Positions 1-43,080 of a stretch of DNA of 43,080 nucleotides are shown piece after piece. Positions within the stretch are counted from its first letter, which is position 1; each line of letters begins with the position of its first letter. Source of the stretch: Bacteroidales bacterium (GTDB lineage: Bacteria > Bacteroidota > Bacteroidia > Bacteroidales > Cfx3-03); the NCBI GenBank assembly GCA_023251485.1, contig JAHEYR010000005.1, positions 1 through 43,080 on the forward strand. The letters are read 5' to 3'. A program made the position numbers and the translations under genes. The notes under the pieces are model-generated. The model did no database searches and was not told the origin of the DNA. It was given only the letters and a program-made list of their open reading frames with translations.

Positions 1-119
1 GAAAATCAAGAAAATTTCTGGAAGACTATGATATCATAACGATCAAAGGATGTGCAAAAAGGAAGGATACCAGAATAGGATTTGGAGAGTGCATAACTCA
101 AATCTTACCAACCCTTTGA
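1..119 (+). CDS. Possible C-terminal end of a truncated CDS (frame starting at base 3: ...KSRKFLEDYDIITIKGCAKRKDTRIGFGECITQILPTL*)
   Basis: Only + frame open from the window edge to a TGA at 117-119; no recognised family; short. Confidence 0.3.
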   Translation, partial: KSRKFLEDYDIITIKGCAKRKDTRIGFGECITQILPTL

Positions 120-129
120 AAATCTTTTC

Positions 130-137
130 TATCTTTG
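130..137 (+). promoter_or_regulatory. Putative Bacteroidota -7 box TATCTTTG upstream of mntP
   Basis: TAnnTTTG match 16 bp upstream of the ATG; no clear -33 TTTG at ideal spacing. Confidence 0.4.
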
Positions 138-153
138 CATTTTACTTCCTTCT

Positions 154-726
154 ATGAGCTTTATTGAATTTGTCACAATACTTTTAATTGCTATTGGACT
201 CTGTTTTGACTCTTTTGCTGTCTCTGTATCGAGTGGCTTAATGATGAAGCATATCACTTTTTTCAACGCAATGAAAATTGCATTTTCATTAGCTTTCTTT
301 CAGGGTTTAATGCCCTTAGTCGGATGGCTTGCAGGGAAAAGTATCTCGTCGTATTTACTTGATTATGATCATTGGATAGCATTTGGACTACTTACGCTCA
401 TCGGAGTTAGAATGCTTATCGAGAGTCTGAAGCCTGATGAGGAAAAGACATTCAATCCACTCAATATATGGGTTTTGATAACCATGTCGATTGCTACCAG
501 TATTGATGCATTAGTTGTAGGTCTCAGCTTTGCATTTTTGAAAACCGACATCTATACATCCCTGATCATAATTGGATCTGTAACCTTCATAGCTGCTATG
601 CTAGGTATTCTTTTTGGAAAGAAAGCAGGTCACAGACTCGGAAAAAGAATGGAGATATTAGGCGGTATTATCCTAATATTGATTGGATTTAAAATTCTAA
701 TAGAGCATATGTTTTATATGAGTTAG
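154..726 (+). CDS. mntP: Manganese efflux pump MntP family protein
   Basis: 190 aa, multi-TM, characteristic FDSFAVSVSSG and SIDALVVGLSFAF motifs. Confidence 0.9.
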   Translation: MSFIEFVTILLIAIGLCFDSFAVSVSSGLMMKHITFFNAMKIAFSLAFFQGLMPLVGWLAGKSISSYLLDYDHWIAFGLLTLIGVRMLIESLKPDEEKTFNPLNIWVLITMSIATSIDALVVGLSFAFLKTDIYTSLIIIGSVTFIAAMLGILFGKKAGHRLGKRMEILGGIILILIGFKILIEHMFYMS

Positions 727-791
727 AAAAACATAATGACTTAATCGTAAAAGAAGGGTATCTGATTTTTGTTATGCCGATAAATATCGTT

Positions 792-869
792 CGTCATTCC
801 AAACGAAGAGAGAAATATCCATAAAAGCGATACACTTCTAGAAGATTTCTCCCTTTGCCAGAAAAGACG
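792..869. repeat. REP-like inverted repeat, degenerate copy (cgtcatt...gagagaaa / tttctccctt...gacg)
   Basis: Arms 792-815 and 846-869 pair at about 17/24 positions; right arm resembles that of the repeat at 19272-19346. Confidence 0.55.
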
Positions 870-874
870 ATGCA

Positions 875-2326
875 TTATACCCTCTTCAAAATTTCCAATG
901 TAAAGTCCCAGAATTTCAATACGGATGGTATATTAAGGCGTTCATCAGGTGAATGTGCTCCTTTCATTGTCGGACCGAATGAAATCATATCCATTTCGGG
1001 ATATTTCTCACCAATTAGACCACATTCTAGGCCAGCATGAATGGCCAATACCAATGGATCTACACCAAATAATTCTTTATAGATCCCGTCTGCCAATTTC
1101 AGGATTGGTGACTCTGCATTTGGAGCCCATCCAGGATAACCATCAGAATGATATACAGTTGCTCCAGCGAGTAGGAAAACAGCCTCCACCATTGAAGCAA
1201 TATTCTTCTTTGCCGATTCTACTGAGCTTCGCTGACTCGTTGTGATTTCGATATAGTCGTTCTTCTTTTTTACAGAAGCCAGATTAGTAGAAGTCTCAAC
1301 GAAGTTCTCAATTTCATACGACATCGCAATTACGCCATGAGGACACGCACATAAAGCATTAACGAGCTTAGAAGCATCCTCTTTATTCATAACAACTGAA
1401 GGATGGGTTGTCTTCTCTGCCTTAATAAAGACATCAGAATCCGTAATTTTCAGTTCATATTTAATCTCTGACAGCATTTTATCAATTAACAAATTGAATG
1501 CAGCAATCTGATCATTATGGACTGTTACGATAGCCCACCCCTCTCTGGCAATTGCGTTTCGAAGATTACCAGCATCAATATCCACTAGTTGAACCGCAAA
1601 TTGATTTATCGCAGCCCATAATATTCTCGAGAGTATTTTGACAGAACTGCCCAATCCCTTATTTATATCATCACCGGAATGCCCTCCTTTTAATCCACCA
1701 ACAATAAGCTTAAAAGCTGTGGTATCGGGATTGACAGGTGCTGTAGAATACTTTAGATGAGCGATAGTATCAATTCCTCCGGCACATCCAATAAAGATCT
1801 GTCCTTCGTCTTCAGAATCCAGATTAAGCAGAATCTTACTATCTAAGAAACCAGGTTCCAGATTAAATGCACCGGTCAAACCAGTCTCTTCATCAACAGT
1901 AAACAGACATTCTATCGGACCATGCTCGATATCTGTCGAATCAAGGATGGCTAGTTGTGTTGCAATTCCAATGCCATCATCAGCCCCTAATGTCGTTCCT
2001 TTTGCTTTGATCCAATCACCTTCAACATAAGGGAGAATAGGATCCGTTTCAAAGTTGTGTTTAGAATCGGCGTTTTTCTCACAAACCATATCCATATGGC
2101 TTTGCAAAACGACAGAGCGCTTTTGTTCAAACCCTTTAGAAGCCTGTTTTCTAATCAAGACATTGCCAATTTTATCCACTGCATAAAAAAGAGATCTTTC
2201 TTTTGCAAAATTCACTAAATATTGAGCGATTTGTTCTTCTTTCTTTGAAGGTCTTGGAATCTTGCATATTTCAGCAAAGAAATAAAAAACCTTAGACGGG
2301 TTTAATTGTTGTATTGTTGGAGTCAT
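875..2326 (-). CDS. pepD: Aminoacyl-histidine dipeptidase (M20 family, PepD-like)
   Basis: 483 aa; SHMDMVCEKN, LGADDGIGIA, HAGLECG motifs. Confidence 0.9.
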   Translation of the reverse strand: MTPTIQQLNPSKVFYFFAEICKIPRPSKKEEQIAQYLVNFAKERSLFYAVDKIGNVLIRKQASKGFEQKRSVVLQSHMDMVCEKNADSKHNFETDPILPYVEGDWIKAKGTTLGADDGIGIATQLAILDSTDIEHGPIECLFTVDEETGLTGAFNLEPGFLDSKILLNLDSEDEGQIFIGCAGGIDTIAHLKYSTAPVNPDTTAFKLIVGGLKGGHSGDDINKGLGSSVKILSRILWAAINQFAVQLVDIDAGNLRNAIAREGWAIVTVHNDQIAAFNLLIDKMLSEIKYELKITDSDVFIKAEKTTHPSVVMNKEDASKLVNALCACPHGVIAMSYEIENFVETSTNLASVKKKNDYIEITTSQRSSVESAKKNIASMVEAVFLLAGATVYHSDGYPGWAPNAESPILKLADGIYKELFGVDPLVLAIHAGLECGLIGEKYPEMDMISFGPTMKGAHSPDERLNIPSVLKFWDFTLEILKRV

Positions 2327-2418
2327 TTTATGAATAGTTTAAGCACAAAATTAAAGATATTAAAACAATTTGTTACTTTACTTGTAAATATTTATGAACC
2401 AATTTTAAATGTAAGGAT

Positions 2419-3039
2419 ATGGAGTTAAAACATACTATTGAAAAAAGAATGAGCATCCGAAGCTTTACAAATGAAGCAGTTGATGAATCGGATTTAAAGG
2501 AGATGGTCCGGAGGGCAGGATTGGCCCCAACATTAAATAATTCACAGCCATGGAAGTTCATCGCCGTTACCAATAAATCGAAGTTAAAAGAGATGGCCGA
2601 AGTAGTCATTGCTAAGCTATCTGATTTGCCACTTAAATTAGATGACATTGGTCAGAAAAAACTTTTAACCAAAATAGAGTGGTATTCCACTTTTTTTGAA
2701 AATGCGCCTTCATTGATTGCATTAGTCATGAAGCCACATGAAACTGATTTAGATAAAAGTGTCAATCTTACTCACGACGAAATTATCCAGCTCAGGAATT
2801 ATCCAGACCTGCAAAGTGCAGGAGCTGCTACCCAAAACATTTTACTATCAGCAGTTGATCTCGGATATGGTGCTTGTTGGCTAAGCGGTCCAATGATAGC
2901 AAAGGAGGAATTACAGAAATATCTTAAAGTAGAATCGCCATGGCATCTTATTTCATTTGTGGCTATCGGAAAGCCATTCGGCTATCCTAAGCGTCCATCT
3001 AAAAAGAATATTGACGAAATCTTCACATTAATCCGTTAA
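2419..3039 (+). CDS. Nitroreductase family protein
   Basis: 206 aa; RMSIRSF N-terminus, RRAGLAPTLNNSQPWKF, GACWLSGPMIA. Confidence 0.85.
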   Translation: MELKHTIEKRMSIRSFTNEAVDESDLKEMVRRAGLAPTLNNSQPWKFIAVTNKSKLKEMAEVVIAKLSDLPLKLDDIGQKKLLTKIEWYSTFFENAPSLIALVMKPHETDLDKSVNLTHDEIIQLRNYPDLQSAGAATQNILLSAVDLGYGACWLSGPMIAKEELQKYLKVESPWHLISFVAIGKPFGYPKRPSKKNIDEIFTLIR

Positions 3040-3040
3040 T

Positions 3041-3060
3041 GGCTAAACATTTAGCCTTTA
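3041..3060 (+). terminator. Hairpin after nitroreductase (ggctaa-acat-ttagcc then ttta)
   Basis: 6-bp perfect stem immediately after the stop codon; weak T tract. Confidence 0.4.
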
Positions 3061-3176
3061 AAAGCAACAAAGTAAATCTATATTTTAATCCTATGTAGTC
3101 AGCTTATTAGGAAAGCATTCCTATAAGAGAGAAGGTATGCCATTACTATTTGTAACTAAACCGTGATTATTTAAAA

Positions 3177-3827
3177 TCAAACACTTTTTAGTTTCTTAAT
3201 GGTATCCTGTGGATCAGCTGATCCAAAGACAGAACTTCCTGCTACCAATACATTAACACCAGCATCAAACAGAATCTTTGCGTTGTCCAAACCAACACCT
3301 CCATCTACTTCAATCAGGGCGTTAGATCCTGTCCGATCAATCATATCTCGTAGTCGGCTAATCTTAGAGATACTCTCTTTGATAAAAGATTGCCCCCCGA
3401 ATCCTGGATTTACACTCATGATCAAGATAAGATCAGCATCGGTAATAATCTCCTCCAACAGATGAATAGGGGTATGAGGATTCAGCGCGATACCCGCTTT
3501 CATGCCTAAACTATGAATCGTTTGAATATCTTTATGAAGATGAGGACAGGCTTCGTAATGAACCGTAAGAATATCAGCACCTGCGGATTTAAAGTCATTA
3601 AAGTATTTACCGGGTTCTACTATCATCAAATGCACATCCAATGGCTTTTCAGCAATCGTCTTGACAGCTTTGATTATTGGCATGCCAAAAGAAATATTCG
3701 GAACAAACCGACCATCCATAACATCAACATGAATCCAGTCGGCGTCGCTTTTATTCAGCAATTCAATGTCAACACCTAATTTAAGAAAATTTGAAGCCAG
3801 TATGGAGGGAGCGATAAGACGTTTCAT
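3177..3827 (-). CDS. rpe: Ribulose-phosphate 3-epimerase
   Basis: MKRLIAPSILASNFLKLG..., HVDVMDG, MSVNPGFGGQ, EVDGGV; start corrected from 3887 to 3827. Confidence 0.93.
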   Translation of the reverse strand: MKRLIAPSILASNFLKLGVDIELLNKSDADWIHVDVMDGRFVPNISFGMPIIKAVKTIAEKPLDVHLMIVEPGKYFNDFKSAGADILTVHYEACPHLHKDIQTIHSLGMKAGIALNPHTPIHLLEEIITDADLILIMSVNPGFGGQSFIKESISKISRLRDMIDRTGSNALIEVDGGVGLDNAKILFDAGVNVLVAGSSVFGSADPQDTIKKLKSV

Positions 3828-3852
3828 TCTCAATTTTTTATTTACAAAAGTA

Positions 3853-3883
3853 AAAAAAAAGTCCAGGCTTTTGACCTGGACTT
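3853..3883 (-). terminator. Rho-independent terminator of the sigma-factor gene
   Basis: - strand: aaagtccagg tcaaaag cctggactttttttt; perfect stem plus T tract just after the stop at 3890. Confidence 0.85.
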
Positions 3884-3889
3884 TCATTG

Positions 3890-4753
3890 TTATCCTAAAT
3901 AAGATTGTAGAATTTTGCTTCGGGATGTGTTTTTAAGTCGCCGGATGGCTTTCTCTTTAATTTGCCTCACACGTTCACGCGTCAGGTCAAACTTTTCACC
4001 AATCTCTTCAAGTGTCATTGGGTGACTACCATTCAGTCCGAAATAAAAACGAATGACTTCAGATTCCCTTGGAGTGAGCGTTGATATTGCACGTTCTATC
4101 TCTTTTTTCAGTGATTCATAAATCAAACCACTTTCAGGAGTAGGGATATCATCCGAACGCAAAACATCATATAAGTTATTATCTTCATCTTGCATTAGAG
4201 GAGCATCCATCGAAACGTGACGACCTGAATTTCTGAGTGAATCTTTAACCTCAGTTTCGGTAATCTCCAACATTTCTGCTATCTCGTCAAAATTAGGCTC
4301 TCTCTCGTATTCTTGTTCAAGTTTGGCGTATGCCTTATTTATTTTATTGATTGCACCAATTTTATTTAACGGGAGCCTTACAATCCTGGATTGCTCAGCT
4401 AAAGCCTGAAGAATTGATTGGCGAATCCACCAAACAGCATATGAAATAAACTTAAACCCACGTGTTTCATCAAATCGTTGGGCAGCTTTAATTAAGCCTA
4501 AATTACCTTCATTAATTAAATCAGGGAGGCTTAATCCCTGATTTTGATATTGTTTAGAAACAGAAACTACGAATCTGAGATTTGCTTTAGTAAGTTTTTC
4601 AAGAGCAGCTCTATCTCCTTGCCTAATACGCTGCGCTAATGACACTTCCTCTTCTGCAGAAATAAGATCTACTTTTCCTATTTCCTGAAGATATTTGTCA
4701 AGCGAAGCGGTTTCCCTATTCGTAACCTGCTTTGATATCTTTAATTGCCTCAT
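3890..4753 (-). CDS. rpoD: RNA polymerase primary sigma factor, RpoD/SigA family (short Bacteroidota type)
   Basis: 287 aa; regions 2-4: [83 protein letters not shown]. Confidence 0.95.
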
Positions 4754-4818
4754 AAAAAGTTTAGAAAGTTGAATCGGGCTTACGATAAAGAAAGCCCGAG
4801 GAGAATGAACAAAATTGA

Positions 4819-6945
4819 TTAATTGGTATCTGGTTTAGGTAATAAAACCTTTCTTGATAATTTCAACTTACCAGTCTTACTATCAATTTCAATCAATTTT
4901 ACATCAATTTGATCGCCCACTTTCAATACACTTTCAACATCTTTAAGACGTGTCCAATCAATTTCAGAGATATGCAGTAACCCGTCTTTTCCAGGTAAGA
5001 TTTCTACAAAGGCACCAAAAGCTGTAATATTTTTAACGGTTCCCTTATAAACTTCCCCTACTTCAGGTAAGGCTACGATTCTTCTGATTCTTTCTTTAAC
5101 AGCGTCGATAGATTCTTTATTATTTGAAACGATATCAATAATACCGAACTCACCTTCTTCAACAATTACAATTGTAGAATTAGTTTCACGCTGCATTTCT
5201 TGAATTACCTTTCCGCCTGGTCCTATAACAGCACCAATAAATTCGCGAGGAATCACAACCTTTACAATTCTTGGAACGTGAGGTTTGTAATCTTCACGAG
5301 GTGTACTGATTGTTTCTTCCAGTTTTCCCAGAATATGTAATCTTCCTCTACGAGCTTGCTCTAATGCTTCAGATAAAACCTCAAAAGAAAGACCATCAAC
5401 TTTTATATCCATTCGGCAAGCAGTAATACCATCACGTGTACCACATACTTTAAAGTCCATATCGCCTAAATGATCTTCATCACCAAGGATATCTGATAAA
5501 ACAGCATATCTTCCGGTTGCATTGTCAGAAATTAATCCCATTGCAATTCCAGAAACCGGTTTAATCATTTTCACGCCGGCATCCATCAGTGCAAGTGTAC
5601 CTGCACAAACCGTAGCCATAGAAGACGATCCGTTAGATTCAAGAATATCAGAAACGATACGAATAGTGTATGGATTAACATCTGGTCCCGGAATCATTGG
5701 TTTCAAAGCACGCATTGCTAAATTACCATGACCTATTTCGCGGCGACTGATGCCACTCATGCGTTTCACCTCTCCGGTTGAAAAAGGAGGGAAATTATAA
5801 TGCAGGATGAAATTAACTTTGCCTTCAAACATTGGAAGGTCTATCGTTTGTTCATCAAGTTTTGTTCCGAGCGTAACTGTAGTAAGCGATTGGGTTTCAC
5901 CACGCGTAAAGATAGCAGAACCATGTGCCATTGGCAGATAGTCAATCTCACACCAAATAGGTCTGATTTCATCCAACTTTCTTCCATCCAGACGTTGTCT
6001 GTTAGTCAAAACAACTTCGCGAACTATTTCCCATTCAACATCATGAAAATAACGACTGATTAAAGGAGCTTTTGCTTTCCGGTCTTCTTCAGACAATGTT
6101 TCAATAAACTCTGCCTTTATCGCATCAAATGCATCACTTCTTTCATGTTTTGCTGAAGCGTTAGCTGCAACAGCCCAAATTTTATCAGCACAAAAGTCTT
6201 TTACTGCTTTACGAAGATCTTCATCATTCAGTTCATGGCAGTATGTCCTTTTCACTTTTGATTTCTCAACCAATTCAGCTAGGTCAATCTGAGCCTGACA
6301 TTGAATGCGGATCGCATCGTGAGCAGCTTTCAAAGCATCAATCATATCCGCTTCCGAAACTTCTTTCATCTCGCCTTCAACCATCATGATATTGTCCATA
6401 GATGCACCGACCATCATGTCGATATCCGCATTGTCTGTATCAGATTTAGAAGGATTGATGATAAACTTTCCACCAGTTCTAACAACTCTAACTTCAGAGA
6501 TAGGACCGTTAAAAGGGATATCAGAAACAGCAATGGCTGCAGATGCGGCTAAACAAGCCAAAGCATCCGGCATAACATCGTTGTCAGCTGAGATGAGCGT
6601 AATAATAACTTGAATTTCTGCGTGAAAATCAGAAGGGAATAAAGGTCTTAACGCACGATCTATTAATCGAGCTGTAAGAACTTCATGATCAGATGGTTTT
6701 GCTTCGCGTTTAAAAAAGCCCCCAGGAAATTTTCCTGCAGCTGCATATCTTTCGCGATACTCAACAGAAAGAGGAAGAAAATCCACATTCTCTGCTGCAT
6801 TTTTATTTGCTACTACCGTAGCAAGCAACATTGTATCGCCCATCCTAACAACAGCGGAACCATCAGCTTGTTTTGCAAGCTTACCTGTTTCAATAGAGAT
6901 GGTTCTTCCATCACCTAAGTCAAATGTTTTTGTAATGCCTATCAT
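4819..6945 (-). CDS. pnp: Polyribonucleotide nucleotidyltransferase (PNPase)
   Basis: 708 aa; two RNase PH domains plus KH ([11 protein letters not shown]) and S1 ([19 protein letters not shown]). Confidence 0.97.
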
Positions 6946-7066
6946 AATAATGATGCTTATTATTTAATTGTATCAGGTGTTTTATATCAAAAATAAATAA
7001 CCAATAAACAAATAATGACTGATTTTCAGAAAGTTACCCTAAGAGAAAAATCATTTTCCATTAATA

Positions 7067-7100
7067 CAAAAAAAGGCAATTAACCAATTGCCTTTTTTGC
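7067..7100 (-). terminator. Rho-independent terminator after rpsO
   Basis: - strand aaaaaaggcaatt-ggtt-aattgcctttttttg. Confidence 0.85.
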
Positions 7101-7121
7101 ACTAAATGTCTTTTTAGCGTA

Positions 7122-7397
7122 TTACTTTCTGAGACCCAATTGCTTGATAATCTCTCTGTAGCGACTAATTTCTTTGTGATGAAGGTAGTCCAGCAATTTA
7201 CGACGCTTTCCTACCAGAAGAACAAGCGAACGTTGTGTAACTTTATCCTTCTTGTTTGCTTTCAGGTGTTCGGTTAAGTGCTTGATTCTAAAGGTAAACA
7301 AGGCTATTTGCCCTTCTGAAGAACCAGTGTCGATATCCGACTTACCATACTGCTGGAAGATGTCTTTCTTAGTTTCTGATGTCAGGTACATTGTCAA
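7122..7397 (-). CDS. rpsO: 30S ribosomal protein S15
   Basis: DTGSSEGQIALFTFRIKHLTEHLK, RSLVLLVGKRRKLLDYL; upstream of pnp as usual. Confidence 0.97.
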   Translation of the reverse strand: MTMYLTSETKKDIFQQYGKSDIDTGSSEGQIALFTFRIKHLTEHLKANKKDKVTQRSLVLLVGKRRKLLDYLHHKEISRYREIIKQLGLRK

Positions 7398-7566
7398 TTC
7401 TTTTATAATCGTGATTTAAGGGCTGCAAAATTAGTACAAATTTTCGAAAAACCAAACCCCTGAGTTTTTTAAAAATTTATTTCTGCAAAAATAACTAAAA
7501 TTCTAAAACAAATCAGCTTTTTCTTGAATTAAACGCTGGTTATTTTAAAATATTATTGAAACGGTC

Positions 7567-7779
7567 CTAAACTGAAGCTGTATCCCGTTTATTCTCAAGC
7601 CTATTATGAACTTTGAGGGTCATTCTTAGCACCTTTTGGAGTATTTGCTGCTTATATCTACTTTTACAGATTATTTCTAACAAAGAAACGATAGCTACAC
7701 AACAAATAATGGAAGAGAGAATACTGATTAAGATTCTCCAAAAATATTCACTGTTCATAAAGGATTTTATACTAAACAA
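7567..7779 (-). CDS. Hypothetical small single-TM protein
   Basis: 70 aa ORF with one hydrophobic segment (ILISILSSIICCVAIVSLLEII); not recognised. Confidence 0.3.
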   Translation of the reverse strand: MFSIKSFMNSEYFWRILISILSSIICCVAIVSLLEIICKSRYKQQILQKVLRMTLKVHNRLENKRDTASV

Positions 7780-7806
7780 AATTTTAATTTAATTGGTTTA
7801 ATCATA

Positions 7807-8331
7807 ATGAGTGAAGAAAAAGTAATACTTGTAGATCAGGATGACAACCAAATCGGGATCATGGAAAAGATGGCAGCACATCAGGATGGAGGTAGCCTGC
7901 ATCGTGCTTTTTCTGTATTCCTATTTAACAAAGAAAATCAACTACTTCTTCAAAGAAGAGCGCTATCAAAATATCATTCCGGAGGACTTTGGACAAATAC
8001 CTGTTGCAGTCATCCAAGGCCGGGCGAATCAATTCTTGAAGCAGGAACACGACGATTGAAAGAGGAACTGGGAATAACGTGTAAACTTGAAGAATACTTC
8101 TCGTTCACATACAAAGCAAATTTAGACAACGAACTCACCGAGTACGAATTTGATCACGTACTGATAGGAGACTTCGCAGGAGATATGGCCTTAAATTATG
8201 ATGAGGTTGATAGCATAAAATGGCTAACACTGGCAGATATAAAAAAGCTGATGATTGAACGCCCAGATGACTTTACAGTTTGGTTCAAAATAGCATTTGA
8301 CCAGGTTGAACAACACCAGTTGATCAGATAA
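7807..8331 (+). CDS. idi: Isopentenyl-diphosphate delta-isomerase (type I, Nudix)
   Basis: 174 aa; LLQRRALSKYHSGGLWTNTCCSHPRPGE, RRLKEELGI. Confidence 0.95.
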   Translation: MSEEKVILVDQDDNQIGIMEKMAAHQDGGSLHRAFSVFLFNKENQLLLQRRALSKYHSGGLWTNTCCSHPRPGESILEAGTRRLKEELGITCKLEEYFSFTYKANLDNELTEYEFDHVLIGDFAGDMALNYDEVDSIKWLTLADIKKLMIERPDDFTVWFKIAFDQVEQHQLIR

Positions 8332-8348
8332 CTTTAAGCAACAGAATC

Positions 8349-9599
8349 CTAACTTCTTAAATCATTACCTGAAGGACGTTGAAAGACCTGTAATTCAAAT
8401 GTCGGGATTATTGCTAAAATGTGATCAAATAGATCCGCCTGAATTCTTTCGTATTCAACCCATTCCTTAATTTTACTAAAGGCATAGATCTCAATAGGCA
8501 ACCCTAATTCCGTAGGCTGCAGTTGTCTTACGACTAACGACATTGATTGGTTCAAATCAGGATTACTCCTTAGATAAGCATCAAGATAGGCCCTAAAGAT
8601 TCCTAAATTCGTTTGTCGCTTTCCATTTACTAAAACAGAAACATCATGAGTACTTCCAGCATTAAATTCGGCTAATTCAGCCTCCTTTTTCGCAATATAA
8701 TCTGATATTAATTGAATTTTACTAAATTTTTGAAGCAATTCTTTATCACAAAACTTAATACTATTCATATTAATCAAAACAGACCGTTTTATCCGACGAC
8801 CTTCAGATTCTGTCATACCCCGATAGTTTTGAAATGAGTCAGAAACTAATGCGTAGGTAGGGACGGTAGTAATCGTAAAATCACCGTTTCTGATTTTTAC
8901 TGTTGTTAATGTTATCTCTATAATTGTTCCATCAGCACCATATTTGGGCATTGCAATCCAATCACCAGGGCGCACCATATCATTAGCAGAAAGCTGAATT
9001 CCACCTATTAAGCCAAGTATAGCATCCTTAAAAACAAACATTAAAATTGCGGATGCAGCACCCAAACCTGCCAGAAATGTAGCCGGTTTCTCATCTAAGA
9101 CATACGCCAGAATTAAAATTCCGCCTACAATATATACAATAATCGCAGCAACCTGAAGGTATGGCTTAATAGGTCTATATTTCGACACCTCTAATGTTTG
9201 GTATATCCCATCTACTGCTTTTAAAAAAGAACTTATAATGAACATAAAAATGCTAATGATGTATATACTCGTTAAAGTATGTACTACATGTACAGTCTTA
9301 CTTCCAAATTCATTTAGTGTTTCAGGAGCCAATATATAAATAAGTAGTCCGGGGACCAGGAAAGCCATTCGATGAAAAACACGTTTCTCAAGTAAAATAT
9401 CATCCCAAACATTTGCTGTTCGTTCAGCTAGTCGTTTAAAAACACTTACGATAATCCATTTTGAAATATAATATAGAATGACTGACGAAATTAAGACCAA
9501 TAAGAAATCAGTCATATTCCATAGCTGAGTAGCCGTTGAAGTAGAAAAGCCTATTTGCTTAAGCCACTGTATTACATTTTCACCAAAAATAGTAAGCAT
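8349..9599 (-). CDS. Mechanosensitive ion channel family protein (MscS/YbdG-like)
   Basis: 416 aa; TM segments, FLAGLGAASAILMFVFKDAILGLIGGIQLSANDMVRPGDWI. Confidence 0.9.
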   Translation of the reverse strand: MLTIFGENVIQWLKQIGFSTSTATQLWNMTDFLLVLISSVILYYISKWIIVSVFKRLAERTANVWDDILLEKRVFHRMAFLVPGLLIYILAPETLNEFGSKTVHVVHTLTSIYIISIFMFIISSFLKAVDGIYQTLEVSKYRPIKPYLQVAAIIVYIVGGILILAYVLDEKPATFLAGLGAASAILMFVFKDAILGLIGGIQLSANDMVRPGDWIAMPKYGADGTIIEITLTTVKIRNGDFTITTVPTYALVSDSFQNYRGMTESEGRRIKRSVLINMNSIKFCDKELLQKFSKIQLISDYIAKKEAELAEFNAGSTHDVSVLVNGKRQTNLGIFRAYLDAYLRSNPDLNQSMSLVVRQLQPTELGLPIEIYAFSKIKEWVEYERIQADLFDHILAIIPTFELQVFQRPSGNDLRS

Positions 9600-9694
9600 T
9601 GTCTTATTATTAGTTTTTAATTTATTATAGTCCTCAAATACGACTGCATCGAAACTTTTACAGGCATATCAATCTTATAAAGCCTGAAAAGAAC

Positions 9695-11101
9695 TTATTG
9701 TTCAGGAGAAAACATCGGATCCCAAGGAGGCAAAAGAATCGCTTCTTTATCAAGGATCTTCAATACTTCTGCTGGAATGTATTTCTTGTTGACCACTAAT
9801 CTAAACATATACTCTTCAAACCATTTATCGGTCATTGTAAGATATCCATTATGACCACTTTCAGCGCCCCAACTATTCTCCAACAACCAATTAACCGGCT
9901 TTCCATCTTTATCAGTATCGACACCAATTAGTGCCATCCCATGTGAGGATGAACTTTCATTGGTTTGAATCCGTTGTTTTTTATCCATATTCAGCTTGAT
10001 CGAAAATAACTGATCCGGTTGATATTGGCCAACATTTAAAATCCCGGTAACCGAATTAAGCTGTTTACCTACATCACACGAAAAATAGAGAGCCTCATTA
10101 TCCATTATACTTTTCTTCGCAAGCTCTTTTAAATCATTTGCAGGCAGGTTTATATAATGCCAGTTATTTCCATCACTCATATTACGATCATACTGAACCT
10201 CATAAAGTTTATAATAATCGCGTGAAGGGTCATTCATAAACATTACGTAATCTTTTAAATTAATGCCGACCATCTTCTCATAAAATGATTTTGGGGTAAA
10301 CGTTCCGGCATCCACAATCTTATCCGAACTATCTTTATATCTCCAGTTAAATGTCGTTGGAGGTTCACCCAGACAATAGCTCAATATCCGATATATATCA
10401 GAAAGCATTTTTCCTTTTTCAGCTCGAAGATCGGCCAGAGGGATTGCCTGATTTAGTTTAACCTTAGCCCGCAAAGCCATTGCGTCGGTTCTCAGCGCAG
10501 ATGAGAGCAGAGAGGTCAACTCGCCTGTATTTTCGGCATGCTTCGTCTCAGGCATCACTGAAGCCGGAACCAGACCATATTTTGTAACGACATCCGCGAA
10601 TGTTGTCCATTGTCCCCCATCCCCTATTGGGTTTTTCAAGAGCCACTCCACAGTTCTATCGTCAAGTGGCTTATTTGAAGTTGCGATTATGCCTTCCAGA
10701 AACAGGTTCGACTTTTCAAATTGATCCCAAAAGAAATTATAGTTTTGCGAAAATTCAAATTCACTAATCCCAAGTTTTGCAATAGCGGTGGGTCTAAAAA
10801 CATTGAGTCCTGAAAATAACCAACACCGTCCCGATGATTTTTGATTTGTAATTCCTTTGGATTTGACTCTATACGAGAAATAATGATCAACTTTGCCTGC
10901 CAAACTTCTATTGAACACCAGATCTTTAATCTTATTATTGGATATGGCATTCATCAATGCAGAAGCCTTAGGTTCATTTGCAAATTGCTTACGAGCCTCT
11001 TTTATAATATCATCAGTAATGGTACCATCTTTTGTTTGTCCATTCATAAAAAGAGGGAACAGCATAAGTAGAGCAAGAAGGCCAGAGAATATTTTTTTCA
11101 T
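9695..11101 (-). CDS. C1 family aminopeptidase (PepC / bleomycin hydrolase-like), secreted
   Basis: 468 aa; signal peptide; NQKSSGRCWLFSGLNVFRP (Cys), SHGMALIGVD (His), WLLENSWGAESG (Asn). Confidence 0.92.
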   Translation of the reverse strand: MKKIFSGLLALLMLFPLFMNGQTKDGTITDDIIKEARKQFANEPKASALMNAISNNKIKDLVFNRSLAGKVDHYFSYRVKSKGITNQKSSGRCWLFSGLNVFRPTAIAKLGISEFEFSQNYNFFWDQFEKSNLFLEGIIATSNKPLDDRTVEWLLKNPIGDGGQWTTFADVVTKYGLVPASVMPETKHAENTGELTSLLSSALRTDAMALRAKVKLNQAIPLADLRAEKGKMLSDIYRILSYCLGEPPTTFNWRYKDSSDKIVDAGTFTPKSFYEKMVGINLKDYVMFMNDPSRDYYKLYEVQYDRNMSDGNNWHYINLPANDLKELAKKSIMDNEALYFSCDVGKQLNSVTGILNVGQYQPDQLFSIKLNMDKKQRIQTNESSSSHGMALIGVDTDKDGKPVNWLLENSWGAESGHNGYLTMTDKWFEEYMFRLVVNKKYIPAEVLKILDKEAILLPPWDPMFSPEQ

Positions 11102-11206
11102 AGCGATAGAACTAAATAGATTTTAAATACAAAAATAATAAGATGTTTTAAAAAACACATACCGACGGATTCAGAATGATCTGGAATTTTCAACAAAAAG
11201 ATAGGA

Positions 11207-11548
11207 TCAGCCACCTGCCTTCTTGACTTTATACTCCATCTTCTGAAGTAACTCCATCACTTTATCACGAAAGTCGCCTTGAATAATAATTTCACCGTCT
11301 TTGGCCGTTCCACCAACACCACATTTAGTCTTCAAGACCTTACCTAAATCAGCAAGATCTTGATCTTTACCAACAAATCCGGTAATTAAGGTTACTTTCT
11401 TTCCTCCTCGTTGCTTTTTATCAAGCATGACTCTTAAATCTTGTTTAGAAGGAGGTAATGTATCAGGAGTAGCGTCGTTTTGAAATTGATATTTATAATC
11501 AGGGTTTGTCGAATAGACAATTCCTACAGGATTTGTTTTTTTTGCCAT
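11207..11548 (-). CDS. Translation initiation factor SUI1 family protein (YciH-like)
   Basis: 113 aa; [47 protein letters not shown]. Confidence 0.9.
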
Positions 11549-11559
11549 GACTATTGTGT

Positions 11560-12444
11560 TTAAGGGATAATGACATTCAACGAATGTGGATTAATAGAAA
11601 AATGCAATGGCCCTTTCATTGAAACAGGCTCTCCATCAATATTCACTATCAATGATTTTTTCGTATTTACTATAACATCCTTGGCTTTAATAATATTAAC
11701 GAAGGTCGATCGATGCACCTGTTTGATAAATAAAAGAGGTGCAGTGAAAGGAATAGAATAAAGCGGAATCTTCTGAACAATACAAATATCCATTAATCCA
11801 TCGTCGACACGTGCATTAGGAGCGATACTCGTATTATAACCGAACTGATCGGAGTTGGCAAAACTTATAAATAGCGCCTTATGTTTTTCCGAATTGCCAT
11901 CGATAGACAATTTATACTCCTGAGGTTTGTAATAATAATATTCGGACGAGACAATATTAAGATAGGTTCTGAAACCTCTTGTCGTATTACCTGCAAACTT
12001 TTCAGCAACAAATGCATCAAAGCCAATACCTGCTATGCTTAAATACGGAATATTATTTACTTTAATCGTATCCATATTCAGCAATTGCATTTTATTGATT
12101 ACAGAAATAGCCTGACCCATTTCCAGGGGAATATTCAAATGACGCGCTAAACCATTACCTGATCCTGCCGGGATAATCCCCAAAACAGTGTCGGTGTTTA
12201 TTAGTTCGCCGGCAACTTCATTTAATGTACCATCTCCGCCCACTGCAACGACAACATCAACTTTATTTTTCACAGCCTCTCTGCTTAGCTCAGATGCATG
12301 TCGCGCATATTGGGTAATCTCAATATGAGGATCAAATATTGTTGTATCTATAAATTCAGAAACCAAAGAAGTAAATTCCTCAGCAGAATTATGGCGTGGA
12401 CCAGAAGCGGGATTTACGATAAATAAAACTCGTTTCTTTCTCAT
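11560..12444 (-). CDS. Diacylglycerol kinase family lipid kinase (YegS/DagK-like)
   Basis: 294 aa; [38 protein letters not shown]. Confidence 0.92.
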
Positions 12445-12448
12445 TTTT

Positions 12449-14395
12449 TTATTTACTAACCACCAGTTTGTTATTGATCATTCTGGAGTTATATTGTTGA
12501 ATAACAGCCTTTAAAATCTTTTCCATATCAACAGCTTTTTCCCGTTTGATATTTATCAGATTCTTTTTTAATAGAGGATCCGTTTTATAATCAAATAGTC
12601 CCTGACTCATTTTCCCATCAAACTCTAACGCATAATCACCCTGAACAATCTGGTAATTATCGTTGATAAAGGTAACATTTATCTTGAGTGCTGTTGAATC
12701 AAAAACAGAGTGTCCAAACGAAATAACTTTCCCTTTATATTTCAGGTAATCTAGCACTGAAGGCAAAACATCAACCTGTTGAACGACTTCCTCGTGATAT
12801 CCTTTAAGGTTTCCGCCGGGCTTGAAAAACAAGACAGGAACCTGGAACTCACCAACTCTGCTTTTGTATTCAGGGAGGTCGCCTTCTGAAGTATGATCGG
12901 CAGTAATCACAAAAAGCGTGTTTTTATACCATGGCATTTTAGATACGGTCTTAAAAAACTTTCTGACAGCAAAATCCGAATACATCACGCTCTCCTGGAT
13001 AGGCAGGTTTCCCTTTCTAAACTTCCCCTTGTATTCCACCGGAATGGAATATGGATGATGAGATGACAGCGTAAAAATAGAAGAGAAGAACGGAGTTTTG
13101 AATTCATTCATTTTATTTGCAGCATATTGCAAAAAATGCTCATCCCAGATACCCCATTTCCCATCAAAATCTTTTTCGTTGTTATATTCTGTTCGGCCAT
13201 AGTAAGCAGTAAAACCGGCTGATTTAGTAAAGTCATCAAAACCCATCGTGCCATTTGTGCCGCCATGAAAGAAGGCAGAGTAATATCCTTGCTGGTTTAA
13301 AATACTGGCAAGACTATTTATTTTATTAGCATTATATTTTGAAGTGATAAAATCACCTGAAATCAAATTAGGGATACCTGTTAAGACTGCCGGCACTCCT
13401 TCGATAGTTCTTTTACCATTAGCAAAACCTTTATAAGCAAGACACTTGCCAACCAGTGAATCGAGAAACGGCGTAAATCCCTGATATTTCCCATTCTGTA
13501 TTCCCTTGTTAAACACCCCAAAATGTTCGGCAGAAAAGCTCTCCAGAATGAGTACTACAACATTTTGCTTACTAAAACGAGCCGTATCAGCTGGATTTAA
13601 TGGAAATGATTGCTCAGGGTTATAAATTTTTTCAACTTCTTTATCCGAATAATATTCGGGGTTGACCAGCCCATTGCCTTCAACACTCTTCAATATTGTA
13701 AACGTAGTATTCAAGACTACCGGTGCATTCAATGGATCGGCCATGCGACTGGCTGTAATAGGACTTATGGGGCGCAGTTGAAAACCGCCTCTCATGCCGA
13801 TGACTGCAAGACCGCTAATAGCCAACATCAGTATAAGCTGACTAGCAAAATAGATTAGGGGTTTCTGATAATTATATGCTCGTTTGTAGTTAAATCGTTT
13901 TGAAACAACCACTAGAAACGTAACCATCAGAATACAAATCACAAAGACATACCAAAAGTCTTTTATAAACATTGGAATCTCTGCTAAGATATCATGTCCT
14001 CCGCCTAAACCGAAAAAGTTAAAGATATCGGCTCCTGTTCTTTTAAGCGAGAACCTGTAAAAAACCATATCGGCAAGATTCGCAAGAAGACCTAACGAAT
14101 TTATCACAACAAAAAGCGTAAGTAATACCTTTTGATACGATTCTCTCTTTTTAAAACTAAATGGGAGTATGAGTAATACTATAATAGGAAGGTTTATAAA
14201 CAGAATGGCTGAGATATCAAACCGTAAGCCATAAAACATGCATTGTAAAAGCCGTCCAAAATTTATCGAGGGAAACAAGCCTGAATTTAAAGAATAAAAT
14301 AATATTCTACAGATAGAATATAATACTAATATCGAGAGGAATCTTACGGACCAAACGAGAAAAAGATTTGATGAAGTAAATTTAGTTCTGAGCAT
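12449..14395 (-). CDS. LTA synthase family / phosphoglycerol transferase-like sulfatase-fold protein
   Basis: 648 aa; N-terminal TMs, VVLILESFSAEHFG, ANGKRTIEGVPAVLTGIPNL, ITADHTSEGD. Confidence 0.9.
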   Translation of the reverse strand: MLRTKFTSSNLFLVWSVRFLSILVLYSICRILFYSLNSGLFPSINFGRLLQCMFYGLRFDISAILFINLPIIVLLILPFSFKKRESYQKVLLTLFVVINSLGLLANLADMVFYRFSLKRTGADIFNFFGLGGGHDILAEIPMFIKDFWYVFVICILMVTFLVVVSKRFNYKRAYNYQKPLIYFASQLILMLAISGLAVIGMRGGFQLRPISPITASRMADPLNAPVVLNTTFTILKSVEGNGLVNPEYYSDKEVEKIYNPEQSFPLNPADTARFSKQNVVVLILESFSAEHFGVFNKGIQNGKYQGFTPFLDSLVGKCLAYKGFANGKRTIEGVPAVLTGIPNLISGDFITSKYNANKINSLASILNQQGYYSAFFHGGTNGTMGFDDFTKSAGFTAYYGRTEYNNEKDFDGKWGIWDEHFLQYAANKMNEFKTPFFSSIFTLSSHHPYSIPVEYKGKFRKGNLPIQESVMYSDFAVRKFFKTVSKMPWYKNTLFVITADHTSEGDLPEYKSRVGEFQVPVLFFKPGGNLKGYHEEVVQQVDVLPSVLDYLKYKGKVISFGHSVFDSTALKINVTFINDNYQIVQGDYALEFDGKMSQGLFDYKTDPLLKKNLINIKREKAVDMEKILKAVIQQYNSRMINNKLVVSK

Positions 14396-14669
14396 CGTTT
14401 AAATTATTGGTACAAAAATAAGAAATGTTCGGGATCTTATGAGGTTTAAATAACCCACCTACAAATATATTGGGGATTTTTTCCCCAAATATTTGACTTC
14501 TTCCACACACTTATTTGTGTAAAAAAAACCTTTATTTCAACATATATTCTATTGATTTACAATTTTATAAATGTTAAAAATTCTAAAAAAATCACACTGG
14601 ATACGAACGAATAAAAATTAAACACCCATTTATTATTAAAAAAATACATGGTTTTTTTATTGAAAGCAC

Positions 14670-14698
14670 TTGCATTTTATCAATAGTGCGTATATTTG
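14670..14698 (+). promoter_or_regulatory. Bacteroidota-type promoter (TTG, 18 bp, TATATTTG)
   Basis: TTG at 14670-14672 and TATATTTG at 14691-14698, 34 bp before the ATG at 14732. Confidence 0.65.
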
Positions 14699-14731
14699 TG
14701 CCGAATATTAACCAACAACAAAATTTAAAAA

Positions 14732-14959
14732 ATGAAGAAGTTATTTGTTCTCGTTTCAGTAGTAGCATTATTTGCTGCAGTAGCTTGTAAATCAAACACT
14801 CCTAGTGCTGAGCAATTAAAAGCTGATAGCATCAAGAAAGCTGACAGCATCGCTGCTGTTATGGCTGCTGACACTACTAAGAAAGTAGATTCAACTGTTA
14901 AGGATACTGCTGCTAAGAAAGTAGAAGCTGCTAAACCTGAAGCAAAAAAGAAAAAGTAA
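14732..14959 (+). CDS. Small low-complexity lipoprotein, Lys/Ala/Asp-rich
   Basis: MKKLFVLVSVVALFAAVACKS signal/lipobox; KADSIKKADSI repeats; flanked by promoter and terminator. Confidence 0.75.
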   Translation: MKKLFVLVSVVALFAAVACKSNTPSAEQLKADSIKKADSIAAVMAADTTKKVDSTVKDTAAKKVEAAKPEAKKKK

Positions 14960-14990
14960 GAAATCCCCTTTAGGAATTTCTTTATAAAAA

Positions 14991-15020
14991 GAGAAGTTGG
15001 AAACAACTTCTCTTTTTTTT
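14991..15020 (+). terminator. Rho-independent terminator
   Basis: gagaagttg-gaaa-caacttctc followed by eight T. Confidence 0.9.
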
Positions 15021-15300
15021 GTCTCCTGTTTTTTGGAATAAAAAGGAATCAGTCGAAAAAGTTGGGGAGCGTTCGTTTTATCTTTCTAATCTTAGAGAGA
15101 ATTCCAATAGCGTAAAATCATTATCTGCAACTTATTAATGGATATAAAAAATCAACGCTCGCTTATCTTTATTGAGTATCTTTGTGTTTGACTTTTAAAA
15201 CCAGATCTATGGTTTTATCCTGTTTTTAAAACGATCTTTTTTAAAACAGCAGGACGCTCAATACGTCTGAAATTCCAACCTAATCATTTTTCGATTCTCT

Positions 15301-15512
15301 CCATAAACAGATGATAAATCGTTTCTATATCACTCATAAAAGGAAGGGTCTGTCCATAGTTTGTCCATACTTAGTCCATAGTTTCTCCATACTTTGTCCA
15401 TACTTATAAGATATGGAGTAACTATGGACAAACCTTCGACAAGGTGTCGACAAAGTTTTGACAACCCCATCTGTTTAGGGGAGACGTATCATCCTTTTAT
15501 CATCTGCATAAG
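15301..15512. repeat. Long imperfect palindrome with core of 5 + 5 oppositely oriented 11-bp units (array 15351-15463)
   Basis: Left units TGTCCATAGTT/TGTCCATACTT/AGTCCATAGTT/TCTCCATACTT/TGTCCATACTT; hinge ATA; right units AGATATGGAGT/AACTATGGACA/AACCTTCGACA/AGGTGTCGACA/AAGTTTTGACA; equidistant arms CAGATGATAAA (15308-15318) and TTTATCATCTG (15496-15506). Confidence 0.9.
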
Positions 15513-15567
15513 ATAGGTAATGAAGTTTTTTGAATTAAAATTTATCAGGGGAAGAGGCTATCGTGCT

Positions 15568-15597
15568 CGTCAATAAAGCAGCTCTAATTTATTGACG
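15568..15597. repeat. Perfect 10-bp stem hairpin (cgtcaataaa / tttattgacg)
   Basis: Arms 15568-15577 and 15588-15597, 10-nt loop. Confidence 0.8.
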
Positions 15598-15621
15598 TTT
15601 ATCTAGGTTTTTATCAAAAAA

Positions 15622-15657
15622 GAAATAATCAGATTTCAAGAAAAAATAGATTATTTC
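15622..15657. repeat. Perfect 9-bp stem hairpin (gaaataatc / gattatttc)
   Basis: Arms 15622-15630 and 15649-15657. Confidence 0.65.
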
Positions 15658-15692
15658 AGAAATTAGTCTTATCAAAGGTATAACTTTTTTGC

Positions 15693-15782
15693 ATCAGTCA
15701 GAATCATTTTATAGGATCAATTTATTTTAGGATGATTCGTGCTCCACAACTATTCTGACTGATCCATAAAGTTATGGAGCAC
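15693..15782. repeat. Interlocked inverted repeats with A-B-A'-B' order
   Basis: A atcagtcagaat 15693-15704 / A' attctgactgat 15752-15763 (perfect); B gtgctccacaac 15739-15750 / B' gttatggagcac 15771-15782 (11/12). Confidence 0.75.
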
Positions 15783-16005
15783 TACACATTATATTTTGTA
15801 AATCGAACTTCAAGAAAAAGTAGCGTTTTAGCTACTAATAAAACAACGAGAATCGTCTATGAGATGAAAGGTTTTACATGCTTTCAAATGTGCCTGTAAT
15901 GAGTATCCGGATAATTCATTAAACGACATAATGAATGGAGTTGCCGATTATTGTATTAAAATGCTGAAAATGGAGCTAAAGCCTCAAAATATGGAATAAA
16001 CTCTG

Positions 16006-16013
16006 TAATTTTG
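16006..16013 (+). promoter_or_regulatory. Putative -7 box TAATTTTG upstream of porin gene
   Basis: TAnnTTTG match; implies translation start at 16037 rather than 16019. Confidence 0.45.
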
Positions 16014-16036
16014 TACCCATGCATAAAATCATTTCA

Positions 16037-17974
16037 ATGGCATTCATCAAGAATTATCTGATGATAGCTTTTATAGCTATTTCAACATTCGTTTCTGCGC
16101 AAAATAAAGATAGTAAGGTACAAACGGTTCAATCGGCTTCGCGTAAGCAGATCAAACCGACTGTAATAGACAAAGACTCATTACGGGTTTTATATTCTCT
16201 TGACAAGACTGATTCATTAAAGACTACTACTTATTACAGAATTGACACACTGGTTGAAAACTTTCAACATTACAATCCGCTATTACAACCCAACAATCCA
16301 ATGGCTTCACAAGGCAACATTGGACAAGCATCTTATCCACTAATATACAATTCTACATCCCCAAATGGATTTGACTTTGGGCGCCATTCTTTCGACCCGT
16401 TTATCTATACTCCTGCCAATCTTATTTATTATATCCCCAAACATCCTTATACGGTTCTTAATTATGTCTCAGGAAAAGGAAAAGAACAATTATTTAGAGT
16501 CACACATAGCCAATCGCTTCGTAAAGGTCTGTATTTGAGTGTCGACTATAATTTAACAAACTCTGTCGGCATCTATGACAAGGAAGGGACAAATGAATAT
16601 GCTTTAGGTATTTCTCTTAATTTTATACGTCCCGATCTCCGTTATCAGGGGAAAATAAATTTCACAAATAACTATCTCAAAGTTCAAGAGAATGGTGGTT
16701 TAGCTGATTTGTCTATTTTCGAAGACAACAAAGAACCAAACCGAACACTCATCCAAACTAATCTAACGAATGCCCGCAACTATATTCATCAAACGGGTGC
16801 ATCTATTCATCATACCTTCTATCTGGGGAAATTAAAAGCTCCCCGTCCGGGCACCTCCTTTTGGGATATGCTTGTGAACACCTTTAACGCAGGAACGATT
16901 GGACATATCTTCCAGTATGATGTTAGAATAGACAAATATATCGACACAACCCGTGTCAGCAAACTTTATCCGACAGTAACAGCAGATCAACCACTTCCGT
17001 CGGATTCCATCAAATTCTCGAGGATTAACAACACCTTCTATTGGACCAATCAACGAGATAGCAGCTTACAGGTGCTTACTTTAAAGTTTGGTATCAATTA
17101 TGAATTAGTAAATGTAGGCGTATTAAAAAAAGGATATACATTTAACCAAACAACGCCTTTTGGACAATTCAGTCTGAATGCAGGTAAAAATATTGAGGCT
17201 TTTGCGAGATTAAGTCTCACCACAGGAGGATATAACGACAAAGACTATCACTATTCCGGAGGAATCCGGACCCATTTTGGTCAAGGACCTCGTAAGCAAA
17301 TTGTCTTTGAAGGAGAGATCTATAGAAACCAAACCGAACCCGGTTATTTCTATCATTATTATAATTCAAACCGGTACACCTGGAATAATTCACTGACGAA
17401 AACAAAAACTTCAGGCATAAGGGCAAAAGCTGAGATATTCGGACTATTTGTCTCTGCCAATTTCTTCAACTTAAGTGATTTTGTTTACCTTGATACGGCA
17501 AGTATTGCCAAACAAAGTGATCAAACAGCCAACATACTTCAGCTAAGTGCTGATTATAGCCTTCATCTTGGGGGTCTTACCTTCAGAAATGTATTTAACT
17601 GGCAAAACATTGCGGGAACTAATTACATCAGATTACCACAGATGATTCTCAACTCCATGTTATCATACCGTGCAGATCTATTTAAAAAGGCCATAACAGC
17701 AGAAACCGGTATTGAGATGCTCTACACCTCTTCATATAAAGGAAACGCCTACAATCCTGCGCTGGGCATGTACAGACTGCAAGACAACACCTCAATTGGG
17801 GATTATCCCTACATGGACGTATTTGCGAACCTAAAAGTTAAGAGAACCCGCATCTTCCTGAAATACCAACATGTTAATGCAGGGATGATGAAATACCGGT
17901 ATTATTTTGTTCCGGGTTATCCACAGAATGATGCTGCCTTTAAATTTGGATTCTCCTGGATCTTCTTCGATTAA
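16037..17974 (+). CDS. Putative outer-membrane porin (Bacteroidota beta-barrel family)
   Basis: About 645 aa, signal peptide MAFIKNYLMIAFIAISTFVSAQ, alternating beta-barrel pattern, aromatic C-terminus FKFGFSWIFFD; start adjusted from 16019. Confidence 0.75.
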   Translation: MAFIKNYLMIAFIAISTFVSAQNKDSKVQTVQSASRKQIKPTVIDKDSLRVLYSLDKTDSLKTTTYYRIDTLVENFQHYNPLLQPNNPMASQGNIGQASYPLIYNSTSPNGFDFGRHSFDPFIYTPANLIYYIPKHPYTVLNYVSGKGKEQLFRVTHSQSLRKGLYLSVDYNLTNSVGIYDKEGTNEYALGISLNFIRPDLRYQGKINFTNNYLKVQENGGLADLSIFEDNKEPNRTLIQTNLTNARNYIHQTGASIHHTFYLGKLKAPRPGTSFWDMLVNTFNAGTIGHIFQYDVRIDKYIDTTRVSKLYPTVTADQPLPSDSIKFSRINNTFYWTNQRDSSLQVLTLKFGINYELVNVGVLKKGYTFNQTTPFGQFSLNAGKNIEAFARLSLTTGGYNDKDYHYSGGIRTHFGQGPRKQIVFEGEIYRNQTEPGYFYHYYNSNRYTWNNSLTKTKTSGIRAKAEIFGLFVSANFFNLSDFVYLDTASIAKQSDQTANILQLSADYSLHLGGLTFRNVFNWQNIAGTNYIRLPQMILNSMLSYRADLFKKAITAETGIEMLYTSSYKGNAYNPALGMYRLQDNTSIGDYPYMDVFANLKVKRTRIFLKYQHVNAGMMKYRYYFVPGYPQNDAAFKFGFSWIFFD

Positions 17975-18771
17975 GCATAGAAATCTCTTTGGCGCAATGC
18001 CTCAAATGCAATGATGGCGGTAGCTGTAGCAACATTAAGAGAATCGTGCTTACCCAGCATTGGAATGATGACAGATTGATCAACTGCATCTAACCATTTC
18101 GCAGTCAATCCATCAGCTTCTGTCCCCATCACTATTGCACAAGGACCTGTCATATCAATCTTGTGATAGTTCTCGGTTGCTGTTAGAGCAGCGGCAACCG
18201 ATTTAATATGATGTTCTTTAAGCCATTCTAACGCTTGTTCGGTTGAACATGCAACTACCTGCTTTGTAAAGACACACCCTATACTTGAGCGAATAACATT
18301 GGGATTATAAATATCCGTCAATGGATCGCAAATGATAACGGCATCAGCCCTCGAAGCATCTGCTGTTCTAAGAATAGCACCAAGGTTACCAGGTTTTTCT
18401 ACTCCTTCCAGAATAATGACTAATGGAGATGTTGAAAGATGTATGTCGGCCAGCGTTTTATGAACAGCAGAAGCCATCAAGACTAAGCCATCCGAACTTT
18501 CACGATAAGCCATTTTGGCAAATACCTCTTTACTTACTTCGATTAGCAGATCGCTTTTTATCATTGAAAGCACTTCACGACTTTCACTATTTAAATGATC
18601 ATCACAATAAAACAAAGAGACCGGCTCTAAATCTGCTTCAATAGCCCAACGAATTTCACGACTACCCTCAACGATAATCAGGTTCTGTTTTTTCCTTTCC
18701 TTCGACTTCTGTTGAAGTAGTACCACCTGCTTAATTCGTGGATTTTGAAGACTTGTAATTCTCTCAGCCAT
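17971..18771 (-). CDS. TrmH/SpoU family RNA methyltransferase
   Basis: 266 aa; VILEGVEKPGNLGAILRTADA, IVMGTEADGLTAKWLDAVDQSVIIPMLGKHDSLNVATATAI. Confidence 0.93.
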   Translation of the reverse strand: MAERITSLQNPRIKQVVLLQQKSKERKKQNLIIVEGSREIRWAIEADLEPVSLFYCDDHLNSESREVLSMIKSDLLIEVSKEVFAKMAYRESSDGLVLMASAVHKTLADIHLSTSPLVIILEGVEKPGNLGAILRTADASRADAVIICDPLTDIYNPNVIRSSIGCVFTKQVVACSTEQALEWLKEHHIKSVAAALTATENYHKIDMTGPCAIVMGTEADGLTAKWLDAVDQSVIIPMLGKHDSLNVATATAIIAFEALRQRDFYA

Positions 18772-18953
18772 TTTATATCATTAAACGATACAAAAATACA
18801 AGATGTTTCGAAGCAATCAATCAAAGCTTTTCAAAAACCGAGTAAATAGATTGAGGGAGCCAATAAACGAATGGGATATCATTAAAAGAAGCTAAAGACG
18901 CTGAAGAATACTACGATACAGAAACCATAACGCCTTTTCTTGCTTTCTCAGGC

Positions 18954-19175
18954 TTAGGTCTTTAATGTCTTCTGCCCATTTTTCAACATAATAAGGGCTT
19001 TCTCTGCTCTTGTCTGTCGTGTTGCCTCTTGCTTTGCCGACCCTACCCAGTCGCAATATCCACGTTTATACGACTTTGATAAACTTTCGAAAAAATCTTT
19101 AGCCTCTTTATTCGCTTCGAGTAATTCTTCAAGTTCAACGGGGATACCTTCTATATGTTCTCCTTTTTGTAACAT
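18954..19175 (-). CDS. YdeI/OmpD-associated (OmdA) family small protein
   Basis: 73 aa; IPVELEELLEANKEAKDFFESLSKSYKRGYCDWVGSAKQEATRQTRAEKAL. Confidence 0.7.
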   Translation of the reverse strand: MLQKGEHIEGIPVELEELLEANKEAKDFFESLSKSYKRGYCDWVGSAKQEATRQTRAEKALIMLKNGQKTLKT

Positions 19176-19271
19176 CAGTTTATTTTTTATTCGTTCATCT
19201 TATACAGTTGTAAAGATATTAATTATTCAGTTCTTACTAATTCCAGAATCATGTTTTGCAATCTAAAATTC

Positions 19272-19346
19272 CATCATTTCGACCGAAGGGAGAAACCGCT
19301 TCACAATCAAAGGTCTGAAAGATTTCTCCCTTCGGTCGAAATGACG
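19272..19346. repeat. REP-like inverted repeat (CRTCATTTCGACCGAAGGGAGAAA)
   Basis: Arms 19272-19295 and 19323-19346 complementary at 23/24 positions, 27-nt loop; related copy at 792-869. Confidence 0.85.
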
Positions 19347-19412
19347 ACTACTATTGCAGTTGAATTAACAATATAAGTAATGCGAAATCTTACTGACTAA
19401 TCTAAAAATAGG

Positions 19413-19447
19413 CAAGCCTGATAAATCGGTTAAACTTATCAGGCTTG
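19413..19447 (-). terminator. Rho-independent terminator after PepSY-like gene
   Basis: 12-bp perfect stem caagcctgataa / ttatcaggcttg just downstream of the gene on - strand. Confidence 0.65.
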
Positions 19448-19470
19448 TCAAAAAGATTACACGAAACTAA

Positions 19471-19926
19471 TTAGTTTTTGTTCTTAACAAGAAGATTACC
19501 ATTGGCATCAAATATTAAGTCACTCGATTTACCTTTCAAGGTAATCTCGGCTTCATACGTCACTTTGTTTTTACTGTCGATGGTTTTGGCAGCTTCTGTA
19601 ATTTTATGCTTCGGGAAATTTTTAGCAACATAGTCTAAAACTGCTTTTGGAAGGTCCTTTGTTTTTAGAGTAGTTTCAACTTCTAACCGTTTACCTGTTT
19701 TGTCGTAATTAGCTGAAGTCTCTACTCCATTTAATTTGAATTCAGCCTCAAAATCATTCTTTTCCGGACCCCAGCTTACTTTTTTCACAGAAGGGTAGTC
19801 TTTTTGAAAAGCTGCTTTTACAGCTGCAGGAACTTTTGTATTTCCCTTTTCTTCTTTTTCGGTCTTTTGAGCCATTACTGATAGGCCAAACAGACCTACA
19901 AGCATAATCATGAGTAGTTTTTTCAT
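19471..19926 (-). CDS. PepSY-like putative periplasmic protein
   Basis: Signal peptide MKKLLMIMLVGLFGLSVMAQ; two repeats of VPAAVKAAFQKDYPSVKKVSWGPEKNDFEAEF type; start adjusted from 19956. Confidence 0.8.
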   Translation of the reverse strand: MKKLLMIMLVGLFGLSVMAQKTEKEEKGNTKVPAAVKAAFQKDYPSVKKVSWGPEKNDFEAEFKLNGVETSANYDKTGKRLEVETTLKTKDLPKAVLDYVAKNFPKHKITEAAKTIDSKNKVTYEAEITLKGKSSDLIFDANGNLLVKNKN

Positions 19927-19970
19927 TTTGCGTTCTATTTTAAAGTAATAGATCAAAATTAAAACTCAAT

Positions 19971-21266
19971 TTAGAATTTTTCTTGAATATCAAAGACCAC
20001 TTCAAAAAGATGAAGGTTATTCTCCCATTTATAAATTAGTTTCCAGTTATAGTGATTAACAATTTTTTTAACAATAGACAATCCTAACCCACTACCCTGC
20101 GAAGAAGGATTTACTTTTGAGAATCGACTATATATTTTTGACTCATCCAGGGCTTCTCCCCTACTGGTATTCGACAATATCAGTCTACTACCAATCATTT
20201 TCAAATCGATACACCCACTAGATTCTGTATGTCGAACAGCATTTAATAGTAAATTACTAACTAAAACTTCAATAAGAGAACTGTTGGCCGATATCGTAAG
20301 TTGGCTATCAATCAATGAAATAAATTGAATCTCTTTTGCTTCTGCCTGGAGAGAAAAGAAATCTATTTGCCTCTTAAGCACCTCGGGTACAGACAATAAC
20401 TCATTTTCTGTATAATGGTTATGATCAAGTTTCGAAAGAAGTAATAGATTTTTATTCAACCGGCTCAACCGGGTCACCGATTGATTTAAAAATGAGATGA
20501 TATCAGCTTGTGCTATCGTAATATTACCTGTTTGTAATAGCGTGTCTAACTTTGCCTGGAAGACAGCTAACGGTGTTTGAAGTTCGTGAGCTGCATTTTC
20601 AATAAACTCTTGTTGACTATTATAGATGGCTATATTGCGCTCAATCAACTTATTGACAGATTGGTTCAATCTGGAGAACTCTTCAATATTTGTTTCAAGC
20701 CATTGTGGTTGAATATTCTTATCGATTTCAAAATGCTCAATCTGAGCAAGAGAATCATAAAAAGGCTTCCACAATTTAATAGATAAATAACGTGTAATAA
20801 AATATAAGCCGGCAAATAACAACAGAATAATTCCTGTAAATACCCACACGATGCTTCTTACCAGATCTTCAGATTCAATCATATTGACACGAACCAATAA
20901 AGAATAGGGTTTCTTTTCAATACGAATAGGAGTCATCAACACACGATAAGGTTGATCTTCATGTTCTAACGTATCTAAAATCATTTGATTAAAAATAGAG
21001 TCGTGCCTAATCTGTGGTTGAGGATCAATTATTCTTATATTCCAATTCATTGAATTCCAAACCTTAATGTCAGATTCCTTAATATGAGGCAACGAATACT
21101 TAAAGAATGCTCGTTTACTTATTTTCAAAGTATGCCGGGTATCACCTGAATACATCCACAGCGTCGTAAAGTATGACATCGGTGCACTAATTATTAATAC
21201 CAAAAGTGCAAACACGATATAATATCGTAGCGTTTTATCTAATAATTTATTTGTCATCCTTGCCAT
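19971..21266 (-). CDS. Sensor histidine kinase
   Basis: 431 aa; two TMs, ENAAHELQTPLAVFQAKLD H-box, NLLLNAVRH N-box, GSGLGLSIVKKIV. Confidence 0.93.
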   Translation of the reverse strand: MARMTNKLLDKTLRYYIVFALLVLIISAPMSYFTTLWMYSGDTRHTLKISKRAFFKYSLPHIKESDIKVWNSMNWNIRIIDPQPQIRHDSIFNQMILDTLEHEDQPYRVLMTPIRIEKKPYSLLVRVNMIESEDLVRSIVWVFTGIILLLFAGLYFITRYLSIKLWKPFYDSLAQIEHFEIDKNIQPQWLETNIEEFSRLNQSVNKLIERNIAIYNSQQEFIENAAHELQTPLAVFQAKLDTLLQTGNITIAQADIISFLNQSVTRLSRLNKNLLLLSKLDHNHYTENELLSVPEVLKRQIDFFSLQAEAKEIQFISLIDSQLTISANSSLIEVLVSNLLLNAVRHTESSGCIDLKMIGSRLILSNTSRGEALDESKIYSRFSKVNPSSQGSGLGLSIVKKIVNHYNWKLIYKWENNLHLFEVVFDIQEKF

Positions 21267-21928
21267 TTATAACCTACGCCATACAACGTCTTTATGTAAT
21301 CAGCACAGCCATATTCGTTCAGTTTTTTCTTTAGGTTCTTCATATGGGCATATACGAAGTCATGACTATCTAACATATCAGCCATATCGCCTGAGAGATG
21401 TTCGGCAATGGCTGCTTTTGATAATACCTTATTTTTGTTTCCAAAAAGATAGAGCAATAAATCGTACTCTTTGCGGGTAAGATCAATATCTTTATGATTA
21501 ACCCTCACCGACTTGGCATTCAAATCTATCTCTATCTCGTTGAAGGAAATTACAGGAATGCCATTAAACATCTTCCGGCGAACGATAGCCTGAACGCGTG
21601 CTAACAGTTCAGAAAGATGAAAAGGCTTGGCTAGAAAATCATCTGCACCCAAATTGAGACCTTCTATACGGGTAGCCAGCATATCCTTTGCAGAAATAAT
21701 GATCACACCATCTGTCTTAGCATCTTGCTTTAATGCTTTAAGAACCTTGAATCCGTCACCATCAGGTAACATTAGATCAAGGAGGATACATTCGTAATCG
21801 TAAAACGAAATCTTCTCCAGTGCATCAGATACCGTCGATGCGATCTGGCATATAAATCCACTTTCAGAAAGATAGGTCTCTATACTTTCTGCCAATACTC
21901 GTTCGTCTTCTATGATTAATATCTTCAT
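21254..21928 (-). CDS. OmpR/PhoB-family response regulator
   Basis: MKILIIEDERVLAESIETYLSE, LLDLMLPDGDG, winged-helix LTRKEYDLLLYLFGNKNKVLSK; overlaps HK start. Confidence 0.94.
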   Translation of the reverse strand: MKILIIEDERVLAESIETYLSESGFICQIASTVSDALEKISFYDYECILLDLMLPDGDGFKVLKALKQDAKTDGVIIISAKDMLATRIEGLNLGADDFLAKPFHLSELLARVQAIVRRKMFNGIPVISFNEIEIDLNAKSVRVNHKDIDLTRKEYDLLLYLFGNKNKVLSKAAIAEHLSGDMADMLDSHDFVYAHMKNLKKKLNEYGCADYIKTLYGVGYKWQG

Positions 21929-22131
21929 CAGCAACAAATATAAACAGAGAATATGAATGAATTTTGAATTATCGTTACTTTTGTGCTCGTTTTCATCATC
22001 CTAACTTCTAATGGAAGAAATTGTGCGCATATAAAATTGTTGAAAGACAAATTCATTTATAAAAGCCCGAAATGATTTCTTGTCTTTGCAGTTAAACATC
22101 ACATCTTATTCTTACTAATTTATTTAACAGC

Positions 22132-24021
22132 ATGCATAACAACCAACCCGGTAGCTCACCAGATATTAAAAAGCTTGAACTCCTTGCTCCTGCAAAAAAC
22201 GTAGAAGCAGGAATGGCAGCCATAAGTTGTGGTGCTGATGCAGTTTATATTGGAGCTCCCAGATTTGGTGCCCGACAGGCAGCAGGCAATACGGTTAAAG
22301 ACATTGAGTTGTTATGTAATTATGCTCATCAATACAATGCCAGGGTCTATGTAGCCTTCAATACGTTGCTTTTCGATTCGGAGATAGCCGATGCGGTACA
22401 GTTATGCTATGATCTACATGCAGCGGGTATCGATGCTTTAATCATTCAGGATATGGCATTGATGGAGGCTGTTCTTCCGCCTATTCCTATCCATGCCAGT
22501 ACGCAAACTGATAATCTGACACTTGAGAAAATACTGTTTCTCGAAAAAAGTGGCTTCTCAAGAGTAATCCTCGGTCGGGAGTTGTCGTTGGCTGAGATGA
22601 TAAAGATAAAAGAAAGCACGCATATCGAACTGGAGGCGTTTATACATGGTGCATTATGTGTTAGTCATAGCGGACAATGCTATCTCAGTCATTCAGCCTC
22701 GGGCAGAAGCGCTAACAGAGGAGCGTGTTCGCAACCCTGTCGTCTCCCTTATACGCTGGAAGATGCAGAAGGGAATCTGATCGTCGAAAACAAGCACTTG
22801 TTGTCATTAAAAGATCTCAACCTCTCCGCCGAGATCCCTGAATTAATAAAGGCAGGCATAACTTCTTTCAAAATAGAAGGTCGTTTAAAAGATATCACTT
22901 ACGTCAAAAACGTAACTGCACATTATCGTAAAAAAATTGATGACGCTATTGCCTATCTAGGTGGTTATCAAAAGTCATCATCCGGCACAACGCATCCCAA
23001 TTTCACACCTGATCTGGAGAAGACATTTAATCGCGGATACACTGATTATTTCTTTCATGGTCGCACAAAGGATATCACAGCTTTCGATAGTCCAAAATCA
23101 ACTGGGAAACAGGTAGCACATGTCGTTGACGTTAGAAATCAATATTTCACTATTTCAGCCCTCGAGCCAATTCATAATAATGATGGACTTTGTTATTTCG
23201 ACAAAGCCGGCAATCTTCAAGGGATAAAGGTAAATCGTGTTGAGGGAGAAAGAGTATTCCCCTTATCAGTACCCGATCTCGAAAAAGGGCAACTGCTCTA
23301 CCGCAATCACGATCATGAGTTTACACAACAGCTTGAATCAATAAGTCCCATCAGGAAGATAGCAATAGAAATCAGACTTACGGAAGAAGCTGACCATTAC
23401 ACACTTCAAATCGTTGATGAGGATGGGGTCACGGCTTCGCTCACCATTGAAAAACAATATGATGAGGCACGAGATAGCTCGAAAGCACGACAAACGATCA
23501 ATGATCAATTAAGTAAATTCGGACAAACAATCTATCAGCCTTCATGTATTTCCGTAGAACTAAATACGGTTCCCTTTATTCCTATCAGTAAACTAAATGA
23601 AATACGAAGAGATATTACTGATCTGCTAACACAAAACAGATTATCTCATTATAAAGAGAATCAACAAATAGAGCAAATAGCGGCAGATAATAACCGTCAT
23701 ACCTCAGAAGCACTTTCATCTCCTTTCCCTGCGAAACAACTTTCGTTCAACGGTAATGTTGTAAATAAACTTGCTGCTAAGTTTTATGAACGGCATGGAG
23801 TTGATCTCATAGAAGATGGATTTGAACTCATTGATGACTTCACAAATAAGCAGTTGATGACAACCCATCATTGTGTAAAGTATTCATTGGGTCTTTGTCC
23901 TAATAAACAACAATCTCATCAAGCCAAGGAATTTAAGAATCCGCTCTTTCTGGTTACCTCGAAAAAAAGGTACCGATTAGAATTTGATTGCAAGAACTGT
24001 ATCATGAAATTAATCTATTAA
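22132..24021 (+). CDS. U32 family peptidase / RNA hydroxylation protein (RlhA/TrhP-like)
   Basis: 629 aa; LELLAPAKNVEAGMAAISCGADAVYIG, EAFIHGALCVSHSGQCYLSH, NRGACSQPCRLPY. Confidence 0.92.
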   Translation: MHNNQPGSSPDIKKLELLAPAKNVEAGMAAISCGADAVYIGAPRFGARQAAGNTVKDIELLCNYAHQYNARVYVAFNTLLFDSEIADAVQLCYDLHAAGIDALIIQDMALMEAVLPPIPIHASTQTDNLTLEKILFLEKSGFSRVILGRELSLAEMIKIKESTHIELEAFIHGALCVSHSGQCYLSHSASGRSANRGACSQPCRLPYTLEDAEGNLIVENKHLLSLKDLNLSAEIPELIKAGITSFKIEGRLKDITYVKNVTAHYRKKIDDAIAYLGGYQKSSSGTTHPNFTPDLEKTFNRGYTDYFFHGRTKDITAFDSPKSTGKQVAHVVDVRNQYFTISALEPIHNNDGLCYFDKAGNLQGIKVNRVEGERVFPLSVPDLEKGQLLYRNHDHEFTQQLESISPIRKIAIEIRLTEEADHYTLQIVDEDGVTASLTIEKQYDEARDSSKARQTINDQLSKFGQTIYQPSCISVELNTVPFIPISKLNEIRRDITDLLTQNRLSHYKENQQIEQIAADNNRHTSEALSSPFPAKQLSFNGNVVNKLAAKFYERHGVDLIEDGFELIDDFTNKQLMTTHHCVKYSLGLCPNKQQSHQAKEFKNPLFLVTSKKRYRLEFDCKNCIMKLIY

Positions 24022-24040
24022 CACCAAATAACAATTACGA

Positions 24041-24934
24041 ATGAAGCTTTTACATCCTCAAAACTGGAATGATTACGAATTGATTGATTCCGGCGACTTT
24101 GAAAAACTTGAACGATTTGGAAACTATATTCTAACCCGTCCCGAGCCACAGGCCGTATGGAATAAATCGCTACCAAACAGAGAGTGGGAGAAGCTAAGTA
24201 ATGCCTTTTTCCGAAAAGAAAAAAATGATCCGGAAAAGGGAAAATGGTCACTCAAAAATGGGATGCCTGAACAATGGTATATCAATTATAGCTACCAGAA
24301 GATGACCTTCAAAATGCGGTTGGGCTTAACCGGATTTAAACATGTCGGGGTCTTCCCTGAACAGAGTGAAAACTGGGATTATATTTATACGCATACTCAG
24401 GAGATTAAATCAACAGATAACGCATCCGATAAGCCAAAGGTTTTAAACTTGTTTGCTTATACCGGTGGTGCATCATTAGCAGCACTTGCTGCCGGTGCGG
24501 AAGTTGTCCATGTCGATTCTGTCAAGCCTGTATTATCATGGGCCAGAGAGAACATGGAAGCGAGCGACATGAACGGAATCAGATGGATTCTGGAAGATGC
24601 ACTCAAGTTTGTTCAACGCGAAGTACGCAGAGGTAATACCTATCAAGGCATCATCCTCGACCCGCCTGCTTATGGCAGAGGTGCTGATGGAGAGAAATGG
24701 GTTCTTGAGGATTCAATCAATGAGATGATGAGACTTTGCAATCAACTATTAGCACCTAAAAATAGTTTTCTCATCCTCAACCTCTATTCGATTGGTTTCT
24801 CTGCATTAATTGCAGAAAACCTGATCACTACCAACTTCGAGGACACCGGAGATCTTGAAATAGGCGAGCTATATATTCCTGATCAACATAAAAAGAAACT
24901 TCCTTTAGGCGTATTTGCACGTATGAGAAGATAG
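24041..24934 (+). CDS. Class I SAM-dependent methyltransferase (RlmI-like)
   Basis: 297 aa; VLNLFAYTGGASLAALAAGAEVVHVDSVKPVLSWARENME, IILDPPAYGRG. Confidence 0.9.
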   Translation: MKLLHPQNWNDYELIDSGDFEKLERFGNYILTRPEPQAVWNKSLPNREWEKLSNAFFRKEKNDPEKGKWSLKNGMPEQWYINYSYQKMTFKMRLGLTGFKHVGVFPEQSENWDYIYTHTQEIKSTDNASDKPKVLNLFAYTGGASLAALAAGAEVVHVDSVKPVLSWARENMEASDMNGIRWILEDALKFVQREVRRGNTYQGIILDPPAYGRGADGEKWVLEDSINEMMRLCNQLLAPKNSFLILNLYSIGFSALIAENLITTNFEDTGDLEIGELYIPDQHKKKLPLGVFARMRR

Positions 24935-25122
24935 TTTTATGTATCTTTGATTGAATGATCTTTTCCAAAAGATTAATCAAACTGTTAAATTCAACATTCG
25001 TTATTAAAGATTACGTTGAGAAATTGACTTTAAGGAATCTCACTTCACATCATTACTGCATCTAAAACAGAATCAATTTATTACGAGCCATAAATTAATT
25101 TAACACTTAAAACGTCAAAGGT

Positions 25123-26019
25123 ATGTTCTTAGTTGTACTAGGTATTATTGCATTAATTGCAGGTATTATTGTTTCGAAAACCTATTCACCCATTCAACGT
25201 TACAACAATGTTTTCAGGTATGTAGGAATTGTTCTGGTCATAGTAGGAGGACTATTTACTTCTATTGTTCAGATTGGAGCCGGTGAAGTAGGTGTACAAA
25301 AATTATTTGGAAAGGTCAGTCAACGCACATTGGAGAGTGGATTAAATTTCGTTAACCCCTTGGTTGAGGTTGTGAAGTTTGATACTCGAACACAGAATTA
25401 CACGATGTCGTCGAAGCATGATGAAGGTGATGTAGCAGGTGACGATGCGATCAGGGTTTTATCAGCTGATGGACTTGAAGTAATTATTGATATTACCATT
25501 CTTTATAGAGTGATTCCTTCGGAAGCCCCAAATATCCTAAAAGAAATTGGTCCCGACTATAAGAATACCATTGTTCGTCCGATCTGTAGAACCAAGATTC
25601 GTGACAATGCTGTATATTATGATGCCGTTGCATTGTATTCTTCAAAGCGTGATGAATTTCAGGCTCGTATCATAAAAACGATTGAGAAAGATTTCAAAAT
25701 CAGAGGTCTGGTTCTTGAACAACTACTTGTGCGTAATATAAATCTACCAGCTTCTGTAAAGACAACGATTGAATCAAAAATCAATGCCGAACAAGAAGCA
25801 CAGAAGATGACTTTCGTTCTTCAAAAAGAGAAACAAGAAGCCGAAAGAAAGCGAATTGAAGCACAAGGGATTGCTGATTATCAGAAAATTTTGAGTACTG
25901 GGTTAAGCGACAAACAGCTTCAATACGAAATGATCAAAGCCATCTCCACCTCTCCGAATGCTAAGTTAATTATTATGGGAGGCAATAAAAATACACCGCT
26001 TATATTAGACGGAAAATAG
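25123..26019 (+). CDS. Prohibitin / SPFH domain protein
   Basis: 298 aa; N-terminal TM, IGAGEVGVQKLFGKVSQRTLESGLNFVNPLVEV, coiled-coil EAQKMTFVLQKEKQEAERKRIEAQGIADYQKIL. Confidence 0.92.
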   Translation: MFLVVLGIIALIAGIIVSKTYSPIQRYNNVFRYVGIVLVIVGGLFTSIVQIGAGEVGVQKLFGKVSQRTLESGLNFVNPLVEVVKFDTRTQNYTMSSKHDEGDVAGDDAIRVLSADGLEVIIDITILYRVIPSEAPNILKEIGPDYKNTIVRPICRTKIRDNAVYYDAVALYSSKRDEFQARIIKTIEKDFKIRGLVLEQLLVRNINLPASVKTTIESKINAEQEAQKMTFVLQKEKQEAERKRIEAQGIADYQKILSTGLSDKQLQYEMIKAISTSPNAKLIIMGGNKNTPLILDGK

Positions 26020-26037
26020 TATTTATTTTACGGAATG

Positions 26038-26092
26038 AAAGAGGAGATAACATCTGTTTATAAAAAAGCAGACCTGTTATCTCCTCTTTTTT
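26038..26092 (+). terminator. Rho-independent terminator after prohibitin gene
   Basis: aaagaggagataaca ... tgttatctcctctttttt, 12-15 bp perfect stem plus T tract. Confidence 0.9.
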
Positions 26093-26263
26093 ATTATCTC
26101 ACCAACTACTTAATAAAAAGTTTCAGAAATTAGTGAAAGATTCAAATAAATAAGCTTAATTTGACGTTTGAAATAGGGATAAGAAAAGTAGTGGTTCTCA
26201 TTTCCATTTCCAAATGCTACTTATACTCATCAGTAAACTTAAACACCTTAAATAATCTCAAGA

Positions 26264-27373
26264 ATGGACAAACGAACTTTTCTAAAGAATTCTCTTATAC
26301 TAGGATGTTCAACACTCCTTTTGAATCGGGTTGGAGCTATAAATATACCCACTGCTTCAAAACACGTATTAAGTCCCTCAACTTTACAAAGCAATAAAGC
26401 AAAACTATTTGTATGGGGACATGGCTCGAATACTTGGACCTATCCTGAGTGGATAAAATATTACGAATCATTAAAATCATACGGTATAAGTGAAGTAATA
26501 CTAGGTGAAGATGAGTCAATATTATCAGCCGCTATTCCTCCTGCAAAAGAGGCCGGAATAAAAATACATGCATGGACATGGATTATGAACCGACCATCAG
26601 ATAAAGAAGCAGCACAACATCCTGAATGGTTTCAAGTAAATAGAAAAGGTGAAAGTTGCTTTGATAAACCGCCATATGTTGGATATTATAAGTGGGTCTG
26701 TCCAAATAAACCCGAAGTACAAAATCATCTCCGTCTGTTAGCCCGAAGAATAGCCACTTTAGAAATAGAGAGCTTTCACATGGATTATGTTAGATACCCT
26801 GACATCATTCTCCCTGAAGCATTACAGTCTAAATATAATATCGTTCAGGACAGAGAATTCCCCGAATATGACTATTGCTATTGTGATGATTGCAAAAAAG
26901 AATTTAAGAGACTTACAGGAATTGACATTAATCAGGTAAGTGATCCTACTACCAATATTGAATGGCGTAAGTTCAGATACAATAGTGTGACAAAGGTTGT
27001 TAAAATCATTGCAAAAGAGGTGCATAAGAAAAACCGTAAGCTCACTGCTGCTGTTTTCCCTCATCCTGAAATGTCGAGAACAATGGTAAGACAATCATGG
27101 AGCGACTGGCCACTGGATGCAGCTTTCCCTATGATTTATCACAACTTCTACAACAAAGACATTAATTGGATTGGAGAGACGGTATCAAAAGGGGTTAAGG
27201 AAATAAAAGGACGTTTTCCCATTTATGCAGGACTATTTCTACCTGCATTCAAAAATGCAGATGATTTAAAAGCAGCCATTGAAATCTCATTAAAAAATGG
27301 TGCTGCAGGTGCTTCCTTTTTTGCTGATGGCAATCTTAAACCAGAACTGGTTCCACCCGTATCCAAGGCATAA
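26264..27373 (+). CDS. Secreted family 10 glycosyl hydrolase-like (GHL10) protein
   Basis: 369 aa; N-terminal export signal; TIM-barrel motifs HAWTWIMNRP, HMDYVRYPD, AAVFPHPE. Confidence 0.75.
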   Translation: MDKRTFLKNSLILGCSTLLLNRVGAINIPTASKHVLSPSTLQSNKAKLFVWGHGSNTWTYPEWIKYYESLKSYGISEVILGEDESILSAAIPPAKEAGIKIHAWTWIMNRPSDKEAAQHPEWFQVNRKGESCFDKPPYVGYYKWVCPNKPEVQNHLRLLARRIATLEIESFHMDYVRYPDIILPEALQSKYNIVQDREFPEYDYCYCDDCKKEFKRLTGIDINQVSDPTTNIEWRKFRYNSVTKVVKIIAKEVHKKNRKLTAAVFPHPEMSRTMVRQSWSDWPLDAAFPMIYHNFYNKDINWIGETVSKGVKEIKGRFPIYAGLFLPAFKNADDLKAAIEISLKNGAAGASFFADGNLKPELVPPVSKA

Positions 27374-27394
27374 AGGCATTCCACTTAAAAAATC

Positions 27395-27442
27395 ATAAAC
27401 CAAAAGGGATGGCTAAATATTTAGCCATCCCTTTTGGTTTAT
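27395..27442. terminator. Bidirectional terminator, 48-bp perfect palindrome
   Basis: ataaaccaaaagggatggctaaat | atttagccatcccttttggtttat between convergent genes. Confidence 0.85.
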
Positions 27443-27443
27443 A

Positions 27444-28397
27444 TTAAACAACCTTATTTATTTGTTGCCCATTTAAATAGGCTATAATGTTATCATAAAC
27501 AATTTCAGCCCGATCTATGATCGCCTCTTCCGTTGCATATCCAATATGGGGTACAATAACAGTATTTGGAGCCTGTATCAATGGATGATTGAGTGGTAAA
27601 GGCGGTTCTATATCGAAAACATCGAGGCCAGCACCACCAATAGTGCCTGATTCCAACGCATTTTTCAGTGCTACCTGATCAACAACATCACCTCGACTGG
27701 TATTGATAAGAATGGCTGAAGGTTTCATCAATGCTAATTCTGTTTCACCAATGAGATGGCGGGTTTCGTTGGTAAGTGGTGTATGTAGGCTAACAATATC
27801 ACTAACTTTCAACAACTCGTGTAAAGTAAGATACGTTATTCCGTGTTCCACAACATCCTGCTTCACAGATCGGCTATAAGCGACTACTCTACAACCAAAT
27901 GCCTGCAACACGCGAGCTACATTAAATCCGATAGCCCCTGTTCCAATGACACCTACAATTTTTCCGGATATTTCTCTTCCTAAGAATCCTCGCCGCCCCA
28001 TCATATTTCGGGTCTCCACATTGAATGGAGTAATCTTTCTATACAGATCGATCATCAACCCAATGGCTAGTTCAGTCACAGCTCGTGTTGAATATCCTGC
28101 AGCATTCGAAACCATGATCCCATGCTCCTTACAATAGTCGAGGGGCAGATGATCACATCCTGTGAATGCTACTGAGATAAACTTAAGATTGGGTGCGGAT
28201 TGTAAAACATTAGCCGTAAGCTTTATGTTTGAAACAATCAATACTTCTGCCTCAGCAATCCTTTGAATTAACGAATCCTCACTTTCCTGCCGATCCGTAT
28301 AAGATATAAATTGCTGTTTATTATCCTCAAAGCGAGTTGCTAATGTCTGAAGTTGATCTTTGGTAAGTCCGATATTTTCAATTGCTACTATTTTCAT
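27444..28397 (-). CDS. D-2-hydroxyacid dehydrogenase (NAD-binding)
   Basis: 317 aa; GKIVGVIGTGAIGFNVARVLQAFGCRVVAYSR, ALMKPSAILINTSRGDVVDQVAL, VPHIGYATEEA. Confidence 0.92.
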   Translation of the reverse strand: MKIVAIENIGLTKDQLQTLATRFEDNKQQFISYTDRQESEDSLIQRIAEAEVLIVSNIKLTANVLQSAPNLKFISVAFTGCDHLPLDYCKEHGIMVSNAAGYSTRAVTELAIGLMIDLYRKITPFNVETRNMMGRRGFLGREISGKIVGVIGTGAIGFNVARVLQAFGCRVVAYSRSVKQDVVEHGITYLTLHELLKVSDIVSLHTPLTNETRHLIGETELALMKPSAILINTSRGDVVDQVALKNALESGTIGGAGLDVFDIEPPLPLNHPLIQAPNTVIVPHIGYATEEAIIDRAEIVYDNIIAYLNGQQINKVV

Positions 28398-28403
28398 TCT
28401 GTT

Positions 28404-28456
28404 ATAATAAAAAAACGTGCAATAGTAAGGATTTTAATCCATAGTACTGCACGTTT
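28404..28456 (-). terminator. Terminator hairpin after LiaF-like gene
   Basis: - strand aaaacgtgca ... tgcacgttttttt. Confidence 0.7.
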
Positions 28457-28531
28457 TAGTCAACTCAACCAGAATAAAAAAAACAAAACAACCAAAACTC
28501 TTAAAACTTAATATTCACCAAAAAGAATATT

Positions 28532-29101
28532 TTATACCAACCCATAAATCTTGATAGAGCCAAAAGCAACTTCAGCTCTAATCGTCAGAATAGGTTGTTT
28601 AGGATCGAAATTTGAAGAACGCCACAGGTGATCACCAAAAGCATACGTACTGAAATCAGGGAACTCAATAGATCCAAACGCAGCCTTCGACATAATCTGA
28701 ACATTGGAATTCGGATTGATACGTGCCTTAAAATCACCAAAGACACATTTGATTTCTACATTACGGTTTTCATCACCAGGTAATTTAGAGAAGTCAACCA
28801 TACTAGATCCAAAGACGACACTATACTCAGGTTGAATATTAGCAGGATCGTAATTAGTATTTGAAAAAAAATCAATATGCCGATGAAAATGATGCCGATG
28901 AGTATAATCACGATTATGACCACAACGGCTATACTCTTGTTTATTTGAGATCAATCGAAGTCCTAGAAAAACCAATGCTAATCCAAAAGCTAGTTTAAAA
29001 ACCGGAATATGAAAGTGCCAAATCTCTTCAGCAAAAAAAGCGGCCCCGAGTACTATTAGAAATGCTCCTAGTAAGAATGGAAATATCGAATTACTTTTCA
29101 T
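28532..29101 (-). CDS. LiaF-like / cell-wall-active-antibiotic-response domain membrane protein
   Basis: 189 aa; two N-terminal TMs then beta-repeat VVFGSSMVDFSKLP... CVFGDFKARI... AAFGSIEFP... VAFGSIKIYG. Confidence 0.8.
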   Translation of the reverse strand: MKSNSIFPFLLGAFLIVLGAAFFAEEIWHFHIPVFKLAFGLALVFLGLRLISNKQEYSRCGHNRDYTHRHHFHRHIDFFSNTNYDPANIQPEYSVVFGSSMVDFSKLPGDENRNVEIKCVFGDFKARINPNSNVQIMSKAAFGSIEFPDFSTYAFGDHLWRSSNFDPKQPILTIRAEVAFGSIKIYGLV

Positions 29102-29215
29102 GGTGTGTTTTTTAATGATACAAATTTATACACAGCCACAATTCTATGAAATGAAAAGATTACAGACTGACAACAATCCTATCTGAAATGGCAATAATGG
29201 CGATTGAAATGAAAT

Positions 29216-29710
29216 TTAGATTTTTTTGCGTAACTCAATAAATACATATGCTACAGCCGGGCAGATGGTAGAGTTTGTCAAACACAAGTCTAAAATCTGA
29301 GCAATTTTGGGTCGGTCTGTATGTGGGTATTCTTTACAGGCACGTGGACTTTCTTTATAATGCATACAATGATTATCTTCAGCCAAAAACGGACAGGGTG
29401 TCTGTTTAAACATAAAGAAGTCATCATCATCTCTCACCACATATTTCTCACATAACGCCACCATTGACATCTTTGCCGACTTACTCAATCGTTCAATATC
29501 CTTATCGGTAAGACGGGGACTAATCCCTCTACAACAATTGGCACATTGTAAACAATCAATAAACTCGAATGCTTCCTTATGCAATTCATGCACCATGTTG
29601 TCCAACATCCGTGGTTTGATTTTTTTTAGGCGAAGGATCATTCTTTTATGTTCTGGGCGATCTTTCGTTGCTCTATCTAGTAAAGCCAGGTATTCCTCCG
29701 CTATATTCAT
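29216..29710 (-). CDS. YkgJ family cysteine-cluster protein
   Basis: 164 aa; CLQCANCCRGISPRLTDKDIERL, CPFLAEDNHCMHYKESPRACKEYPH. Confidence 0.88.
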   Translation of the reverse strand: MNIAEEYLALLDRATKDRPEHKRMILRLKKIKPRMLDNMVHELHKEAFEFIDCLQCANCCRGISPRLTDKDIERLSKSAKMSMVALCEKYVVRDDDDFFMFKQTPCPFLAEDNHCMHYKESPRACKEYPHTDRPKIAQILDLCLTNSTICPAVAYVFIELRKKI

Positions 29711-29912
29711 TCGTAATGATTAATCAGAAATTTAAGTGATTGAAACTACACATGAAGAAGATACCATGTCAATCATCAGAAATAGGAATCAGATACTAAA
29801 ACATAAATAGCTGATTATTCCTTCGCTTGACAGAGAACCTTCCTTTAATTTGAAGAGTTGTAATAGGATAAGGACTCAATCTCATGCTCCCGCCCACCTA
29901 TTACATGATAAA

Positions 29913-30653
29913 TTAGTTGAACCCTCTTGCCTTTTTTATGTCGTTATAGGCTTCATTTATTTTTTGAAATTTCTCTTTTGCATCGTGTGAAACCTCTTCA
30001 CCTAAATGAGCAACTTTATCAGGATGATGTTTTAATGCCATCGTCCGATACGCTTTTTTAACCTCCTCGTCGGTAGCCGTTTCACTGATCTCCAAAATAC
30101 GATAGGCTGCATTTGTATCTTTAACAAACATCGCTTTCAGTGATTCGAACTCTTGCAAAGGCAAACCCATCAAAGCTGCAATCTCCTTTAATACGGATAA
30201 CTCCAGATGATCTAATTGATTATCAGCGACAGCTAACCCGAAAAGATAATGCATCAACTGCAACCGAGAAGAATAATCCATATATTGTTTGATCTGTCCA
30301 CAAACCGGAGCTATAGGTATATCTTGTTTTAAGATCTCTTTGAATAATTTAATACGATCTTCGGCAATAGGTTCTCCAAACTGTAAAACAAAAAACTTTT
30401 TCACATAATCCAGTTCCGAACGGAGCAACTTCCCATCAGCTTTCATCACAGCTGCTGACAGAACTAACAACGACACACTAAAATCCCCTGGTCGGGTTCC
30501 TGCGGTAGCATCCATCGAATCCGGGTCTGCCATATATTGGCCTGATTTCATAGAATCGACCATAGAACCAAATATCAATCCCAAAATACCTCCTATTGGA
30601 CCACCCACTGCCCAACCTAAGCCAGCACCTAGTATTTTATTTAAGAAAGCCAT
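29913..30653 (-). CDS. TerB-like/DnaJ-domain co-chaperone (DjlA-like)
   Basis: C-terminal J domain AAYRILEISETATDEEVKKAYRTMALKHHPDKVAHLG; start adjusted from 30710 to MAFLNKILGAG. Confidence 0.88.
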   Translation of the reverse strand: MAFLNKILGAGLGWAVGGPIGGILGLIFGSMVDSMKSGQYMADPDSMDATAGTRPGDFSVSLLVLSAAVMKADGKLLRSELDYVKKFFVLQFGEPIAEDRIKLFKEILKQDIPIAPVCGQIKQYMDYSSRLQLMHYLFGLAVADNQLDHLELSVLKEIAALMGLPLQEFESLKAMFVKDTNAAYRILEISETATDEEVKKAYRTMALKHHPDKVAHLGEEVSHDAKEKFQKINEAYNDIKKARGFN

Positions 30654-30829
30654 GTTATCTTTAGTTTTTTTTGCAAAGATAAGCGGTTTGACCTTCTGAC
30701 AAACAAACACTTTAAAACATCAAGCCCAATAATTATTAAAATAGTTTTACTTAAACGTGAGTGGAATGAGCTAATTATAAAAATTCCGTACCTTTACAAC
30801 ACTATTATTTATGGAATATTAGCCTTCAG

Positions 30830-31531
30830 ATGAAAAAAAAGGGCAACCTTATTAACAAAGTACTCAGAATATTACGCATTGCACTTTATGCTTTTTTTAT
30901 CTCCAGCATATTGGCGGTGATATTATATCGTTTTGTAAACCCACCAGTTACACCATTGATGTTGATCCGTTGTACCGGACAGGTCTTTAGCGGAGAAGAG
31001 CTTTCCATGAAAAAAGACTGGGTATCTATTAAAGAGATATCACCCAACTTGCAAACGGCGGTAGTAGCATCCGAAGACATTCACTTTCTGACTCACTTCG
31101 GATTTGATTTTGAAGCTATCCAAAAAGCAAATAAATTAAATAAAAAGGGAAGCAAGCTCCGTGGGGCTAGCACCATCTCGCAACAAACTGCAAAGAATGT
31201 TTTCTTATGGCCTGGCAGATCATGGGTTAGAAAAGGTGTAGAAGCCTACTTCACGTTACTCATTGAAACATTTTGGAGCAAAGAACGCATCATGGAGGTT
31301 TATCTCAATGTTATCGAAATGGGTGATGGAATCTATGGAGCGGAGGCAGCCTCTCAAAAATATTTCCAGAAACCCGCAGCAGAACTAACAAAAGGACAAG
31401 CAGCTTTAATCGCTGCAGTGCTACCAAATCCAAGAAAATGGCATCCCGACACCCCCACTTCATATATCTTAAGAAAGAAAAATAAGATTATGGAGGTGAT
31501 GCGCAAAATAGAAAAGGTTGATTTTAAATAA
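30830..31531 (+). CDS. mtgA: Monofunctional biosynthetic peptidoglycan transglycosylase
   Basis: 233 aa; AVVASEDIHFLTHFGFDFEAI, GASTISQQTAKNVFLWPGRSWVRKGVEAYFT, GT51. Confidence 0.93.
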   Translation: MKKKGNLINKVLRILRIALYAFFISSILAVILYRFVNPPVTPLMLIRCTGQVFSGEELSMKKDWVSIKEISPNLQTAVVASEDIHFLTHFGFDFEAIQKANKLNKKGSKLRGASTISQQTAKNVFLWPGRSWVRKGVEAYFTLLIETFWSKERIMEVYLNVIEMGDGIYGAEAASQKYFQKPAAELTKGQAALIAAVLPNPRKWHPDTPTSYILRKKNKIMEVMRKIEKVDFK

Positions 31532-31538
31532 TGCGTAA

Positions 31539-33419
31539 TTAAAACAGTTCTGAAAGTTCAAGCCACCGCATCTCCTTCTCCTCAAGCAATTCACCAATCT
31601 CAGCATAACGAGTCGATAACTGTTGTAACTCATCAGGTTTTGCCTCACCTGAATTCATTTTTTCGATCACCTCGGTTTTCTCGATCTCCAGCTTTTCGAT
31701 ATCAACGCCCAACGCGTCATACTCCTTTTGTTGTTTATAGGTTGGTTTCTTAGACTGTTCTTTAATCCTTGGTTCAGCTTTTATCTCCCTTGCCTGCTTC
31801 TGCACTGCCTTGATTCTTTGCTCTTCGACAAGCTTCTCCCGATAATAGTCAGTATAATTACCGTAATAGTCTTTTATTAATCCATTACCTTCAAACACAA
31901 ATACGTGATCGACAAGCTTATCCATGAAATAACGGTCGTGCGACACGATGATCAAACACCCCGGATACCCCAACAAAAAATCTTCCAGCAAAGTTAACGT
32001 AAACACATCCAAATCGTTGGTAGGCTCATCAAGAATCAGGAAGTTAGGTTGACGTAAGAACTGCATGAGTAGAAACAACCTGCGTTTTTCACCACCACTC
32101 AGACTGGAATAGAAATTATATTGAACCGGAAAGCTAAAACCGAAATAGTATAAAAACTGTGATGCAGAAACAGAGCCCTTGCCCAAAGGTATATCTTCGG
32201 CTATATCTTTTACAATTTCAATGACACGTTTATCCTCTATCGGAACCAAACCCTCCTGCGAATAATATCCCATCACTAACGTCTGGCCAGATATAATTCT
32301 ACCATTATCAGGTCGATCAGCACCGGTAAGCAGATTTAAGAGCGTTGATTTTCCGACACCGTTTTTGCCGACAATCCCGATGCGATCGCCTTTCTTAAAG
32401 GTATAAGAGAAATCATCAATAACCTTCAGCGGCCCATACGACTTATTGATATTATAAACCTCCAGAATCTTTCCTCCCAACCGGCTCATCTTCAGCTCAA
32501 GTTGGGGTATCTTCTCTTCAGTTTTCTGAAAGGCTTTATCCTTTACCTCATAGAATGAATCAATCCTTGCCTTTGCCTTGGTACCACGAGCCTTAGGCAT
32601 TCTTCGCATCCACTCCAACTCATTTTTATAAAGAGACCGTGCTTTTTCAATCTCAGTAGCCTCTATTACTTCACGTTCAGCCTTCTTTTCTAAGAAATAA
32701 CTATAATCGCCTTTATATCTAAATATCTCATTTTTATCCAGTTCAATGATTTCATCACAAACATTATCCAGAAAATAACGGTCATGTGTCACCACCAATA
32801 ATGTGAGCCTCTGCCGTTCAAGATAGTCTTCCATCCACTCAATCATCGCGATATCTAAATGGTTCGTCGGCTCATCCATGATCAACAAATCAGCTTCTTC
32901 TATAAAGATACGGGCTAGTGCAAGCTTTTTCCGTTGTCCCCCCGATAACAATGAGACCTCTTGATCAAGGTTTCCTATCTCAAACTTAGAAAGAATCTCT
33001 TTTACTTTTGCCTCATAGTCCCAAGCCTGTAATGCATCCATCCTACTGATTGCATTCTCCATCTGAAGCTGCACTTGAGCAGAATGATCGTGTTCCATCA
33101 ATTGTAAACAGGCCTCATACGCACTGATAGCCTGCATGAAGTTGTTATCCGAACTGAAAAGCTCTTGCAGAACCGTATTACTTTCTACGAATTCAGGATT
33201 TTGGGGCAGATATGCAACACGGAGATCCCGATTAAAGACAACTCTTCCGGAATCAGCATCATCCACCCCGGCCATAATTTTCAATAATGTACTTTTACCG
33301 GCTCCATTACGGGCAATCAGCGCTACTTTCTGACCTTCATCAATACCAAATGTAATATTTTCAAAAAGTACTTTTTCACCGTAAGATTTAGAAAGTTGTT
33401 CAATCAGGACTACGTTCAT
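31539..33419 (-). CDS. ABC-F family ATP-binding cassette protein
   Basis: Two ABC domains (ARNGAGKSTLLK, GKNGVGKSTLLN; LSGGQRKKLALARIF, LSGGEKRRLFLL) and linker; start adjusted from 33461. Confidence 0.94.
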   Translation of the reverse strand: MNVVLIEQLSKSYGEKVLFENITFGIDEGQKVALIARNGAGKSTLLKIMAGVDDADSGRVVFNRDLRVAYLPQNPEFVESNTVLQELFSSDNNFMQAISAYEACLQLMEHDHSAQVQLQMENAISRMDALQAWDYEAKVKEILSKFEIGNLDQEVSLLSGGQRKKLALARIFIEEADLLIMDEPTNHLDIAMIEWMEDYLERQRLTLLVVTHDRYFLDNVCDEIIELDKNEIFRYKGDYSYFLEKKAEREVIEATEIEKARSLYKNELEWMRRMPKARGTKAKARIDSFYEVKDKAFQKTEEKIPQLELKMSRLGGKILEVYNINKSYGPLKVIDDFSYTFKKGDRIGIVGKNGVGKSTLLNLLTGADRPDNGRIISGQTLVMGYYSQEGLVPIEDKRVIEIVKDIAEDIPLGKGSVSASQFLYYFGFSFPVQYNFYSSLSGGEKRRLFLLMQFLRQPNFLILDEPTNDLDVFTLTLLEDFLLGYPGCLIIVSHDRYFMDKLVDHVFVFEGNGLIKDYYGNYTDYYREKLVEEQRIKAVQKQAREIKAEPRIKEQSKKPTYKQQKEYDALGVDIEKLEIEKTEVIEKMNSGEAKPDELQQLSTRYAEIGELLEEKEMRWLELSELF

Positions 33420-33484
33420 GCAATTAATTAATTTAGGCACAAAATTACGCCTTTCCACCATTCGGCAGTGTTATTATTACAAAT

Positions 33485-33514
33485 AAAAAACTCCCTTTGT
33501 GGGGGAGTTTTTTA
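33485..33514 (-). terminator. Terminator after cold-shock gene
   Basis: - strand aaaaaactccccc acaa agggagttttttattt. Confidence 0.8.
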
Positions 33515-33538
33515 AGAAATTTCATCAATATCAGAAAC

Positions 33539-33730
33539 TTATGCTTTCTTTACGTTGATCGCTTTCTTACCGCGCTTATCTTCAGCGAGTTCATAAGTCA
33601 CTAAATCGTCATCGGCTACTTTTTCAGTTAAGCCTGTTACATGAACGAAAACTTCTTTTTGAGATTCGTCATCAACTATGAATCCAAATCCTTTTTTCTC
33701 ATTAAAAAATTTAACTTTACCGGTAAACAT
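33539..33730 (-). CDS. Cold-shock domain protein
   Basis: 63 aa; GKVKFFNEKKGFGFIVDDESQKEVFVHVTGL. Confidence 0.95.
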   Translation of the reverse strand: MFTGKVKFFNEKKGFGFIVDDESQKEVFVHVTGLTEKVADDDLVTYELAEDKRGKKAINVKKA

Positions 33731-33874
33731 GGCAGTAATAAATATTTGAATAGTAAATAAGTGAATTTCCGGAGATTATTTTTATAACCTCCTACAACAA
33801 AGGTAAAAAAATTTTATCCGATTCAAAGTTTTTATACTATTTTTTTATATTCCAAGAAAAATATTAAAAATATT

Positions 33875-35533
33875 TTATTTAATTACCGGACCGGCTTTCT
33901 CCAAACGTATACCTTCCTCTGTATCAGTGAAATTCTTGAAGTTCTCAATAAACTTTAAGCCTAAAGTTTTGCAAGCTTCATCCCATTTTTCTGGCGAATT
34001 CCATTGGTTTCTTGGATTCAACAGTGCAGAATCTACGTTTTTAACTGACTTTGGTATCCTCAAATTGAAAACTGGTAGCTCTTCATATTCAGCAACATCT
34101 AGAGAACCATCTAAGATAGCATCAATTATTGCCCTTGTCGACGGGATATCGATCCGGTGTCCTGTACCATACGCTCCACCAATCCATCCAGTATTGACTA
34201 AATAGGCAGTCGACCCAAAACGATCCATCTTTTTAGCTAATTCGCTGGCATAAACCGTTGGATGCAGCAACAAAAAGGCAGCGCCGAAACAAGATGAAAA
34301 GGTTGGTGTGGGCTCTACAATTCCTCGTTCTGTACCGGCTACTTTTGCCGTATATCCACTTAAAAACTGATACATCGCCTGATCCCTCGAAAGTTTAGAT
34401 ACTGGAGGCAATACACCAAAGGCATCGGCAGTTAAAAAGATAATCTTTTTAGCAGGTCCACCTACCGATTTAGGGCGAACAATATTATGAATATGATATA
34501 TAGGATACGAAACACGTGTGTTTTCCGTTTTTGAGCCATCTGCAAAATCAATTTCCTTACTGACCGGATTAGCAACCACGTTCTCCAATAAAGCATCTCT
34601 GGTTATCGCATGATAAATATCGGGTTCCTTTTCAGCACTGAGGTTTATGCATTTAGCGTAGCAACCACCTTCAAGATTAAATACCCCGTCATCATCCCAG
34701 CCGTGCTCATCATCACCAATCAGTAAGCGTTTGGGATCTGCTGATAAAGTAGTTTTGCCGGTACCCGACAAGCCAAAAAATATTGCAGTATCACCATTCG
34801 TGCCCATATTGGCAGAACAGTGCATGGAAGCCATGCCTCTCAATGGCAGATAATAGTTCATTACAGAGAAAATCCCTTTTTTAATTTCGCCACCATACCA
34901 TGTACCACCAATCACGGCCATGTGTTCTTTCAAATCAAATACAACAAATGTTTCACTATTCATCTTCATCTCTTTCCAACGCGGATTCATGACTTTACAC
35001 GCATTTAGCAAGACGAAATCGGGTTCAAAATCAACAAGCTCTTCTTCTGTTGGACGGATAAACATATTCTTCACAAAATGAGCCATCCAGGCTACTTCAG
35101 TAATTACTCTTATGCGGATTCGGGTATCTTCATTGGCTCCCGAAAACCCATCCTGAACATATAATGTACGCCCAGAAAGACCTTCGCCTGTAATCTGACG
35201 TAAATAATGCCAATTCTCTTCGGATAACATCTTATTATCCGAACCTTTTCTGCCATCAGCTTTCCACCAGATATTTTCCTCGGTAGTAGGCTCTTTAACA
35301 ATATATTTATCTTTTGGCGAACGTCCGGTAAAAACGCCAGTGTCAACAGATACAGCACCTGTATTGGTCTCAATACATTTTGCGAAGCCTGTTAAGGATG
35401 GATCTGTTTCATGGGCATAAAGTTCGTCATAAGAAAGATTATGAAATACTCTTTTAACATTCTCGATGCCATACTTAGAAAAATCAATAACCCGGTCGTT
35501 GGTTAATGACACATTGCTGTTAGTTTGAATCAT
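33875..35533 (-). CDS. pckA: Phosphoenolpyruvate carboxykinase (ATP)
   Basis: 552 aa; [54 protein letters not shown]. Confidence 0.97.
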
Positions 35534-35827
35534 ACTGAAATAGAATTAAAAGATGATAGTGATATTATGTTGTTTAAAAAATAGTATATAAAACACAATC
35601 CCCCTCCGAGTAATTCCTGGAGAGGGATTGCGATCAAATAATAATCTGATTTTAAATGCTCTAAGCATTTGGATATCATGGCTCAGTTTTTATATTCGTA
35701 TAAAAAAACCCAATGAATGGAGCAAATTTATATATATTTGAATAAAAAAACTACCTTTTTAACATAATAATAGCGGGGCGGGAAAGGATATCCTTTTCAA
35801 TCAAAGCCAAAACAAAAGCCCATAAAA

Positions 35828-35859
35828 AAAGAGGCCGTACAAAACCGTACGACCTCTTT
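35828..35859 (-). terminator. Terminator after ppdK
   Basis: - strand aaagaggtcgtac ggtttt gtacggcctctttttttatg. Confidence 0.88.
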
Positions 35860-35883
35860 CATATTATTATTTAAAGGGGGAGA

Positions 35884-38616
35884 TTACTTTCCCTCTTTGA
35901 TAGCAGCTTGTGAAGCAGCCAAACGTGCAATAGGAACACGGAATGGTGAGCATGAAACATAGTTCATACCTACTGTATGGCAGAATTCAACAGATGATGG
36001 TTCGCCACCATGTTCGCCGCAAATACCAACCTTAAGGTTAGGACGTACGCTACGACCTTTTTCAGTACCCATACGAACAAGTTGTCCAACACCTTCCTGG
36101 TCAAGAACCTGGAATGGATCGAATTTCAAGATGTTCTTATCTAAGTAGATTGGGAGGAATGAACCGATATCATCACGTGAATAACCAAATGTCATCTGGG
36201 TTAAGTCATTAGTACCAAATGAGAAGAACTCAGCTACATCAGCAAATTCGTTAGCGGTAAGTGCTGCACGAGGAATTTCAATCATTGTACCAACAAGATA
36301 CTCGATTTTTTCTCCACGTTCTGCAAACACTTCTGAAGCAACACGACGAACGATGTTAACCTGCATTTCAAGTTCTTTCTTTGTACCAGCGAGTGGGATC
36401 ATGATTTCAGGAATAGCCTTCTTGCCTTTTTTATTAAGGTTCATTGCTGCCTCAATAATAGCGCGGGTCTGCATTTCAGAAATTTCAGGATATGTATTAC
36501 CTAAACGGCAACCACGGTGACCAAGCATTGGGTTGAACTCGTGTAGGCTTTCAACTTTACGTTTAACCTGCTCGTAGCTAATTCCCATTTCTTTAGCCAT
36601 TTCCTTTTGATTTTCTTCTTCATGAGGAACAAACTCATGCAAAGGTGGGTCAAGTAGACGAACAGTAACAGGTAGTCCATCCATAGCTTCGAAGATACCT
36701 TCGAAATCTTCACGCTGAATTGGAAGTAATTTAGCCAAAGCTTTACGACGACCAGCTTCATCATCAGCAAGAATCATTTCGCGCATAGCGAAGATCTTCT
36801 CACCTTCGAAGAACATGTGTTCTGTACGGCAAAGACCAATACCCTGAGCTCCGAATTTACGAGCAACAGCAGCATCATGAGGAGTATCTGCATTCGTACG
36901 AACATACATTCTTGAATATTTATCAGACAATGTCATCAACTCTCCAAAGAAACCTGAAAGTTCTGGTGACATAGTCGTGATTTTTCCTTCATAAACTTCA
37001 CCGGTAGAACCGTTCAAAGAGATGAAATCACCTTCGCTATAAACATTACCGCTCATTTTAACTGTGCGGGTCTTATAATCGATTTCAATTTTTCCAGCTC
37101 CTGAAACGCAACATTTACCCATACCACGAGCAACAACAGCTGCATGTGAGGTCATACCACCACGAGCGGTAAGAATACCTTCAGCAACGTTCATCCCACG
37201 TAAGTCTTCAGGAGAAGTCTCAATACGAACAAGGATGATTTTCTTTCCTTCAGCCGCCCATGCTTCAGCATCGTCAGCAAAGAAAACGATCTGGCCTGTA
37301 GCAGCACCTGGTGATGCAGGTAAACCTTTTGCAACAGTCTTAGCCTTTTTCAGTGCAGCTTTATCGAATACTGGGTGTAATAACTCATCCAGTTTTTCTG
37401 GCTCAACACGTAAGATAGCATCTTTTTCAGTAATCATACCTTCAGCAACCATTTCCATAGCTGCACGAACCATACAAGCACCTGTACGTTTTGCATTACG
37501 CGTTTGAAGCATCCATAATTTACCATCCTGGATAGTAAACTCGATGTCCTGCATATCTTTGTAATGGCTTTCGAGGTGATTTTGAATATCAAATAGTTCT
37601 TTGTAAACTACTGGCATAGTCTCTTCCAATGAAGGATATTCGCTTTTACGAACGGCTTCGGTAATACCTTGCTGAGCAGCCCAACGAATAGAACCTTCAA
37701 GTGTGATCTGTTGTGGAGTACGAATACCGGCTACAACATCTTCACCCTGAGCATTAATTAAATATTCACCGTTGAAAATATTTTCTCCGGTAGCAGCATC
37801 ACGCGTAAAGGCAACACCGGTAGCTGAGTTAAGACCCATATTACCAAATACCATTGCCTGAACGTTTACAGCTGTTCCCCATTCAGCAGGAATATTGTTT
37901 AGTTTACGATAGAAAATAGCACGGTCGTTCATCCAGCTATCAAATACAGCTGTGATAGCACCCCATAACTGCTCCCAAGGATTAGTTGGGAAATCGCTAC
38001 CGGTTTTTTCTTTAACAACAGCTTTGAAGCGTTTAACCATTTCCTGAAGATCTTCAACTTGAAGTTCAGTATCTAGTTCAACACCTTTTTCTTCTTTTAA
38101 TTCATCAATAATTACTTCAAATGGATCTTCGTCTTCTTTAGACTCAGGTTTCATCCCAAGAACAACATCACCATACATTTGAACAAAACGACGATATGAA
38201 TCCCATGCAAAACGTGGATTACCACTCTTAGCTGCAATTACTTCAACAACTTCATCGTTTAAACCAAGATTTAAAATGGTATCCATCATACCTGGCATAG
38301 AGGCACGTGCACCTGAACGAACAGAAACCAATAATGGATTTTTAGCACCACCAAACAATGGGCCACCTACCGTTGCTTCAACTTGCTTCATAGCAGCTTC
38401 TACAGCAGGCTTTATAATTTTTACGGTTTCGTCTTTACCTATTTTGTAATAATCATTACAAACTTCAGTAGTAATAGTAAAACCTGGAGGAACAGGAATT
38501 CCGATCAAATTCATGTCATGAAGGTTTGCACCTTTTCCACCAAGCAGATTCTTCATACTTCCGTTTCCTTCAGCCTGCTTTCCGCCAAAGAAATAAACGT
38601 ACTTGTTTTCGCTCAT
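35884..38616 (-). CDS. ppdK: Pyruvate, phosphate dikinase
   Basis: 910 aa; YVYFFGGKQAEGNGSMKNLLGGKGANLHDMNLIGIPVPPGF; GGMTSHAAVVARGMGKCCVSG; CGEHGGEPSSVEF. Confidence 0.97.
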   Translation of the reverse strand: MSENKYVYFFGGKQAEGNGSMKNLLGGKGANLHDMNLIGIPVPPGFTITTEVCNDYYKIGKDETVKIIKPAVEAAMKQVEATVGGPLFGGAKNPLLVSVRSGARASMPGMMDTILNLGLNDEVVEVIAAKSGNPRFAWDSYRRFVQMYGDVVLGMKPESKEDEDPFEVIIDELKEEKGVELDTELQVEDLQEMVKRFKAVVKEKTGSDFPTNPWEQLWGAITAVFDSWMNDRAIFYRKLNNIPAEWGTAVNVQAMVFGNMGLNSATGVAFTRDAATGENIFNGEYLINAQGEDVVAGIRTPQQITLEGSIRWAAQQGITEAVRKSEYPSLEETMPVVYKELFDIQNHLESHYKDMQDIEFTIQDGKLWMLQTRNAKRTGACMVRAAMEMVAEGMITEKDAILRVEPEKLDELLHPVFDKAALKKAKTVAKGLPASPGAATGQIVFFADDAEAWAAEGKKIILVRIETSPEDLRGMNVAEGILTARGGMTSHAAVVARGMGKCCVSGAGKIEIDYKTRTVKMSGNVYSEGDFISLNGSTGEVYEGKITTMSPELSGFFGELMTLSDKYSRMYVRTNADTPHDAAVARKFGAQGIGLCRTEHMFFEGEKIFAMREMILADDEAGRRKALAKLLPIQREDFEGIFEAMDGLPVTVRLLDPPLHEFVPHEEENQKEMAKEMGISYEQVKRKVESLHEFNPMLGHRGCRLGNTYPEISEMQTRAIIEAAMNLNKKGKKAIPEIMIPLAGTKKELEMQVNIVRRVASEVFAERGEKIEYLVGTMIEIPRAALTANEFADVAEFFSFGTNDLTQMTFGYSRDDIGSFLPIYLDKNILKFDPFQVLDQEGVGQLVRMGTEKGRSVRPNLKVGICGEHGGEPSSVEFCHTVGMNYVSCSPFRVPIARLAASQAAIKEGK

Positions 38617-38975
38617 TTTTAGGTCTCCTAAAATTTATTGATTTTATAGTTGATTTTCAATGTAATACGCATTTAGACATTCTCAATCGAGTTGCAAATT
38701 TACGCAAAAAATAATTTATATTCATTGAAAAAAATTGCTTGCTTTCATGAATAAATTGTTAAAAAGTGTGATCATCAAAAACACTTCTACCAAAACATAA
38801 AACGTTTTACAATTTTGTAAACCCTTACAATCCAATAAAATCAAGCTTTTCGAACATCTTCAACTTTTTGACCCCATCTATTGCCCCAAAGAGAACAAAA
38901 AGTCCTTGCTGATCACATACTAAAGTGATCAGTTTATTTATCAAAGAGTGATGGACTAGATGAACTCAGACCTAT

Positions 38976-39659
38976 TTAATTTTTAATCTCATTTGCATTG
39001 ATCCACCTGATGATATTTTTCACCGATTCGATATTGCTAAACGTGGTGTGTTGTTTTTCGATCTCTTGCTTTAACAATTCCTTATTTGAAGGGAAGTATC
39101 TATACAGATCTCTTGGTGTCAATATCATTTTGATCTTGCCATAATGCAATATGTAAAATAAATATTCTGTTTTATAACTAACGGCCTCGCGCGGTGTCAA
39201 TTTAGTAAGATTTCCATCTGCCGACGTATAAGTGGAATAATTTCCAATACTAGCTGCGGCACCGGTCCCGCCATAGGCCCCTATTCGTTCGGAAAATCGT
39301 TTCTGATGGATCCTAAGACAAAGCGAGATATTGCCTTCGATAAGCATTTCGACGAAAAAGTTTTTGTAGTTAAGAAACTGACGATCGGCTATTTTTACCA
39401 GGCCCACTTTCTCTGGCTGTGCAAATGATAGAATCTCTTTATTCGGGCCTATAAACTGCATTTCATCTAACGAGGTGTCATAATTTAGGAGTAAGCCTCT
39501 GTTTATCTTTCCATCATTAAACACAATCGTCCCTTCAGTAAATTTAGGAAGTAAAAATGGGGATGGAATACTAACGGTATCTCTTTTGTGTTGCGAAAAA
39601 ACTAAATTGCTAATGAGCAGAAAACAAAATAACAGTGTGTGGTGAAGTTTGAGTTTCAT
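38976..39659 (-). CDS. Secreted protein of unknown function, paralog 1
   Basis: Signal peptide LLFCFLLISNLVFSQ; closely similar to the neighbouring ORF; start adjusted from 39680 because a -7 box covers 39678-39685. Confidence 0.75.
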   Translation of the reverse strand: MKLKLHHTLLFCFLLISNLVFSQHKRDTVSIPSPFLLPKFTEGTIVFNDGKINRGLLLNYDTSLDEMQFIGPNKEILSFAQPEKVGLVKIADRQFLNYKNFFVEMLIEGNISLCLRIHQKRFSERIGAYGGTGAAASIGNYSTYTSADGNLTKLTPREAVSYKTEYLFYILHYGKIKMILTPRDLYRYFPSNKELLKQEIEKQHTTFSNIESVKNIIRWINANEIKN

Positions 39660-39677
39660 TTTTAGCTTGTTTTGCAT

Positions 39678-39710
39678 CAAAGGTACAATACCTATTGGTG
39701 ATAAAGCAAA
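39678..39710 (-). promoter_or_regulatory. Bacteroidota-type promoter TTTG-N21-TACCTTTG
   Basis: - strand; TSS would lie just upstream of the ATG at 39659. Confidence 0.7.
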
Positions 39711-39713
39711 TAA

Positions 39714-39758
39714 AAAAGGCGAAATAATTACCGTAAAACAGAATTATCTCGCCTTTTC
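39714..39758 (-). terminator. Terminator after paralog 2
   Basis: - strand aaaaggcgagataatt ... aattatttcgcctttttta. Confidence 0.75.
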
Positions 39759-39811
39759 TGGGTCCCTTTTCAAAAAGTCAAAGCGACCTTATTATTTAAA
39801 ACTGAACGTCC

Positions 39812-40492
39812 TTAGTTTGTATATCCCTTTGTATTGATCCAACTGATAATCCTCTTTACGGATTCGACATCGTCAAATTTCACATTTTGTTGTTCCATCT
39901 CTTGCTTCAACAACTCTTTAACAGATGGGAAGTATTTGAGCAATTCGCTTTTAGTTAAAACCATCTTCATCTTATCGCCACGCAATAAATAGAAAAGGTA
40001 TTCCGCCTTATAGGTAACCGCCTCATTGGGTGAAAGATCTGTATAACGGCCATCATTTCCTTTATACGAAGAATAGCTATCAATGCTTGTGGTTCCACTG
40101 GCGCCACCATATGCTCCAATTTTTTCAGCAAATCGTTTTTGATGAATACGCAAGAAAAGAGAGATAGGACCTGCAACCAGAATTTCCACAAAACGATTCT
40201 GATGATTCATAAAACGTCGATTAGCAATTGTAACTGTTGCTACTTTTTCAGGCTCGGCAAAAGATAAGATCTGTTCATTTGGCCCTATAAACTGCATTTC
40301 ATCCACTGCAGAGTTATAATTCAACATGCCAGTGTGTGTGCTCCCATCTTTGAAAACAATCGTTCCTTCAGTAAATTGAGGGAATAAATATGGGGTTGAA
40401 CCTTTAGCATTATCTTTTTTTTGTTGAGAAAAGACCAGATTGCTAATGAGTAGAAAACAAATTAAGATTGTGTAGTGGCGATCGATTTTCAT
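39812..40492 (-). CDS. Secreted protein of unknown function, paralog 2
   Basis: 226 aa; signal peptide LICFLLISNLVFSQ; shares EMQFIGPN, LRIHQKRF, IGAYGG, EYLFY, LLKQE with 38976-39659. Confidence 0.8.
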   Translation of the reverse strand: MKIDRHYTILICFLLISNLVFSQQKKDNAKGSTPYLFPQFTEGTIVFKDGSTHTGMLNYNSAVDEMQFIGPNEQILSFAEPEKVATVTIANRRFMNHQNRFVEILVAGPISLFLRIHQKRFAEKIGAYGGASGTTSIDSYSSYKGNDGRYTDLSPNEAVTYKAEYLFYLLRGDKMKMVLTKSELLKYFPSVKELLKQEMEQQNVKFDDVESVKRIISWINTKGYTN

Positions 40493-40511
40493 TTTAAAAT
40501 ATTTTTTGCAT

Positions 40512-40543
40512 CGAAGGTAAAATACATATCGAAAGAAAACAAA
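40512..40543 (-). promoter_or_regulatory. Promoter TTTG-N20-TACCTTCG, conserved with the paralog promoter
   Basis: - strand; aligned block gcatcRaaggtaMaatac shared upstream of both paralogs. Confidence 0.6.
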
Positions 40544-40557
40544 TAAAATGAGAATAA

Positions 40558-41823
40558 TTAATTTTCTGAAAGCAATTGTTCAATAAATAGCCTCGTTTCC
40601 TTGGCAAAATCAACATAGTGCTGCCCGGTACCAGGTCCACTAAATCCAGTTTCAACTTTTCGGATCACACCTTTACGGTCGATAAATACCGTGGATGGGA
40701 ATGCCAATGGTCCCTGAAGCATTGGGAATGCTGCTGTCCTATCTTTGCTGCCGGCTTCGCCAGCATGTAAGAATACAAACTTTGCACCAATAGCATCACG
40801 AAAACGGATAATCCGTTGTTTCGATTTGTCGTAATCCTTCGTCTCAAAACAAAGCGTAATAATCTCTAATCCTTTAGTGTGAAGCTCATCGTAAATCGGT
40901 TTATAATACCTCACTTCATCCATGCAATTTGGACACCACGATCCGGCAGCCTGAATAATAACAACTTTTCCATTAAAACGTGAATCACTAAGTTTTACAA
41001 TTTTTCCTTCCATATCAGGAAATGCAAAGTTGAATTTAATATTCGGATCAGACACCGTTACCAATTCATCAGCTTTAGGCAAAGCAAAGGTTGGATTCTT
41101 TACGCCTTTCCATTCTGATTTCCATTTACGACTTCCAACAAATTTACCATTAACCAAACTACCATCGGCACTCACATCAGCAGTAATCAGCAACGTATGA
41201 GCACCATCAATAGCAGAGACCATGAATTTACGACCTGAGACTTTTCCATCCAGATATCTGTAATCGCCACTGGTCGTTAAGATACTCCCCGTAACAAGAT
41301 CACCTATTTGAAAAAATTCGCCCAACGTCTTCGACTCATCAGCTGTTCCGGGATTCTCAGTAATTTCATATTTACCGGTAATATTAACCATCGATTTTTC
41401 CTTATACTGATTAAAACGATCAGTTATTCCGAAATTAGCGGTGAATTTGTATCCATTACCCTCTGCCTTTCCTTTTGGATAATAAAATCCAATCAGCTGA
41501 TTACCGAGCATTTGAGCTATTATTTCGCTCTGAAATACGGGCAACTTCATCCGAAGAGAGTCGTCTTTAATACTAAATTCGGTCACATTGATACGCTCAC
41601 CGGCATTTACAATCTCGATAATTTGTTTGCCGTTTCTGTTAAAGGTATGGTTAAAATTAAAAGGCATATCCGAATTGTGATTGGCATCGTTGAGTTGAAT
41701 AACGCCGACCCAACTACCAAATTGAAAGACGTTTTCTTTGTTTTGTGCAGTCGCAACATTCTGAAGTCCTGCAAATAATATCGTCAAAACGAATAGATGG
41801 AATATTTTAGCGCGTGAAATCAT
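40558..41823 (-). CDS. TlpA/AhpC-TSA-type thioredoxin-fold secreted protein
   Basis: C-terminal GKVVIIQAAGSWCPNCMDEVRYYKPIYDEL; signal peptide MISRAKIFHLFVLTILFAGLQNVATAQ; start adjusted from 41910. Confidence 0.88.
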   Translation of the reverse strand: MISRAKIFHLFVLTILFAGLQNVATAQNKENVFQFGSWVGVIQLNDANHNSDMPFNFNHTFNRNGKQIIEIVNAGERINVTEFSIKDDSLRMKLPVFQSEIIAQMLGNQLIGFYYPKGKAEGNGYKFTANFGITDRFNQYKEKSMVNITGKYEITENPGTADESKTLGEFFQIGDLVTGSILTTSGDYRYLDGKVSGRKFMVSAIDGAHTLLITADVSADGSLVNGKFVGSRKWKSEWKGVKNPTFALPKADELVTVSDPNIKFNFAFPDMEGKIVKLSDSRFNGKVVIIQAAGSWCPNCMDEVRYYKPIYDELHTKGLEIITLCFETKDYDKSKQRIIRFRDAIGAKFVFLHAGEAGSKDRTAAFPMLQGPLAFPSTVFIDRKGVIRKVETGFSGPGTGQHYVDFAKETRLFIEQLLSEN

Positions 41824-41854
41824 AATTTCAATTTTTAAGGATGGTTGATTGCTG

Positions 41855-41887
41855 CAAAAATACACTGTTTTGCAATTTCTTAAACAA
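41855..41887 (-). promoter_or_regulatory. Putative promoter TTTG-N22-TATTTTTG for the TlpA-like gene
   Basis: - strand boxes at 41887-41884 and 41862-41855, about 32 bp before ATG. Confidence 0.5.
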
Positions 41888-41991
41888 ATTATTTTGGAAG
41901 ATAAATCCATGAGCCCGGTATAAAAAAGACAAAATAGTTTTTAAACTAACCCCCTCAATAGAACCTCGAAAGAACCTCTTGACACAGTTAA

Positions 41992-42221
41992 GACAATACC
42001 TAAGGATAAAGGGTAGAATAGCCCTGGATGAAGAGTATATAAAGTGTATCCGTCTCGCACGTGTTTCGCACGTGTCTCGCACATGTCTCGCACCTGTCTC
42101 GCTATATAGAGCGAGACTCGTGCGAAACTGGTCCGAAACACGTGCGACACTGGTGCGATAAATAGACAAGTCATCGACTAATAATCTACCGGTATTCTAC
42201 CTGTTATTCCTAGGTCATATC
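41992..42221. repeat. Long imperfect palindrome with core of oppositely oriented 11-bp units (array 42053-42160)
   Basis: Left TCTCGCACGTG/TTTCGCACGTG/TCTCGCACATG/TCTCGCACCTG/TCTCGCT, loop ATATAG, right AGCGAGA/CTCGTGCGAAA/CTGGTCCGAAA/CACGTGCGACA/CTGGTGCGATA; outer arms 41998-42022 and 42191-42215, 20/25 Watson-Crick pairs about the same centre. Confidence 0.92.
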
Positions 42222-42397
42222 AGATTTATCACAGAATTTTTAAAGCATTGTTCCCTTTTGAAATTGGGATATACTTTTAAGGGTAGAATGAAAATTGGGG
42301 TGAAGGTTCAAACAGATATAATGATGAGTTGATCCGGATAAAAGTGCTTCAAAAACCGGATAAAACCTTGAACCAGATTCTAAAATGCAAACATAAA

Positions 42398-42440
42398 ATT
42401 AGTGAGAAAAAATGACATAAAATCATTTTTTCTCACTAAT
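42398..42440 (-). terminator. Terminator after alpha-L-fucosidase gene
   Basis: 18-bp perfect stem attagtgagaaaaaatga / tcattttttctcactaat, 7-nt loop. Confidence 0.8.
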
Positions 42441-42443
42441 ATT

Positions 42444-43080
42444 TTAGTTGTTGGTTACTACTTGTCCTTTTTCGCCATAGAGATCTACGGCTCCTTTTAG
42501 TAATACGGCAACGACCGTTACCTGATCATCCTGCGCTTTTTCAGGGAGGTCGATGTATAATAGACCGGGAACTTCGCTCCAATAAGCTTTCCCAACTACT
42601 TTCCAATTCAGGCGGGTGCCGGCACCAACTACCCAAATTCTATTAACCTGATTTTTAAGCCCTTTTATCAAAAGCGGTCCATTTGGTTTTCCATCGACAA
42701 AAAGATAGATGATATCTTTATCTTTCGATAAGGTAGTTGCACCATAATAATGTCCAAGCGGGATACCTGCTTCTGTACCAAAAATGGCTTCGTGGTGTTT
42801 ATTGGTCCATCGTCCCAACTCCTTCAACACCTTCACCTCCTCATCGGGAATGGTTCCATCAGGACGTGGGCCAATATCCAGCAATAGATTTCCGCCAAGC
42901 GCCAGACAATCTATAAAGATTCTGATAATCTGATTGGCCGATTTAAAGTTGCGGTCGGTATGCTGATAACCCCATGAATCATTGACGGTCATGCAAAGCT
43001 CCCAGTATTTCTCTGTGGGCCTTGTTGTGGGAAGTCCCTGCTCCGGGGTAGCATAATCCCCGTAACCCTGCAGACGTGAA
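42444..43080 (-). CDS. Alpha-L-fucosidase (GH29), C-terminal part; continues beyond window end
   Basis: Open frame runs through 43080 (...TTRPTEKYWELCMTVNDSWGYQHTDRNFKSANQIIRIFIDCLALGGNLLLDIGPRPDGTIPDEEV); the listed 42992 start is internal. Confidence 0.88.
   Translation of the reverse strand, partial: SRLQGYGDYATPEQGLPTTRPTEKYWELCMTVNDSWGYQHTDRNFKSANQIIRIFIDCLALGGNLLLDIGPRPDGTIPDEEVKVLKELGRWTNKHHEAIFGTEAGIPLGHYYGATTLSKDKDIIYLFVDGKPNGPLLIKGLKNQVNRIWVVGAGTRLNWKVVGKAYWSEVPGLLYIDLPEKAQDDQVTVVAVLLKGAVDLYGEKGQVVTNN

Follow-up and report, generated by a model that had tools for sequence, protein, structure and literature searches.

Two 11-bp arrays and the elements that contain them

The window, i.e. 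the whole stretch of 43,080 nucleotides from a Bacteroidales contig that was analysed here, carries two arrays of 11-bp units (locus 1 and locus 2), flanked by genes of the sulfatase, Porin_10, AhpC/TSA and fucosidase families. The stretch also holds a gene for a PorY-family sensor histidine kinase of type IX secretion (T9SS), at 19971-21266 on the minus strand; together with Porin_10, this kinase points to Bacteroidota. A preliminary description, made from the letters alone, had reported arrays of period 11 with a central inversion and outer inverted arms, with 5+5 units in the one at 15351-15463 and about 4.6+4.6 in the one at about 42052-42160. Re-reading of the sequence confirmed both arrays, together with the counts given for their units (all 18 have TC at positions 3-4, and 16 of the 18 begin with T at position 1). 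The CATA core ascribed to locus 1 is found in seven of the ten units, the three outer right-arm units having AAAA, GACA and GAAG at these positions.

Since TRF alone is too strict for degenerate arrays, these were sought with a self-match scan. Self-match at lag 11 is raised along the element at both loci, which is mostly not the case at lags 9, 10, 12 and 13, and the period-11 zone has the same extent as the interspersed repeat described below. The period, inversion and outer arms of the described design are real, and the design is larger than had been proposed: lag-11 self-similarity extends over ~15,283-15,490 at locus 1 and ~41,933-42,250 at locus 2, and the latter contains a dyad of 109+109 nt that likewise reaches beyond the array (Table 1). 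We refer to the two elements as family A (locus 1) and family B (locus 2).

Table 1. Coordinates of the repeat features in the window
Feature	Position	Strand	Basis
Family A element (locus 1), 11-bp-periodic, dyad-symmetric interspersed repeat	15283..15515	+	copy searches, lag-11 self-match, dyad scoring
A left array, 5 units TGTCCATA[GC]TT	15351..15405	+	sequence read
A right array, ~5 units; inner two as left units, outer three retaining just the TTGTC part	15412..15464	-	
Longer repeat of ~720 bp carrying the A element; short ORFs only	15046..15765	.	
Family B element (locus 2), 11-bp-periodic, dyad-symmetric interspersed repeat	41945..42250	+	12 own-genome copies, lag-11 zone
B gapless dyad, 109+109 nt, 71% complementary	41998..42215	.	
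B left array, units TCTCGCAC[GCA]TG	42052..42106	+	
B right array, inverted units	42107..42160	-	
B left outer arm, GTAT boxes in phase with the inner 11-bp array	41998..42051	+	
B right outer arm	42161..42215	-	

The dyad symmetry is not restricted to the window copies. Over ±100 bp, the arms are 53-71% complementary in 21 A copies and 56-72% complementary in the B copies of the home genome (G000, see below); in another genome of the genus (G002, see below), B copies reach 71-88% over 50-100 bp. By comparison, the best dyads in random stretches of relatives had a mean of 0.38 and a maximum of 0.45. The ends of B form part of the dyad, and the resemblance between copies tapers off with no single crisp end. 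The 11-bp phase of the left outer arm is plainer in the G002 copies (GTATATNAAGG units), whose outer arms, read by eye, consist of 11-bp repeats of GTATAT boxes in phase with the inner boxes.

Copies, dispersal and change within the genus

The home genome (G000) is a MAG that is 82% complete and divided into 322 contigs, so that copy counts obtained from pattern and BLAST searches are lower bounds. In it, family A has at least 8 copies and family B at least 12, several of them at contig ends. Many loci, and not the two window loci only, therefore match in this genome, and both window loci are members of multi-copy dispersed families. Indeed, the flanks beyond the element are unrelated for most copies of either family, which argues for dispersed elements rather than a duplicated region; exceptions are one pair of loci, L034 and L039, which have more flank in common, and four A copies with a longer common repeat (see below). 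A search for four consecutive T.TC units gave 48 matches on the two strands of this genome, compared to one for the same pattern read backwards, showing that the arrays lie far above chance.

At the family level, the search returned just two further genomes. Both come from the same genus; G001 has about 15-17 A copies, and G002 has diverged B copies of changed unit on ~19 contigs. Three A copies occupy orthologous sites in G000 and G001. The spacer between the AhpC/TSA and fucosidase genes harbours a B element in G000 and an A element in G001, between the same genes and at different places within the spacer. On the G001 chromosome we also noted a third mirror-image 11-bp family, with unit CTGTACCCGTT, at ~15 or more loci (L154, L164; e.g. 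G001:C1 1204115-1204212). It has an inverted centre as well, but the complementarity of the two copies inspected is no higher than 0.51 and 0.55 over ±100 bp.

Half of the A copies (4/8) share a longer form of ~720 bp at 88-90% identity, two of these being cut by contig ends. This form has TIR-like ends of ~27 bp, GGA(A)TCAGTC[AG]GAA.AGTTG.GGAGC (GGATCAGTC TIR), both of which are seen in the complete copies L053 and L056. By-eye reading of the ends of these two copies revealed no convincing target-site duplication, and the ~720-bp form contains no ORF longer than ~52 codons. Both A and B are multi-copy, short, non-coding and dispersed, as are miniature inverted-repeat transposable elements (MITEs); no transposase, clean target-site duplication or within-species empty site was found for either.

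Differences in unit number between copies are mostly of 11 or 22 bp (arrays of L035, L037, L055 and L056), and one copy, L036, has a +11-bp indel in the less repetitive outer arm. The centre of A shows one-base length differences between copies. The inner right-arm unit of A matches either the first or the second left unit, depending on the copy. In the B copies of G002, end modules are found on either arm, i.e. they have been swapped between arms. Finally, the B unit differs between the two genomes at position 6, where 46/53 units have C in G000 but 86/108 have T in G002, in both arms; position 2 of the right arm has become C in 52/52 units of G002. Since unit changes between species are common to both arms, the earlier proposal of homogenisation within elements and divergence between them holds, in that units are made alike within one lineage and differ from those of other lineages.

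Period-11 arrays beyond the genus

The preliminary description had regarded the two loci as one element family with a common T.TC unit grammar. We rejected this grammar as a sign of kinship. In the best of 22 registers, the A and B units are identical at 4-5 of 11 positions, below the median of 6 for random 11-mers, 35% of which hold T.TC in some rotation or strand. Moreover, a scan of 248 genomes of the order revealed T.TC arrays in many families, each genome having units of its own, with an excess of T.TC in ~16 genomes and an excess of the reversed pattern in ~17 (our own reading of the tables), and the reversed-pattern control arrays turned out to be real arrays too. With A/B units below the random median and control arrays as frequent as T.TC arrays, there is no common grammar. 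What A and B have in common is architecture (the 11-bp step, the dyad and the size), not unit sequence, and they are two families.

The preference for a period of 11 is not peculiar to these families. In 1.44 Mb of sequence from the order (83 stretches chosen regardless of arrays, largely from array-positive genomes), non-coding loci numbered 22 at period 7, 6 at 8, 0 at 9, 3 at 10, 11 at 11, 0 at 12, 1 at 13, 3 at 14 and 4 at 22. There is thus a sharp peak at period 11, with 11 loci compared to 0-3 at periods 9, 10, 12 and 13. A scan of all GTDB species for six T.TC units, in which Bacteroidota were assigned by record title, gave 39 Bacteroidota among the 80 loci listed; 32 of these 39 lie outside a long open frame, and the non-Bacteroidota among the loci listed include many perfect or coding repeats. 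An inverted partner is absent from all 39 Bacteroidota loci among those listed, which indicates that the mirror design belongs to this genus and a few others and does not characterise the class.

Degenerate intergenic period-11 arrays with other units therefore occur across Bacteroidota, and they seem to be undescribed. The comparison with Rfam called for in the preliminary description gave no match in the window at gathering score, literature searches on 11-bp tandem repeats in Bacteroidetes returned nothing relevant, and a class of this kind is not mentioned in the part of PMC4679880 that gives an account of long simple sequence repeats. If the class holds, Bacteroidota carry a pervasive and apparently undescribed repeat type whose step is one DNA turn. 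Such repeats would break assemblies, many copies sitting at contig ends, and would provide lineage-specific markers as well as a natural system in which to study how inverted arrays evolve in concert in bacteria; the reason why periods 11 and 7 exceed neighbouring periods would become directly testable.

Several other features of these arrays were noted. Period-7 intergenic arrays are commoner than period-11 arrays in the survey (22 and 11 non-coding loci, respectively; L199, L201, L222, L231, L403-L405 and L411), and some of them are also inverted, e.g. at about 11401-11510 in L403. In places, period-11 arrays of distinct unit sequence occur in twos or threes within a few hundred bases (L226, 17298-17984; L396, 15862-16358; L223, 1316-1603; L268). 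GC-rich short palindromes such as CGCTCGCTGCGCTCGCG interrupt period-11 arrays in L270, L273 (G049) and L134 (G147). At ~1501 of L127 (G102), an 11-bp array lies inside an apparent open frame, where it would encode an 11-residue protein repeat, and a similar unit is present in G167.

Origin and possible role of the elements

Dispersal, periodicity, dyad symmetry, indels in 11-bp steps and concerted unit change being direct observations, our best reading is that the elements are interspersed repeats that resemble MITEs, are built from minisatellites and represent a variant of long simple sequence repeats. Both window loci would be copies of non-coding interspersed dyad elements of ~210-310 bp, made of 11-bp units, that spread in a MITE-like manner, undergo slippage and template switching as they evolve, and are part of a wide Bacteroidota period-11 class; we assign this reading a probability of roughly 0.6. 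Such an element consists of 11-bp tandem units along most of its length, those of the second half being inverted, which produces the dyad. Judging from the patterns described above, slipped-strand mispairing and arm-to-arm template switching would insert, remove or replace complete 11-bp units, and would be expected to yield 11- and 22-bp indels, unit changes in both arms, swapped end modules and the varying match of the inner right-arm unit of A. Edits of whole units would keep the phase and homogenise both arms while lineages drift to different units.

Of the known systems, long simple sequence repeats with units of 5-11 nt (LSSR5-11; Mrazek et al. 2007, following the account in PMC4679880), cyanobacterial and TAACTGA heptamers, the BrickBuilt MITE and REPs are the nearest, and none has the 11-bp mirror design. 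According to the same account, LSSR5-11 are tandem non-coding units in the same size range, with slippage-like gain and loss and many loci per genome in some lineages; the window arrays, too, are arrays of 5-11-nt units longer than chance expects. They differ in having a degenerate unit and in sitting within conserved dyad elements of ~210-310 bp whose period-11 zone extends beyond the array. Heptamer repeats, as treated there, resemble them as short-unit intergenic tandem arrays (the cyanobacterial STRRs) of strain-specific distribution, TAACTGA being found in Beggiatoaceae, Cyanobacteria and five Bacteroidetes; however, the unit is 7 nt long and of one fixed sequence (TAACTGA), mostly direct, and there is no 220-bp dyad element. 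BrickBuilt of Porphyromonas gingivalis, also in the Bacteroidales, is an intergenic interspersed element with a minisatellite inside, present in 19 copies per genome and devoid of a transposase (PMC4596501), but it combines 23-nt direct repeats with a leader, a tail and IS-like TIRs, whereas A and B are made of 11-nt units in inverted halves. Finally, REP, BIME and ERIC-type elements are dispersed intergenic imperfect palindromes as well (PMC3733652 for REPs); REPs measure 20-40 bp, bear GTAG or CGTC tags and lack an internal 11-bp array, and A and B are set apart from this group by size.

The arrays could instead be purely neutral long simple sequence repeats, devoid of function and of dedicated mobility, periods 7 and 11 being replication slip lengths. 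Some large genomes do contain LSSRs with 5-11-nt units, and heptamers have been proposed to arise by slippage, as reported in PMC4679880; the arrays are, moreover, intergenic, degenerate and lineage-specific. However, slippage alone does not account for dispersed copies whose flanks are unrelated, for outer arms matched on a 4-bp scale, or for the ±100-bp dyad seen in all inspected families of the genus. The neighbouring periods 9, 10, 12 and 13 are nearly absent as well, and we consider this explanation unlikely.

The relation between the two arms bears on whether the elements act as DNA or as RNA. Arm complementarity, which is 0.70 at register 0, is still 0.64 and 0.53 at shifts of -11 and +11, respectively, and 0.49 at -22/+22, but falls to 0.14-0.19 at ±1, ±10 and ±12, showing that the phase is kept and not one register. 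A unit of 11 bp corresponds to one DNA turn and also to one turn of the A form. The strict 11-bp phase without a fixed pairing register suggests that the function of A and B, if any, is exerted at the DNA level, by an array of boxes that binds protein on one face rather than by one exact RNA hairpin, and the elements may thus be one-turn-phased protein-binding arrays. Note that period-7 arrays are common and that seven is not a whole helical turn, so that an account based on the helix leaves some arrays unexplained.

A stronger version holds that the arrays are a centromere-like, nucleoid-organising or operator scaffold in which each family has one protein co-evolving with its unit, like ParR on parC of plasmid R1. 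There, two sets of five 11-bp repeats act through cooperative ParR binding (PMC4949242), and the one-turn phase, the 5+5 units and the several copies per chromosome of our elements would suit such a role. The resemblance is an analogy, not membership: parC is a plasmid locus beside parMR with repeats that are all direct (PMC4949242), whereas A and B are chromosomal, multi-copy and inverted, with no known partner, and work like parC at most. ParR/ParM partner genes are not adjacent to either window locus, no binding protein or partner gene was identified, neighbours are not fixed, and the unit sequence varies within one genus, with several families in one genome. We therefore regard a dedicated scaffold as rather improbable. 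Equally speculative is the extension of this idea to all Bacteroidota, in which phase-locked 11-bp arrays (5+5 mirror elements in this genus) might be bound by fast-diverging proteins that co-evolve with lineage units and have a role in organising or marking the chromosome or in driving the spread of the elements.

It is very doubtful that the working unit is the long hairpin of a transcribed dyad, i.e. a structured non-coding RNA (bidirectional terminator, RNase III substrate or regulatory RNA), since, despite gapless arms, some two-sided changes and low folding energies (z-scores of -4.5 for locus 1 and -8.2 for locus 2), any inverted array folds well, pairing is nearly as good one unit off register, Rfam gave no match, gene orientation shows no clear preference, among the loci listed, period-11 arrays elsewhere mostly have direct units alone and cannot form such a hairpin, and pairing is not kept by compensation. 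On this last point, comparison of the B consensus of G000 and G002 revealed 47 unchanged pairs, 7 changed on both sides in a compensatory manner, and 28 changed on one side with loss of pairing in one species, which disfavours a single conserved RNA fold even though the elements fold well. When the G002 B copies are folded as RNA, G-U mismatches outnumber A-C mismatches on one strand, which fits an RNA; A and the G000 B copies do not show this.

Two further ideas were dropped. Overlapping start-stop minigenes, with a step of four codons minus 1 nt, fit a few units by eye (ATGA, TTGA) and not the others. A positional role beside particular genes was set aside for want of a clear orientation bias: flanking genes are convergent at 15 arrays, divergent at 14 and tandem at 43, compared to 28, 48 and 155 in the background, which is near background with a mild convergent excess.

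Follow-up and report, generated by a model that had tools for sequence, protein, structure and literature searches.

The dyad-symmetric element at 41965-42240 (+ strand) of the window, the whole 43,080-nucleotide stretch of DNA analysed here, is one copy of a dispersed intergenic repeat, family A. About seven unrelated-looking families (A-G) with the same 11-bp-phased dyad architecture occur in a single Bacteroidota genus. On balance, family A is probably a non-coding, MITE-like repeat with an 11-bp minisatellite core arranged as a dyad, whose arrays act as helically phased sites on duplex DNA. Dispersed palindromic repeats in general are common and poorly understood. The combination found in this genus, of several families with one geometry, insertions and deletions (indels) quantised in 11-bp steps and family turnover at fixed gaps, separates geometry from sequence, so that the function of such repeats becomes testable. 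The window lies in a draft genome of 322 contigs (G000), which was compared with two congeners, G001 (the sister species) and G002.

Geometry and dispersal of family A

The dyad core spans 41998-42215, is centred on 42106.5 and pairs at 77 of 109 positions. Its left arm contains four 11-bp units on the + strand, L1 (TCTCGCACGTG, 42053-42063), L2 (TTTCGCACGTG, 42064-42074), L3 (TCTCGCACATG, 42075-42085) and L4 (TCTCGCACCTG, 42086-42096), followed by a partial unit TCTCGCT (42097-42103, +) and a central loop ATATAG (42104-42109). The right arm mirrors this arrangement on the - strand, with the partial unit TCTCGCT (42110-42116) and the inverted units R4 (TTTCGCACGAG, 42117-42127), R3 (TTTCGGACCAG, 42128-42138), which carries a C to G change in its core, R2 (TGTCGCACGTG, 42139-42149) and R1 (TATCGCACCAG, 42150-42160). 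Beyond the array, the outer arm GGTAGAATA (42012-42020, +) pairs at 9/9 positions with TATTCTACC (42193-42201, +), and 41998-42022 pairs at 20/25. The first-pass annotation had placed the centre, the full and partial units and the outer symmetry at these same positions, and all were confirmed. Pairing declines outward, to 14/44 over 41954-41997, and the ends of homology with other copies are not sharp. Copies in G000 align across up to 276 of the 276 bases, with 93% for the C73 copy.

The segment 42053-42106, with 42 of its 54 positions paired, is the best 54-pair ungapped dyad in the window. In 60 dinucleotide-shuffled windows the best such dyad reached at most 33 pairs and averaged 29, so shuffling does not yield equal scores. 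A repeat search returned the identical 109-nt arms (71%), and the DNA fold of 41970-42240 is equalled in none of 200 shuffles (z = -7.0). When periods from 7 to 16 were tested, array loci appeared in the window at period 11 only, and there are two of them, family A and a locus at 15.4 kb.

The element is flanked by a redoxin-domain gene and an alpha-L-fucosidase gene. Just past the end of the latter is an AT-rich, terminator-like inverted repeat (AATTAGTGAGAAAAAATGACATAAAATCATTTTTTCTCACTAAT, 42393-42440), which aligns at the G001 ortholog. Elsewhere in the window, a pyruvate phosphate dikinase-like gene (35884-38616, 910 aa) shows a 71% match to a 4-kb record, MT839824 ('Bacteriophage sp.'), which looks like mislabelled bacterial DNA.

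A 236-bp DNA query places family A at 12 positions in G000, where several matches stop at contig ends. In G002 it occurs at ~75% identity on 12 contigs, with six further contigs from a later search. The DNA search found no match in G001 or in 57 other same-order genomes outside the genus. A scan of this and related genomes, proposed in the first-pass annotation, showed the element to be multi-copy in two of the three genomes of the genus (at least 12 copies in G000, at least 18 in G002), with no match in the third. All copies examined lie between open reading frames with no gene inside, and the orientation of the neighbouring genes varies. Neither terminal inverted repeats nor a target-site duplication can be recognised in family A, and an exact search for its flank in viral contigs returned nothing.

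Phase conservation and the RNA reading

Copies of family A differ by whole units; L006 is shorter by 11 bp, L007 is shorter by 22 bp and L005 is longer by 11 bp in its flank. Across 57 copies from five families there are 21 indels of at least 4 bp, and 16 of these measure exactly 11 or 22 bp. The remaining five include a 5 + 6 pair in L200 that sums to 11, and three from a poorly aligned copy, L072. The rule extends to flanks without obvious units. Many of these indels are confined to one arm, which breaks the register of a hairpin and keeps the phase of a duplex. Conservation on the unit motif and on 11-bp phase is accordingly stronger than on pairing, as had been suspected from the single locus, and the phase constraint looks to act at the DNA level. 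A bendability signature, in the form of alternating A/T and G/C within the unit, was sought as well and rejected (combined p = 0.35).

It is very unlikely that the dyad functions as a transcribed long hairpin RNA. The strong fold of family A (z = -7) is what such an RNA would show, and so is the coordinated change from TCGCAC/GTGCGA to TCGTAC/GTACGA that separates G000 from G002. In family B some changes fall on both arms (L061, L067, L084), which is also expected of a hairpin-based role; G and C are exchanged at paired positions on both arms in L061 and L067, and a neighbouring unit has been copied in shifted register in L063, L071 and L084. Template switching accounts for these paired and shifted changes as well as selection does. 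Mismatches in the self-alignments of 36 copies comprise 134 A-C, 120 G-T and 568 others with no overall strand bias, and neither family A of G000 nor family B shows a G-U bias on either strand, which makes an RNA hairpin unlikely. The G002 copies of family A alone lean to one strand, but these are few in number and close relatives of one another. No consistent advantage in folding was seen for either strand, one-arm 11-bp indels recur and the orientation of genes around the copies is not fixed. The RNA hairpin was set aside on the absent wobble bias, the weak consensus fold and the lack of an Rfam match. Duplex DNA is the better reading on the whole-step, often one-arm indels together with the missing G-U bias. 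The earlier preference for phased binding sites over a simple RNA hairpin was borne out to this extent; its view of a local array was incomplete, since the element is dispersed.

In the duplex reading the arrays would be read as double-stranded DNA with their sites aligned on one helical face; the helical pitch in vivo under negative supercoiling is ~11 bp. The putative reader could be a transposase or accessory protein specific to the family, or a nucleoid protein of the host. The families carry different units, so one sequence-specific protein cannot explain the whole class. The arrays may stay regular through slippage of units and through template switching at the hairpin.

These two processes could also be the entire explanation, with minisatellites regularised as a purely mutational by-product free of selection. 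The whole-unit indels would follow directly, as would the changes in an arm that reproduce adjacent units with a shift of register, and TCCATA tandem arrays without a dyad exist in other Bacteroidota. We nevertheless think this origin quite unlikely, since 11-bp indels also occur in flanks without obvious units, whole elements are dispersed, period 11 is strongly preferred over others and the core is more conserved than the flanks in two ortholog pairs.

Tandem arrays that match the pattern TCCATANTTNNTCCATANTTNNTCCATA but lack a dyad occur in Flavobacterium fontis, Arenibacter, Saprospiraceae and Chitinophaga, among others, and the arrays in non-Bacteroidota are mostly shorter; the search was limited to that unit, and its matches outside the genus are a lead only. 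Long 11-bp TCCATA-type arrays without a dyad (L104, L113, L125, L135) were seen in Flavobacterium fontis, Arenibacter sp. P308M17 and Chitinophaga sp. CF118. Three viral contigs (L138-L140) have an array of TCCATAATTAG in common, with more lag-11 and lag-12 arrays nearby.

Other families, insertion sequences and orthologous gaps

The second array locus of the window, already listed as a locus in the first-pass annotation, belongs to family B. Its dyad core lies at 15308-15506 (+), with units TGTCCATACTT at 15351-15405, inside a MITE-like frame (copy B1, 15046-15765, +) bounded by inverted repeats that match GGATCAGTCNGAANAGTTG at 15046-15064 (+, 2 mismatches) and 15747-15765 (-, 0 mismatches). 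Homology of L058 and L064 to B1 covers ~735 bp and stops at these repeats. A second hairpin within the frame (15686-15770) takes in the right terminal repeat. Family B was located at 8 positions in G000 and 17 in G001, with no match in G002. One of its copies (L080, G001:C1 ~4792702-4793869) sits inside a 1000-bp tandem duplication that is 99.9% identical, and is either biology or an assembly artefact.

Scanning 400 kb of G001 brought up families C, D, E and F, which are dispersed across the genus; family G also emerged from scanning and has at least two places. In 620 kb of G001, at an identity threshold of at least 0.60, there are 8 lag-11 array loci and between 0 and 3 at each other lag. 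Three of the 57 same-order genomes outside the genus yielded one weak lag-11 locus in the 260 kb sampled. Cross-family BLAST gave weak similarity only (top pair B/E, E = 0.001), and a search for flanks common to different families likewise gave only weak matches. Along G001, the strand of B, D and F follows no consistent replication-strand pattern by eye, judged against a coarse sampling of GC skew.

The GGATCAGTCNGAANAGTTG repeats bound copies of family E as well as B1; in family E, the two repeats that enclose a copy are separated by 460-500 bp. They also delimit an element of 1.55 kb in G001, part of which reads N and which encodes an ISL3-type transposase (PF01610, E 4e-52). The match between the terminal inverted repeats of B and E and those of an ISL3-type insertion sequence points to mobilisation in trans, and mobility of these two families by that route is supported. 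The GGATCAGTCNGAANAGTTG terminal repeat was not found on A, D or F. In the terminal-repeat test, repeats were present for B1 and E and absent for A, and no clear target-site duplication was seen. Family A may be, or may once have been, mobile by a similar route. Against the MITE-like reading stand the lack of recognisable terminal repeats and target-site duplication in A, the blurred boundary of the one empty orthologous site (L004, below) and the failure to identify a mobiliser for families C, D, F and G.

IS3-type elements (rve domains) adjoin D and F arrays. Four D arrays (L208, L209, L213 and L225) have an IS3 end of TGTCCCTTACTG type at 22, 11, 22 and 21 bp. These distances fall close to multiples of 11, as would be expected if insertion followed the phase of the array; another such end lies 0 bp from an F array. 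A second type of IS3 end accompanies three F arrays, at distances of 12, 7 and 40 bp. A split copy of F was considered as an autonomous element, but it is an IS3-type insertion.

Loci with usable flanks were followed from G000 into G001. The same family occupies the orthologous gap in four cases, three with family B (L066/L059, L068/L073, L072/L084) and one with family E (L177/L164). Where the family of G000 is absent at the G001 ortholog, another 11-bp family is present at four of five loci (B, G, F, F), and the fifth gap is empty. The family A element of the window is replaced by B (L065), L003 by G, L007 by F in a gap read as upstream of ribosomal protein genes, and the B locus of the window by F with an IS3-type insertion. 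The locus of L004 is empty with no clean boundary, and that of L005, matched on one side only, was not counted. The F copy at G001:C1:1064784 is part of this replacement evidence.

A different family in the same gap at four of five loci is unusual. With about one array per 77 kb and an assumed ~8-fold intergenic enrichment, ~6% of gaps would hold an array by chance, and 4/5 would have p ~6e-5; both figures are rough. Were permissive gaps to make up only a quarter or so of the total, p would rise to ~0.01, again roughly. Two of the three B/B pairs allowed a comparison of core and flanks, the third not being centrable. The inner 120 bp are 91% identical in the first pair against 83% in the alignable flank, and 86% in the second against flanks of 68-75%, with 88% farther out on one side. 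Conservation of position together with a more conserved core suggests a host role beyond mobility.

Such a role could be that of chromosomal sites maintained by the host for nucleoid organisation, insulation or topology control at particular gaps, with interchangeable families. The replacements at four of five loci, the old positions common to both species and the B core that is more conserved than its flanks in two ortholog pairs all fit this. However, insertion-tolerant gaps predict the same pattern and p ~0.01 is not overwhelming, one G001 locus is empty, the orientation of neighbours is not fixed, and units that differ by family make a single sequence-specific reader hard to imagine. We regard host-maintained sites as rather unlikely. 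A stricter form, in which some gaps must carry an 11-bp-phased dyad for a host function sensitive to helical phase and symmetry instead of sequence, would let unrelated families replace one another, and appears about as improbable as the purely mutational origin. The MITE-like repeat with duplex-phased arrays is the reading retained for the comparisons below.

Comparison with known systems

The plasmid parC centromere (R1 ParR) also consists of 11-bp iterons, as direct repeats at a single locus beside parMR. As there, clusters of 11-bp units could align on one face of the DNA; the present elements differ in that they are dyads scattered over the chromosome and have several unit sequences. The B1 and E frames resemble ISL3-family MITEs in carrying the terminal repeats of the G001 ISL3-type element, unlike A, D and F, where the GGATCAGTCNGAANAGTTG repeat was not found. 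To our knowledge a phased internal array is not an ISL3 feature.

REP and BIME elements are likewise dispersed intergenic palindromes that insertion sequences enter, and REPs are known targets of specific insertion sequences (PMC1525189). REPs, however, measure 20-40 bp and carry GTAG/CGTC tags (PMC3733652), whereas the arrays described here are phased and extend over 200-300 bp. Y1 (RAYT) transposase genes number one in G000, two in G002 and none in G001. A REP/RAYT system was rejected, as G001 lacks the Y1 transposase yet carries B, D, E and F.

BrickBuilt of Porphyromonas gingivalis, the only precedent found in a search of the literature for 11-bp arrays in Bacteroidota, is a minisatellite within a MITE, with 19 copies that are always intergenic (PMC4596501). 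It is a single family of 23-nt direct repeats that has a leader and a tail, is predicted to form long stem-loops, varies in length by whole units and carries small terminal inverted repeats (PMC4596501). The families described here are similarly dispersed, intergenic and non-coding repeats of Bacteroidota whose unit number varies between copies. They differ in having 11-bp units arranged in a dyad, in comprising several unrelated families and in the occurrence of other families at orthologous loci, and family A lacks recognisable terminal repeats where BrickBuilt has small ones. The class to which family A belongs is a new architecture of minisatellite-bearing, probably MITE-like repeat, and BrickBuilt is its nearest known counterpart.
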